DNA from: Fibrobacter sp.
GTDB taxonomy: Bacteria > Fibrobacterota > Fibrobacteria > Fibrobacterales > Fibrobacteraceae
Length of the DNA stretch: 50,639 nucleotides
Direction of reading: 5' to 3'
Assembly: GCA_024399015.1 (NCBI GenBank)
Contig: JAKSIC010000022.1
Location: forward strand, 1 to 50,639
Under the pieces are notes generated by a model. The model was not told the DNA's origin. It did not search any database and was given only the letters and a program-made list of their open reading frames with translations. This document shows, piece by piece, positions 1 through 50,639 of this stretch. The stretch's first letter is position 1; each line of letters begins with the position of its first letter. Position numbers and translations under genes: made by a program.

Positions 1-140
1 TTGCAATACGACTCACTTTCCCGCAGGAGCAGGATTGTCACTTTTGCAATACGACCCACTTTCCCGCAGGAGCAGGATTGTCACTTTTGCAATACGACTC
101 ACTTTCCCGCAGGAGCAGGATTGTCACTTTTGCAACACGA
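1..140. repeat. 43-bp tandem repeat, three full copies plus an 11-base partial copy
   Basis: Units begin at 1, 44 and 87, and a fourth starts at 130 and breaks down after about 11 bases. Units 1 and 3 are identical and unit 2 has one change (ACTCACT to ACCCACT). The period is not a multiple of three and no spacers separate the copies, so it is neither coding nor CRISPR. The array touches the window edge and may extend leftwards. It lies upstream of the DUF4416 gene; its role is unknown. Confidence 0.95.
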
Positions 141-220
141 AAAACTTACGCATTTCTTACACGCTAAATGTTCGTAAATCGTTGAGTATTTAGGACTTAC
201 GTGTATCATTTCGGGAAAAT

Positions 221-226
221 TATACT
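221..226 (+). promoter_or_regulatory. -10-like box (TATACT) before DUF4416 gene
   Basis: TATACT ends 12 bases before the ATG at 239. No clear -35 box or Shine-Dalgarno is visible, so the leader would be very short. This is one of several similar arrangements in the window. Confidence 0.4.
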
Positions 227-238
227 AGATTTGCCCCC

Positions 239-847
239 ATGGGCGAATTACGCACTCCAGCAAAGGTCAAAATCATCGTCGGCATCCTGGCAAAGGACGC
301 CGAAGCTGTTGAGGCTGTGCGCGCCACCCTGAAAAACCGCTTTGGGGAAGAAGACTTGAACCTCCCCCCGTTCCCCTTCACATTCACCAACTACTACATC
401 GACGAGATCGGTGCCGCCCCCGTGCGAGCCTTTTTCAGCTACGAGACCCTGGTGGACCGTGAGGAAATCGTGGATATCAAGCTCTGGACCAACGACGTGG
501 AACTTTCCATCGCCGAAGCCGCGGGCACCCCGGGACTACGCCCCGTGAACCTGGATCCGGGCTACATGACCTTGGGACAGTTCTTCTTGGCAACCACCAA
601 GGACCAGCGCCAGCGCGTGTACATGCAGCGGGGCATCTTTGTGGAACCCACCCTGTATTTCCAGGACGGACATTTCCACGCCTTCGACTGGACCTACCGA
701 GATTACCAAAGCGAGCCCTACATCAAGTACTTGGAACAAGTCCGGGCAAGACTCGCCTACCAACATTCAACAGGACGCCCTTACAGACTTAGGTCTCCCA
801 AACCCCAAAGCCCCGTAAGTGCAACCTCAAACCTCAACGCACCGTAG
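239..847 (+). CDS. DUF4416 family protein
   Basis: This 202-residue soluble protein matches my memory of the DUF4416 family: an N-terminal PAKVKIIVGI strand, a central FTNYYIDEIG motif, and the run NLDPGYMTLGQF followed by an acidic/aromatic C-terminal half (FHAFDWTYRDYQS). The family is found in anaerobes and spirochaetes and has no established biochemical role. The ATG at 239 is chosen because family similarity starts there; no Shine-Dalgarno precedes it. The last 20 residues are low-complexity and probably not part of the domain. The next gene follows after 20 bases on the same strand, so the two may be cotranscribed. The function remains unknown. Confidence 0.85.
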   Translation: MGELRTPAKVKIIVGILAKDAEAVEAVRATLKNRFGEEDLNLPPFPFTFTNYYIDEIGAAPVRAFFSYETLVDREEIVDIKLWTNDVELSIAEAAGTPGLRPVNLDPGYMTLGQFFLATTKDQRQRVYMQRGIFVEPTLYFQDGHFHAFDWTYRDYQSEPYIKYLEQVRARLAYQHSTGRPYRLRSPKPQSPVSATSNLNAP

Positions 848-867
848 GTGCGGCCTCACTGCTATCT

Positions 868-1239
868 ATGAAAGCCGGAATTTTCACTGTTTTACTTCTT
901 TGCTGTTCCAACGTCTTTATGACATTTGCCTGGTACGGCAACCTGAAGCTGAAGGAAATGCACATCAGCACCGACTGGCCCCTGATCCTCGTGATTCTTG
1001 CCAGCTGGGGCTTGGCACTTCTGGAATACTGCTTCATGATTCCCGCCAACTCCATCGGCAGCCGCATCAACGGCGGACCCTTCAGCCTGATGCAGCTGAA
1101 GATTATCCAGGAAGCAATTTCTCTCACCGTCTTTACCGCCATTGCCGTAACGGTTTTTCACACCGAGACCTTGCAGTGGAACCACATCGTGGCCTTCATC
1201 TGCATTATCGCCGCGGTATTCTTTGCATTCCTGAAGTAG
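868..1239 (+). CDS. DMT-type small membrane protein, DUF486 family
   Basis: This 123-residue protein is almost entirely hydrophobic, with four predicted membrane helices (about residues 3-22, 34-56, 70-95 and 103-122). Family hallmarks of DUF486 are visible: MTFAWYGNLK near the end of helix 1, ASWGLALLEYCFMIPANSIG in the second segment, and QLKIIQEAISL before helix 3. The family is related to drug/metabolite-type transporters, but no substrate is known. Length is normal. It sits 20 bases after the DUF4416 gene and 15 bases before the M23 peptidase gene, all on the plus strand. Identification as DUF486 is confident; transport is only inferred. Confidence 0.9.
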   Translation: MKAGIFTVLLLCCSNVFMTFAWYGNLKLKEMHISTDWPLILVILASWGLALLEYCFMIPANSIGSRINGGPFSLMQLKIIQEAISLTVFTAIAVTVFHTETLQWNHIVAFICIIAAVFFAFLK

Positions 1240-1254
1240 GTTATTCAATTTCGC

Positions 1255-2451
1255 ATGAGTTTGTTTGGGCAAAATAAATGGAGGTTCGTCCTCGCAGCCA
1301 TTGTTGCAGCACTGTTGTGTTGCAGCAGTCCTGTGTTTGCCGCAAGCAGCTCTACCGCAAAGTCAAAGCCCGCCAAGGAAAAAACAGTAAAGGAAAAGCC
1401 GGCCAAGGACACCAAGGCCGACAAGAAAAAAGCGGAGTCCAAGAAGGCTGAAACGAAAAAGCCGGAATCCAAGAAGGCTGACGACAAGAAGAAAGAAACT
1501 AAAAAGGCCGAGCCCAAGAAGACCGAGAAAAAGGTTCAAGACAAAAAGAAGCCGGCAAAAAAAGGCAAGTCAAAGGCAAAGGTTAATTACGACGATACCG
1601 CATCGGATGAAATTGACGTAGAGGACGTGGCACCGGCACAAACAGACGACACCGCAACAGAAGCCGCCCCCGCAGATTCCACTCCCAAGAAAGTTACCAT
1701 CCAGTCCGACGACCCCAAGGCATTCACCAAGGCCCTGCTTTACGAAAAAGAAGGGGTCCAGGTGGAGATCGTTGATGCCAAAGCCGCCAAGAAGGAAATT
1801 CCCAAGATCGGTTTTGACAAGGGCGACTACTTCGACTTTTCCACCATGCTTGTTCCTGTGACCCACGAATCCCGCTTGGGCTCCCCCTACGGAATCCGCG
1901 ACCACCGTCTGCACCGCGGCGTGGACATTCACGTGGAGAAGGGAGAACCAATGCTTGCCGCCTACCCCGGAAAGGTGGTGGTGTCCAAGTACAACAAGGG
2001 CGGATACGGCCATTACGTTGTTGTGGAACACGAAGGCGGGTTACAGACTTTGTATGGACACCTGGCGGAACGCGCAGTCCGTGTAGGCGACATTGTTTTC
2101 CCTGGCGATATCGTTGGCCTTGCCGGCAACACCGGCAAATCCTCCGGCGCCCACCTGCATTTTGAAATCCGCTACAAGGACATCAACATCAACCCGGCCT
2201 CTGTAGTAAACTTCCCCAAGTGGGAACTTCAGCCCGGCGTAGAACGCATGTCCAAGAAAAAGATTGTCTCCGCCCACTATAACATGCAGAACAAACTAAA
2301 GAAAGAAAATCTCTACATTGTAAAGGCCGGCGACACCCTTAAGGACGTGGCCAACTACTTCTACATTTCCGAAGACGCCGTCTGCAGAATCAACGGATTG
2401 AAAAAAGACCAACCCTTGCGAGTTGGTCAAAGATTAAAAGGAAGTAAATAG
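1255..2451 (+). CDS. Secreted M23 metallopeptidase with C-terminal LysM domain
   Basis: A signal peptide (residues 1 to about 29, ending VFA) is followed by a long Lys/Ala/Glu-rich linker (about 31-115) with repeats of the type KKAESKKAETKK, then an acidic linker. The M23 (LytM) peptidase domain covers about 200-325. Zinc ligands and catalytic histidines are visible: HRGVD (H220, D224) and GAHLHFEIR (H300, H302), with YGHL between. A single LysM motif (LYIVKAGDTLKDVANYF) occupies the last 46 residues. The protein probably binds and cuts peptidoglycan cross-links in the periplasm, or acts as an EnvC/NlpD-like activator if catalysis is weak; all key ligands are intact, so an active endopeptidase is more likely. 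It ends 3 bases from the convergent thiE. Confidence 0.93.
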   Translation: MSLFGQNKWRFVLAAIVAALLCCSSPVFAASSSTAKSKPAKEKTVKEKPAKDTKADKKKAESKKAETKKPESKKADDKKKETKKAEPKKTEKKVQDKKKPAKKGKSKAKVNYDDTASDEIDVEDVAPAQTDDTATEAAPADSTPKKVTIQSDDPKAFTKALLYEKEGVQVEIVDAKAAKKEIPKIGFDKGDYFDFSTMLVPVTHESRLGSPYGIRDHRLHRGVDIHVEKGEPMLAAYPGKVVVSKYNKGGYGHYVVVEHEGGLQTLYGHLAERAVRVGDIVFPGDIVGLAGNTGKSSGAHLHFEIRYKDININPASVVNFPKWELQPGVERMSKKKIVSAHYNMQNKLKKENLYIVKAGDTLKDVANYFYISEDAVCRINGLKKDQPLRVGQRLKGSK

Positions 2452-2454
2452 TTT

Positions 2455-3075
2455 TTACAGCGCCAGGAAGGCTGCCTTCAGTTCGCGGGTGGCGGCTTCG
2501 GGATCCGCAGCCTTCTGGATGGCGGACACGGCGCAAATTCCCTTGATGCCGGAACCAGCCAGAACATGGATGTTGTCCTTGTTCAACCCGCCGATGGCAT
2601 TCACGGGAATAGGAACTGCCTTTACGATTTCCTTCAAGGTATCCACGCTGGTGAGGATGGTGACCACCTTGGTGGTGGTGGGATAAATGGCACCGACACC
2701 GCAGTAGTCCGCGCCCTGTTCGTAGGCTTCCAGAGCCTGGGGCACCGTCTTTGTGGTAGCGCCAATAATCTTATCCGGTCCCATGAGCTTGCGGGCTGTA
2801 GAAACCGGCATATCGGTCTGGCCCACATGGACACCTTCGGCACCGATGGCGAGAGCAACGTCCACACGGTCATCGATAATCAGGGGCACGTTGTAACGGC
2901 TGGTGATTTCGTGGACACTTGCGGCAAGTTCCATATACTCGCGGGTAGACTTGTTCTTTTCGCGAAGCTGGATGATGGTGGCGCCACCCTTGCAGGCAGC
3001 CTCCACAGAAGGCAGGAACTTTTCAGCAGGAACGGTAGAACTATCGGTGATAAAGTAAAGTGTGGTATCGAGCAT
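2455..3075 (-). CDS. thiE: Thiamine-phosphate synthase
   Basis: ThiE joins hydroxymethylpyrimidine diphosphate and thiazole phosphate to make thiamine phosphate. The 206-residue protein is a complete TIM-barrel of normal length. Signature stretches include TIIQLREKN near residue 36, PLIIDDRVDVAL (pyrimidine/Mg site), GVHVGQTDMP, GADYCGVGAIYPTTTK (phosphate-binding loop) and NAIGGLNKDNI. It is the last gene of the thi cluster, downstream of thiH, from which it is separated by about 100 bases carrying an AT-rich palindromic repeat; that repeat may lower or uncouple its expression. It is convergent with the M23 gene, with only 3 bases between the stops and no room for a terminator. Confidence 0.96.
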   Translation of the reverse strand: MLDTTLYFITDSSTVPAEKFLPSVEAACKGGATIIQLREKNKSTREYMELAASVHEITSRYNVPLIIDDRVDVALAIGAEGVHVGQTDMPVSTARKLMGPDKIIGATTKTVPQALEAYEQGADYCGVGAIYPTTTKVVTILTSVDTLKEIVKAVPIPVNAIGGLNKDNIHVLAGSGIKGICAVSAIQKAADPEAATRELKAAFLAL

Positions 3076-3082
3076 AGAATAT

Positions 3083-3176
3083 AATTATGATTTATGAATT
3101 ATAAATTATAAAACAAAGCTAGGCGCCGAAGGCGCGATTATGAATTTAATACTTCATACATCATACTTCATAATTG
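3083..3176. repeat. AT-rich palindromic intergenic repeat, copy A
   Basis: The ends are inverted (AATTATGA on the left; TCATAATT near 3168-3175), with short iterations of TATGAATTA-like words. The centre is AGGCGCC-GAA-GGCGCGATTAT (3121-3141). A related element with the same core halves lies at 35504-35646. It sits between thiH and thiE. Confidence 0.6.
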
Positions 3177-3179
3177 TCG

Positions 3180-4478
3180 TTAGACAAACAGGTAGTCGTT
3201 GAGTACGGGCTGGAGGCCTTCGTCGCTGATGTCCTTGTACATGGTGTTGAAACTGCGGGCATCGTTGATTTCGAATTGTTCATCGCCGCCGGCACTTTCA
3301 TCCACTTCGGAATTCTTCGAAACCTGACCGTCGTCCTTCTTGTACTTTTCTTCGTGGTCGCCCACTCCGGTAGAAACGCCTGCGGAAACCTTGGTGGCGG
3401 CAATCTTTACAATGCCGTTACGGAATTCCTTGGATTCGCGGCTGGAGACGGTAATACCAACGAAGGGCATAAAGATACGGTAGGCGCAAAGCACCTGGCA
3501 CAATTCCTTTTCGTGAACGTCCAGAGGATTGATCTTGTCGTTATTCACGATGGGACGGAGGCGCGGGCAGGACAGGCTCATTTCAGCATGGGGGTACTTC
3601 TTCTGCAGATAGAACACGTGAAGTGCGCTGGCCAAGGCATCCTTGCGGAAGTCGGAAAGGCCAAGCAAAGCGGAGAAACCGCAGCCGCGCATGCCACCCA
3701 TGAGGGCGCGTTCCTGGGAATCAAAACGGTACGGATAAATACGCTTGTGGCCCAGCAAATGAAGTTGTTCGTAACGAACCTTGTCGTAGGTTTCCTGGAA
3801 CACCGTCACATAGTCTACCCCGCATTCGTGGAGGTACTTGTATTCGTCGGTGTTCATGGGGTAAACTTCGACACCCACCATGCGGAAGTACTTGTGGGCG
3901 ATTTTGCAGGCTTCGCCGATGTATTCCACACTGCTTTTTGCGCGGGATTCACCGGTAAGGATCAGCACTTCTTCCATGCCGCTGTCGGCGATGACCTTCA
4001 TCTCGTGCTCGATCTGCTCCATGGAGAGCTGCATGCGTTTGATTTTATTGTAGCAGTTGAAGCCGCAATAGACGCAGTAATTTTCGCAGTAGTTGGCAAT
4101 GTACAGCGGAGTAAAGAAATAGACTGTATTGCCAAAGTGCTTGCTGGTTTCCAGCTTTGCCTTCTGGGCCATCTTTTCCAAGTAGGGAACGGCAGCCGGG
4201 GAAAGGAGGGCCTTGAAATCTTCCACAGTACAAGTGTGATGGTCCAATGCAGCCAGCACATCACGGGCCGTGTACTTACTGAAGTCTACGGAATCCACAT
4301 GGCTCATCACCTTGCCATAAATGTCGGACTGGATGACTTCCATGCCCTTCATGTATTCCATGTGGTTGGAACGGGCAGAAGGATCAGTCTCGATGCGGTG
4401 CTTGCGTTCCAAGGCCTCCGGCGACAAAGTGTCGGAATCAATAAAATAACGTTCGTCGTGATATTCTTTTTCAGACAT
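3180..4478 (-). CDS. thiH: 2-iminoacetate synthase (radical SAM), thiazole synthesis
   Basis: ThiH cleaves tyrosine to give dehydroglycine for thiazole formation by ThiG in anaerobes. The CxxxCxxC radical-SAM motif is at C131, C135 and C138 (NYCENYCVYCGFNC). Other family features are GESRAKSSVEYIG (SAM binding), VEVYPMN and the C-terminal GDHEEKYKKDDGQ/ISDEGLQPVLNDYLF region. The length of 432 is slightly above the usual 370-420. A TATAAT on the minus strand (4495-4490), 11 bases before the ATG, could give this gene its own short-leader promoter inside the end of the upstream DUF2442 gene. The normal partner thiG lies upstream but is separated by the two-gene cassette. Confidence 0.96.
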   Translation of the reverse strand: MSEKEYHDERYFIDSDTLSPEALERKHRIETDPSARSNHMEYMKGMEVIQSDIYGKVMSHVDSVDFSKYTARDVLAALDHHTCTVEDFKALLSPAAVPYLEKMAQKAKLETSKHFGNTVYFFTPLYIANYCENYCVYCGFNCYNKIKRMQLSMEQIEHEMKVIADSGMEEVLILTGESRAKSSVEYIGEACKIAHKYFRMVGVEVYPMNTDEYKYLHECGVDYVTVFQETYDKVRYEQLHLLGHKRIYPYRFDSQERALMGGMRGCGFSALLGLSDFRKDALASALHVFYLQKKYPHAEMSLSCPRLRPIVNNDKINPLDVHEKELCQVLCAYRIFMPFVGITVSSRESKEFRNGIVKIAATKVSAGVSTGVGDHEEKYKKDDGQVSKNSEVDESAGGDEQFEINDARSFNTMYKDISDEGLQPVLNDYLFV

Positions 4479-4490
4479 AACTTCGCCTAA

Positions 4491-4739
4491 TTATAAGCTT
4501 GACTTTAGCGGGAATTTTTCTGGATAAAAAATTGAATCATAAGAAATATCTTCATCAAGGCCTTCCCAACGAATGCCAAATAATCCTAAGGAATAATTTC
4601 TTAAAACAGATTGATCTGCATTTTTCAAACGAGCGAAATCACAAAAACGAATTTTTGCAGTCATGCCGTTTTCTGCAAAAAATTCCATGCAATCATTATG
4701 CATTTCAACGTTCTTTATGTCAGCTCTTTTTAGTTCCAA
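4491..4739 (-). CDS. DUF2442 domain protein
   Basis: This 82-residue protein resembles DUF2442: an N-terminal strand (IKNVEMHNDCMEFFAENG), then RFCDFARLKNAD, then a C-terminal GIRWEGLDEDISYDSIF segment typical of the family's nucleotide-free, MetJ-adjacent fold proteins. It overlaps the upstream DUF4160 gene by 20 bases, implying translational coupling, and the likely start is TTG at 4739, since the next ATG (4703) would cut off the first strand. DUF4160/DUF2442 pairs recur as small mobile-looking modules and are suspected toxin-antitoxin pairs, though I know of no proof. Base composition is much more AT-rich than that of the thi genes around it. Confidence 0.75.
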   Translation of the reverse strand: MELKRADIKNVEMHNDCMEFFAENGMTAKIRFCDFARLKNADQSVLRNYSLGLFGIRWEGLDEDISYDSIFYPEKFPLKSSL

Positions 4740-4968
4740 AATACTTTACCCATTCATATTCAAAAATAGTCTTATTTTCTTCAACAATCGATTCTGCCAG
4801 TTTTAAATCTTTGGGTTTCAATCCTTCGTTTTCTTTTAGTGTAACCACACCATTCTTTATTTCAAACTTCGCTTGCCCGTCCCCATTTTCAACATGGATA
4901 TGAACAGGTTCATGTTCTAAAGAATAAAAGAAAAAACGTAAACCAAAAATTGTTAGTAAAGTAGGCAT
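4720..4968 (-). CDS. DUF4160 domain protein
   Basis: The 82-residue protein has the DUF4160 hallmarks: MPTLLTIFGLRFFFYSLEHEPVHIHV at the start (here split as GLRFFFYS and EPVHIHVENGDGQAKFE), a short beta region, and a C-terminal helix ending WVKYFG. The HIHV histidines and acidic GDGQAKFE loop are conserved in the family. A good Shine-Dalgarno (AGGAG) lies 7 bases before the ATG. It precedes and overlaps the DUF2442 gene, and together they interrupt thiG and thiH. A toxin-antitoxin-like role is a hypothesis only. The pair is AT-rich relative to its neighbours, consistent with acquisition. Confidence 0.8.
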   Translation of the reverse strand: MPTLLTIFGLRFFFYSLEHEPVHIHVENGDGQAKFEIKNGVVTLKENEGLKPKDLKLAESIVEENKTIFEYEWVKYFGTKKS

Positions 4969-5063
4969 AGCTAAACTCCTTTTTATCAGAGAATTGCAAA
5001 AACTATGCCACAGTCAAAACCTTCCTTTTTTCAAAAAAAATAAGACATTCGTACTTTATTCAA

Positions 5064-5100
5064 GTGATTAATCACTGATTAAAAAAAAATGATTAATCAC
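5064..5100 (-). terminator. Palindromic hairpin downstream of thiG
   Basis: The 12-base perfect palindrome GTGATTAATCAC (5064-5075) recurs as an 11-base copy TGATTAATCAC at 5090-5100, separated by an A9 tract. On the minus strand the two copies can pair around a T-rich loop directly after the thiG stop. It may attenuate transcription into the DUF4160/DUF2442 cassette, or be a double operator. The remaining gap (4969-5063) is AT-rich with no other visible feature. Confidence 0.45.
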
Positions 5101-5103
5101 CGT

Positions 5104-5877
5104 TTAGTCGCGGAGGAATCCTGTAAGGGGATCGCTGGCGGCGGCACCACGAACAAGGACGCGGCCCATGCCGGAGAGGTAAGCGTTGCGGCCAGCTTCG
5201 ATGGCGGACTTGAAGGCAGCAGCCATGCGGGGCAAATCGCCAGCAGTAGCGAGAGCCGTATTGGCCATCACGGCGGCAGCGCCCATTTCCATAGCTTCGC
5301 AAGCCTGGGACGGTTTACCGATACCGGCGTCCACGATAATGGGAAGTTCAATTTCGTCGATAAGAATCTGGATGAAATCCTTGGCGGAAAGGCCGCGGTT
5401 GGAGCCGATGGGAGCCGCCAAAGGCATTACAGCTGCAGCACCTGCGTTCACCAAGTCGCGGGCCACGTTCAGGTCGGCGTGCATGTAAGGCAGCACCACA
5501 AAGCCTTCCTTAGCAAGGATTTCGGTTGCCTTGATGGTTTCGTAATTGTCCGGCAGCAGGTACTTGGAGTCGCGCATGATTTCGATCTTCACGAAATCAC
5601 CGCAGCCCAGTTCGCGAGCAAGGCGTGCAATGCGAACCGCTTCGTCGGCGTTGCGGGCGCCAGAAGTATTGGGCAACAATGTTGCACTCTTGGGAATGTA
5701 ATCCAGAATGTTTTCGTGTTCCTTGGTATTGGCACGGCGAACGGCGCAGGTAATGATTTCTGCACCGGCGTACTGCACGGCAGCTTCAATCAGCTTCAAG
5801 GAGTACTTGCCAGAACCAAGAATAAAGCGGGAGTTGAACTCATGACCGCCAAGAACCAGTTTATCGTTTTCCATCAT
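5104..5877 (-). CDS. thiG: Thiazole synthase
   Basis: ThiG condenses deoxyxylulose phosphate, dehydroglycine and ThiS-thiocarboxylate sulfur into thiazole phosphate. The 257-residue TIM-barrel has the family motifs: [19 protein letters not shown] at the start, [26 protein letters not shown], the Schiff-base lysine region [15 protein letters not shown] and [11 protein letters not shown]. The frame is open further upstream, but the start is placed at ATG 5877 because similarity begins there and ATGA overlaps the thiF stop, a coupled arrangement. It is the third gene of the operon, and a hairpin follows its stop. Confidence 0.96.
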
Positions 5878-6524
5878 TCTTCCATTCCGCATATCAAGCG
5901 GATTACAGTTAATGCCTGATGGGCGGCGCAAGCCATTACTCGCGGGGCCAGCAAGCCAAAACACTTGTCTACGTCATTGACGCCGTCACCACAAAGGTAG
6001 AAACGTTTTGTAACGCGGCGGGTCTTAATATCGTTTGCAGAGCCAAAACCAGCCATTCCGCTGGCAGCCACCAGGTACTTCTGCTTTTCTGCGGGCTGTC
6101 CCCCATTGAACTCCAAAACCATGTTGGTGAGCAGCGCCTTGGCCTCGGCATCGTCAAAGGCTTCGCAAACCACGTCAGCCTCCCCCACCAGGGAAATTGC
6201 ATTATCCTCCCCGATGCGTGCCACATGTGTTTCTATTTCCAGATAGGGCGCAATTTCCTTGAGGTTCGAAGCCAAAGCTTCGGCCTTGGGCAATCCCACC
6301 TGATTGGCCTTGTACTGCTGACGTTGCAAATTGGTAATATCCACACAGTCGAAATCGATGAGGATCAACTTGCCCACACCGGCGCGTGCCAGATTCACGG
6401 CAATATTGGACCCCAGGCCACCGCAGCCACAAATAGCCACCGTAGCCTTTTCCAATTTGGAAACAACTTCCTCCCCCTGCTTTTTCACCAGGGCTTCACG
6501 AAGTTCAACCTGTGAGGGGATCAT
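5874..6524 (-). CDS. thiF: Sulfur carrier protein ThiS adenylyltransferase
   Basis: ThiF adenylates the C-terminal glycine of ThiS before sulfur transfer. The 216-residue protein is the short ThiF type (family 2). It has the nucleotide loop [24 protein letters not shown], the acidic switch [17 protein letters not shown], and EAFDDAEAK. The zinc CXXC pairs and C-terminal extension of longer MoeB-like proteins are absent, as is normal for this type. Its ATG overlaps the thiS stop (TAATG), and its own stop overlaps the thiG start, so thiS-thiF-thiG are translationally coupled. Confidence 0.94.
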
Positions 6525-6733
6525 TAGCCGCCACCTACGAAGCTGACCACTTCGACGGAGTCGCCATCCTTCAGCAAGGTTTCTGCGTACTTTGCCTTAG
6601 GAACAATATCTTCGTTTAATTCTACAGCGATACGCTTGCAGTCATAATTTGTAGTCGCCAAATAGTCCGCTACGGATTTACCAGCAAACACGGTTCCATC
6701 GGCTTCGATGTCAATGCCATTGACTTTAATCAT
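6524..6733 (-). CDS. thiS: Sulfur carrier protein ThiS
   Basis: This 69-residue ubiquitin-like carrier ends in the obligatory Gly-Gly (SFVGGG), which becomes the thiocarboxylate that donates sulfur to thiazole. RIAVELNEDIVPKAKY and DGDSVEVVSFVGGG are typical ThiS blocks. It is the first gene of the thi operon. Only 44 bases separate it from the preceding same-strand gene, leaving no space for a TPP riboswitch. A TAATTT box ends 6 bases before the ATG and there is no Shine-Dalgarno, consistent with a leaderless start. Confidence 0.95.
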   Translation of the reverse strand: MIKVNGIDIEADGTVFAGKSVADYLATTNYDCKRIAVELNEDIVPKAKYAETLLKDGDSVEVVSFVGGG

Positions 6734-6777
6734 GACCCAAAATTAAAAAATCTTGATAGCCTCGGCAACAGAGCAAA

Positions 6778-7554
6778 TCAGGACTTATGCCTGTACCCGC
6801 TCAATGCCAGCAGAATCAATGCCGGAGTGTAGAAGTACCACACAAAATTGTTGGCGACGGTGGCCACAATTTCTTGAGTACTATGATCAGGGCCAGTAGC
6901 AAGGGAAATGCCCACGCAGGCATCGCAGCAGAAGAACAAGATCATACCACGTTTAATATCCTTGGCGTTTTCCGCCGGGAAATAGCCTTTCTTCGGAGCC
7001 TGCCAAGCCACCACCACAGAGCAAATCAAGAAGGTCGCATAGGTGCCCACAATGGGAATGGTGGGGCTTTCGAAAATACCGAACAGGTGAAGTGCGTTGC
7101 AAATGAACATGACCACGAAGGGGATGCAAATGATCCAAGGAACGCTATTGTCGGTATCGCTTATACGGGAGTGTCTAAAAATAAAAAGAGCCTGCACCAC
7201 CATAAAGAAACAAATGCCTAACAAGGTGTAGTCGGAACTATGCTCAAAAAGGCTTGTGGCGTTATGCAAAATCTTTAGGCAGAAATCCGCACACAACGCC
7301 ATAATGAACCCCGCCTGCAAAAAGCGTTTGTCCCGTTTGCAAAGGGCGGATTTGCCGATAATTAGGGCTACAATCGTAACGATGGTTGTAACAGCAAACT
7401 TGGCGTAATTCTGAAAATGGCTAGAATCCACAAGGCATTGCTCCACGGCTCCGCACTTGTAAAAAACGTACCAGTCGCGAATAAAAAATGCAACCGCAAG
7501 GATACCTACGATTGTCAATGCTAAAACAACTTTTGTTCTCTTTTCCATGTCCAT
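6778..7554 (-). CDS. Eight-helix membrane protein, possibly YhhN (lysoplasmalogenase) family
   Basis: The protein is hydrophobic, with about eight predicted membrane segments. Two blocks resemble YhhN/TMEM86 proteins, which hydrolyse lysoplasmalogen or act on lysophospholipid vinyl ethers: FIMALCADFCLKIL (family pattern AL-x-SxxGD-x-x-L) and MILFFCCDACVGIS (family pattern LF-x-x-SD). The conserved acidic residues are kept as D in both. Similarity is weak, so the call is tentative. The frame is open to 7584, but that codon lies inside the terminator hairpin of the upstream transporter, so ATG 7554 (or 7548) is preferred. It sits between the dcu transporter and thiS, same strand. Confidence 0.55.
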   Translation of the reverse strand: MDMEKRTKVVLALTIVGILAVAFFIRDWYVFYKCGAVEQCLVDSSHFQNYAKFAVTTIVTIVALIIGKSALCKRDKRFLQAGFIMALCADFCLKILHNATSLFEHSSDYTLLGICFFMVVQALFIFRHSRISDTDNSVPWIICIPFVVMFICNALHLFGIFESPTIPIVGTYATFLICSVVVAWQAPKKGYFPAENAKDIKRGMILFFCCDACVGISLATGPDHSTQEIVATVANNFVWYFYTPALILLALSGYRHKS

Positions 7555-7565
7555 ATAATAAATAA

Positions 7566-7590
7566 AATCCCTCGGAATGACCAAGGGATT
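7566..7590 (-). terminator. Rho-independent terminator after the Dcu transporter gene
   Basis: A 10-bp stem, AATCCCTCGG (7566-7575) with CCAAGGGATT (7581-7590), includes one wobble pair and has a 5-base loop. On the minus strand it is followed by a T-rich stretch. It follows the transporter stop (7614) and precedes the next gene. Confidence 0.8.
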
Positions 7591-7613
7591 TTTATAAAAA
7601 TTTTTGATATGTT

Positions 7614-8987
7614 CTAGAAGAACACCTTCACAATGAGGCTACCCACAATGGTAGAAACAATGACGCTGGTAAGGCCCGGCAGCATGAAGCTGTGATTCAG
7701 CAGGTACTTACCGATCACCGTGGTGCCGGAACGGTCAAAGTTCACCGTTGCAATGTCAGACGGGTAGTTGGGAATGAAGAAATAGCCGTAGACACTGGGA
7801 AGCACGCCCAGAAGCACAGCGCCTTCGATACCCAGACTGTAAGCCAGCGGAAGCATGGCCACCACTACGGCGCCTTGGGAGTTGATTAGCACAGACACCG
7901 CAAAGAATGCAAAGGCAATTGCCCAAGGATAATGCTGCACAATATCCTTCAGGCCGCCCTGCATCACATCCATGTAATTGGCGAAATAGGTATCGGCAAG
8001 CCAGGCAATACCGTAAATGGCAACTACAGCCACCATGCCAGACTGCCAAACTGCCCCTGCCACAGCCTTCTTGGGCTGAGCCTTGCAGAAAATAATCATG
8101 AAGGCGGCCGCAGAAATCATCACAATCTGGATGATGATGTTCATGCCGATAGGCTTCACCTGGGCGACGCCATCTACAATCTTACCTGTAGGAACAACAG
8201 GGCGAATATCGTGCCCCGCAATCTGGAACAAAGAGAACATCACAATCACAGCAAGGGCTGCAAGGAAGATGTACACGGAGCGCTTTGCTTCCTTGGAGAC
8301 CTTCATGTCCAGCACAGAGGCGGTGTTACCGTACATGTATTCGCGCTGCTGCGGGTCCTTCAGCTTTGCCTGGAACACAGGGTCCTTCTCCAGATCGAGA
8401 CCGCGCTTGTAGCTGACGCCGGCGGCAGCCATCAGGCCACAAAGGCAAGCGGGAATGGTCACCGCAATCACCTGCAGGTTGTTGATTTCAAAACCATTGG
8501 CATTGGAAATCACCACGAAGGACGCCACCGCAGCCGCAATGGGAGAACAGGTAATGCCCACCTGGGAAGCGACGGAGGCAACAGCACAGGGACGCTCCGG
8601 ACGGATGCCCTTCTTCAGGGAAATGTCGCAGATAATGGGCATCAAGGTGTAAACCACATGGCCCGTGCCCACAAGAACCGTAAGGAAGAAAGTGCAAAGC
8701 GGAGCCAGGAAAATAATCTGGTTGGGGTGCTTACGCAAAAGCCTTTCAGCAATCTGAATCAGCCAATCCATACCGCCGGCAGCCTGCATAATGCCAGCGC
8801 AGGTCACAGCGGCAATGATGATGTAGATAACATCGGTAGGCGGCTTACCCGGAGCCATGCCAAAGCCAAGCACCAGAATGGCAAGGCCGATACCGGAAAT
8901 TGCCCCCAAGGCAAGACTGCCGTAACGTGAACCCACGTAAAGGGCAGCAAGCACAATCAACAGCTGAATAATCATCACAGCAGTCAT
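7614..8987 (-). CDS. Anaerobic C4-dicarboxylate transporter, DcuA/DcuB family
   Basis: The 457-residue polytopic protein has about 10-12 membrane helices and matches DcuA/DcuB: the N-terminal LLIVLAALYVGSRYGSLALG, the highly conserved VGTGHVVYTLMPIICDIS, CAVASVASQVGITCSPIAAAVA, and a C-terminal GYFFIPNYPSDIATVNFDRSGTT. These carriers exchange fumarate, malate or aspartate for succinate across the inner membrane; in a succinate-forming fermenter, succinate export is the likely job. Adjacent mdh supports this. A Shine-Dalgarno (AAGGAG) is present 8 bases before the ATG. A GTTAAC site array lies 138-210 bases upstream and may control it. DcuA versus DcuB cannot be decided. Confidence 0.93.
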   Translation of the reverse strand: MTAVMIIQLLIVLAALYVGSRYGSLALGAISGIGLAILVLGFGMAPGKPPTDVIYIIIAAVTCAGIMQAAGGMDWLIQIAERLLRKHPNQIIFLAPLCTFFLTVLVGTGHVVYTLMPIICDISLKKGIRPERPCAVASVASQVGITCSPIAAAVASFVVISNANGFEINNLQVIAVTIPACLCGLMAAAGVSYKRGLDLEKDPVFQAKLKDPQQREYMYGNTASVLDMKVSKEAKRSVYIFLAALAVIVMFSLFQIAGHDIRPVVPTGKIVDGVAQVKPIGMNIIIQIVMISAAAFMIIFCKAQPKKAVAGAVWQSGMVAVVAIYGIAWLADTYFANYMDVMQGGLKDIVQHYPWAIAFAFFAVSVLINSQGAVVVAMLPLAYSLGIEGAVLLGVLPSVYGYFFIPNYPSDIATVNFDRSGTTVIGKYLLNHSFMLPGLTSVIVSTIVGSLIVKVFF

Positions 8988-9124
8988 AAGAACTCCTTTT
9001 TAAGGAAATCTATCTCAAGATTTTTCAAAAGGGAAATTTTCATAAAAAATTATGATGATTTTTTAGATACAACAAAAGCGTTTCTAATTCTAGGAGTCGG
9101 TTCAGAAAACTTCTTTCAGCACTT

Positions 9125-9197
9125 GTTAACGATTTGGTTAACTAATGATGGCGTTTATCCGCTAAAATCAATGATATTAGTTAACACTTTGGTTAAC
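9125..9197. promoter_or_regulatory. Array of four GTTAAC sites (two GTTAAC-N6-GTTAAC pairs) upstream of dcu gene
   Basis: GTTAAC occurs at 9125, 9137, 9180 and 9192. Each pair has 12-base spacing and shares the form GTTAACnnTTTGGTTAAC, and the two pairs start 55 bases apart. Flanking bases make the two pairs an inverted repeat as well (CTTGTTAAC...GTTAACAAG). This looks like a multi-site operator for the dcu gene at 8987. The rest of 8988-9386 holds a small hairpin (AAGGGG-CGAAA-CCCCTT, near 9222-9238), the terminator at 9314, and an imperfect hairpin near 9361-9380. I see no gene in it. Confidence 0.6.
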
Positions 9198-9313
9198 AAG
9201 CAAAAAAAAATAAATACCATAAGGGGCGAAACCCCTTCCTTCGTCTAATTGTGAGCAAAAAGGACCTGTCTTATCGACTGGTCTCTATTAGTTTTTGCGT
9301 AAGCCATTATAGC

Positions 9314-9345
9314 GAAAAAGACCAGTCTTGCGACAGGTCTTTTTC
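9314..9345. terminator. Bidirectional terminator hairpin downstream of mdh
   Basis: The stem GAAAAAGACC (9314-9323) pairs with GGTCTTTTTC (9336-9345), and the inner GTC/GAC adds three pairs around a TTGC loop. Both strands end in T tracts. On the minus strand it lies 42 bases after the mdh stop. A partial inverted copy of the arms lies near 9260-9287, so an alternative larger fold is possible. Confidence 0.75.
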
Positions 9346-9386
9346 TAAGGAGAGTTTTAGGGAGGGCGTAGCCCTTCCTAATCTGA

Positions 9387-10367
<981 letters not shown>

Positions 10368-10407
10368 TTACGCCCTAAATATAGCACATTTAGACGAAAC
10401 TGAAAAG

Positions 10408-10422
10408 GGGGCAAACTGCCCC
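10408..10422 (-). terminator. Short GC hairpin after the FISUMP lipoprotein gene
   Basis: GGGGCA (10408-10413) pairs with TGCCCC (10417-10422) around a 3-base loop. On the minus strand it is followed by CTTTTC, so it could terminate the lipoprotein gene ending at 10435. The T tract is short. Confidence 0.5.
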
Positions 10423-10434
10423 TGGAGGCTCAAT

Positions 10435-12840
10435 TTACTCATTCTTGACGCATCGAATAGAGTAGCCATACGTCTTATACTCTTCTGTATCAAGAATTAC
10501 GTCCGAATAATGAGAAAAATACATAGTCTTGGCTGTAGTCGTAGAGACATCTTCATCCAGCCAGAAATACGCACGCTCGCCCTTGTTTTTAAAATCTGAT
10601 GAACTGGAATAATACCCTATGGGGAAAACGCCAAAGCCCCAGCGGTCCTTGCCACTTTCGACGCCTGCATAATAGGTCCATCCATAGGAGGACTTCAGGA
10701 GAGATGGCGTTGAACCATATTCCGAGAAACCACTCACAAAACCAAGAAGGGTTTTGAACTCATCCAGACTCGGCAAATGCCAACCAGAAGGGCAAGCACC
10801 CTTATACGGGCGTTTTATTTTACAACGACTCACCCCACAAATCGCTTCTGCAGTATCCAAAGCCTGCGCCCAGGTGTAAAGCTTTCCGTAAGAACTGTAC
10901 TTGATAGAATCGTTATCGTAGAATTTTCCATCTCCGTACGCAAGGTTTTCCGCCATCCACACCTGGTCTCCCATGGTAACGAATTTATAGGCTCTGCCAT
11001 CACGCTTGTCTATAAAGCACGTATTCTTGTCGGCCCAGAAGGCCTTAGCCTCAAACCACTTGGTCGAGGAAGCCAATCGATTGGTGGAATAGGACGCACG
11101 AATAGTTTCCTTATCCTTCACAAAGACTTTCTTCTCGAAGTTTTCTTCTCTTACAACCTCGGGATCCTTCGTGAATTCAACGTAACCGATACGTTCCGTG
11201 CCATCTCCACCAGGAATAGTATACATGTCAACCAACACGCCATAAAAATCTGATTCTGACGAAACCCGAATAGTCACCGCATCGTTTTCGGTAAGGCTCT
11301 CATCCACCAGTTTCAAGACGGCCTTGTCAGTAACATCCATATACAGGGAATCACCGAAAGATACCGTTGCGTAAAGAGCAAATCCAGCCTTGGCCATATC
11401 CTTTGATACAGTCCCTAACGTTGCGTCTTTATACTGGATAAGAATGGTGTCCTTTTCATCGATGGCCAGAACACCATCATTCTTGAGGCCATTCATAAGG
11501 AATTCTCCATAGAAGTAATCCTTATATCTGTAAGCAACAGCGCGGATTTCATCGCCTTTTACCTTACTGGAGATCGTCACCTCTACGGAGTCCTTACCGC
11601 AACCTTCGTCATAGACATAGAAATGTCCCTTGGAGGCCTGGTTATACCGATCCGCATCAAACTCCACACGGCTATCGGCATTTTTCTTCCAGTAGACAGT
11701 TACGTTTTCAAATGTCTTTTTTTCATCTTTAAAGGTATATCGCACATCAACTGTCAAAATTTTCGCAGGATCAGAATAGAAGTAGTTATCGTGATTCTTA
11801 CCTTCATTCACAATAAAGAAACTTCCTTTATAAAGGCCACCTGCACCAGCAAGCTTGAGATGGGCGTCATAGGTACCGAAGCCGCCCTCATTTTCTGTAT
11901 AATGACATTCATAGCCGTCGTTATAGCACAAAATCATAGAAACCTGTATGGAATCCCCTTCGGCATTCTTATCGTTAACGGTAACAACCACTTCGGCGCT
12001 GTCCCCGTAATACCAAGGTTTATCCAGGGAGATAAAGTCTCGTTCATTCCTGGAAGCCAGGATAAAGGCTACATTGCGTTTAATGACTCTTTCAGGGTTT
12101 TCATCCTTGTAGCTGACTACCACGTTATCCCCATCCTGCACCTTGATTGCCTGAGCGACAGAACTCTTTTCTGTGAAGAACAGCGTGGTATAGTAGTAAC
12201 CATCCCTGAGTTTTGCTGTCAGGACAATACCCTTAGAATCAGAGGTACTGGTTACCGAAACTTCAACGGTATCCTTTTTAGTCAGGATATCGTTATCGCT
12301 AATACGGATGAGCAGGGAATCGGAATAGCTCCAGACAGTGTCCTTGATTTCTACAGCAACGGCTGTATTGAAATCGATTGAAGCGGAGGTGCCGCCGGCC
12401 GTACCGGAAATGCCGTTTTCGCCGTTCTTGATGGTGCCTACCAGTTCATCGCCACAGTAAATCTTGATGCCGGAACCATCGGAGAGCATTTCCCCTGTGC
12501 AGCTGGAGCCGTCGACGCCGTCTTTTCCATCGACGCCATCCTTGCCATTGTCGCCATCCTTACCATCACTTCCGTCTTTACCATCTTCGGGATCATACAC
12601 AGGGATTTCGCCAACACCATAAGCCTGCCACTTGCCATCAAGGCAGAACATCAGTTCCCCGGTGCTGGTCACATAGGACATGGCTCCTTCATTGGACTTT
12701 TTACAGGAACCCAGGTTTTCTCGGGTCGAAACAACTGAAAGCGCAGTTTCGTTTTTTGCGCTGGCGGAATCGTCGTCGCCACAAGCAACAAACAGCAAGG
12801 CGAGACCAAGGACCAAACCTTCAATAGACTTTTTCAACAT
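10435..12840 (-). CDS. Modular lipoprotein with collagen-like Gly repeats, beta modules and C-terminal FISUMP domain
   Basis: A lipoprotein signal ends at C20 (LFVAC, then GDDD). Residues about 85-111 are a collagen-like run of Gly-x-Asp triplets (GKDGSDGKDGDNGKDG). Residues about 155-600 contain roughly four tandem beta-rich modules of about 105 residues, each with a DTVEVSV/DSVEVTI-like strand, a GYYYTT/DYFYGEF block and a DGDNVVVSYKDE/EKDTILIQYKD ending. Residues 607-801 are a Fibrobacter succinogenes major paralogous domain (TIGR02145), seen in GRAYKFVTMGDQVWMAENL, CPSGWHLPSLDEF and YSIRCVKN. It is probably anchored in the outer membrane and surface-exposed. Its role is unknown; adhesion or substrate binding is a guess. 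Shine-Dalgarno AGGGGA supports the start. Confidence 0.93.
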   Translation of the reverse strand: MLKKSIEGLVLGLALLFVACGDDDSASAKNETALSVVSTRENLGSCKKSNEGAMSYVTSTGELMFCLDGKWQAYGVGEIPVYDPEDGKDGSDGKDGDNGKDGVDGKDGVDGSSCTGEMLSDGSGIKIYCGDELVGTIKNGENGISGTAGGTSASIDFNTAVAVEIKDTVWSYSDSLLIRISDNDILTKKDTVEVSVTSTSDSKGIVLTAKLRDGYYYTTLFFTEKSSVAQAIKVQDGDNVVVSYKDENPERVIKRNVAFILASRNERDFISLDKPWYYGDSAEVVVTVNDKNAEGDSIQVSMILCYNDGYECHYTENEGGFGTYDAHLKLAGAGGLYKGSFFIVNEGKNHDNYFYSDPAKILTVDVRYTFKDEKKTFENVTVYWKKNADSRVEFDADRYNQASKGHFYVYDEGCGKDSVEVTISSKVKGDEIRAVAYRYKDYFYGEFLMNGLKNDGVLAIDEKDTILIQYKDATLGTVSKDMAKAGFALYATVSFGDSLYMDVTDKAVLKLVDESLTENDAVTIRVSSESDFYGVLVDMYTIPGGDGTERIGYVEFTKDPEVVREENFEKKVFVKDKETIRASYSTNRLASSTKWFEAKAFWADKNTCFIDKRDGRAYKFVTMGDQVWMAENLAYGDGKFYDNDSIKYSSYGKLYTWAQALDTAEAICGVSRCKIKRPYKGACPSGWHLPSLDEFKTLLGFVSGFSEYGSTPSLLKSSYGWTYYAGVESGKDRWGFGVFPIGYYSSSSDFKNKGERAYFWLDEDVSTTTAKTMYFSHYSDVILDTEEYKTYGYSIRCVKNE

Positions 12841-12916
12841 TTGATTTCCCCTGATAAATTATCGAACGTAAAAATAGAAAGTTTTTTGTAAGTTTTTGGG
12901 GCTGTCTGAAAAATCC

Positions 12917-12922
12917 TATATT
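12917..12922 (+). promoter_or_regulatory. -10-like box (TATATT) before TSUP transporter gene
   Basis: TATATT ends 11 bases before ATG 12934 and no Shine-Dalgarno lies between, so the leader would be at most a few bases. The -35 region is poor. Confidence 0.4.
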
Positions 12923-12933
12923 TGGGCGCGAAA

Positions 12934-13662
12934 ATGGAAATCGGGACCGTAGCAATACTTTTGGCATTCTGCTGTATGGGAAGCTTCATCCAGAGGGTGA
13001 GCGGTTTCGGCTTTGGCATCTTCGTGATGACCATGCTCCCCTACCTTCTGCCCAGCTACGGCGAAGCCACCGCCCTTTCCGGAATGCTGGCTGGTTCCAT
13101 GTCCCTGATTGTGGCCATCCGCATGCGCCGCTACATTGTGTGGCGTGAGGTGTTGCCGATTCTTTGCACCTTTACGGTGGTGAGTCTGGGAGCCATTTTT
13201 GCAGTCACATCCTTCGATGAGATGTTCCTGAAGCACATTTTGGGCGGAATTCTCATTGCCGTCAGTATTTACTTCTTTTTTATCAGCGAACGGGTAAAGC
13301 TAAAGCCCACTATTCCTGCGCAGGTTGGGCTGGGAATCGTTTCAGGCCTTATGGGCGGGCTGTTCGCCATGCAGGGGCCACCAGCTGTTCTTTATTTTCT
13401 GGCATCCTCCGAAACCAAGGAAAAGTACATCGCCCAGACCCAGACCTACTTTGTTCTGGGGAATATGATGATGACCTTGTTCCGTTTTAGAGCGGGGTTT
13501 GTTACAGCCGACGTGGGAACGGCTTACGCCTATGGATTAATCGCCGTGACCATCGGGGCGTTTATTGGCGGGAAGGTATCTAAGCGCATTCCGCTGAAGG
13601 TCCTGCGTAAAATCGTGTACGTGTACATGGCCATCAGCGGCGTCGTAGCGCTCTGTGCGTAA
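12934..13662 (+). CDS. TSUP (TauE/SafE) family membrane transporter
   Basis: The 242-residue protein has about eight membrane helices in two similar halves. Family features are GSFIQRVSGFGFGIFVMTMLP-like N-terminal repeat (here FIQRVSGFGFGI), ATALSGMLAGS, GIVSGLMGGLFAMQGPP at the start of the second half, and GAFIGGKVSKRIP near the C-terminus. TauE/SafE proteins are thought to export or import sulfite, sulfoacetate and other organic anions; the substrate here is unknown. The frame also opens at TTG 12922, but ATG 12934 fits the family start. It is divergent from the FISUMP lipoprotein gene and is followed by three palindromic elements. Confidence 0.9.
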   Translation: MEIGTVAILLAFCCMGSFIQRVSGFGFGIFVMTMLPYLLPSYGEATALSGMLAGSMSLIVAIRMRRYIVWREVLPILCTFTVVSLGAIFAVTSFDEMFLKHILGGILIAVSIYFFFISERVKLKPTIPAQVGLGIVSGLMGGLFAMQGPPAVLYFLASSETKEKYIAQTQTYFVLGNMMMTLFRFRAGFVTADVGTAYAYGLIAVTIGAFIGGKVSKRIPLKVLRKIVYVYMAISGVVALCA

Positions 13663-13683
13663 TTTTCATGCCACCGGCCGGCC

Positions 13684-13894
13684 TTTTACTAGCTAATGCC
13701 AAGTTTTTTCAAATCAGCTAGTAAAAAATTAATTTGTACACAATATATTTAAAAAAAAATCAACGAAAATTACTAGCTAAAACCAAATTTTTCCATTTTA
13801 GCTAGTAGCCTTTTATCAGACAAAGTTCCGCCTGCAGGAAAGCAATGCATTTTTTACTAGCTAAAACTCATTTTTCTTTCTACAGCTAGTAAAA
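13684..13894. repeat. Three 37-bp palindromic elements at exact 84-bp period
   Basis: Each element starts TACTAGCT and ends AGCTAGTA, at 13687-13723, 13771-13807 and 13855-13891. All are 37 bp with a 21-base centre that is partly conserved (AAAAC near the left arm and a T5 tract in the middle), and the 47-bp stretches between them are unrelated. Elements 1 and 3 extend to TTTTACTAGCT/AGCTAGTAAAA arms. The 84-bp period equals eight turns of B-DNA at 10.5 bp. They fill the gap between the TSUP and YfcE-like genes. They could be phased operators or strong hairpins; no gene lies here. Confidence 0.9.
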
Positions 13895-13930
13895 TCACCT
13901 TACAAAGGCGCTAAAATCAGCCAAAAGTTT

Positions 13931-13936
13931 TATTTT
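13931..13936 (+). promoter_or_regulatory. -10-like box (TATTTT) before YfcE-like gene
   Basis: TATTTT ends 7 bases before ATG 13944 with no Shine-Dalgarno in between, consistent with a leaderless transcript. The -35 is not recognisable. Confidence 0.35.
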
Positions 13937-13943
13937 TTTGTTT

Positions 13944-14558
13944 ATGAGAGCTTTAATTCTTTCTGATATTCATGGTTCTGCAATCGCAGCACGACAGGCA
14001 CTGACCTTCTTCGAAAAGTTCCACTGCGACAAGATTTTCCTGCTGGGAGACACCCTCTACCACGGCCCCCGTAATCCACTTCCTGCGGGGCACGGTCCTA
14101 TGGGCGTCGTAGAAGCGCTCACGCCTTACAAGGACAAGATCATCGCCGCCCGCGGCAACTGCGACGCCGACGTGGACCTGATGATGCTGGATTTCCCTAT
14201 TGAGAACGAATACGCCTTGGTTGAAGACACCATCGTGAACGCCGCGGGCGAGCAGAGAGTCGTCCGCATGTTCCTAAGTCACGGCCACATCTTTATGCCG
14301 GAATGCTTCCCCGCCAACGCACTTTCCCAGCTGGAACCCGGCGACGCCAACGATCGTCCCATCGACGCCTACCTTTACGGCCACACCCACATTTTCCAGC
14401 TGCAGAAAAACTTCAAAGGCGTGCTCATGGTGAATCCCGGATCCACCAGCCTGCCCAAGGGCGGCAACCCGCCTACCTTCGGTTTCTATGACAACGGCAA
14501 GTTCAGCATCCACCATCTTGAAACCGGCGAAGAACTGGCCTCTGCAAGCCTAGTTTAG
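13944..14558 (+). CDS. YfcE/MJ0936-type metallophosphoesterase
   Basis: This 204-residue calcineurin-like phosphoesterase carries the metal-binding blocks in order: LILSDIHGS (D-x-H), FLLGDTLYHGPRN (GD), AARGNCDADVD (GNCD), FLSHGH and YGHTHIFQ, ending with VNPGSTSLPKGG. These are typical of the YfcE family, which hydrolyses phosphodiesters in vitro; the physiological substrate is unclear. The frame opens at TTG 13938, but ATG 13944 gives the standard MRALILSD start. It lies downstream of the 84-bp-phased palindromes, which could regulate it, and 48 bases upstream of the YhcC-like gene, which has its own promoter. Confidence 0.94.
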   Translation: MRALILSDIHGSAIAARQALTFFEKFHCDKIFLLGDTLYHGPRNPLPAGHGPMGVVEALTPYKDKIIAARGNCDADVDLMMLDFPIENEYALVEDTIVNAAGEQRVVRMFLSHGHIFMPECFPANALSQLEPGDANDRPIDAYLYGHTHIFQLQKNFKGVLMVNPGSTSLPKGGNPPTFGFYDNGKFSIHHLETGEELASASLV

Positions 14559-14572
14559 CGCAATTCACTATT

Positions 14573-14600
14573 TTGACTTTTAAGCAAACGATTATATATT
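14573..14600 (+). promoter_or_regulatory. Promoter of YhcC-like gene: TTGACT, 16 bp, TATATT
   Basis: A -35 box TTGACT (14573-14578) and a -10 box TATATT (14595-14600) are spaced by 16 bases. The ATG begins 7 bases after the -10 box, about where transcription would start. This is the clearest leaderless promoter candidate in the window. Confidence 0.65.
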
Positions 14601-14606
14601 AAAGCT

Positions 14607-15491
14607 ATGCATTATACACCTTATCGCGATTTATTGCTTAAAGTTTTCCCGAACTACCTGAAGGTTCGTAAGCTTCCGTTGAACGGCGGCATGAGCTGCC
14701 CCAACCTGGATGGAACCAAGAGCTACTCTGGCTGCAGCTACTGCAACAACCGCAGTTTCAGCCCGGTGTACGACTTGGCAAAGGTCAGCATCCAGGAACA
14801 GCTGGACGAATTCGTTCCCAAGCTTCGCGACAAGTATCCTAACGCAGGTATCCTCGCCTACTTGCAGCCTTACACCAACACCCACGCTCCCTTGGAACAC
14901 CTGATGGGCATCATTAACCCCATCATCAGGCACAAGGAAATCGCAGGGCTTGCCATCGGCACCCGCCCGGACTGTCTTGAAAGCGACAAGGTGGCCTACC
15001 TTGGCGAAGTCAACCAGGAAAAGCCGGTGATTGTGGAAATCGGTTTGCAAACCGCCAACGACATGACCTTGGCAGCCATCAACCGCCGCCACACTCTGGC
15101 AGAATTCGAAGATGCCGTAAAACGTTGCCAGTCCGTAGGCCTCACCGTCACCACACACGTGATCGTAGGCCTCCCCGGCGAAACCATGGATGATTTCAAG
15201 CGCACCGCCCAGGTGGTCCGCGACCTGAATCTGGCCGCCGTCAAAATTCACCCGCTGCACATTGTGACAGGCACCGCCATGGCCCAGGACTTTATCGCAG
15301 GCGAATTCAAGCTTTTGGAATTTGAGCAATACTGCGAAGCCGTCGCCGAAATGATCAAGATTATCGGCACGGAAACTGCCATCGAACGCTTCAGCGGTGA
15401 AAGCCCCAGCGACATGCTCATCGCGCCCAACTGGTGCGGCGAGCGAGACAAGATTATCGCCACCGTGGAAGAACTTCTCAGCAAGGCCTAA
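14607..15491 (+). CDS. Radical SAM protein, TIGR01212 (YhcC) family
   Basis: The 294-residue protein has the unusual cluster motif of this family, CPNLDGTKSYSGCSYC (C31, C43, C46), rather than the common CxxxCxxC. Other blocks are LAYLQPYTNTHAP, GTRPDCL, VEIGLQTAND, RRHTLAEF, THVIVGLPGE, IHPLHIVTGT and ERFSGESP near the end. It is a complete member of the YhcC group, close to the Elp3/MiaB-like radical-SAM proteins. The substrate is not known to me. The start is well fixed by the promoter immediately upstream. A shared hairpin terminator follows. Confidence 0.95.
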   Translation: MHYTPYRDLLLKVFPNYLKVRKLPLNGGMSCPNLDGTKSYSGCSYCNNRSFSPVYDLAKVSIQEQLDEFVPKLRDKYPNAGILAYLQPYTNTHAPLEHLMGIINPIIRHKEIAGLAIGTRPDCLESDKVAYLGEVNQEKPVIVEIGLQTANDMTLAAINRRHTLAEFEDAVKRCQSVGLTVTTHVIVGLPGETMDDFKRTAQVVRDLNLAAVKIHPLHIVTGTAMAQDFIAGEFKLLEFEQYCEAVAEMIKIIGTETAIERFSGESPSDMLIAPNWCGERDKIIATVEELLSKA

Positions 15492-15529
15492 GTCGCAACT
15501 TCCAAAACGCGATTCATGACTAAAAATTA

Positions 15530-15553
15530 AATGCTCTGCAACCGCAGAGCATT
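15530..15553. terminator. Bidirectional terminator between convergent genes
   Basis: A perfect 10-bp stem, AATGCTCTGC (15530-15539) with GCAGAGCATT (15544-15553), has an AACC loop. It is followed by CTTCTT on the plus strand and TTTAATTTTT on the minus strand. It serves the YhcC-like gene and the convergent gene at 15558. Confidence 0.85.
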
Positions 15554-15557
15554 CTTC

Positions 15558-16271
15558 TTATCTTCTCGTAAGGATTACTTGTGCACCAACGGAATACCCA
15601 AATTGGTTTTTTAACACACCATCCTTATAATCGTCGTACCCACCGCCACTGAATTCGAGATTGGATATTTTTAAAGTTCCCTTTGCAACGGCTGCTAAAC
15701 TCATCCGTCGAGAAATTGGCCAAGACTCGCCTAATTTAACGGTGAAGTTATACATCTTGTCGTTACTATTTCTTCCACTTTTATAAAGGAACGTATATCC
15801 AAATTCGCCACCCCATAAAAAGCCTTGTTTCATAGCATCGTTTTCAACAAGGTAACGCTGCACACCCAAGTGGATATTCAACTCAAAATTATTTGCAGAT
15901 ATGTCGGGATAGTCTAAATCTCTATACTCCCATGTTCCAGGCGCAAACAAGAAAGACAAACCTATATACCAATCTTGCTTTTGGTTTTTGGTTCCACCGT
16001 AATCAAAAGAAATATCTAATTGCGGTGCTTTGAAATACATGGCTTTATAGCCTTCAAATTCGTGGGCTTTTACAAACAAGTAAGAAATGCCCGCAGAACC
16101 TTGATAGAAATAAGGTTTTAAAGTTGTATCCTTAGCTTTTTCAATCGCTCTTTTGATTTCCCAAGCCCGTTCCCGTTCTTCAACAGTTTCAACCGTTTCG
16201 TAGCGAATAGCCATGGCAGCCTGCGACAAAAACGCCACAAGAATCAAGATAAATTTCATCATATTGTTCAC
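15558..16271 (-). CDS. Secreted beta-rich protein of unknown function
   Basis: The 237-residue protein has a cleavable signal peptide (hydrophobic FILILVAFLSQAAMA, cleavage near residue 21), then a short charged helix (VEERERAWEIKRAIEKAK) and alternating aromatic/polar strands typical of a small outer-membrane barrel. It ends VILTRR, like its upstream neighbour, which ends LTLTRR, and the two share strands built on aromatic-Gly alternation, so they are probably distant paralogues. The genes are 3 bases apart and cotranscribed. I do not recognise a family. An outer-membrane or periplasmic location is inferred from the signal peptide and strand pattern. Confidence 0.75.
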   Translation of the reverse strand: MNNMMKFILILVAFLSQAAMAIRYETVETVEERERAWEIKRAIEKAKDTTLKPYFYQGSAGISYLFVKAHEFEGYKAMYFKAPQLDISFDYGGTKNQKQDWYIGLSFLFAPGTWEYRDLDYPDISANNFELNIHLGVQRYLVENDAMKQGFLWGGEFGYTFLYKSGRNSNDKMYNFTVKLGESWPISRRMSLAAVAKGTLKISNLEFSGGGYDDYKDGVLKNQFGYSVGAQVILTRR

Positions 16272-16274
16272 AGA

Positions 16275-17006
16275 TTATCTTCTGGTAAGGGTCAACAAGA
16301 AACCCAAAGAAACGCCATCCAAGTCAGTCATTTCATCGTTATAGTAATAACCGTCTTCGTCATAAGATTCAAAGGAAATATATCCCTTCAAGCCAAGACT
16401 AAAGCGAGAGGAAATATCCCAGACGTGGCCAAATTCAATCTTGTAGTTCACAGGATCGTCGTTCACGACATAGTAGCTGAAGTAATCCTCTCCATCGACG
16501 GATAAGTTGCCAATGCCCATTTCAAATCCAAAGAAAAGGCCCCTAAGTTCAGGATCGTCTCTGAACGGGAAAATTCTCATACCCCAATGGAGGTTGAAGG
16601 CATCGAATTCAAAATTCTGAAGTTTTTCTCGATAGCCATCGTAAGCCAGATGACCAGTTCCGCCAGAGAAATCCAAACCGGCATAAAGGGCCCACCACCT
16701 CTTAAAATTAAAGCCGAGATTTCCGCTTAAAAAGAAACCTTCGCCAGCAAAAGAAGTTCCCTGGACCAGATCATCGACCTTCATATATCCGTCCACTTCC
16801 TGGGCGACCACACCTGTGGCAATTTCCCAGAAGCAGGTGTTTTCAGCTAAAAGTTCTTCGGAAACAGGCGAAACGGATTTTGGTGAATCTTCCTCTTCTT
16901 CATAATAGCCGTCGTTTTCGTAGTAAAACTTGTCAAAAACGCCAGCAAGCGCAACTTGCGAAAAGCCAGTCAAAGCCAATACTGTAGCTAAAAACGTCTT
17001 TTTCAT
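16275..17006 (-). CDS. Secreted beta-rich protein of unknown function
   Basis: The 243-residue protein starts with a signal peptide (MKKTFLATVLALTGFSQVALA) and has an acidic, tyrosine-rich segment (YYEEEEDSPK) just after it. The rest alternates aromatic and small residues in a way typical of outer-membrane beta-barrels (FFLSGNLGFNFKRWWALYAGLDF), ending LTLTRR. It precedes a related gene at 15558-16271 by 3 bases. A GGGGG Shine-Dalgarno stands before the ATG. No family was recognised. The gap upstream (17007-17204) is AT-rich and carries the argH promoter. Confidence 0.75.
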   Translation of the reverse strand: MKKTFLATVLALTGFSQVALAGVFDKFYYENDGYYEEEEDSPKSVSPVSEELLAENTCFWEIATGVVAQEVDGYMKVDDLVQGTSFAGEGFFLSGNLGFNFKRWWALYAGLDFSGGTGHLAYDGYREKLQNFEFDAFNLHWGMRIFPFRDDPELRGLFFGFEMGIGNLSVDGEDYFSYYVVNDDPVNYKIEFGHVWDISSRFSLGLKGYISFESYDEDGYYYNDEMTDLDGVSLGFLLTLTRR

Positions 17007-17167
17007 GGAACCCCCTTTTTTTAGCTATCTGTTTTCCGCCTAAAACTTACAAAAATATGACATAACAAGCCAAGCTTTCTAAAAAAAAACTCCTTTTTTC
17101 TTGGAAAAGTATTTTTATCAACTAAAAGTTTAAATAGAATTTCCGCCGTGTTTTTATATTTGGTTCG

Positions 17168-17173
17168 TATAAT
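17168..17173 (+). promoter_or_regulatory. -10 box (TATAAT) of argH
   Basis: A consensus TATAAT lies 31 bases before the argH ATG at 17205. No good -35 box is at the expected distance. The leader contains the Shine-Dalgarno AAAGGA. Confidence 0.45.
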
Positions 17174-17204
17174 TTTAAGACCATTCGTTTCAAAGGAATG
17201 TTAT

Positions 17205-18656
17205 ATGGCAAAGACTTCTACTAAGGCTGCCGCAAAGACCGCAGCAAAGAAAGATTCTAAGAAGGGTACACAGACCAACATGTGGACCGGCCGTTTCGCT
17301 AGCGGTATGGCTCAGTCCATGGTGGACCTCTCCTTCAGCCTTCACTTCGACTCTGAACTTATCGAAGAAGATATCGAAGGCAGCATCGGTCACGGCAAGG
17401 GCCTGGTAGAATCCGGCGTCTTGACCAAGGCTGAATACAAGAAGATTTGCGACGGTCTCAAGACCATTCTGGACGATTACCATGCAGGCAAGAACCTGTG
17501 GCAGCCTTCCGACGAAGACATTCACATGGCTGTGGAACGCGTGCTTACCGAACGCATCGGCGCTCTGGGCAAGAAGATCCACACCGGCCGTAGCCGCAAT
17601 GACCAGGTCTGCACCGACTTCAAGCTTTACATGCGTCACCGCGCCGCAGAAATCCGCGCTCTTGAAATTGAATTGATGGAAGTGGTCCTAGACCTTTCCA
17701 AGAAGTACTTCGGCAAGCTGATGCCGGGCTACACCCACCTGCAGCAGGCACAGCCCATCTACTTCAGCCATTACCTCATGAGCATGTTCTTCGCAGTGAG
17801 CCGCGACGTGAAGCGTCTGGACAACTTCCTGGAACTCCACTCTCAGCTGCCTCTTGGTAGCGGCGCTATGGCTGGTTCCGCATTCCCCTACCAGCGCGCT
17901 CTAGTGGCTGCAGAACTTGGTTTCAAGGACGTGAGCCCCAACTCCATCGACGCCGTGAGCCACCGCGACATGATGCTGGAATTCAACGCCGACCTCGCCA
18001 TCATCGCCAACACCATGAGCCGTTACGCCGAAGATTTCGTGAACTGGAGCACCAGCGAATTCGGTTTCCTCACCTTGCACGACGCCTTCAGCAGCGGATC
18101 CTCCATGATGCCCCAGAAGAAGAATCCGGACTCCATGGAACTGATCCGCGGCAAGTCTGGCCGCATGCTGGGTAACTTCAGCGCCATGTACACTCTGGTG
18201 AAGGGCGCACCGCTTTCCTACAGCCGCGACCTGCAGGAAGACAAGGAACCGGTATTCGACAGCGTTCACAACGTGAAGGTCATCCTCCGCGTCATGAAGG
18301 AAGCTCTGGAATCTGCACGCTTCAACTTCGACAAGATGGAAGCAAAGATGTTGCCGGCCCTGTTGGCAACTGACCTGGCAGACCTTCTGGTGGAAGCTGG
18401 CGTTCCCTTCCGCGATGCTCACCACGTTGTGGGTAGCCTGGTTGGCGAAGCCGCTCGCAGCGGTAAGGAATTCACCGACCTGTCCGACGAAGCTTGGGCA
18501 GCCGCTGGCGTTCCCGATGTGCAGAAGATGAAGAAGACCCTGACTTTCGAATACAGCGTTGGTCGCCGTAACATCGAAGGCGGTACCGGTCCTAAGTCTG
18601 TAAAGCAACAGTTCGTAAAGGCCGACGCTCTTCTGAAGAAGTTTAAGAAGGCATAA
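17205..18656 (+). CDS. argH: Argininosuccinate lyase
   Basis: ArgH splits argininosuccinate into arginine and fumarate, the last step of arginine synthesis. The protein has the fumarase/aspartase superfamily signature SSMMPQKKNPD, plus MWTGRFASGM at the domain start, GRSRNDQV, TDLADLLVEAG and the TGYTHLQ-like PGYTHLQQAQP. ATG 17205 follows an AAAGGA Shine-Dalgarno. This gives an extra 25-residue Ala/Lys-rich leader (AKTSTKAAAKTAAKKDSKK) before the usual MWTGRF start, which most ArgH proteins lack. The body is full length. It stands alone with its own promoter and terminator; other arg genes are not in the window. Confidence 0.96.
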   Translation: MAKTSTKAAAKTAAKKDSKKGTQTNMWTGRFASGMAQSMVDLSFSLHFDSELIEEDIEGSIGHGKGLVESGVLTKAEYKKICDGLKTILDDYHAGKNLWQPSDEDIHMAVERVLTERIGALGKKIHTGRSRNDQVCTDFKLYMRHRAAEIRALEIELMEVVLDLSKKYFGKLMPGYTHLQQAQPIYFSHYLMSMFFAVSRDVKRLDNFLELHSQLPLGSGAMAGSAFPYQRALVAAELGFKDVSPNSIDAVSHRDMMLEFNADLAIIANTMSRYAEDFVNWSTSEFGFLTLHDAFSSGSSMMPQKKNPDSMELIRGKSGRMLGNFSAMYTLVKGAPLSYSRDLQEDKEPVFDSVHNVKVILRVMKEALESARFNFDKMEAKMLPALLATDLADLLVEAGVPFRDAHHVVGSLVGEAARSGKEFTDLSDEAWAAAGVPDVQKMKKTLTFEYSVGRRNIEGGTGPKSVKQQFVKADALLKKFKKA

Positions 18657-18699
18657 TCTAGTAGTCGCGGGTTCTACAGCCCGCCTACCCTATAAAAGA

Positions 18700-18724
18700 A
18701 ACCGCAGCCATTAGGGTTGCGGTT
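18700..18724 (+). terminator. Rho-independent terminator of argH
   Basis: AACCGCAGCC (18700-18709) pairs with GGTTGCGGTT (18715-18724) with one wobble, followed by TTATTTTTTT. A second hairpin (GTAG..GCGGG / CCCGC..CTAC, near 18661-18688) lies just upstream. Confidence 0.85.
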
Positions 18725-18732
18725 TTATTTTT

Positions 18733-19188
18733 TTATGGACTTTCGTAATCGTTTTCTTTTAGGACTTCCGTCATTTGATCATAGAGCTTTTCCACCTCGG
18801 ACGTATCTTTTCCTTCTTTTTTCATTTGATGGATTTTCAAAGCTCGATCAAAATGTTCATCCATATTGTCATCAGCTTCAAACGGATGCTTATCCAAAGA
18901 TTCCACTGATTCTTTCAGTGTATAAAAGCGCAACTTATAATGAACAGGAATTAACAGGAAAACCCAATAGCCTACACTAAACAAAACCCAGTATACAAAG
19001 TCTATTGTTTTCCATTTAAAAGAAATGCCATCAAGACCGAAAAAAAACATGCCAAAGCAAAAGGGTAATGTTGCTAACCAAACTTTATACTTAAAGGATT
19101 CGTCTTCATACCGTCTTTTTGTTAAAAACCAACTCAAGACAACAGGAAATAAAGTCAAGAAAAGCCAGACAACTTCAGACCAATCCAT
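18733..19188 (-). CDS. Small membrane protein, unknown function, AT-rich
   Basis: The protein has an N-terminal half with three hydrophobic segments (about VVWLFLTLFPVVLSWFL, WLATLPFCFGMFFFGL and FVYWVLFSVGYWVFLLIP in order) and a charged, helical cytoplasmic tail ending in EVEKLYDQMTEVLKEN. The frame opens at GTG 19206, but ATG 19188 has a better-spaced GGGGAG upstream. It begins about 25 bases after the motor operon on the same strand and could be its last gene. However, its base composition is clearly more AT-rich than the motor genes, so it may be an unrelated insertion. I do not recognise a family. Confidence 0.65.
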   Translation of the reverse strand: MDWSEVVWLFLTLFPVVLSWFLTKRRYEDESFKYKVWLATLPFCFGMFFFGLDGISFKWKTIDFVYWVLFSVGYWVFLLIPVHYKLRFYTLKESVESLDKHPFEADDNMDEHFDRALKIHQMKKEGKDTSEVEKLYDQMTEVLKENDYESP

Positions 19189-19213
19189 CAACTTCTTACT
19201 CCCCACCTAGAAT

Positions 19214-19873
19214 CTATTTCTTGTCTTGGGGTACGAGGCGTTCCACAATGCGGAACAGGTCGTTATAGATCTCCAGGAAGTCTTCAATCCAAATGGGGTC
19301 ACGCTCGCCCACCACATGGAAGGTTTCTTCCAGAGTATGGCGTGCATTATAGGGACCCACCAAGGTACCTTCGGGCTGGGTAAAGCCACCCTGCTGGTAT
19401 GCGGTTACTGCAGCCTGGCGGGCACGATAACTACGGCGGAGTCGAGCAATCAAGGCGCCACGCAAAGAAAGCAATTCTTCGTGGGCGGCAATGGCGTTAC
19501 CATCCTTGACCCAGGATTCAACCACATTCAAGCGACGGAGAATGGTATCCCTTTCGGTGTTGGGAATAAGCATTCGCTTATCGGCAAGAGTCTTCTTGAT
19601 CTGTTCAGAAATTCCACCCAGGATTTGTTCGTTCCAGAACACCATGGGATTTTCTGCAAAGCGGCTAGAATCGTCGGCCTTAGGCGTGTGAGTTGCAATC
19701 CAGCGATCAAGTTTATCAGCCACCATGCCAGCTTCGGGCAAGCGGTCCACAGCCACATATTCGCCGGCGCGGTTCAGCAGGTTGTCCGCATAGACCATAC
19801 GCCAGTGCGGCAGCTTTCCGGTCTTACGGATAGCGTCGATATTCTGGCGAAGATTTTCTAAACGTTCCTGCAT
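19214..19873 (-). CDS. Unknown soluble protein of the motor operon
   Basis: The 219-residue protein has no signal peptide or membrane helix and appears all-helical: helices with many Arg/Glu/Leu (MQERLENLRQNIDAIRKTGK, RRSYRARQAAVTAYQQGG), a middle region with RLNVVESWVKDGNAIAAHEELL, and a C-terminal segment FLEIYNDLFRIVERLVPQ. I know no matching family. Its start codon follows the stop of the MotB/OmpA-like gene with no intervening base, indicating coupled translation and a likely stoichiometric role with the motor proteins. A cytoplasmic accessory or regulator of the motor is the simplest guess; nothing in the sequence suggests a nuclease or helicase. Confidence 0.75.
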   Translation of the reverse strand: MQERLENLRQNIDAIRKTGKLPHWRMVYADNLLNRAGEYVAVDRLPEAGMVADKLDRWIATHTPKADDSSRFAENPMVFWNEQILGGISEQIKKTLADKRMLIPNTERDTILRRLNVVESWVKDGNAIAAHEELLSLRGALIARLRRSYRARQAAVTAYQQGGFTQPEGTLVGPYNARHTLEETFHVVGERDPIWIEDFLEIYNDLFRIVERLVPQDKK

Positions 19874-20509
19874 TTATTTCTTTTCCATCATCTGGAGCGG
19901 AGTCACACCGATTTCCACACGACGATTCAAGCGGCGGTGTTCTTCACTGTCGTTGGGATACTTGGGCTGATGTTCGCCAAAGCCTGCGGCAAAGAGACGT
20001 TCCGGCGGGAAGCCTTCCTTAATCAAGGTCTTCACCACGTTCACAGCACGTTCGGTAGAAAGATTCCAGTTGGTATAGGTCTTGGACTTCACCGGAGTAT
20101 CGTCGGTAAAGCCGCTGACCATGATCACATCGGTAGAATCCAGAGCTTCCAGGAGGCCCTTGCTAATGCCCTTGATGACGCCCACACCTTCGTTGGTCAA
20201 GTCGGCACCGTTGATGGGGAAAAGGAAACTGGCCTGGATCTGGATCTTACCATCTTCCAAGGCGATAAGGCCCGCTTCAATGGAAGTCTGCAAGCTCTTG
20301 GAAAGGAGCGCATTGCGTTCTGCGGCAATCTTTCGCATTTCTTCCTGGCAGCTCAACACTTCTTCTTCGGTACGGGTAAGGTCTTCGGCCTTCTGTTCCT
20401 TGAGGGTGGCCATGGCGACAAACGCCAAGATGAACAAAGACACCAATGCGATGCCAAGGTCCGTGTAGGCCATCCAAGGATTGTTGTTTTCGTCCTTGCG
20501 GAACCGCAT
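19874..20509 (-). CDS. MotB/OmpA-type stator protein (ZorB-like)
   Basis: The 211-residue protein has a short N-terminus, one membrane helix (about 14-36) preceded by NPWMAYTDLGIALVSLF, where D17 corresponds to the ion-carrying aspartate of MotB, TolR, ExbD and ZorB. A periplasmic coiled linker (38-75) leads to a complete OmpA-like peptidoglycan-binding domain (about 90-205), with GFTDDTPV, NWNLSTERAVNVV, AAGFGEHQPKYPN and NRRVEIG. It pairs with the MotA-like protein encoded 3 bases upstream. Length is near that of ZorB (about 200-250). The organism-level role is unknown. Confidence 0.93.
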   Translation of the reverse strand: MRFRKDENNNPWMAYTDLGIALVSLFILAFVAMATLKEQKAEDLTRTEEEVLSCQEEMRKIAAERNALLSKSLQTSIEAGLIALEDGKIQIQASFLFPINGADLTNEGVGVIKGISKGLLEALDSTDVIMVSGFTDDTPVKSKTYTNWNLSTERAVNVVKTLIKEGFPPERLFAAGFGEHQPKYPNDSEEHRRLNRRVEIGVTPLQMMEKK

Positions 20510-20512
20510 GGA

Positions 20513-22327
20513 TTATCCCTCCACCTTTTCTGCGGAAGCGGACGGAGCCATGGCGGCACCGCGCTGAGTCTGTTCCAGGACTTCCAGGAGGATTTCCTGA
20601 GTCTTGACAGCGTTTTCCATAAGCACTTCGCTGGCGCGTTCGTGGAAGGCTTCCAGAGACTGGTTGAGGTGTTCCACAAAGTTTTCTTCTTCTTCGTGTT
20701 CAGCAGTATCGCCGCTGAGCTTTTCAAGAATGGTTTCCAGACCGGCGCGAAGCATTTCAAGGTTAGCGCTAAGTTCGGACTGGTTCACGCGCATAAGTTC
20801 TGCGGTTTCCACGATGTTTCCGCCAAGAGCGTCGGTAGCTTCCTTTTCCTTGACCACGCGGTTGTCGATGCTTTCAGTGAGAGCCTTCTGGGCTTCAAGC
20901 AGCACTGCGGAAGTTTCGGAAAGCTTCTGGAAGGCAGCCAGAATATCGTTGGAAAGAGTTCCAAGCTTTTCGGACACGGAAGCAGAAAGTTCCGCAGAGC
21001 CAGCCTGAGCCTTTTCTGCAACCTGAAGAGCCACATTCTTGAGAGTTTCCAGACCTTCGCGCTGGGCATCCACATTGGCAGTAGTCTTTTCTTCGAGACG
21101 CTGCATAAATTCGTTCCACTGAACATTGGACTGCTTGACCTGATCGGCAACAGAAGCACCGATGGTTTCGGTAGTGCCGGACATTGCTGCAGCGGAAGCA
21201 GAAGCAACACCATCAAGGCCAGCCTTCACATCGGAAGCAACCTTAGCCAAGGCATTTTCCACATTGCCGGAAACGCCCTGCAGGCCTTCCTTCACGCCGC
21301 CAGCGATATCGCCGAGGCCAGCGTTCAATGCAGAAGACAAACCGTTCAGCTTGTCGTCCAACTTTGCCGGGATGGATTCCACAGAAGTAGACAAAGCCTT
21401 CACGCTCTGTTCCATAGGAGCAAAGGCGCCATTAAGAGAAGAGCTGACGGAATCACCAAGATTCTGGACAGCACCGTTCATGCCGCTCACCACAGTTGCG
21501 AGAGAATCGCTGAAGGACTTTGTGGTGTTGGACATTTCAGCAGAAATCTTTGCGGTAGCGGAAGTGAGTTCCTCGCCCACCATAGCAACAACGCCGCTGA
21601 GGCCTTCCTGCACAGCGGAAGCAACCTTTGCCAAGTTTTCTTCGACGGAATCAAAGAGGCGACCAAGTTCATCCTTGCTCTGTTCCACTTCGTCGTCAGA
21701 ACCCTGGAGGATCAAGGTCAATGCATCAAGGCGAGCCATGAAACCGTTAAGGCTAGCATTCAGCAAAGTACGGCTGGCATTCAAAATCAAGGCAGCAAAC
21801 AAACCGCAAAGAGAAGTTCCGAAGATTCCCTTCATGCCCTGGAAGAGAAGCTGGATGGTATCAAGAGTACCCTGTGTGGTAGAGTTGTCAATGGCGCCAC
21901 CGGCTGTTGCAACGGAATACATCAAACCGAAGAAGGTACCCATGAGGCCCAGAAGAATCACGGTGCTACCGGCGCTGCGGGGAACGGAGATTCCCACGTT
22001 GCTGTTCAACACTTCGTAAGCGATGGGAGAATCCAGGCGGATCTTCTTGGAAACCAGCTGGCGGGCAAGAGCGATACGCTTTGCAACCACACCGTCACCA
22101 GACACGCTAAAGGAACCGCGGCTTTCGCAAGCATCAAGAACTTCAGTTTCTTGAGAGATCTGCTTCAACTTCTTGAGAGCCACCACCTGTTCAATCAAGA
22201 ACACGGCGAAGATGGCGCACAGAATCACCCAGCCGAAAAGCGGAGCACCAAAGTAGCAAGCACCGGCTACGAGAACCGCAAAGCCTGCGATGGTGAGCAA
22301 CAAAGTGGTCGTGAAAGCATTTTTCAT
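20513..22327 (-). CDS. MotA/TolQ/ExbB-type channel protein with long helical tail (ZorA-like)
   Basis: The 604-residue protein has four predicted membrane helices (about 5-25, 29-50, 118-142 and 165-188) with the channel motifs GLMGTFFGLMYSVA and GIFGTSLCGLFAAL, the equivalents of MotA helix 3 and 4. The rest, about 400 residues, is a Ser/Ala/Val/Gly-rich helical tail with degenerate repeats (GLSGVVAMV, GLQGVSGNV, GLDGVASAS) and Leu heptads towards the end. ExbB/TolQ proteins lack such a tail; ZorA of Zorya and some MotA relatives have one. It is followed 3 bases later by its MotB/OmpA partner. Shine-Dalgarno CAGGT supports ATG 22327. An ion-driven torque or force generator is inferred. Confidence 0.92.
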   Translation of the reverse strand: MKNAFTTTLLLTIAGFAVLVAGACYFGAPLFGWVILCAIFAVFLIEQVVALKKLKQISQETEVLDACESRGSFSVSGDGVVAKRIALARQLVSKKIRLDSPIAYEVLNSNVGISVPRSAGSTVILLGLMGTFFGLMYSVATAGGAIDNSTTQGTLDTIQLLFQGMKGIFGTSLCGLFAALILNASRTLLNASLNGFMARLDALTLILQGSDDEVEQSKDELGRLFDSVEENLAKVASAVQEGLSGVVAMVGEELTSATAKISAEMSNTTKSFSDSLATVVSGMNGAVQNLGDSVSSSLNGAFAPMEQSVKALSTSVESIPAKLDDKLNGLSSALNAGLGDIAGGVKEGLQGVSGNVENALAKVASDVKAGLDGVASASAAAMSGTTETIGASVADQVKQSNVQWNEFMQRLEEKTTANVDAQREGLETLKNVALQVAEKAQAGSAELSASVSEKLGTLSNDILAAFQKLSETSAVLLEAQKALTESIDNRVVKEKEATDALGGNIVETAELMRVNQSELSANLEMLRAGLETILEKLSGDTAEHEEEENFVEHLNQSLEAFHERASEVLMENAVKTQEILLEVLEQTQRGAAMAPSASAEKVEG

Positions 22328-22344
22328 TTTATACCTGTTTTATT

Positions 22345-23253
22345 TTAGGCCTTATGGTCGGCCGTGGTTTCAAACAAATTCAACTGACCGCGAGAGAACC
22401 CGCGGAGGAACAAAGCCCACTTGCTCTGGTACCATTCAATAATCTGAATGGTAAGACCGCGGGCATAATCACAAAAATCATCTGTAAAGGCCAGGAAGCC
22501 GTTTTCGTATGCGTAGTGAGGATTCCAGTAACGGCCTACATTGCGGGCGCAGCTAGCTGCGGTGCTGTAATAGCGAGCCGGGCTCTTTGTTGCAAAGGCG
22601 GCTGCAAAGCGCTTCTTGGCCAAGGCGTTCAAGGAACTGCGGAGAGACACAATCATGGCGTTCTCCTTATCGCGCAAGGAGGCTTCCAGACTGGGGAGCA
22701 ACTTGGACACGGCGTCCACAGCACTTTCGGAGTGCCAGTACTTGCAAAGCTTTTCCTGCAGCTGCATGACGCGGCCGTGCATTCTCACAAACAGAGGTTC
22801 CGCATCGCTGACCAGCAAATGGATAGTTGCGGAATAGAAGGCGTTGATATCCTGCTTGCTGTTCTTCACGTTAAGAAGCCAGCCCTTTTCCTCGTCGTGC
22901 TGCATGAACTCGCCGCCTTCCAGGAGCAGGCGCATCACTTCTTCCGTGGAGAAACGTTGCATCCACTTGGCGCGGAATTCGTCGTACAACTTGTTGGCGT
23001 CGGCGATGATCTGAGGGAAGCTGGCGTCGGCAAGTTTCCACGCCGTTTCGCTATAGGAAATCAATTCCGAAGAGCCCACATTCACAGAGGGGTCATTCAA
23101 CATGGCGTCCAGATGTTCGTAAAGAACAATGGACCAGGTGACCATCATGGACTGGGACAAGTTCGCAACCATGGACGACCTGTTAGGGCGCACCGAGAGA
23201 CGGACACTGTTGCCCGTCATCTTACGAATGGATCTGCGAAAATTCTCTTGCAC
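22345..23253 (-). CDS. Unknown soluble protein of the motor operon
   Basis: The protein of about 302 residues has no signal peptide or clear membrane helix. It looks mainly helical and is rich in aromatic residues towards the end (RYWNPHYAYENGFLAF, IIEWYQSKWALFLRGF). An AAGAGG Shine-Dalgarno with 5-base spacing favours GTG 23253 over the adjacent TTG 23256. It lies 9 bases after the beta-helix gene and 17 before the ZorA-like gene. No family was recognised. A basic, Arg/Ser-rich N-terminus (RRSIRKMTGNSVRLSVRPNR) could contact membrane or nucleic acid, but this is speculation. The position directly before the channel gene suggests a dedicated motor component. Confidence 0.75.
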   Translation of the reverse strand: MQENFRRSIRKMTGNSVRLSVRPNRSSMVANLSQSMMVTWSIVLYEHLDAMLNDPSVNVGSSELISYSETAWKLADASFPQIIADANKLYDEFRAKWMQRFSTEEVMRLLLEGGEFMQHDEEKGWLLNVKNSKQDINAFYSATIHLLVSDAEPLFVRMHGRVMQLQEKLCKYWHSESAVDAVSKLLPSLEASLRDKENAMIVSLRSSLNALAKKRFAAAFATKSPARYYSTAASCARNVGRYWNPHYAYENGFLAFTDDFCDYARGLTIQIIEWYQSKWALFLRGFSRGQLNLFETTADHKA

Positions 23254-23262
23254 CAAAACCTC

Positions 23263-23982
23263 TTAGAAAGCTGTTTCGATTCGCTGCCACACGTTACGTG
23301 TGACGCGCTTACCGCTCTTGGCCATGTCTTCAGATTCCTTGCGGATATCTGCTTCAAGATTGTTCTTGATCAAGCTCTGGTCTCCGTCAAACTTGCCACC
23401 AGCTTCCAGATACAAGCCATACACATTGTTGGAAATCTTTGTATCTGCAGAAAGTACGTGGCCTGCACGAACAGAAAGAGCAAAGCGGTTGCGAACGAAT
23501 TCGCAACGGGACAAGAAAATTTCAGGAACGTCGTCCACCCAAAGTCCATAGTAGTTGTTCACGAACTTCACGTTTTCGAAAATACCCTTGGAACGGAAAA
23601 CCGTATTGCGGAATGCGTTTTCCACCACCAGGTGCTTGATTTCAAAAGGACGGTTGGAAGAAACAAAATGGAGGCCATTCCAGCTACCGCTGGAGTCGGC
23701 ACTGCGGAAAACAATGGGCTTTACTTCAGAACCAACAATCTTTACGGTACCGCGAAGCATCAACTTTGCATATTCGCCCATAAGTACCGTAACACCAGGT
23801 TCAACCACCAAGGTATCATTTGCAGAAAAGACCATACCCTGTTCCAGGATATACGGGCTATCCGCTTCGACAAGTTTAACCTTGCCGTTTTCAATTGCCG
23901 GGAACGGCAACTCACCAGCCACTGCAGAACCTACAGCGACCAGGGCGGCCATGGCAATGATGCTACGAATTTTAGCGAGCAT
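23263..23982 (-). CDS. Secreted right-handed beta-helix protein
   Basis: The 239-residue protein has a signal peptide (about 1-22, ending SAVAG) and a body of short repeating strands typical of a parallel beta-helix: LVVEPGVTVLMGEYAKLMLRG, IVFRSADSSGSWNGLHFVS, FENVKFVNNYYGLWVDD, FLSRCEFVRNRFALSVR. The pattern epGvTv-L-V-GT-I-PI-F-W-GI-F is common in bacterial cell-surface proteins. The C-terminal 30 residues are charged and helical. Its ATG overlaps the stop of the lipoprotein gene (TAATG), so both are translated together. It is probably periplasmic or surface-located, a candidate extracellular part or cargo of the motor. Confidence 0.85.
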   Translation of the reverse strand: MLAKIRSIIAMAALVAVGSAVAGELPFPAIENGKVKLVEADSPYILEQGMVFSANDTLVVEPGVTVLMGEYAKLMLRGTVKIVGSEVKPIVFRSADSSGSWNGLHFVSSNRPFEIKHLVVENAFRNTVFRSKGIFENVKFVNNYYGLWVDDVPEIFLSRCEFVRNRFALSVRAGHVLSADTKISNNVYGLYLEAGGKFDGDQSLIKNNLEADIRKESEDMAKSGKRVTRNVWQRIETAF

Positions 23983-24809
23983 TAAATTTCACCTTTCAAC
24001 TTAATCTTCTGGATCACGTGCATATCAGGAATGACATTGTCGGCAACGATATCGTTTACGCTGAGGTCGCCGGTAATTTCCATAGAGACGTTGGAAATCA
24101 CGCCGTGGGTCATATCGAACAAGATGGTACCGGTACCAACGATGAAGCCCTTGCTTTCCATACGGAGGTCGGAAGACGGGTCGCCAGCTTCCTTGTACTT
24201 GATGTTCATACCGATCTTGGCCATCTGCACTCCATCGTGTGCGTACTGGTCCTGCAGGGTGAAGGACTTGTAGACCACGGTATTACCGCCGTTACCCGGA
24301 ATTTCAACGGAACGTTCCCAGGTTTCGCCCAAGGCAACGCCCTTACCCGGAAGGATGGGCTGAATCTTCAAGAACAGGCGAACAAGGTCCAGGGCCTCGG
24401 TACCCATCATGACGGAATCTTCCATCACAGGATCACTGACCACACCATCCTTGGCCATCTTGAACTGGAAATGTTCGGTGGACATGTAACGTTCCATACT
24501 GCGGAATTCTTCCACGGAACGTTTGTCAGACTTGTAGTCCACAGAGTCGATCTTCATTTCGAACTTGGCTGTGCCATTGTCGTATGCGGTCAGCAAATTA
24601 TTGGTGGCACGCACAAAAAGACGAGTATTCATTGCTTCGGGAGTACCGGACACGGTATCCATCGGCAAAATGGCATTCATGGAAGATTCGAGGGAATAGG
24701 TCTGGGAAGGAACGTTCTGGGTATTAAAGGCGAGAACGTAGTCATTTCCTTCGCAGGCACACAAAACTAAAAGAGCAGCAGAGCTGGCGCAAAATTTAAA
24801 GAAATTCAT
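23982..24809 (-). CDS. Lipoprotein, first gene of the motor operon
   Basis: ATG 24809 gives a short lipoprotein signal with lipobox LCAC (SSAALLVLCACEGND); an upstream in-frame extension to 24881 lies in the tadA terminator and is rejected. The mature part, about 255 residues, is beta-rich, with GKGVALGETWERSVEIPG, MESKGFIVGTGTILFDMTHGVISNVSMEITG and a C-terminal VIQKIKLKGEI. The last block resembles uncharacterised bacterial lipoproteins of the DUF6263 kind, but I am not sure. It opens the operon and is coupled to the beta-helix gene. An envelope anchor or sensor for the motor is a guess. Confidence 0.8.
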   Translation of the reverse strand: MNFFKFCASSAALLVLCACEGNDYVLAFNTQNVPSQTYSLESSMNAILPMDTVSGTPEAMNTRLFVRATNNLLTAYDNGTAKFEMKIDSVDYKSDKRSVEEFRSMERYMSTEHFQFKMAKDGVVSDPVMEDSVMMGTEALDLVRLFLKIQPILPGKGVALGETWERSVEIPGNGGNTVVYKSFTLQDQYAHDGVQMAKIGMNIKYKEAGDPSSDLRMESKGFIVGTGTILFDMTHGVISNVSMEITGDLSVNDIVADNVIPDMHVIQKIKLKGEI

Positions 24810-24830
24810 GGTGTGAATAATAGAAAAAAG

Positions 24831-24861
24831 AACCCGTCGATTCAGCGAATCAAAACGGGTT
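24831..24861 (-). terminator. Terminator of tadA
   Basis: AACCCGT (24831-24837) pairs with ACGGGTT (24855-24861), and an inner stem GATTC/GAATC (24839-24843, 24847-24851) closes a GCT loop. On the minus strand CTTTTTT follows, so tadA and the motor operon are separate transcription units. Confidence 0.85.
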
Positions 24862-24888
24862 TTACACCATATCGGCACCATATTTCAA

Positions 24889-25431
24889 CTAGGTCTGGGG
24901 CGGTTTTGCACCGCTGTCACCTTTTTCCAAACGCATCTGTTGGAAAAAGCGTTTCAGAAGTCCAACACACTCTTCGGCAAAGATTCCACCAGTGACAGGA
25001 ACCGTCCTTTTCAAGGCGTTTCCGGTAATGACATCGATGGTGGTTCCGCAACCGCCGAAGCGCGTATCCCTGGAGCCGTAGACCACGCGATCCACACGGC
25101 TATTGAGAATAGCGCCGGCACACATGGGGCAAGGTTCCAGCGTTACATACAAAGTACAACCGTCCAGACGCCAGTTGTTTAGGGCGGAGGCGGCGGTACC
25201 GATGGCGAGAATTTCCGCATGGGCGGTGGCATCCTTCAGCATTTCAATCTGGTTGTGTCCGCGGCCAATAACCACGCCGTCTTTTACGATGACGCAACCG
25301 ATGGGGATTTCCTTTTCCTCAAAGGCCTTTTCTGCTTCACGAATAGCCATGCGCATAAAGCGCTGGTCCTCCTCGGCTAGGAGACGGGCAGCAATTTCCA
25401 GTTGGAATTCTTCAGAGTTAATTTCAGCCAT
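24889..25431 (-). CDS. tadA: tRNA adenosine(34) deaminase
   Basis: TadA converts A34 to inosine in tRNA-Arg(ACG). The 180-residue protein has the zinc/catalytic blocks HAEILA and LEPCPMCAGAILNSRV, with the FGGCG motif and C-terminal helix (GLLKRFFQQMR) of the bacterial enzyme. It has about 20 extra N-terminal residues before the usual MRMAIREAEKA start. A TATTTT box ends 6 bases before the ATG with TTGGTT 16 bases upstream, and no Shine-Dalgarno is seen, so a leaderless transcript is likely. It is divergent from the gltD-like gene. Confidence 0.95.
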   Translation of the reverse strand: MAEINSEEFQLEIAARLLAEEDQRFMRMAIREAEKAFEEKEIPIGCVIVKDGVVIGRGHNQIEMLKDATAHAEILAIGTAASALNNWRLDGCTLYVTLEPCPMCAGAILNSRVDRVVYGSRDTRFGGCGTTIDVITGNALKRTVPVTGGIFAEECVGLLKRFFQQMRLEKGDSGAKPPQT

Positions 25432-25437
25432 GGGTCA

Positions 25438-25465
25438 AAAATACAAAAATCTTACGTACAACCAA
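25438..25465 (-). promoter_or_regulatory. Promoter of tadA: TTGGTT, 16 bp, TATTTT
   Basis: On the minus strand TTGGTT (25465-25460) and TATTTT (25443-25438) are separated by 16 bases, and the ATG begins 7 bases after the -10 box. This layout matches the YhcC-like promoter. Confidence 0.45.
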
Positions 25466-25498
25466 ACTTTGAACCTTTTACCGAACCTGTAAAAATAC

Positions 25499-25504
25499 TA
25501 TATT
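25499..25504 (+). promoter_or_regulatory. -10-like box (TATATT) of gltD-like gene
   Basis: TATATT lies 51 bases before ATG 25556. The leader holds a Shine-Dalgarno GAGGT at 25545-25549, unlike the leaderless group. The -35 is not clear. Confidence 0.4.
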
Positions 25505-25555
25505 GCGCCTCGCAAATAAGTTGTGTTTTACGACAAGAATCAACGAGGTAATTTT

Positions 25556-27049
25556 ATGCATGATTCAGCTGAACTGAACCAGGCCGCAGAAAAGGAACTG
25601 GAACGCCTTGCAGCCCTTCCCACCATCACCCTGAAGGACAAGCTGTCCATTCAGCCTCAGGAAGCCGCAGAGCTGGACCCCATTGAACGTCGCCCCACCA
25701 TGGCAGAAACCTGCCTTGGTCTCACCGAAGCTCAGGCCAAGGTCGAAGCAAATCGTTGCATGAAGTGTAAGAAGCCGTTCTGCACTGCCGCATGCCCCAT
25801 CGGAATGCCCATTCCTCAGTACCTCGAAAAGGTTGCCGCAGGCGACTTCCAGGGTGCAATCGACATCATCCGTGGCACTTCCTTGATTCCCTCCATCTGC
25901 AGCCGCGTCTGCCCCCACGAAAGACAGTGCCAGTCCAACTGCGCCATGGGCAAGAGCCTCAAGGACCCGAAGAAGGGTCTTCAGCTGGGCCTCATGGAAC
26001 GTTTCGTTGCAGACTACGAACGTTTGAATCTCGGTGGCAAGAAGGTTCCTGAAGTCGCACCCGCAACCGGCAAGAAGATTGCCGTGATCGGTTCCGGTCC
26101 AGCAGGCCTCAGCGCCGCCATCGACCTCCGCTCCAAGGGTCACGAAGTGGTGATTTTCGAAAGCCAGCCCAAGCTTGGCGGCGTGCTCCGCTATGGCATT
26201 CCTGAATTCCGCCTCCCCAAGGAAATCCTGGACTACGAAATTTCCATCGTCGAAAAGATGGGCATTGAATGCCGCACCGGCATCCGCGTCTTCAAGGACG
26301 TGACCATCGACTACCTCTGGAAGCAGGGCTTCGACGCAGTGTTCGTCGGTATCGGTGCAGCAATCCCCATGAAGCTCGGCATTCCGGGCGAAGATCTTCA
26401 GGGCGTCTACACTGCTGAAGAATACCTCCGCAAGGGCAACCTGGGCGAAGAAATGTACTCCGGCAAGCACGTCATCGTCGCTGGCGGTGGCAACGTCGCC
26501 ATGGACGCAGCCCGCATGGCATTCCGCCTGGGTGCAGAATCCGTCCGTATCGTTTACCGCAGAACCATGAACGAAATGCCCGCCTGCAAGGCCGAACTGA
26601 AGGAAGTTCTGGACGAAGGCGTCAAGGTCATGGAACTCCACACTCCGGAAGCATTCATCGCCGACGAAGAAGGCAAGATCTGCATGGCAAAGCTCGGCAT
26701 GTTCGAACTTGGAGAACTTGACGAAAACGGCCGTCCCCGCCCCATCCGCGTGAAGGGCGACGGTGCTACCATCGTCTGCGACACCGCAGTGATCGCCATC
26801 GGCAGTAAGGTCTCCCCTGTTGCAGCAGAAGGCATCCCGGGTCTCGAAACCAACAAGAACGGCACCATCGTGGTGAAGGACGCTTCCACTGGCGAAACTA
26901 CAGTTGAGAATGTCTACACCGCAGGCGACTCCATGCACGGCCCGCTTACCGTCGTAATGGCAATGAAGACCGGCCGCCAGGCTGCTACAGCAATCCACAA
27001 AAAGCTTATGGGCATCGTGGACGAACCTGCCGCAGCCCCCCAAGCTTAA
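25556..27049 (+). CDS. gltD: NADPH-dependent glutamate synthase small subunit-like oxidoreductase
   Basis: The 497-residue protein has an N-terminal two-[4Fe-4S] domain with cysteines at 68, 71, 76, 80 and 115, 119, 125, 129 (CMKCKKPFCTAACP and CSRVCPHERQCQSNC), then an FAD domain (VIGSGPAGLSAA, about 177-188), GVLRYGIPEFRLPK, and an NAD(P)H domain (VAGGGNVAMDAAR). It fits the TIGR01316 gltA/GltD group. These subunits supply electrons to the glutamate synthase large subunit or work as NfnB with a ferredoxin reductase subunit; neither partner is adjacent, so the true role is open. ATG 25556 is fixed by GAGGT. A terminator follows. Confidence 0.92.
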   Translation: MHDSAELNQAAEKELERLAALPTITLKDKLSIQPQEAAELDPIERRPTMAETCLGLTEAQAKVEANRCMKCKKPFCTAACPIGMPIPQYLEKVAAGDFQGAIDIIRGTSLIPSICSRVCPHERQCQSNCAMGKSLKDPKKGLQLGLMERFVADYERLNLGGKKVPEVAPATGKKIAVIGSGPAGLSAAIDLRSKGHEVVIFESQPKLGGVLRYGIPEFRLPKEILDYEISIVEKMGIECRTGIRVFKDVTIDYLWKQGFDAVFVGIGAAIPMKLGIPGEDLQGVYTAEEYLRKGNLGEEMYSGKHVIVAGGGNVAMDAARMAFRLGAESVRIVYRRTMNEMPACKAELKEVLDEGVKVMELHTPEAFIADEEGKICMAKLGMFELGELDENGRPRPIRVKGDGATIVCDTAVIAIGSKVSPVAAEGIPGLETNKNGTIVVKDASTGETTVENVYTAGDSMHGPLTVVMAMKTGRQAATAIHKKLMGIVDEPAAAPQA

Positions 27050-27074
27050 TCAAGAGCCGCACAAAAATTAAAAG

Positions 27075-27103
27075 CGCCGAGGCATCAAGCCCCGGCGTTT
27101 TTT
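27075..27103 (+). terminator. Terminator of gltD-like gene
   Basis: CGCCGAGGC (27075-27083) pairs with GCCCCGGCG (27089-27097) with one mismatch, followed by six Ts. Confidence 0.85.
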
Positions 27104-27122
27104 CATCTATTTTATTCCATAA

Positions 27123-27150
27123 AAAAAGTCCCAATCGCTTGGGACTTTTT
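27123..27150 (-). terminator. Terminator of LpoB-like gene (bidirectional)
   Basis: A perfect 12-bp stem AAAAAGTCCCAA (27123-27134) with TTGGGACTTTTT (27139-27150), loop TCGC, with T tracts on both strands. Confidence 0.9.
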
Positions 27151-27175
27151 GAATTTCTAGACCGAGGTCGTCAGA

Positions 27176-27781
27176 TTAAAGCTTGACGGAATCTCTGGTA
27201 ACGAACTTCTTGATCTTCTTGTCACCAATCCAGAGCTTCTTGTGGGTCTGGATATCGATGAGTTCCATATCAACCTGGTAGAAGATTACAGCCTGGCCGC
27301 CTTCCTGATCCACAATGGTGCTGATGGTGCCCATGAGCATCCAGTCTGCACCTTCTTCCTGACCATAGGACTTGACTGTTTCATCGCTGGCATAGCCCTG
27401 CTGGTCGGCAACTTCCTGACGGAGTTCAGCACTCTGCTGTGCGTTAGCCACAAATTCAACTTCGCCGGAGTTCACGAGAACCCGTTCGATATCCTTGGTA
27501 AAGGTGCCTACGCTAATATGTTCATGGCTCTTGTTATGGATCTTGCCGACCACCACAGTCGGAGTCTTGCCCATGTTCTGCATAACGGCAGTAATCTTCG
27601 GACTAGTAAGGCAGCTACGAATCATTTCGTCAGCAACAATACGGGAATCGGTATCGTTCCACTTGCCGGAGAGGTCCGTGGTAGAATTTTCATCGATACG
27701 GACAACGGTCTTACCGCCATTGCTGCAAGCAACAAAGAAAAGGCAGCAACCGATTGCTAAAGCAGAAAGAATCTTACGCAT
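27176..27781 (-). CDS. LpoB-like lipoprotein (penicillin-binding protein activator family)
   Basis: The 201-residue protein is a lipoprotein (lipobox FVAC, C19). The mature part has the LpoB/TIGR02722 pattern: LSGKWNDTDSRIVADEMI near the start, VVVGKIHNKSHEHISVGTFTKDIERVLVNSG, ADWMLMGTISTIVDQEGGQ and a final LIDIQTHKKLWIGDKKIKKF. In E. coli LpoB sits in the outer membrane and activates PBP1b; in distant phyla the family often has other, unproven roles. A strong Shine-Dalgarno (AAGGAGA) precedes the ATG. It is monocistronic, with its own terminator. Confidence 0.9.
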   Translation of the reverse strand: MRKILSALAIGCCLFFVACSNGGKTVVRIDENSTTDLSGKWNDTDSRIVADEMIRSCLTSPKITAVMQNMGKTPTVVVGKIHNKSHEHISVGTFTKDIERVLVNSGEVEFVANAQQSAELRQEVADQQGYASDETVKSYGQEEGADWMLMGTISTIVDQEGGQAVIFYQVDMELIDIQTHKKLWIGDKKIKKFVTRDSVKL

Positions 27782-27866
27782 TAAATTTCTCCTTATAGTT
27801 GTTTGTCTTCAATTGTAGAAATTATCAAACCACTTGTAAAAAAAGCAAATCCTGAAAACAAAAAAA

Positions 27867-27886
27867 ACACCCCGTTTCCGAGGTGC
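27867..27886 (-). terminator. Terminator of the Lys-rich small protein gene
   Basis: On the minus strand GCACCTCG pairs with CGGGGTGT (27886-27867), closed by a GAAA tetraloop with one mismatch and followed by a run of eight Ts. Confidence 0.85.
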
Positions 27887-27910
27887 TTTCAAAATTCCAA
27901 AAGATTGTGC

Positions 27911-28237
27911 TTACTTTGCACCGAACTTTTCAGAGGCCTTCTTCACGTTCGGGTCCTTCTGAGCGTCCTTGATCTTCTGCTTGATGCCGTCTTCGATGTG
28001 CTTCTTGAGCTTTGCAGCGAGAGCCGGGAAACGATCTTCGAGGGAATCACTAAACACAGCGGGCTTCTTGGCTACGGGAGCCTTAGCACCAAACTTGCCA
28101 CCCTTCGGGCCACGCTTGTTAAACGGACGCTTGCCACCCTTCTTTGCGGGAGCTTTCTTTTCGGACTTGGCTTCCTGAGGCTTAACTTCAGTCTTAACTT
28201 CTTCTGCCTTTACTTCTTCTTTAACTTCTTCTGCCAT
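27911..28237 (-). CDS. Small Lys-rich protein, possibly nucleic-acid binding
   Basis: From ATG 28237 (Shine-Dalgarno AGAGG) the protein has 108 residues. It has three parts: an acidic/Lys N-terminus (AEEVKEEVKAEEVKTEVK), a very basic Gly/Lys/Arg stretch (KKGGKRPFNKRGPKGGKFG), and a C-terminal helix (FPALAAKLKKHIEDGIKQKI). I do not recognise a family. The charge pattern suggests RNA or DNA binding, but there is no known motif. It is a separate unit with its own terminator, upstream of the LpoB-like gene. Confidence 0.75.
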   Translation of the reverse strand: MAEEVKEEVKAEEVKTEVKPQEAKSEKKAPAKKGGKRPFNKRGPKGGKFGAKAPVAKKPAVFSDSLEDRFPALAAKLKKHIEDGIKQKIKDAQKDPNVKKASEKFGAK

Positions 28238-28304
28238 AATATACCTCTTTGGAAAAATGTGAATTTTTTGTCGGCGCAAAGATAATAAAATCTAACATTA
28301 CTGT

Positions 28305-30239
28305 CTATGAGCGGTTCTCCAACCAGTGGGCCAAAACCGTAATATCGGCAGGACGAACCCCAGGAATACGGCTTGCCTGACCTAAAGTCAGGGGTTTTTG
28401 GGCATTTAGACGCTGGCGGCTTTCTATACTGATGGCGGTAATCTGCATATAATCCAGGTCCGGTGAAAGCTTTACAGCCTCCATCTTCTTCTGGTCATCG
28501 ATTTCCCTGGCCTGACGGTCAAAGAAACCGGCATAGATTTCTTCGGCGTACATATACCACTGGTCGCGGCGGGTCAGCTGCAGTTCGGGCACCGTTTCTG
28601 CAGGAAGAGACTCCTTGAAGAACACCTCCGGGTCGATACCCGGACGGCGGAGAACATTAATCCAGCGGGTTCGTTCCGTAGCAAGAGCCTGTCCGCCAGC
28701 CTCAAGAACCTTGTTAGCCTCTTCCGGAGTTGCAGAAACTTCCGCAAAACGGGTCTTGGCATCGGCCATCTGCTGTTGGCGGCGTTTCCAGTCCGCATAA
28801 TCCGCGTCGGAAATCATGCCAATCTGGTGAGCCTTTTCCTTGAGACGGGCTTCCGCATTGTCGCTGCGGAGGAACAAGCGGTATTCTGCACGGCTGGTGA
28901 ACATACGGTACGGCTCATCCAGAAGAACGTTGACCAGGTCATCCACCATGACGCCCAAGTAACTTTCGGAACGGCCAAGAATCAGGGGAGCCTCCCCCTT
29001 CACCTTCAGGGCTGCATTAATGCCCGCCATAAGACCCTGACCAGCAGCTTCTTCATAACCGCTGGTACCGCAAACCTGTCCAGCAAAGTACAAGCCCGGA
29101 ACATTCTTGCATTCGAAGGTGGGATAAAGCTGGGTTGCGTCCACGGAATCATATTCCACTGCGTAACCAATCTGGAGGACTCGGGCACGGGTCAAACCAG
29201 GGATGGTACGGATTGCTGCCAACTGGATATCAGCGGGCAAGCTACTGCTGAAGCCGTTGATGTAAACGCGACCAATGTCCGCCTGTTCCGGTTCAAGGAA
29301 CAGCTGATGGCCATCGCGATCGCCGAAACGGTTAATCTTGTCTTCGATACTGGGGCAGTAACGAGGGCCCTTGCCGTGGATTCGACCACTGAACATGGGG
29401 CTGTCCTTAAAGCCGCTACGCAAAATATCGTGAGTCTTGATATTGGTGCGGGTAATCCAGCAAACACAATCGTTACGGACAAACTTGTTCTGCTGATCAC
29501 CCCAGAAATAATCGGCATCAAAACCAGGAACCGTATTATCCAGATGGCGGTCGCTCATGGGCCACGGAACATCATCGCCACGCTGAACTTCGCATTCATT
29601 GAAATCAATGGAATCCGGGTCAAGGCGGCTAGGTGTACCTGTCTTAAGGCGGCGCAACTGCACACCTTCACGAGCCAGGCATTCAGACAGTTTATCGGAA
29701 CTGGGCTCACCTACTCGGCCACCAATACTTGTATCCAAGCCAGTAAACATCTTGGACGCAAGGAATGTTCCGCTAGTCACCACAATGGACTTGGTGACAT
29801 AGCGGTCGCCATTCAAAAGGGTCAATTCAAGACGACCATCAAGCATACGTTCAAAGCTTGCAAGTTCGCCCTGAATCACAGAAAGTCCCGGAAGAGACGT
29901 AATCACTTCGCGGGCAACTTCGCTGTAATACTTCATGTCGCATTGAGCGCGAGGACCCCAAACTGCGGGACCCTTACTCATGTTCAACATACGGAACTGA
30001 ATGCCGGCCTTATCGGTCAAAAGGCCCATCAAACCGCCCAGCGCATCAATGTCGCGAACAATCTGGCCCTTGGCCACACCGCCCACAGCAGGGTTACAAG
30101 ACATACGACCAATGGCATTGATATCCATGGTCAGCATTGCCGTTTTCACACCCAGCTTCCAGGCAGCATGAGTTGCTTCGATACCGGCATGACCGCCACC
30201 GATAACAACTACATCATATTCCGCAAGAATCGCACTCAT
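28305..30239 (-). CDS. mnmG: tRNA uridine-5-carboxymethylaminomethyl modification enzyme, FAD subunit
   Basis: MnmG (GidA) works with MnmE to modify U34 of tRNAs. The 644-residue protein has the FAD loop VVIGGGHAGIEA (11-22), the MnmG signatures GPRAQCDMKYY, GRVGEPSSDKLSECLAREGVQLRRLKTGTPSRLD, GKGPRYCPSIEDKI and the C-terminal LTLGQASRIPGVRPADITVL. It is full length. Only a weak GAG stands before the ATG. It follows the FKBP-N/thioredoxin gene on the minus strand but a terminator lies between. mnmG often sits near oriC; here it is 14 kb from dnaA. MnmE is not in the window. Confidence 0.97.
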   Translation of the reverse strand: MSAILAEYDVVVIGGGHAGIEATHAAWKLGVKTAMLTMDINAIGRMSCNPAVGGVAKGQIVRDIDALGGLMGLLTDKAGIQFRMLNMSKGPAVWGPRAQCDMKYYSEVAREVITSLPGLSVIQGELASFERMLDGRLELTLLNGDRYVTKSIVVTSGTFLASKMFTGLDTSIGGRVGEPSSDKLSECLAREGVQLRRLKTGTPSRLDPDSIDFNECEVQRGDDVPWPMSDRHLDNTVPGFDADYFWGDQQNKFVRNDCVCWITRTNIKTHDILRSGFKDSPMFSGRIHGKGPRYCPSIEDKINRFGDRDGHQLFLEPEQADIGRVYINGFSSSLPADIQLAAIRTIPGLTRARVLQIGYAVEYDSVDATQLYPTFECKNVPGLYFAGQVCGTSGYEEAAGQGLMAGINAALKVKGEAPLILGRSESYLGVMVDDLVNVLLDEPYRMFTSRAEYRLFLRSDNAEARLKEKAHQIGMISDADYADWKRRQQQMADAKTRFAEVSATPEEANKVLEAGGQALATERTRWINVLRRPGIDPEVFFKESLPAETVPELQLTRRDQWYMYAEEIYAGFFDRQAREIDDQKKMEAVKLSPDLDYMQITAISIESRQRLNAQKPLTLGQASRIPGVRPADITVLAHWLENRS

Positions 30240-30272
30240 AAAACACTCAAACAGACGACAGTTTCAAAAACA

Positions 30273-30301
30273 AGGCGCGCCATCATCGAGGAGGCGCGCC
30301 T
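30273..30301 (-). terminator. GC-rich hairpin between thioredoxin-fusion gene and mnmG
   Basis: AGGCGCGCC (30273-30281) pairs with GGCGCGCCT (30293-30301). On the minus strand TTGTTTTTG follows, so it is probably the terminator of the gene ending at 30315. Confidence 0.7.
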
Positions 30302-30314
30302 AAAGATTCATTTA

Positions 30315-31589
30315 TTACTTAGCGGCAGCCGGGGCTTCTTCAGTCTTCGGCGGTTCCGGATTCCAAACAACATTCTGGCCATTCAGCACAATCTGGATGT
30401 CAAGCTTCATAGCTTCCTTGTCGTTTTCGAATGCGGCATACTGCTTGTAAGTACCATCCGGGTTCACAACGTAAACCTTGGGAACGTAGCCATCGCTGTA
30501 GAGTTCACCGAACTGGCGGGTTTCATCCCAAACAACATTGATGGTTTCATCCCACTTTGCGTTGTCCATGAACTTACGGATGCCAGACTTGTTGTTTCCA
30601 CCGCTAGCAACAGCAACAGTGGTCAAGCCGTCCTTGGCAAAAGCCTTGGCAATTTCAAGAATCTGCGGAGCAGCATGGGCGCAATGGCCACAAGTTGCAG
30701 AGAAGTAGAACATGAGGAGCTTCTTGCCAGCAAATGCAGACAGATCTTCAGCCTTCATGGTGATGCCAGTAGCCTTCACCTTGAAGTTCATGAGCTTCGG
30801 CATACCGTTTGCCAAGGTATCACCTCTGAGGCCAGCGATATCTTCCTGGAGCTTCTTCTGTTCTTCTTCGAACTTCTTGGCAGCTGCTTCACGCTTTTCC
30901 TGCATCTTCTGCTGGAAGCGCTGACCGAGAGCGGTCAAGGAATCCTGTGGGAGCTGCATTACGAAGTTGGAATCCAAAAGCTTAGCTTCGGCATCCTTCA
31001 CACCGAGGATGAAGTAGTCTTCATCGAAAGAAGTTTCAAACTGATTGCCGACAGAGATGAGCTGAGAGCTGAACTGCAAACCGATCAAGTAAGAGAACTT
31101 GACGATATCTGCAGATTCTGCAGTCACGGTAACTGCTGCACCGGTGGACTTTGGAGCCGGAGTAATGGTCCAAGTCTTCATCACGGAATCCATGTAGGCA
31201 CCGTACTTAGCACCGTCTCCACCAAAGGAAGCCTGAGTTGCGCTGTCCGGGCGAGCGGATTCAAAGCGGTCACGAGCCATCTTGGTGTAGCTTGCGCCAA
31301 CAGCCTGAAGCTGATCAGAAGTAAGAGGAAGCTTGAAGCTTGTGTCCTTGGTAGTCTTGGCGTTATCACGGATAGCCTGAACAACTACATCGAGATGAAG
31401 GCGTTCACCAATCTGGCGAGGAATGCCGTCCAGATTCTGAGTACCGAACTGAGCACCAAGCATATAAGCAAACTTCTGATCGTCGGTGGACTGAGCATTA
31501 ATAGCAGCCTGCTTCGGAGCAGAATCTAGCTGGCTACAAGCAGCAAAAGCAAGTGCTGCAGCAGCAAGAGCAATCTTATTCTTCTTCAT
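30315..31589 (-). CDS. Lipoprotein: two FKBP-N-like domains fused to a thioredoxin domain
   Basis: The 424-residue protein has a lipobox FAAC (C18). Two similar segments (about 38-110 and 163-252) resemble the N-terminal dimerisation domain of FKBP-type prolyl isomerases (KFAYMLGAQFGTQN and KFSYLIGLQFSSQL), the second ending in a charged helix. The peptidyl-prolyl isomerase domain itself is missing. Residues about 278-400 are a TlpA/AhpC-like thioredoxin with the redox motif ATCGHC (C300, C303) and VPKVYVVNPDG. It ends in a Pro/Glu/Ala tail. It is probably a periplasm-facing, membrane-anchored thiol reductase or isomerase with chaperone-like parts. The architecture is unusual. It is followed by a terminator. 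Confidence 0.85.
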   Translation of the reverse strand: MKKNKIALAAAALAFAACSQLDSAPKQAAINAQSTDDQKFAYMLGAQFGTQNLDGIPRQIGERLHLDVVVQAIRDNAKTTKDTSFKLPLTSDQLQAVGASYTKMARDRFESARPDSATQASFGGDGAKYGAYMDSVMKTWTITPAPKSTGAAVTVTAESADIVKFSYLIGLQFSSQLISVGNQFETSFDEDYFILGVKDAEAKLLDSNFVMQLPQDSLTALGQRFQQKMQEKREAAAKKFEEEQKKLQEDIAGLRGDTLANGMPKLMNFKVKATGITMKAEDLSAFAGKKLLMFYFSATCGHCAHAAPQILEIAKAFAKDGLTTVAVASGGNNKSGIRKFMDNAKWDETINVVWDETRQFGELYSDGYVPKVYVVNPDGTYKQYAAFENDKEAMKLDIQIVLNGQNVVWNPEPPKTEEAPAAAK

Positions 31590-31615
31590 TTGTAATCTCC
31601 TAATTTCAATAAAAC

Positions 31616-33310
31616 TTATTCAGCGAAGTAAGCCTGAGCCTTGGCAACAACTTCTTCGACCTTGACCATGGAGAATTCCTTTTCATTACGGAACTTCCAT
31701 TCCACTTCGCCGTTAGCAAGACCCTTCTTGCCGATAGCGATACGGACCGGAGAACCCCACAGGTCGGCATCCTTGAACTTAACGCCCGGACGTTCGTCAC
31801 GGTCGTCAACGAGGACGTCGATGCCTGCAGCTTCAAGTTCCTTTTCGAACTTTTCAGCAAGTTCAATAAGTTCCGGTTCCTTACCGATGGGAACGATTTC
31901 CACCTGGAACGGAGCGATGGACTTGGGCCAAATCGGGCCAAAGTCATCGTGGCTATTTTCAACAACGGAAGCCATCAAGCGGCCGATACCGATACCGTAG
32001 CAACCCATGATGGCGGGAGCGGAAGTCTTTTCGGCAGTGAGGTACTTGGCACCCATGGATTCAGAGAACTTGGTGCCCAGCTTGAAGATGTTACCCAGTT
32101 CGATACCGCGGGTTTCAGAAAGGTCTTCACCGCAGTTGGGGCACTTGCAGCCGCCCTGAGCTTCGGCGATGTCGGCCACTTCGAATGCCGGGAAGTCGCG
32201 CTTGGGGGTGCAGTGCATGAGGTGGTAGTTTTCTTCGTTTGCGCCCATCACGAGATCGCAAGCGTCGGCGAGAGCTTCATCCACGATGATGCGGGTGTCG
32301 TGGGCGCCGATGGGGCTAGCAAAGCCCGGCACCATGCCGCAGGACTTGATGAGAGCGTCATCTGCCGGATAAAGTTCCTTGGCCTTCAGCAGGTTGTGGA
32401 GCTTGATTTCGGAAACGTCCAGGTTGCCCGGAACCATAACGGTAATGAGTTTGCCTTCGAAGTCGAAGAACACGCACTTGGCGGTAGACTTCGGGTCGAT
32501 CTTCAGGAATGCGCTCAGTTCTTCGATAGACGGGCAGTGCGGGGTTTCAACCTTTTCGGGCATAGCGTTTGCATCGCCCTTGTAGGTTTCGCGAGTGAAC
32601 TTTGCAATTTCGCGATTGGCCTGGTAGCCGCACTTCTTACAGAGGATCAGGTAGTCTTCGCCGTTGGGAGTGTCCAGCATGAATTCGTGGGCAATCTTAC
32701 CGCCCATAATGCCGGTATCGCTCTGCACAACCACCGGTTCAATACCGACGCGGCGGTAAATGCGGAGGTATGCATCATATTCTTCTTGGTAATGCTTGTC
32801 CAAGTCTTCCTGAGAAGAGTGGAAGCTGTAGGCGTCCTTCATGAGGAATTCGCGAACGCGGATCAAGCCGCCGCGGGCACGAGCTTCGTCACGGTACTTG
32901 GTCTTGAACTGGTACAGCATGAACGGAAGCTGCTTATAGCTGTTCAGAACGTAGCGAGCCATATCGGTCATGGCTTCTTCGTGTGTCATGGCGAGGACCA
33001 TGTTGTGGTTATTACGGTCCTTGAAGCGGAGGAGTTCTTCGCCGATAGCCTGGTAACGGCCAGATTCGCTCCAAAGATCTGCGGTCTGGACCACAGGCAG
33101 GTCCACTTCGATACCGCCAATCTTGTTCATTTCTTCACGAACGATGTTGGTGATCTTCTGGATCACGCGGTAGCCGATAGGCATCATGGAGTAGATACCG
33201 GTAGAAACAGGCTTGATATAGCCGCCACGCATCAAAAAGATGTGGCTGGGCATGGTAGCGTCGCTGGGCGTTTCGCGGAGCGTGACATAGAAGTACTTAG
33301 AGAGTTTCAT
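31616..33310 (-). CDS. proS: Prolyl-tRNA synthetase
   Basis: ProS charges tRNA-Pro. The 564-residue protein is the bacterial type with class II motifs: GIYSMMPIGYRVIQKI, motif 2 FKTKYRDEARARGGLIRVREFLMKDAYSFH (RxxxR region), the YbaK-like editing insert (about 225-380, with KSTAKCVFFDFEGK, and DLVMGANEEN), and motif 3 MGCYGIGIGRLMA. C-terminal anticodon-binding domain includes VDDRDERPGVKFKDADLWGSP. Length matches E. coli ProS (572). A Shine-Dalgarno AAGGAA precedes ATG. It lies 26 bases upstream of the thioredoxin-fusion gene and may be cotranscribed with it. Confidence 0.97.
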   Translation of the reverse strand: MKLSKYFYVTLRETPSDATMPSHIFLMRGGYIKPVSTGIYSMMPIGYRVIQKITNIVREEMNKIGGIEVDLPVVQTADLWSESGRYQAIGEELLRFKDRNNHNMVLAMTHEEAMTDMARYVLNSYKQLPFMLYQFKTKYRDEARARGGLIRVREFLMKDAYSFHSSQEDLDKHYQEEYDAYLRIYRRVGIEPVVVQSDTGIMGGKIAHEFMLDTPNGEDYLILCKKCGYQANREIAKFTRETYKGDANAMPEKVETPHCPSIEELSAFLKIDPKSTAKCVFFDFEGKLITVMVPGNLDVSEIKLHNLLKAKELYPADDALIKSCGMVPGFASPIGAHDTRIIVDEALADACDLVMGANEENYHLMHCTPKRDFPAFEVADIAEAQGGCKCPNCGEDLSETRGIELGNIFKLGTKFSESMGAKYLTAEKTSAPAIMGCYGIGIGRLMASVVENSHDDFGPIWPKSIAPFQVEIVPIGKEPELIELAEKFEKELEAAGIDVLVDDRDERPGVKFKDADLWGSPVRIAIGKKGLANGEVEWKFRNEKEFSMVKVEEVVAKAQAYFAE

Positions 33311-33417
33311 GATATTCCTTTAATCCAGTGGATTATAAGACAAATTTACGGGCTACAAATTAGCAATTTTACAACAGCCTTTTTTACCGAAGGTGCTGTT
33401 TTTCAGCCCCTTTTTTG

Positions 33418-33423
33418 TATTTT
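33418..33423 (+). promoter_or_regulatory. -10-like box (TATTTT) before DUF2914 gene
   Basis: TATTTT ends 7 bases before ATG 33431, with no Shine-Dalgarno, another leaderless candidate. A -35 box is not evident. Confidence 0.35.
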
Positions 33424-33430
33424 TCAACAC

Positions 33431-34573
33431 ATGGAATTTGTTGACAACCTTCGCGCTAAACCTGCTGTTCAGAAAATAGAGAAATTTATCCCGGCCGTAG
33501 CCTTTCTAGGCGGTTTTGCCTGGGATTCAATTACATTGGGCATGTCCATCAACGACTCCGACCTGGCCTTTCTGGTGGCCTACTATATCGGGGCACTGAT
33601 TTTCATTGTACTCCTGTCGGCTCGCATCGTGCAAGTCGCGGAGGAACCTGTCGAGCCTCAAAAAAAATTTATCGCCCGTAACGCCATAGCCGCACGCAAC
33701 AAGTTACTGGACCGCGAATGGAGCGACGTGTGGAAAGCCCGTTTCACCTGGGTTTTGCAATTCCTCTTCGGAGGCATGTTCAGCGCCCTGGTGGTCTGCT
33801 ACTTCAAGAGCAGCGGTTCCCTGGCATCCTTCATACTCGTGCTTTGCCTGGCGGCCCTTTTGGTGGGTAATGAATTCCTCCAGAAGCGTTACGAAAGTTT
33901 CGCATTGAACCTGGCGCTATTCTGCCTCCTGGGCACCATGGTGTTAAACTTCACCATTCCTTACTTTGTTCATGGTATCGGTTTCAGATGGTTCTTCCTC
34001 AGCACTGTGGTTTCCCTGGGAATCTGTTTCCTGGTATGGAAAATCGCACGTCGACCCAAGCGCATGATGGTGGTTCCTGTTTTGATCAGCATCCTTTTGA
34101 CCGTGGCTTACTTGATGAACTGGGTTCCGCCAGTACCTCTTGTTCTCAAGCAGCAGATGGTCTGCCAGAACTTTGACAAAAAGAACTATTCCTGCGACGT
34201 AGACTACCCCACTATTTTCCAAAGGTTGAACCTCGAAGCCCCTACGGTACACAGGGTAGACGGCAACGAAGTCTACTTCCTCTCCTCCGTCTTTGCACCG
34301 GCAAAACTTAAGGCAGGCCTTGAATTCCGCTGGTACTACCAGGATCCCACTACCGGCAAGTACAAGCTTACAGACAAAATATCGTCCGGACGTATGGTAA
34401 TGAACGGCGGCCGTGAATCTGGCTTCAGAATCTACTCCAACAAGCGAAACGTTCCTCCCGGAAAATACCGTGTGGAAACCGCCTACAAGAACGGCGCCGT
34501 CGTAGGAGCCAGCGCCTTTGAAGTCCTGGAAGGCATGCCCGTGAAGGGTTTCGTCCGAGACTCCCTAAGATAA
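33431..34573 (+). CDS. Membrane protein with C-terminal DUF2914 domain
   Basis: The reading frame is open far upstream (antisense to proS), but the first ATG outside proS, 33431, gives a sensible 380-residue protein. It has about eight membrane helices (residues about 20-250) and a soluble C-terminal DUF2914 domain (about 280-375), which shows VYFLSSVFAPAKLKAGLEFRWYY, SSGRMVMNGGRESGFRIYS and PPGKYRVETAYKNGAVVGASAFEVL. The role of DUF2914 is not established; related proteins are found near glycan or polysaccharide genes. It is divergent from proS and 58 bases before aguB. Confidence 0.85.
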   Translation: MEFVDNLRAKPAVQKIEKFIPAVAFLGGFAWDSITLGMSINDSDLAFLVAYYIGALIFIVLLSARIVQVAEEPVEPQKKFIARNAIAARNKLLDREWSDVWKARFTWVLQFLFGGMFSALVVCYFKSSGSLASFILVLCLAALLVGNEFLQKRYESFALNLALFCLLGTMVLNFTIPYFVHGIGFRWFFLSTVVSLGICFLVWKIARRPKRMMVVPVLISILLTVAYLMNWVPPVPLVLKQQMVCQNFDKKNYSCDVDYPTIFQRLNLEAPTVHRVDGNEVYFLSSVFAPAKLKAGLEFRWYYQDPTTGKYKLTDKISSGRMVMNGGRESGFRIYSNKRNVPPGKYRVETAYKNGAVVGASAFEVLEGMPVKGFVRDSLR

Positions 34574-34631
34574 GTACATTTTCCGCAAAGCCCGCGCCAG
34601 AGTTCCGCCCAGGTTTTCTAAATTATTTATC

Positions 34632-35495
34632 ATGAAGAAAATTAAGACCGCAACTCTCCAAGGAAAGTGGACTGGTGATACCAAGTCCAACAATGAATGG
34701 TACAAGGCCGAAGCTCTCAAGCTCAAGGGCCAGGGAATCGACATTCTCGTTCTCCCGGAAATGTTCCACACGCCCTACTTCCCGTTTGAAGAAAACGCAG
34801 ACTTCTTTGACATGGCCATCGAAAAGGACGACGTCATCGTGAAGGAATGGCAAGACATTGCTCGCGAGTTAGGTGCGGTCGTCGTTTTCCCCTTCTTTGA
34901 AAAGCGCGCCCGCGGAATCTACCACAACTCCGCCTTCGTCTTTGAACGTGACGGAAGCATTGCAGGTCTCTACCGCAAGAGCCACATTCCCGATGATCCC
35001 GCTTTCTACGAAAAGTATTACTTCATCCCCGGCGACACCGGTTTTGAGCCCATCAAGACCTCCGCAGGCAAGCTCGGCGTTCTGATTTGCTGGGATCAGT
35101 GGTTCCCGGAAGCAGCCCGCATTATGAGCCTGAAGGGTGCAGACCTTTTGATCTACCCCACCGCAATCGGCTGGATGAAATCTGAACCTGCAGAACTTTA
35201 CCCCCGTCAGCAGGATAGCTGGACCACCGTCATGCGGGGCCACGCAATCGCCAACCGCACCTTCGTTCTGAGTGCAAACCGTATCGGTACCGAAGGGGAG
35301 CTGACCTTCTGGGGCACAAGTTTTGTGGCTGCACCTGACGGCTACCTCATCAAGAAATGCGACACTGATTTCCTGGGCGCATCCATTGTTGAAATTGACC
35401 TGGGTGAAACGGAATTCAATCGCCGCTGGTGGCCGCACTTCCGCGACCGCCGCGTAGACCTTTACGGCGACATCTTGAAAGTTTGGTGCGACTAG
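34632..35495 (+). CDS. aguB: N-carbamoylputrescine amidase
   Basis: AguB hydrolyses N-carbamoylputrescine to putrescine, CO2 and ammonia. The 287-residue protein is a CN-hydrolase (nitrilase superfamily) with its Glu-Lys-Cys triad in LPEMFHTPYF (E43), YRKSHIPDDP (K115) and LICWDQWFPEAAR (C152). The close match to plant and bacterial AguB motifs (GDTGF, DQWFPEAARI, RRWWPHFRDRRVD) is clear. It is followed by aguA after 167 bases containing repeat copy B. A TAAATT box ends 7 bases before ATG, without Shine-Dalgarno. Confidence 0.95.
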   Translation: MKKIKTATLQGKWTGDTKSNNEWYKAEALKLKGQGIDILVLPEMFHTPYFPFEENADFFDMAIEKDDVIVKEWQDIARELGAVVVFPFFEKRARGIYHNSAFVFERDGSIAGLYRKSHIPDDPAFYEKYYFIPGDTGFEPIKTSAGKLGVLICWDQWFPEAARIMSLKGADLLIYPTAIGWMKSEPAELYPRQQDSWTTVMRGHAIANRTFVLSANRIGTEGELTFWGTSFVAAPDGYLIKKCDTDFLGASIVEIDLGETEFNRRWWPHFRDRRVDLYGDILKVWCD

Positions 35496-35503
35496 GCTTC
35501 GCC

Positions 35504-35646
35504 AATTACTATTTACGAATTATGAATTACGAAATTAATTAGGCGCCTATACAAAACTTGAAACTTTGTTTCTTAGTTGCTGTTATCCACTTTGTGGAAT
35601 TGGCGCGATTATATGTCTCATAATTCATACTTCATAACTCATAATT
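35504..35646. repeat. AT-rich palindromic intergenic repeat, copy B (expanded)
   Basis: The outer parts are inverted AT-rich arms built from AATTACGAATTATGAATT-like words (35504-35540 and about 35619-35646). The inner AGGCGCC (35541-35547) and GGCGCGATTAT (35602-35612) match copy A at 3121-3141. Between them lie 54 bases absent from copy A, including a small hairpin TCCAC-TTT-GTGGA. It separates aguB from aguA. Confidence 0.6.
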
Positions 35647-35662
35647 AAACCTGGTGTTTTTT

Positions 35663-36685
35663 ATGGCAACATCTATTCGTTATCCCGCAGAATGGGAAGA
35701 ACAGGAAGCCACTTGGCTGGCCTTCCCCCACAATAAGAAGAACTGGTACGGCGAACGTGGTGTAAACATTCGCAAGTTCTACATTAACCTCATCCGCACC
35801 ATCAGCGAATTCCAGCCGGTGAACGTCCTAGTTCCTAGCAAGAATTTCCTGACCTTCGAAGAAAAGTTCGCCATTGCAGACCGCCCCTTCCCGGTGAGCG
35901 TCATCTTTATCAAGACCAACGACATCTGGATTCGTGACTACGGTCCGTTCTTTTTGAAGAAGGGCGACAAGACTGTGATTTCCCAGACTCAGTTCAACGC
36001 CTGGGGCGCCAAGTTCCCGCCGTGGAACTACGATGACAAGATTCCTGAAACCATCGCCGACGCTTTCGGCTACAAGATGGACAAGAGCGTTCCCTATATC
36101 TTTGAAGGCGGCGCTATTGAAGTGAATGGTGACGGTCTCGGCATTACCACTCTGGATTGCCTTATCGGCAAGAACCGTAACGCAGACAAGGATCTTTCCA
36201 AGGTCATCAAGGCTATCTGCAACGCATTCGGCCTCAGATCTTTGCTGGTCCTCCCCCACGGTCTCCACGGCGATCACACTGACGGCCATATCGATAACGT
36301 AGCCCGTTTCGTTGCCAAGGATCGCGTGGTCATGTGTTTCGAAGATTCCAAGAAGAGTCCCAACACACCCATCCTCGCCGAAGCAAAGTTCCTCATCGAA
36401 GAATTCATGAAGGTTCACTACGGCAAGAAGGCCAAGGTGGACACCTTGCCTCTCCCGCCCCAGCGTGTTCTTGACGACGGACAGATTCTCCCTGCAAGCT
36501 ACATGAACTACATCCACGCCAACGGCGCTCTCATCTTCCCCAAGTACAAGAGCCCCAAGGACGCCATCGCCCAGAAGTACTTCGAAAGCGTGTTCCCCAA
36601 ACTGAAGGTCATCGGCATCGATTGCCGAACCGTGATTGAGGAAGGCGGAAGCCTGCATTGCATGAGCAAGCACGAAAGCAAATAA
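35663..36685 (+). CDS. aguA: Agmatine deiminase
   Basis: AguA converts agmatine to N-carbamoylputrescine and ammonia, the step before AguB. The 340-residue protein is a guanidino-modifying enzyme with EWEEQEATWLAFPHN at the start, NDIWIRDYGPFF, FEGGAIEVNGDG, HGLHGDHTDGHIDNVARF and the catalytic cysteine near the end in GGSLHCMSK (C333). ATG 35663 is chosen over GTG 35654 for family fit. Together aguB-aguA give putrescine from arginine-derived agmatine; an arginine decarboxylase would be needed elsewhere. A terminator follows. Confidence 0.96.
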   Translation: MATSIRYPAEWEEQEATWLAFPHNKKNWYGERGVNIRKFYINLIRTISEFQPVNVLVPSKNFLTFEEKFAIADRPFPVSVIFIKTNDIWIRDYGPFFLKKGDKTVISQTQFNAWGAKFPPWNYDDKIPETIADAFGYKMDKSVPYIFEGGAIEVNGDGLGITTLDCLIGKNRNADKDLSKVIKAICNAFGLRSLLVLPHGLHGDHTDGHIDNVARFVAKDRVVMCFEDSKKSPNTPILAEAKFLIEEFMKVHYGKKAKVDTLPLPPQRVLDDGQILPASYMNYIHANGALIFPKYKSPKDAIAQKYFESVFPKLKVIGIDCRTVIEEGGSLHCMSKHESK

Positions 36686-36692
36686 AAAAAGA

Positions 36693-36718
36693 CCTCTCGA
36701 AAGAGAGGCTTTTTTTTA
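36693..36718 (+). terminator. Terminator of aguA
   Basis: CCTCTC (36693-36698) pairs with GAGAGG (36703-36708) over a GAAA tetraloop, flanked by A and T tracts; a run of eight Ts follows. It may also act for the convergent GGDEF gene at 36760. Confidence 0.9.
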
Positions 36719-36759
36719 TAAACGTTTGCGAAAATTCTTCGTCGCAGTCTTAAATCCGA

Positions 36760-37878
36760 CTAGGAAACCTTACCCTTGTTTTCACGCATCTTGGTATGGA
36801 TGGTATTGATGAACCCGTCAACACCATACACCCGCAAGTCCTGCTGGGCGGAACCGATGGCCACGGCCAATTCGTAAGGAGCATTGGACTTGGTATTGAA
36901 TTTTTCCAGACAGATTTCAATAGCCTGAATGCAGGAATTCATTTCAGCAATATTCTGTGTCTTGAGCAACACGATGAATTCGTCGCCAGAATAACGGAGA
37001 GGAACGCCCACGTCGCCCATGGACTTCTGCAAAACCTTGGCCAAGTTTTTCAGGGCTTCATCGCCAATGGCGTGACCAAACCTTTCGTTAATAACCTTAA
37101 GGCCTTTCATATTCAACATCAAGGCATTGATTACGGAGTCTCGGCCCTGGGCCACGGATTTCAAATGATGGTCCAGATAAATTCGATTGAACAAACCTGT
37201 CAAGCCATCCTTGAAAATCAGGTCGTTCTGCAAGGTGGTCAGCACACCGGCCATGGAAATAGCAAGGCTTGCGGCTATAGTGGAAACTCCGTAGAACATG
37301 GTCTGGGCGAAGGTACCAATCATCAACGGGAACAGGTAAACTCCAATGGGGAAAATTCTCAGCACGCCATTCTTGGATTTCTTCCAGAGGTAAACAACGA
37401 TGCTATCCAAGGTAATCAAGTAATCCACACTGGTGTAAATCCAGTAGCCTCCATAACGATGGTAAAGGTTTTCTTCACTGATACTGAAAATGAACGGGTA
37501 GAACAAATTGACAACAATACCCACAAGGCCCAAGCCCACCACGGCCAAAAGAAAATTCAAATGTCCCTTGGAAATGCCTCCGCAAGCATACTTGGTCAAG
37601 AAGAACAGCCATAAGAAAGCGCAAAGCAAGTTGGAAACATAAAGCCAGCTGTCGCCGGCAATAGCCAAAATCCTGAGAGCGGAATTGTTGATTCCGTCAA
37701 TGGCAAAAAGGAACGGGTCAATGGCACAGCAAACCATAGTGAGGATGACCATGGCAAGCAGGGCTCTATTTTCAATGGTTCTGGAGCGCAGCAGCCAACG
37801 ATTGCCAGCCAAGAGCACGGCAACCAGCACTACGCCAAACCCATCTGCAATAAAAATGCTTGTCAAAGAACTTTCCAT
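36760..37878 (-). CDS. Membrane-bound GGDEF-domain protein with altered active site
   Basis: The protein of about 372 residues (ATG 37878, preceded by GGCGG; the frame also opens at TTG 37890) has seven or eight membrane helices (about 10-215) and a C-terminal GGDEF domain starting at KDGLTGLFNR. The signature is SGDEF in place of GGDEF (residues 297-301). The first metal-binding aspartate is Asn (N256) and the next acidic residue is Lys (LMLNMKGLK instead of D-x-D-x-FK). FGHAIGDEAL is intact. Diguanylate cyclase activity is therefore doubtful; it may bind GTP as a sensor. No EAL domain and no inhibitory RxxD site are evident. It is a lone gene, divided from the MurC-like gene by a terminator. 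Confidence 0.9.
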   Translation of the reverse strand: MESSLTSIFIADGFGVVLVAVLLAGNRWLLRSRTIENRALLAMVILTMVCCAIDPFLFAIDGINNSALRILAIAGDSWLYVSNLLCAFLWLFFLTKYACGGISKGHLNFLLAVVGLGLVGIVVNLFYPFIFSISEENLYHRYGGYWIYTSVDYLITLDSIVVYLWKKSKNGVLRIFPIGVYLFPLMIGTFAQTMFYGVSTIAASLAISMAGVLTTLQNDLIFKDGLTGLFNRIYLDHHLKSVAQGRDSVINALMLNMKGLKVINERFGHAIGDEALKNLAKVLQKSMGDVGVPLRYSGDEFIVLLKTQNIAEMNSCIQAIEICLEKFNTKSNAPYELAVAIGSAQQDLRVYGVDGFINTIHTKMRENKGKVS

Positions 37879-37944
37879 ATCATCCGCCAATATATTTGTA
37901 ATTAATATAAATTCCAGTACTCACTAAAACAAATCTGGATAAAC

Positions 37945-37980
37945 AAATCCCCGCCATTTATGTGTTAATAGCGGGGATTT
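37945..37980 (-). terminator. Terminator of MurC-like gene
   Basis: AAATCCCCGC (37945-37954) pairs perfectly with GCGGGGATTT (37971-37980) over a 16-base loop. It lies just after the ligase stop at 37990 and ends the long minus-strand operon that begins at 43880. Confidence 0.8.
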
Positions 37981-37989
37981 TCGTGTAAA

Positions 37990-39408
37990 TTACTTGTTTT
38001 CCAAAAGTTTCTGGACGCTCTGGGCGAACTTTTCCAGACTGGGGTCGCGGGCGCCCATCAGAAGGATGGTATCACCGGCCTTGGCGTCGGCGACCATGGC
38101 CTTGGCGCATTCATCACGATTTTCGATGTAGCGGGCATCGGAGCCAAGGGCCACCAGGTCGTTGGCCAGATCGCCTGCGGAGATGTCACGAGTAACCGTT
38201 CCACCAGCGTAGTAGATTTCGCTGAAGTACATGGTGTCGGCGGAGCGTTCCCCTTCAGCACCGCGCAGAGCCTTGTTGATGAATTCAACCAGATCGTTAC
38301 GCAAGAAGCGAGTAGGTCCAAATCCATGGGGCTGGAACCAGGCAAGAACGCGGCCCTTTGTAAAGCCCTGGGCGCTCTTGATGCTGGCGGAAATCTTTGC
38401 GGGATTGTGGGCGAAGTCATCTACCAAGGTAACGCCATTGAAGATTCCCAGAATCTGATGACGGCGGAACACGCCCGGGAAGGAGCTGAGGGCGTCGGCG
38501 CAGGTGCGGAGGGAAACGCCGGCCTGAAGCGCCGCTGCGGTTGCAGCCAGGGCATTTTCCATATTGTGGCGGCCAGGCAGCGGCACAGTAAACTTCACCA
38601 GTTCGTTATTATGGCGGCAGCGGAAAATAATGCTCGGGCCATCGGTGCGGAAATCAATGCCCTGGACGCCAACGTAGCTCTCAGTGCCGAAGTCGTTGTG
38701 ACGATCCTGACTGAAAGGCTTTGCCAGCGGGTGAGCGTCATTCACAATCAAAGTCTTACCGTTATTCAAAATGTTGTCGCGGAACTTGCCGAAAATTTCC
38801 TGCAGCTCGCTCATTTCCTTATGGTCCTTGTCCACGTTCAAAATGAGGCCCACTTCAGGTTCGTAGCGGACCAGAGTTCCATCGCTTTCGTCAGCTTCAA
38901 CTACCAGCCATTCGCCAGCGCCGCTGACAGCGTTACCAATCTTGCCTTCCTTCTGCAGGTTCACAAGACCAGCGCCAGTCATTACAGAAGGCTGCAAACC
39001 GGCGTACTGCAAAATGTGATAAATCATGGCGGTAACGGTAGACTTACCGCTGGTGCCGCTGACCGCAATGGTCTTAGCTTCCTTGGAAATCTTGGCAAGC
39101 ATTTCGCTGCGGTGCATTACGGCAACACCAAGTTCCTTGGCACGCTTCAAGTCCGGATTGGAATCTTCGATAGCCGTACTCACCACCACCGCAGACAAGT
39201 CGGCGGAAATACCGGAGCCGTCCTGGGCGAAGCACTTGATGCCGCATTCTTCCAGCTGTTCCATAACGCGAGGCTTTTCGCAGTTGCCTGCAAGATATTC
39301 ACCAAACTGACGATCAGAACCGCGAACTTCTACACCGCGGCCCACCAAGTACTGGCCAATGGCACTCATGCCAACACCAGCAACACCGATAAAAAAGTAA
39401 GAGTTCAT
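37990..39408 (-). CDS. Mur ligase family protein, MurC-like
   Basis: The 472-residue protein has the N-terminal Rossmann part of MurC (FFIGVAGVGMSAIGQYL, VRGSD), a central ATPase domain with P-loop SGTSGKSTVT (117-126), the EADESDGT block (171-178) and NVDKDHKEM, and a C-terminal domain with FRRHQILG and DDFAHNPAKI. MurC adds L-Ala to UDP-MurNAc; Mpl attaches recycled tripeptide. The usual MurC P-loop is GTHGKTTT and the usual motif DDYGHHP; both are changed here, and DDFAH recalls Mpl. The substrate is therefore uncertain, and a canonical murC may exist elsewhere. A TATATT box ends 7 bases before the ATG, suggesting an internal leaderless start within the operon. Confidence 0.85.
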   Translation of the reverse strand: MNSYFFIGVAGVGMSAIGQYLVGRGVEVRGSDRQFGEYLAGNCEKPRVMEQLEECGIKCFAQDGSGISADLSAVVVSTAIEDSNPDLKRAKELGVAVMHRSEMLAKISKEAKTIAVSGTSGKSTVTAMIYHILQYAGLQPSVMTGAGLVNLQKEGKIGNAVSGAGEWLVVEADESDGTLVRYEPEVGLILNVDKDHKEMSELQEIFGKFRDNILNNGKTLIVNDAHPLAKPFSQDRHNDFGTESYVGVQGIDFRTDGPSIIFRCRHNNELVKFTVPLPGRHNMENALAATAAALQAGVSLRTCADALSSFPGVFRRHQILGIFNGVTLVDDFAHNPAKISASIKSAQGFTKGRVLAWFQPHGFGPTRFLRNDLVEFINKALRGAEGERSADTMYFSEIYYAGGTVTRDISAGDLANDLVALGSDARYIENRDECAKAMVADAKAGDTILLMGARDPSLEKFAQSVQKLLENK

Positions 39409-39415
39409 AATTCAA

Positions 39416-39421
39416 AATATA
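39416..39421 (-). promoter_or_regulatory. -10-like box (TATATT) before MurC-like gene
   Basis: On the minus strand TATATT (39421-39416) is followed by 7 bases and then the ATG at 39408, with no Shine-Dalgarno. This is one of the group of leaderless candidates. Confidence 0.45.
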
Positions 39422-39435
39422 GACAAATACAATTT

Positions 39436-40263
39436 TTAAAATAGGTACGACACCGAAGTCGAAGCTATATACAACCGATTTCCCAATTTCATTCCATTCA
39501 CCACAGAAACCCCTACACTAGCCTGAATCTGTTTATGATACGTATAAGTCATGCCAAAATAATTGGTGAAAAAACTTGGAAAAGACATCGATATTTCATA
39601 ATTAGAATCAAAATAGGATTTCAAGAACCAGGGAAATGAGACAGAAGGTGCGTAAGTCAAGGCGAAAGATCCAATGAACAAACTTGCGTAAGCCCCCGCG
39701 CCAACCCTAAAGGAAAAATAGCGATCTTTCGTCCATTCAATTTCATCTGAAGGTTCTTCGCTTGGCCCCATAAACATTGTTCCATCGTAATATTTCTCGT
39801 TTTCGAAAGAAGCATAATTGAAATCAGCCCCCCAAAACAAGGATGCCCCAACTTCACCTACAGAGCCATTCACCCCAACCGACGCTTTTCCATATGGCAT
39901 TGGATCCAACCCAAAGCCAAAGGAAGTATACATCAGCTCTTTTTTGAAGATCCATTCTAAATCAAAAGCTACAGGAAATGACGTAAAGACATAATTAATA
40001 TCCGCTCTCACTTTTGGTAGATGATCATCCTGATTTCGCTCATTCCAAACATCCCACAGTCTGGTCTCTTGATTTCTAGGATCACGAATTTCAAGATGCG
40101 CTCGTCGCTTGTTTGAATTCGAATCCATATTGAACTCAGCACCACGAATTACAGGAGCATTGGAAACGTCAAAGTCCCCCTGCAAAATATTCATTGTACG
40201 ACCAACACATCCGCTAAGGACAAAAGCAACCAAAGCGAGTATCAGATTTTTTCGTCCAAGCAT
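39436..40263 (-). CDS. Lipoprotein with beta-barrel-like body, unknown function
   Basis: The 275-residue protein has a lipobox LSGC (C19). The mature part has many alternating aromatic strands (FDLEWIFKKELMYTSFGFGL, KYFDGTMF-like loops, FFTNYFGMTYTYHKQ) and ends in SVSYLF with a terminal Phe, as in outer-membrane barrel proteins. No known family is recognised. It lies 8 bases after the RluA-family gene and 27 bases before the MurC-like gene, on the same strand, within the operon starting at 43880. It is more AT-rich than its neighbours. An outer-membrane location is inferred. Confidence 0.75.
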   Translation of the reverse strand: MLGRKNLILALVAFVLSGCVGRTMNILQGDFDVSNAPVIRGAEFNMDSNSNKRRAHLEIRDPRNQETRLWDVWNERNQDDHLPKVRADINYVFTSFPVAFDLEWIFKKELMYTSFGFGLDPMPYGKASVGVNGSVGEVGASLFWGADFNYASFENEKYYDGTMFMGPSEEPSDEIEWTKDRYFSFRVGAGAYASLFIGSFALTYAPSVSFPWFLKSYFDSNYEISMSFPSFFTNYFGMTYTYHKQIQASVGVSVVNGMKLGNRLYIASTSVSYLF

Positions 40264-40271
40264 TTCTTTGC

Positions 40272-41561
40272 CTACAACAAATCAGGATCGATGGTGGGTT
40301 CGTAACCGGGTTCTACGAAGTCTTCCTTGGCAATTCCCTTCTTGCGGGCGGCCTTCATCTGCTTGATAAGCTTGCGTTCGGCAGCCTTGGCCTTACGGGC
40401 GGCGGCACGTTCCTTGCGTTCAGCAAAACGTTGGGCACGAGTCTTACGTTCCTTGTAGGGAGCAGCCTCTTCCGGAGTGATTGCGAGAATTTCGTCACTT
40501 TCGTATTCGTCCTCGTAGTCGTCACCGTCATCATAGAAACGCATTTCCGGATCCAGTTCATGGAAGGCTTCTTCGGAATCGCTGAAGTTCGGAGCGTCTT
40601 CGGGGCATTCCTTCTTCAACAGTTTCAGAACCTTGTCGAAGGGCTTTTCCAGTGGAACCTTGAACTTCATCTTCTTTCCCGTGGTGGGGTGAATCAGTTC
40701 AATTTTCACAGCCTGCAAAAGTTGTGCGGGCGCGATTTCCAAAACCTTCTCTGCGTATTCGCGCATCAAGGGAGACACTCGGTTAATGCAGCCTTCACGA
40801 CCATCGTACAAAGGATCGCCCACCACCGGGTGGCCCATGTAGCGGCTATGAACACGGATCTGGTGAGTACGGCCAGATTCCAACTGCAGTTCCAGCAAAG
40901 TGGCGAAGTTAAAGAACTTCTTAGCCGTGTAATGAGTACGGCTTTCCTTGCCGCCGTTCACCACAGCCATTTTCAAACGGTTCTTCGGGTTACGACCGAT
41001 GGGCGCATCAATAGTACCTTCCAAGTCACGAACGTGGCCCCACACCAGAGCGTTGTAAGTACGGTGCAGAGTGCGGGTTTCCAGCTGATGAGCCAAGTGA
41101 CGGTGTGCGTTATCGTTCTTTGCCACCACCATCAAACCCGGAGTATCCTTGTCCAGACGATGGACAATACCCGGACGGAGAGCGCCGTTCACCGTAGAAA
41201 GATTTTCCTTGAAGTGGTACAGTAAGCCGTTAGCCAAGGTACCATCCTTCACGCCATTACCCGGATGAACCACCAGGTTGCGAGGCTTGTTAATCACCAC
41301 AATGTCATCATCTTCGTAAACGATGTCCAGGGGGATTTCCTGGGGTTCCAAGGTACTTGCTTCCTTTTCGGGAATTTCACCACAGACAACCACCATGCCA
41401 GTTTCCACGCGGAAGTTCTTGGGAGTTGCAACCCCGCCCACCTTCACCTCGCCGGCAGCGATCATCTTCTGCACATCGGTGCGGGACACATTTTCCAAAA
41501 CGCCAACAAGGAACTTGTCGATACGTTCACCATTCTTCTTTTCGTCTACAAGATAATTCAT
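40272..41561 (-). CDS. RluA/RluD-family pseudouridine synthase with long charged C-terminal tail
   Basis: Residues 1-75 form an S4 RNA-binding domain (ERIDKFLVGVLENVSRTDVQKMI); the catalytic domain follows, with the RluA motif HRLDKDTPGL (134-143, catalytic D137), RTYNALVWG, LELQLESGRTHQIRVH and HPVVGDPLY. This fits RluD-type enzymes acting on 23S rRNA. The body ends near residue 320; the last 110 residues are an acidic stretch (DDGDDYEDEYESDE) followed by a very basic helix (RKTRAQRFAERKERAAARK), absent from ordinary RluD. The gene is 60 bases after lspA, a common pairing. Which uridine is modified cannot be told. Confidence 0.94.
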   Translation of the reverse strand: MNYLVDEKKNGERIDKFLVGVLENVSRTDVQKMIAAGEVKVGGVATPKNFRVETGMVVVCGEIPEKEASTLEPQEIPLDIVYEDDDIVVINKPRNLVVHPGNGVKDGTLANGLLYHFKENLSTVNGALRPGIVHRLDKDTPGLMVVAKNDNAHRHLAHQLETRTLHRTYNALVWGHVRDLEGTIDAPIGRNPKNRLKMAVVNGGKESRTHYTAKKFFNFATLLELQLESGRTHQIRVHSRYMGHPVVGDPLYDGREGCINRVSPLMREYAEKVLEIAPAQLLQAVKIELIHPTTGKKMKFKVPLEKPFDKVLKLLKKECPEDAPNFSDSEEAFHELDPEMRFYDDGDDYEDEYESDEILAITPEEAAPYKERKTRAQRFAERKERAAARKAKAAERKLIKQMKAARKKGIAKEDFVEPGYEPTIDPDLL

Positions 41562-41621
41562 AATAGCTTCGAGGTCGCTTCGCTCTGAGTTTTGAGCTCG
41601 GTCGTTCCACTTCCTTTGAGG

Positions 41622-42209
41622 TTATTTTGTTTCTGCGTCTTTCGCTTCCTTGGCGGCTTTTGCTGCAGCCTCTTCTTCCTTGATCTGCTTATGCAGTTTC
41701 TTCAAGATCACAGGAGAAAGGATTACAAGAGCAACGCCCACAGTGACAAAGGAATCCGCCACATTGAAGGTAGGGAATCGCGTCATGATAAAGTCAGGAA
41801 AATCGCAATCAATAAAATCCACCACCATCTGCAGGCGCATGCGGTCAATAAAGTTACCGATGGCGCCGCCAAAAATCATCACAATGCCAAGGCGGCTCAA
41901 GTAATCACGTTTATCGACGCTCTTGTAGAACCAGAACAGCACCACTGCTGCCACAATGGAAATCAGCAGGAAGAAAACCCATGCCGGCAAGAACGGCATC
42001 AGATCCTGGGGGCGGCTACTGAATGCAGCACCCTTATTGAACACCAACTGGAAACGAATCCAATCACCAATGACATTCACCACTTCGTGATTGGGAGCAC
42101 CAGAATCGTTGGTAAAACGAGTCAAGGCCCAAAGCTTCGTGAGCTGGTCGGAAACAATGCTGATGACAATAACAATAATGTGAAACGGGATCTTATTATA
42201 GAACTTCAT
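41622..42209 (-). CDS. lspA: Lipoprotein signal peptidase (signal peptidase II)
   Basis: LspA cleaves lipoprotein signal peptides after lipidation, an important activity for the many lipoproteins in this window. The 195-residue protein has four membrane helices and the two catalytic aspartate motifs: GNFIDRMRLQMVVDFID and FNVADSFVTVG. The asparagine motif LVFNKGAAFS is present. The C-terminal 25 residues form an unusual Lys/Glu/Ala helix (EEEAAAKAAKEAKDAETK). Its start overlaps the squalene-synthase stop by one base, so the genes are coupled. Confidence 0.96.
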   Translation of the reverse strand: MKFYNKIPFHIIVIVISIVSDQLTKLWALTRFTNDSGAPNHEVVNVIGDWIRFQLVFNKGAAFSSRPQDLMPFLPAWVFFLLISIVAAVVLFWFYKSVDKRDYLSRLGIVMIFGGAIGNFIDRMRLQMVVDFIDCDFPDFIMTRFPTFNVADSFVTVGVALVILSPVILKKLHKQIKEEEAAAKAAKEAKDAETK

Positions 42210-43327
42210 TAGGGGCGAACCTCTTCAAACTTTTCGTCAATCCACTTGTCGCTGTAGAAATGAGCCATGGTAGATTTCACAATTTTCTTCACGGTGTCGC
42301 GGGAAATCTTCACCTTCTTGTCGCTTGCGAAAATGGAGGAACCGTCGCCGATAAGCTTCATGTTCTCGGCAGCCATGAACAGCGGCCACAGGCAGAACAG
42401 GCGGGTGCGCATCTTAACATTCGGAACAAGCTTGGTGTAAGCAATTGCATCGGCCAAGTGATTCCAAGTCTTCTGCACCAGTTCGTTCATCACAGCGGCG
42501 CGACGCTTATCAAAGTCGGCGCGTTCAGCAGAACCTTCCGCAGGCAATTCTTCCGCAGACTTGAACATGTCATAGGAATGTTCAAAACCGTGGCGTCTGC
42601 AAATTTCTTCGGGAATAAAGCACACGCGGCGTTCAGAATCTTCGCGGCAGTCCTTCACGATATTTGCCACCTGGAGGGCCAGACCGAAGCTCACATCAAG
42701 CTTCTGCATTTCAGCCTTGCGGGCTGCACCGATAAAGCAAGTGTCTGCAGCAAAAAGGTGAGTCAAAAGCTTGCCCACGATGCCAGCCACATAGTAGCAG
42801 TATTCGTCCAAGTCTGCCACCGATTCAAGAGTGAACCAGCCACTGCTCAATGCCGTTTCCTGACGGAGAGCAAACTTCGCCATGCCGCCGCACATTTCAA
42901 CCGTCACGTCACGAACGGGAGCCGCGTACACCTCCGGCAGTTCCTTCAACAGCGGAACCACCACATGGGTGTGCAAGCACAAATTCATGTAAGGATGTTC
43001 GGACTTGCGCCAGCTTTCGGGCAGGGAATTTTCAAAGGCTTCCACCGCCTCGTCGCGGAGTTCCGCCGTCCTGAAAATTTCAGCAAACTTATCCAGAATC
43101 ACTTCCTTCTCAGAAGCCTTCATATCCGGATCGTCTTCCACCGTATCTGCAATTCGCAGATACAAGTAGGCGAGCAAAATGCTCTTGTGCAGTTTACCCT
43201 TCAGCACGTTGATGTTAAGCGCAAAAGTTCTAGAGACCTGAAGCAAAATCTCTTCAGCATAAGTCCAAGCCTTCTTGCCTTCGAGAACTGCCTCGCCCAT
43301 CCCAACCTGGTCCAAAATATTAGCCAT
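42209..43327 (-). CDS. Squalene/phytoene synthase family protein
   Basis: The protein has 372 residues from ATG 43327, which overlaps the upstream stop (ATGGCTAA). It has both aspartate-rich motifs of trans-prenyl head-to-head synthases: LRIADTVEDD (D61-D65) and VKDCRED (D226-D230), plus LDEYCYYVAGIVGKLL and LQVANIVKDCREDSERRVCFIPEE, which favours squalene synthase over phytoene synthase. It probably joins two farnesyl diphosphates to squalene or its precursor. No hopanoid cyclase or desaturase is nearby; it stands between a membrane protein and lspA in one operon. Confidence 0.9.
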   Translation of the reverse strand: MANILDQVGMGEAVLEGKKAWTYAEEILLQVSRTFALNINVLKGKLHKSILLAYLYLRIADTVEDDPDMKASEKEVILDKFAEIFRTAELRDEAVEAFENSLPESWRKSEHPYMNLCLHTHVVVPLLKELPEVYAAPVRDVTVEMCGGMAKFALRQETALSSGWFTLESVADLDEYCYYVAGIVGKLLTHLFAADTCFIGAARKAEMQKLDVSFGLALQVANIVKDCREDSERRVCFIPEEICRRHGFEHSYDMFKSAEELPAEGSAERADFDKRRAAVMNELVQKTWNHLADAIAYTKLVPNVKMRTRLFCLWPLFMAAENMKLIGDGSSIFASDKKVKISRDTVKKIVKSTMAHFYSDKWIDEKFEEVRP

Positions 43328-43880
43328 ACATTGTCTCCGCATAAATGTCGGGTGGAATCTTCTTTGTCTTGGCCATGGCATTCACGTACTTCCACAGGCG
43401 ACCGTGGGCTTCGGCATTTTTCAAGTTCTTTGCAAAATACCAAACGGTCCTGTTTTGAATGTCGGCTTCATTACGGAAGTTTCCCTTGATATCGGATTCG
43501 TAACGAACCTTACGGTAAGCTAAAAAATAGGCGGAACGGTACAAGGCGGCGGTTTTCTTCTTCGCCACGCTGCTCAGCACCAAGGTCAAAACCAGGAACA
43601 GGGGAATTTCGGCTAGAGCGTATTCCAAAGGCAGAACGTTCCACTTATTGAAAGCCCAGATGGAAGGCAAAACGGAAGAAACGGCCACGATCAGGGACAA
43701 AACCACGTCGCCAACAAGCCAATATCCCTTGGATTTGGGAATAAACACCCATTTTTGACCTTTTTTGAGCAATTTTTTTAGGTAAGTGGGATAAGAAACC
43801 CTATAGAACCAAAAAAACAAGCCTATCCAAAATAAAACTGGAACCCAAAACCAGTAATCCAAACTTGCGAAAATATCCAT
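43320..43880 (-). CDS. Membrane protein of unknown function, first in operon
   Basis: The protein (186 residues from ATG 43880) has three hydrophobic segments near the N-terminus and in the middle (FWVPVLFWIGLFFWFY; WLVGDVVLSLIVAVSSVLPS; LAEIPLFLVLTLVLSS) and an Arg/Lys-rich cytosolic C-terminal half (YRSAYFLAYRKVRYESDIKG). Fold resembles a signal-peptidase-I-like small membrane protein, but no active-site motif is visible, so I leave it unassigned. It overlaps the squalene-synthase gene by 8 bases. Its start is 8 bases after a TAAATT box, without Shine-Dalgarno. Upstream lies the dnaA intergenic region. Confidence 0.7.
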   Translation of the reverse strand: MDIFASLDYWFWVPVLFWIGLFFWFYRVSYPTYLKKLLKKGQKWVFIPKSKGYWLVGDVVLSLIVAVSSVLPSIWAFNKWNVLPLEYALAEIPLFLVLTLVLSSVAKKKTAALYRSAYFLAYRKVRYESDIKGNFRNEADIQNRTVWYFAKNLKNAEAHGRLWKYVNAMAKTKKIPPDIYAETMYG

Positions 43881-43910
43881 ATAGGCCAAATTTAGAAAAA
43901 ACGTAAAAGG

Positions 43911-44125
43911 CCACTTATCAACAATTTGATTTTAACCCCCTAATTGCCCCTAATGAGCTAAAATCGGCAATTTTGAACAAATGTCCTTTTTTAACCCATT
44001 GATATTCAACTAGTTACGAAGAATGTAAACTTTTCTTTTACACAAACTTTTAACCCTTTTGGAACAAACTTATCAACAATTAAGCTAAATTTTCTATATT
44101 TGGTAGCCTAATTGTTGATAGACTT
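43911..44125. other. Candidate replication origin: DnaA-box cluster upstream of dnaA
   Basis: In this AT-rich 260-base gap there are two TTATCAACA sites (43915-43923 and 44070-44078), one TTTTACACA (44036-44044) and one inverted CTATCAACA (44113-44121, read on the minus strand). All are within one or two bases of the DnaA consensus TTATCCACA. Such clusters directly next to dnaA often mark oriC. dnaN, recF and rpmH are not adjacent, which weakens but does not exclude this. Confidence 0.55.
44095..44100 (+). promoter_or_regulatory. -10-like box (TATATT) of dnaA
   Basis: TATATT lies 57 bases before the ATG and inside the DnaA-box cluster, as would be expected for autoregulation of dnaA. One candidate box overlaps the usual -35 area (44070-44078). 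Confidence 0.4.
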
Positions 44126-44157
44126 AGTGATGCCACTTCGTTGGCAAGGATGTGAAG

Positions 44158-45483
44158 ATGCAAGTTGAATGGGAAAGATGCTTAAACTACCTCCGCGGTA
44201 TGCTGTCCGACACGGTTTTCAAGACCTACTTCGCACAGACCAAACTGGTTAGTCAGACCACCGGTCATGCCGTTATTTCCATTCCCTCCGGACTGGACGC
44301 TTCCGTCTATACCGCCTACAAGGCTTTGATCAACTTGGCTTGGAAGGAAGTCACCCACGACGATTCCGCCATGGAATTCGAATTCCAGCCTCAGCAGGAA
44401 GTTGTTGTTCAGCAGGCTTCCTCCCAGAACACCTTCAAGGATTTTGTCAAGCCCAGCGTTCCCCTTTCCGGCAGTTTCCGTTTCGAAAACTTCGTGCCCG
44501 GCGACAAGGCTCAGCTGGCATTCAACGCAGCTCTCGCAGTAGCTCGCAATCCCGATGGAACTCAGTACAACCCGCTGTTCATCTACGGTTCTTCCGGCCT
44601 CGGCAAGACCCATTTGCTCCAGGCTATCGGTAACTACATCCTGGAAGAAGACCCTACCAAGCGCGTTTGCTATTTGACTTCCGAAGACTTTTCCCAGCAG
44701 TACATGAAGTGCCTGCGCGAACAGCGCATCACCGAAATGAGCGACTTCTACCGTAACGAAGTTGATATCTTGCTGGTGGACGATATTCAGAACTGGACTG
44801 GCAAGAACGAAACCCAGAACGAATTCTTCCTGATCTTTAACGCATTGCATCAGGCTGGCAAGCAGATCGTGCTTACCTCCGACGCTCCCGCCGCCGAAGT
44901 CAAGAACCTTTCCGACCGTCTCGTCAGCCGTTTCGCTTGGGGCCTTACCGTCGACATTCAGCCGCCTGACGTTGAAACCCGTGAAGCCATTCTCCACAAG
45001 AAGGCCGAAGAACGTCACCTGGAAATCAGCGACGAAGTTCTGCACTACTTGGCAGAAAGCATCGCAAGCAACGTCCGTTGCTTGGAAAGCGCAATCATCA
45101 AGCTGACTTTGCAGTCCAGCCTCATGAGCCACGATATCGACATGAGCATCGCCCAGAAGGTCGTTGCAGAAATTGCTCCGACCCTCCGCCGCCGCGTAAG
45201 CCTGGACGCTGTGCTCCACACCGTTTCCAAGCACTACGAAGTGCCCGAAGCAAAGCTTATCGAATCCGGCCGTGGCACCAAGGAAATTTCCAAGGCTCGT
45301 CAGGTCGCCATGTACCTCATGCGCGAATGCTCCCCCATCAGCCTTCAGAGCATCGGCTCCCGCTTCGGCGGTAAGGACCACTCCACCGTGGTTCACGCCA
45401 TCAAGAGCATCAAGAAGGAAATGGAAACTGACCCGAGCTTTGCACGTTTGATCGAAAGCTTGAAGAATTCAATCCACGATTAA
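44158..45483 (+). CDS. dnaA: Chromosomal replication initiator DnaA
   Basis: DnaA binds DnaA boxes and opens the origin. The 441-residue protein has domain I (MQVEWERCLNYLRGMLSD...), a short domain II with QQEVVVQQASSQ, domain III AAA+ (FENFVPGDKAQLAFNAA; Walker A YGSSGLGKTH; Walker B DILLVDDIQ; sensor/arginine finger DRLVSRFAWGL), and domain IV with the helix-turn-helix signature FGGKDHSTVVHAIKSIKK. Length is normal. ATG 44158 has AGGA 7 bases upstream; GTG 44152 is an alternative. The protein is intact. It is followed by a GC-rich foldable element rather than by dnaN. Confidence 0.97.
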   Translation: MQVEWERCLNYLRGMLSDTVFKTYFAQTKLVSQTTGHAVISIPSGLDASVYTAYKALINLAWKEVTHDDSAMEFEFQPQQEVVVQQASSQNTFKDFVKPSVPLSGSFRFENFVPGDKAQLAFNAALAVARNPDGTQYNPLFIYGSSGLGKTHLLQAIGNYILEEDPTKRVCYLTSEDFSQQYMKCLREQRITEMSDFYRNEVDILLVDDIQNWTGKNETQNEFFLIFNALHQAGKQIVLTSDAPAAEVKNLSDRLVSRFAWGLTVDIQPPDVETREAILHKKAEERHLEISDEVLHYLAESIASNVRCLESAIIKLTLQSSLMSHDIDMSIAQKVVAEIAPTLRRRVSLDAVLHTVSKHYEVPEAKLIESGRGTKEISKARQVAMYLMRECSPISLQSIGSRFGGKDHSTVVHAIKSIKKEMETDPSFARLIESLKNSIHD

Positions 45484-45490
45484 AAATCTT

Positions 45491-45610
45491 GGATAGAATT
45501 ATCCTTTGTAATTTTCAATGCGGGGAGGGGGCCCGTACTCGAAGTTACGAAGGCCGTCAGCCCTCTCGCCCTACGCCCCTCCCCCGCCCGGCCACGTGCA
45601 AGCAGGTAAG
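45491..45610. other. GC-rich foldable element of unknown nature downstream of dnaA
   Basis: A short hairpin GGATA-GAAT-TATCC (45491-45504) is followed by a long stem: GCGGGGAGGGGGC (45520-45532) with GCCCCTCCCCCGC (45575-45587), about 12 pairs with one mismatch and one wobble. Inside is a second hairpin, GGCC-CGTA...TACG-GGCC (about 45530-45555). This block stands out sharply from the AT-rich gap. It has no open frame of note. It may be a small RNA, with the hairpin at 45648-45671 as terminator. I could not match it to a known RNA class. Confidence 0.45.
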
Positions 45611-45647
45611 AACATTTTTTTTGAGGGATTATAAAATTCTACGAAAA

Positions 45648-45671
45648 AAAGCGAGGTTTTAACCTCGCTTT
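45648..45671. terminator. Bidirectional terminator between dnaA and the MORN-like gene
   Basis: AAAGCGAGGT pairs with ACCTCGCTTT around a TTTA loop (45648-45671), with an A7 tract before and TTCTTTTTTG after. It follows the stop of the minus-strand gene at 45724 by about 50 bases and may also stop plus-strand transcription from dnaA. Confidence 0.85.
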
Positions 45672-45723
45672 TCTTTTTTGATTTTTTGCGGCAGACACCG
45701 CGGCGAATTGAATCGCAGTAGAC

Positions 45724-47418
45724 TTAGTCGTCCCAGTCGTCAACAGGGCGACGTGCAGGAGCCTTTGCGGCGGATGCTGCGGGAGTAGAAGCGCCAGCAG
45801 GATTTGCTGCAGCGGAATCAGCAGCGGCAGCAACCTTTTCGCGGCACTTTGCAATCACAGCAGCCATAGAATCAGCCGGAGCGGCAGGGTCTGCGGGAGC
45901 CACTACAGGTGCAGCAGCGTTGGCAGAGTCAGCAGCGATAGTAGCCAGCAAGGAATCGCAGTTCGGTTCAGGCGGCTTAATCGCATCTTCAGCCTTAACA
46001 GCAATCTTTTCCATAGAATCGGCTACGGCTTCGGCGCGCTTCAAATCTGCCTGAGCCTGAGCCACAGCTTCCTTAGCCTGCTGAACCTTAGACTTAGCAA
46101 GTTCTGCGGCAGCGCGAGCCTTCTTTGCAATAACATGGGGGTCTGCATTGATGGAATCCTGGATCGGGTCGGAGCAAACCAGGTTGACATCACCCTTCTT
46201 GCCATTGTAGCATTCCATCTTGCCATGGAACTTACCCATCTTGTAGGTACCCCACTGCTTCTTCTTCAAACGTTCAGTGTAGCAAACCAAAGAATTAGGC
46301 TTCCATTCGTAGCAAGTATCCTTCACAGACCAGAAAGTGATAAGACCATTGGGCAAGCCTTCGTGGAAAACACCACCGAAGTCACCAAAGTCCACAAAGC
46401 CTTCCAAGTTGCCAGCGTTGAAAGTCAGGTTGACCTTTTTTTTCTTGAAGGGGTTGTTAATAATGGTTCTGCCGAAAAGTTCACCGCGCTTCACAGGCAT
46501 GTCTGCCATAACAAAGCCACTTTCGCTGAACATACGTGCGGTACCGTTAGCAAAACCCTGCTTGTAGGGAACTTCAAGATGCTTGAAGTAGTATTCCTTC
46601 TGGCCAGCGGGAACGCGGTCAAAAACACTGGACTTGTAGAAGTAGGCATTGCCTTCGCGCATACCATTCTTGTAGTTTGCAGTCCAAAGAACCTTACCCC
46701 ACTTGTCATCCTGACGGGCAGGATAAGAAGGATCGTTCATGTAGCCCACTTCTTCGCCCTGCATAAGGCCTTCGGCGTCCACATGGCGAACGTTTTCGAT
46801 ATAACCGTTAAAAGCAAAACCAGTCAAGACGCCGTTATCAAGGCAGCGGATATCGCTATAGTCGGTAAAACGAAGTTCTGCTTCGGGGAGCAATTTCTTG
46901 GGCAGTCCAGAAATGCGGAACACGGTTGCGTCCTTCTTCTTCGGAGCCCAGGGGCGTTCGTGCACGTTCAGGAAGCAAGTCACATCCTTGGCGCGGTCGC
47001 TACGCTGGTTGAAATATTCACCGAACGGAGTCATTTCCCAGCCTTCGTCAAATCCAAGAGGAACTGCGTCAGCCATGGGGTGACCATCGACAAAATCAGA
47101 GAGAGACATGGTTGCCTGGCGGATATTATCCGTGCACTGCTCCATGGCACTGCCCTGCATGCAAGATCCATTAGGACACGGCAACACGTGAGGTCTTGGA
47201 ACTCCGAACACCTTCGTGATAGGGCCGTTATCTACAGCCTTGAAGCAGCCGCAAATTGCATCGTTGTCGGTAGCTTCCAATCTTGCTTTTTCGGAAGGAA
47301 CCAAGCGGGAGGCCTTTTCAAGCCAGCAGTCAAAATATTCACGCTTACCCGATTCAGCAGCAAAAGAGGTTACTGCCAAAAGGGAAACCAGGGCAAACTT
47401 TTTAAAACTAAAATTCAT
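45724..47418 (-). CDS. Secreted protein with MORN-like repeats and a long Ala/Pro-rich tail
   Basis: The 564-residue protein has a signal peptide (about 1-21, ending SFAA). The N-terminal part has several paired cysteines (FDCW, ICGCF, LPCPNGSC, MEQCT), which may form disulfides. The middle contains MORN/YwqK-like motifs (YKNGMREGNAYFY, YKQGFANGTARMF, YKMGKFHGKMECYNG). From about residue 425 there is a helical Ala/Lys/Glu segment (AKKARAAAELAKSKVQQAKE) and then an Ala/Pro-rich tail ending DDWDD. No catalytic domain is evident. It is probably periplasmic or outer-membrane-associated. It is 17 bases downstream of the pyrophosphatase gene on the same strand. Confidence 0.8.
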   Translation of the reverse strand: MNFSFKKFALVSLLAVTSFAAESGKREYFDCWLEKASRLVPSEKARLEATDNDAICGCFKAVDNGPITKVFGVPRPHVLPCPNGSCMQGSAMEQCTDNIRQATMSLSDFVDGHPMADAVPLGFDEGWEMTPFGEYFNQRSDRAKDVTCFLNVHERPWAPKKKDATVFRISGLPKKLLPEAELRFTDYSDIRCLDNGVLTGFAFNGYIENVRHVDAEGLMQGEEVGYMNDPSYPARQDDKWGKVLWTANYKNGMREGNAYFYKSSVFDRVPAGQKEYYFKHLEVPYKQGFANGTARMFSESGFVMADMPVKRGELFGRTIINNPFKKKKVNLTFNAGNLEGFVDFGDFGGVFHEGLPNGLITFWSVKDTCYEWKPNSLVCYTERLKKKQWGTYKMGKFHGKMECYNGKKGDVNLVCSDPIQDSINADPHVIAKKARAAAELAKSKVQQAKEAVAQAQADLKRAEAVADSMEKIAVKAEDAIKPPEPNCDSLLATIAADSANAAAPVVAPADPAAPADSMAAVIAKCREKVAAAADSAAANPAGASTPAASAAKAPARRPVDDWDD

Positions 47419-47435
47419 ATACGTTGAATTTACAT

Positions 47436-48476
47436 TTATAACGTGGGACTGTCTTCTAATTTATCTTTACAAAGGGCGATTTTTGCGGTCAGCATAGGAA
47501 CAACATCCAACTTACGGCTCAGACGACGTTCACAATAAACTATTCCCGGGCGAACAGAGGTTCCAAAAGCGGATTCCGCGAGTGTTTGGGCGCCATTATA
47601 GAGGATGTAGGAATGTTCCATAAAGCCCACACGGCAAAATGAAATTCCCCTTACCTGACTTTTCATCACCGCAAGCATTCTATCCAGGAAATTTTCAATG
47701 GATTCCGGATGATCCCAGTCCATACTTCCCAAGCGGAACTTCACTCCCCCGATATCATAATCCTTGGCATCGGCATTAAAAATTTCCAGGTCCGTCATAC
47801 CGTCAAAATTCTTTGCCGCCTCGGACATTCCCTTGTAGATTTTTTGAATTTCAGCAAACTTTTCATCGTAAGCTTTCTTTTCCGTTTCAGCAAGAAAACG
47901 AACAAGTTCACTATATATTTTTCGATCAACCTCAGTACAAGTCACCTTAACCAAGTTCAAGGTGTCCGTCAAAATACCCGCCAAAAGAATCTTGGCTACA
48001 GCCGACGTAATTTTCACACCAAGTTCGCAATAGCTGGTATATACGATGCTGCAGGTGGAACCCACAGGCATATATTTCGCATAAAGTAATTTCGACTCAG
48101 TTATATCGCCAATTCCGTGGTGATCTACAACCTGGAGAATTCGGGCATCACGGGCGCCATCCACCGCCTGGGCATAATCAGAATGGTCCACGAGAATCAG
48201 GCGAGCATCCTCCCCCACGGACGTCAAAACTTCAGGTAATTCAAAGCCAAAAGTTTTTGCAGCAAAAACAGTCTCCTTATTGGCAGGGCCAGCAATTTTC
48301 ACAACCGCATTATAACCCAGTTCACGCATCAGGTGGGCATACGCCATAGCAGCCATAACCGAATCCCCGTCAGGATTCTTGTGGCCGATAACAATTGCCG
48401 GGCAACCATCATTTAAACGAGCCGAGCCCCAGTCCAGCGCCGCAATAGCTTCGCGATACAAATTTATGTTGTTCAT
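47436..48476 (-). CDS. ppaC: DHH/DHHA2 phosphoesterase, family II manganese-dependent inorganic pyrophosphatase-like
   Basis: The 346-residue protein has the family II PPase motifs: VIGHKNPDGDSV (H32, D36, D38), LILVDHSD, VVDHHGIGDI and GSTCSIVYTSY, AGILTDTLNL; the C-terminal DHHA2 domain (about 210-346) is complete, with KFRLGSMDWD and LDVVPMLTAKI. These enzymes hydrolyse pyrophosphate with Mn2+ and are common in anaerobes. The protein is about 35 residues longer than B. subtilis PpaC, with an N-terminal helix (NLYREAIAALDWGSARLNDG). A nearby exopolyphosphatase-type activity cannot be excluded. It is divergent from the phosphatase lipoprotein gene. Confidence 0.9.
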   Translation of the reverse strand: MNNINLYREAIAALDWGSARLNDGCPAIVIGHKNPDGDSVMAAMAYAHLMRELGYNAVVKIAGPANKETVFAAKTFGFELPEVLTSVGEDARLILVDHSDYAQAVDGARDARILQVVDHHGIGDITESKLLYAKYMPVGSTCSIVYTSYCELGVKITSAVAKILLAGILTDTLNLVKVTCTEVDRKIYSELVRFLAETEKKAYDEKFAEIQKIYKGMSEAAKNFDGMTDLEIFNADAKDYDIGGVKFRLGSMDWDHPESIENFLDRMLAVMKSQVRGISFCRVGFMEHSYILYNGAQTLAESAFGTSVRPGIVYCERRLSRKLDVVPMLTAKIALCKDKLEDSPTL

Positions 48477-48561
48477 TCATGGAAAAAATAACAACACTTT
48501 GTTCGCCGTTACCGCTCCAACTTTCAAAAATTTATGGTATTTTTGTTTTTAGGAGGAGATA

Positions 48562-49737
48562 ATGTCTCGTTTTTTATTTTTGGCAGCCGCTTTTGCAATG
48601 CTGCTTACCGCATGTGGCGAATCATCTAACGCAACAAAACCCAATCAAGATGATTCTGATGAAATTTCTTCCAGCAGCTTGGAAGAAACTAGTTCTTCTT
48701 CCGCAAAAGAAGTCGTCGCCGACACCAATAGCGTCGTGAAAGAAGACAGCAGGTATTCTTCCAGCGTTTTCAATTCCAGTTCCAGCGAAGAGCCGAGCGA
48801 AACAAGTTCCAGCGACATAAGCGAAATTGAATCTTCCAGCAGCGAAGTAGAAGAACCTGCATCCTCCAGCTCCGAAGAAGCCGAGCCTACCCTCAGCGAA
48901 GCATGCTTGGAAATGCGTAGCACCCAGGACAAGTTCATTCCTTTGGAAGATGTCTTCGACTGCGTTCTGCCTAAAGAAAAAGTGGTTTTCGTCATCCGTC
49001 ATGGCGAACGCGACAAGAATGCCGACGGCACCACCGGTGATTTGAACAGACACGGAAAATCCCAGTCTACCTACCTCGGAAAACAAATCGCCCCCAAGAG
49101 CTCTGAAGAATTCTACTACATCAGTACCAAGACCTACCGCACCCTCAACACCGACGTTTACATCTCCAAGGGAAAGGGCGAAACATTCCTGGACAGCGCC
49201 ACGGTTTTCGGAAACGACAGCAGTTACCACTTTGTTAAAGACGAAGACTTCACAGAAAAATGGTTCGTCAAAAATTCAGGTAGCGGCGATTGCAAGGGCG
49301 TTACAAGCTGGGCTCGTTTCACCATGTTCGCCTACGACACCACAGCCTGTCCCAACGACTTCTACAATGTCGACGCAAAGTCCATCGAATTCATCGACAC
49401 CCATTTCATGTACGAAGACATTCCGAACGTCACCGTTGCAGCAACCCACGATAAATTCATCGCGCCGTTCCTCATTTCTCTGACAAATCGCAAAATCGGT
49501 CTAGAAGCCCACGAGTACGTTAAGAAGAATGGTTACGACAACGACTGGAACCAGGGCGTTTTCAAGCACTGGCCCAACTACCTTGCCGGCGTTGCAATCA
49601 TCGTGAATGAAAATAACGAAAGAGCATTCGTTCCCGTCAAGGGCCTAAAGACAGGCTACCTGGGAGAACACTGCCCCAACAACGAAAAGGAAGACGACCT
49701 GTACACTTGCAGAATGTGGGAAAAAGACGTAAAATAG
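48562..49737 (+). CDS. Lipoprotein with Ser/Glu linker and histidine phosphatase domain
   Basis: A lipobox LTAC (C18) is followed by a linker of about 95 residues with runs such as SSSSLEETSSSSAKE, typical of Fibrobacter surface proteins. The catalytic part (about 140-385) is a histidine-phosphatase fold: phosphate loop VIRHGERDKN with the nucleophilic histidine, TKTYRTLNT for the arginine step, and ATHDKFIAPF for the second histidine. Conserved cysteines (GDCKG, ACPND, HCPNN, YTCR) may form disulfides. The substrate is not predictable. A strong Shine-Dalgarno (AGGAGG) precedes ATG 48562 and a terminator follows. Confidence 0.9.
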   Translation: MSRFLFLAAAFAMLLTACGESSNATKPNQDDSDEISSSSLEETSSSSAKEVVADTNSVVKEDSRYSSSVFNSSSSEEPSETSSSDISEIESSSSEVEEPASSSSEEAEPTLSEACLEMRSTQDKFIPLEDVFDCVLPKEKVVFVIRHGERDKNADGTTGDLNRHGKSQSTYLGKQIAPKSSEEFYYISTKTYRTLNTDVYISKGKGETFLDSATVFGNDSSYHFVKDEDFTEKWFVKNSGSGDCKGVTSWARFTMFAYDTTACPNDFYNVDAKSIEFIDTHFMYEDIPNVTVAATHDKFIAPFLISLTNRKIGLEAHEYVKKNGYDNDWNQGVFKHWPNYLAGVAIIVNENNERAFVPVKGLKTGYLGEHCPNNEKEDDLYTCRMWEKDVK

Positions 49738-49763
49738 CAAGTCAAAGATTTCGCATTAGAAAA

Positions 49764-49787
49764 GGCCACGACGATTAAGTCGTGGTC
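49764..49787 (+). terminator. Terminator of the phosphatase lipoprotein gene
   Basis: CCACGAC (49766-49772) pairs with GTCGTGG (49779-49785) over a 6-base loop, followed by TCTTTCTC. Confidence 0.8.
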
Positions 49788-49884
49788 TTTCTCATTCTTG
49801 AAACTTCTTTCAAGTACGCACTGTTTTCTTGAAATCAGCGAGGGTGAACGCAGGTTTTATTAACCCGTCGAACGACTCGAGCGA

Positions 49885-50639
49885 TTAAAGAAGGTGAGCG
49901 CGGAGTTCTTCGCCGCTCTGTTCGCTCAAGTATGCAGGAGGAACATCGAGAACAGTGAAGCAACCGGTCTTGCCTTCAGCCTTCATGCGGAGAGCTGCAC
50001 GAGCAAATGCGATGACTGCTGCAGTGGTGAATTCCGGGTTGGAGTCCAGCTTGAGGCTGTATTCGATCACGTGAGTGTGTTCGTTGTTCATGCCGGTCTT
50101 GCCAGTACGGATCACGAAACCACCGTGAGCGAGACCGCTGTGGTTTGCATTGAATTCTTCTTCGCTGATGAAGTTTACGGTAGTGTCGTATTCATCGAAG
50201 TAGTTCTTCATGGTCTTGATTTCGTTTTCGACGTATGCTGCATCAGCACCTTCTTCAAGAACCACGTAGCAGAGACGAGTGTGCTTCTGACGGGTGGTGA
50301 GTTCCGGCATAGAACCGCTACGGACAGCTTCGAGAGCTTCGGTCACCGGGCAGGTGTACTGCTTAGCATTCTTCACACCCTTGATGCGGCGGACAGCGTC
50401 AGAGTGACCCTGAGAAACGCCCTTGCCCCAGAAGGTATAGTCCTTGCCATCAGGGAGGATTGCGTTTGCATAGACGCGATTCAGGGAGAACATACCCGGA
50501 TCCCAACCGACGGAGATCATGGCGATCTTGCCAGCAGCCTTTGCAGCAGCGTCAACGTTAGCGAAGTGGGTCGGAATGTTTGCGTGGGTGTCGAAAGTAT
50601 CGATCACGTTGAACTTTGCAGCCATTTCCGGAGTCATCT
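49885..50639 (-). CDS. ddh: meso-Diaminopimelate dehydrogenase, 3' part (start beyond window)
   Basis: Ddh reductively aminates tetrahydrodipicolinate to meso-diaminopimelate in one step, for lysine and peptidoglycan. The visible 250 residues run to the natural stop and carry the family blocks: ISVGWDPGMFSLNR, YTFWGKGVSQGHSDAVRRIKGVKNA, RQKHTRLCYVV, GMNNEHTHVIEYSLKLDSNPEFTTAAVIAFARA and C-terminal TVLDVPPAYLSEQSGEELRAHLL-like end. About 70-80 N-terminal residues, with the NADPH loop, lie past the right edge. No break is seen in the visible part. The 5' end and any promoter are out of view. Confidence 0.95.
   Translation of the reverse strand, partial: MTPEMAAKFNVIDTFDTHANIPTHFANVDAAAKAAGKIAMISVGWDPGMFSLNRVYANAILPDGKDYTFWGKGVSQGHSDAVRRIKGVKNAKQYTCPVTEALEAVRSGSMPELTTRQKHTRLCYVVLEEGADAAYVENEIKTMKNYFDEYDTTVNFISEEEFNANHSGLAHGGFVIRTGKTGMNNEHTHVIEYSLKLDSNPEFTTAAVIAFARAALRMKAEGKTGCFTVLDVPPAYLSEQSGEELRAHLL

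Follow-up and report, generated by a model that had tools for sequence, protein, structure and literature searches.

Zorya motors are known for their part in defence against phages. Their ZorA and ZorB subunits form a 5:2 complex that binds peptidoglycan, carries a bundled tail, and sets an ion-conducting aspartate against serine or threonine residues (PMC11890865); defence by Zorya I and II depends on the tail as well as on the peptidoglycan-binding domain (PMC11890865). The defining genes of Zorya III are zorA and zorB with zorF (DUF3348) on one side and zorG (DUF2894) on the other, and a Stenotrophomonas representative lowered the plaquing of phages in E. coli (PMC8565338). Here, an operon of Fibrobacter was compared with these systems and followed across the class Fibrobacteria. 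What is new is that the channel half of its ZorA-type subunit (A) and its ZorB-type subunit (B) are missing in six sampled genera while the tail of A and the two flanking genes (F and G) persist.

Gene content of the operon

The window, i.e., the whole stretch of DNA analyzed (50,639 nt), carries six tightly packed minus-strand genes at positions 19214-24809 in its list of open reading frames, given here in order of transcription:

23982..24809, minus strand: lipoprotein, operon gene 1; lipobox LCAC; weak DUF6263 similarity (2.1e-05, below the cut-off)
23263..23982, minus strand: secreted right-handed beta-helix protein, 239 aa; N-terminal signal; Beta_helix match (6.7e-05, just under the cut-off)
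22345..23256, minus strand: F, cytoplasmic helical protein, 303 aa, ZorF/DUF3348-like by hhalign; AF2 model (pLDDT 82) a long helical bundle
20513..22327, minus strand: A, ZorA-type channel subunit, 604 aa; transmembrane (TM) helices within residues 1-190; ZorA3 by hhalign (3.4e-14)
19874..20509, minus strand: B, ZorB3-type MotB/OmpA subunit, 211 aa; ZorB3 (8.6e-44), OmpA (5.9e-16), TM Asp17
19214..19873, minus strand: G, cytoplasmic helical protein, 219 aa, ZorG/DUF2894-like by hhalign (E 3.2e-4); C-terminal GPxN motif

The six coupled genes of the initial annotation were reproduced in both coordinates and tight spacing (gaps of 0, 3, 17, and 6 bases and one 1-base overlap), and their order was the same at nearly all loci of the family Fibrobacteraceae. 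The lipoprotein starts at 24809 (MNFFKFC...LCAC) within a reading frame that opens at 24881, and tadA (24889-25431) lies 79 bases upstream of the operon. The first two products carry a lipobox and a signal-like N terminus, respectively; no TM helix or signal was predicted for F or G. A 157-aa two-TM reading frame that follows G (window 18733-19206, minus strand) has a place that was not conserved in relatives, and a relative of it sits upstream of tadA at L035:4625-5056.

The predicted motor pair

A and B are homologues of the ZorA/ZorB ion-motor subunits. The hydrophobic helices of A lay near residues 8-28, 33-51, 122-140, and 164-182 (the first weak in the window copy), in a channel half of residues 1 to about 190 that is followed by a long, compositionally coiled cytoplasmic tail (about 210-604) with a conserved tip (about 480-590). 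When a profile of A was compared with solved structures, ZorA came first (8qyd, 2.1e-12); flagellar MotA, ExbB, and TolQ were not among the matches at E-values up to 0.01, and the remaining matches were apolipoprotein-like and other helical proteins aligned to the tail. Profile comparisons with ZorA3 (DUF802) proteins of Burkholderiales gave 8e-13 and 3.4e-14, while single-sequence PADLOC matches of the channel part were weak and spread over ZorA1/2/3; the tail tip bore a marginal likeness to the end of ZorA3 (score 19.7, against a decoy maximum of 18.6). For B, the best PADLOC match was ZorB3, followed at a distance by ZorB1 (1.6e-20). Its TM helix contains a T16-D17 motif whose aspartate was found in 86 of 86 homologues, and this residue, together with T131 and S172 of A, was invariant in motor-bearing sequences. 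The ZorAB-like pair that had been proposed from the sequence is thereby supported, as are the TM aspartate and the peptidoglycan-binding domain that had been ascribed to B. FSU_0151, a 24-kDa OmpA protein in the membrane proteome of F. succinogenes S85, was considered as B and dropped for its misfit in GRAVY and pI.

F and G as probable relatives of ZorF and ZorG

Zorya III loci were found with B as the query on plasmids of Burkholderiales and Rhodocyclales. All five annotated plasmid loci had the order DUF3348-DUF802-OmpA-DUF2894, the same as F-A-B-G in Fibrobacter, and lay among metabolic genes. (In PADLOC-DB, the name ZorG stands for the DUF3348 model and ZorF for the DUF2894 model, as seen for the L051 proteins, which is the reverse of the PADLOC paper [PMC8565338].) As single sequences, neither F nor G matched any model of Pfam, NCBIfam, or PADLOC; across 12 genomes, the Pfam model PF11828 (DUF3348) had no match to F even at an E-value of 10, and PF11445 (DUF2894) had none at the G locus. 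Profiles of 90 F and 89 G sequences from Fibrobacteria were compared by hhalign with a small reference set of 11 Zorya III sequences from plasmids and megaplasmids, with 100 seven-column block-shuffled profiles as decoys. F aligned colinearly with DUF3348 at a score of 25.5 (decoy maximum, 19.4) and G with DUF2894 at 36.0 (decoy maximum, 31.6), each above 100 of 100 decoys. The alignment of G was colinear end to end over 172 columns and took in both an N-terminal R..YA...L..RA block and the C-terminal GPxN block. The mismatched pair of G and the DUF3348 profile also reached E-values of about 0.002-0.007, absolute E-values being soft for such helical proteins; given these cross-pair values, F and G are termed ZorF/ZorG-like mainly on gene order and colinearity. 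By these comparisons, F is probably related to ZorF (DUF3348) and G to ZorG (DUF2894). Their earlier annotation as unknown soluble proteins was incomplete. Fold searches with the AF2 models of F and G (pLDDT 77 for the latter) returned generic helical-bundle matches, none diagnostic, and a function was not read from the best match of F (a dynamin-like stalk, Z 9.7), which is below the level that is meaningful for helical bundles.

Since F and G lie out of reach of the Pfam models for DUF3348 and DUF2894, we describe the operon, on its sequence similarities, as Zorya III-like and do not claim proven membership of Zorya III. Common to it and the Zorya III of Burkholderiales and Xanthomonadales are the F-A-B-G order, the ZorB3 score, a long-tailed ZorA-type channel, and the remote colinear likeness of F and G; it differs in that (i) F and G lie beyond the Pfam and PADLOC models, (ii) lipoprotein and beta-helix genes are added, and (iii) the operon belongs to the core genome of Fibrobacteria, is inherited vertically, and also occurs in motorless versions. 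With Zorya I and II it shares the ZorA/ZorB architecture of cytoplasmic tail and peptidoglycan-binding domain (PMC11890865) but not ZorC, ZorD, or ZorE, for which PADLOC found no match in the operon, as had been noted initially. The further suggestion that this kind of operon was undescribed probably does not hold, as its core F-A-B-G has the published gene order of Zorya III and probably its gene set.

Distribution and inheritance

A was present in 75 of 80 congeneric genomes, and the five without it were 62-88% complete. The order tadA-lipoprotein-beta-helix-F-A-B-G recurred across Fibrobacteraceae, which upholds the earlier view of a single conserved operon with envelope partners; the beta-helix gene was kept at nearly all loci of the family, and the lipoprotein gene kept its place in the family as well as in genus g14. 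One genome, G145 (L046, L139), had the operon without the beta-helix gene and with the motor genes intact. Protein distances of all six genes followed those of the flanking genes tadA and argH (rho 0.76-0.86; 0 of 200 permutations as high), and the mean identity of B was 80%, compared with 76% for TadA.

Of 24 class members sampled, every one had F and 23 had G; the phylum's other classes yielded neither. When 84,980 species genomes were scanned with short conserved peptides, which distant forms of F would escape, F-related loci all belonged to Fibrobacterota by record title. Two metagenome-assembled genomes each had two different F loci (L082/L090, L093/L108; Horse_feces13, RGIG8275), explained by either bin mixing or a second copy. 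Elsewhere in the class, other families lacked the lipoprotein and beta-helix genes or had different ones; the neighbours there, named from their sequences and shared between families, included a pseudouridine synthase resembling RluD, a DNA polymerase III delta-like gene, greA, and argJ, which we take to be housekeeping genes. The lipoprotein and beta-helix genes are thus lineage-specific additions, and the operon is a core, vertically inherited one, which is atypical for a defence system. The supposed restriction to relatives of Fibrobacter fits the six-gene form, found only in Fibrobacteraceae.

Relatives without the motor

Six sampled genera had neither the channel half of A nor B, and retained F, a membrane-anchored tail, and G. 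These motorless genera comprise the termite-associated Fibrimonas, its sister genus, and members of three other families of the class. In g2 and g4 (the latter including "Candidatus Fibrimonas"), A was reduced to 168-244 aa with one TM helix and the conserved tip; several of these proteins (L058:6974-7672, L059:6514-7020, L061:6519-7061) had a PKIEIPKIE-like repeat spacer, rich in proline, as if replacing the coiled tail. In families f3 and f4 (g13, g14, and g15), A measured about 410-570 aa and comprised the tail and either one or two TM helices; in family f5, A was poorly delineated and the picture is less clear. TM3-TM4 of A and the orthologue of B were missing together in every motorless genome, and F and G flanked the shortened A. 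Scores for B were 1e-54 or better where the motor was present, and at best 9e-24, mainly from the OmpA domain, where it was not. Several motorless genomes are metagenome assemblies, but the same pattern was seen in many genomes and in contiguous loci. Upstream of F in motorless genera, a beta-helix homologue was sought and not found, the gene there being thioredoxin-like: in g2 and g4, a secreted thioredoxin/TlpA-like protein is encoded directly upstream of F, where the lipoprotein and beta-helix genes would be (L058:5673-6203, L059:7788-8330, L061:5201-5782), with a C-P-H-C type motif, or C-I-S in one.

The F/tail/G module is separable from the motor, given that it persists where the channel half and B are absent. 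For g2 and g4, loss of the motor is the simplest reading of the sequences, since family f2, of the same taxonomic order, has the channel and B, and the F tree places g2 and g4 inside that order (99/96); their position outside f2 had support of only 85/82, with long-branch warnings. For f3 to f5, loss and primary absence of the motor are inseparable on present data. The joint retention of tip, F, and G after motor loss is the best argument that the three would act together.

Proposed role and alternatives

We propose, with a probability of roughly 0.55, that the operon encodes a resident motor, part of the core genome and related to that of Zorya III, which senses the state of the envelope, is anchored to peptidoglycan, and acts on F and G. 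By analogy with ZorAB, A and B would assemble into a 5:2 ion channel-motor in the inner membrane (PMC11890865), tied to peptidoglycan by the OmpA domain of B, with ions passing at Asp17 of B against Thr131 and Ser172 of A. The ring of A would then turn or strain the bundled cytoplasmic tail, whose conserved tip may be the docking site for F and G, as suggested by their joint conservation, including after motor loss. The lipoprotein and the beta-helix protein, judging from their signals, may serve as accessory anchors or sensors on the envelope side. The machine would sense the condition of the cell wall or envelope and pass it on to F and G as a mechanical change, in what we infer to be a housekeeping function.

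Such a resident envelope-to-cytoplasm role is favoured over conventional defence because the operon is core, B evolves slowly, and the motor is dispensable. A genuine Zorya III anti-phage system fixed in Fibrobacteria, in which the motor would sense damage to the envelope by phage and F and G would be regulators or effectors, is nonetheless the strongest competitor, though we regard it as rather doubtful. The gene order and, probably, the gene set are those of Zorya III, Zorya III lowers plaquing in E. coli (PMC8565338), and Zorya I and II depend on the same two elements, peptidoglycan-binding domain and tail (PMC11890865). Yet the operon is vertically inherited and slow-evolving among housekeeping genes, whereas defence islands are patchy; none of its products was recognisable as a nuclease or another toxic effector; and several genera dispense with the motor and keep F, tail, and G. 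The resident machine may protect against phage in addition to its housekeeping, given that the Stenotrophomonas Zorya III protects E. coli (PMC8565338).

The reading in which the operon encodes an envelope machine that transmits force in adhesion, secretion, or surface motility, and drives the lipoprotein and beta-helix protein as its outer parts, appears improbable. In its favour are the presence of both genes in the operon of almost all Fibrobacteraceae and a tendency seen with flagella: FliG was absent in 8 of 10 motor-bearing genera and present in 5 of 6 motorless genera (Fisher p 0.035, uncorrected for shared descent). However, the beta-helix and lipoprotein genes are not retained where F, tail, and G are, G145 keeps the motor without the beta-helix gene, and the long conserved part of A faces the cytoplasm. 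The exceptions to the FliG pattern were g3 and g8, with both FliG and motor, and g15, with neither; as two genera carry both, a unique role in replacing flagella was not adopted.

An ordinary ExbBD/TolQR or flagellar stator variant is very improbable: A did match Pfam MotA_ExbB (0.015), but weakly, below the family cut-off and as the weakest of 7 such loci in the genome (ExbB/TolQ signals at the other PF01618 loci were stronger or comparable), solved-structure matches pointed elsewhere, and B, which shares with MotAB/PomAB its TM aspartate and OmpA-type peptidoglycan-binding domain, scores as ZorB3 and is not of the ExbD/TolR type. ExbBD, TolQR, and GldLM belong with A-B to the same ion-driven motor superfamily. 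Where the stator has its FliG-facing interface, A has the long tail; FliG_C had no match in genomes G000, G101, and G144, and the genome of the window is without FliG.

Returning to the resident machine, a more tentative extension is that F, tail, and G might be an old housekeeping module of the membrane, facing the cytoplasm, to which the motor is a detachable drive, and that Zorya III defence might be an adaptation of an envelope-sensing machine.

Implications

If the proposed reading is true, a class-wide core Zorya III-like motor, together with the motorless genera, would separate the part played by the motor from that of the tail and its partners. This suggests that the defence system may have its origin in an envelope machine with a housekeeping role, and Fibrobacterota would be a new phylum where relatives of ZorF and ZorG can be studied.
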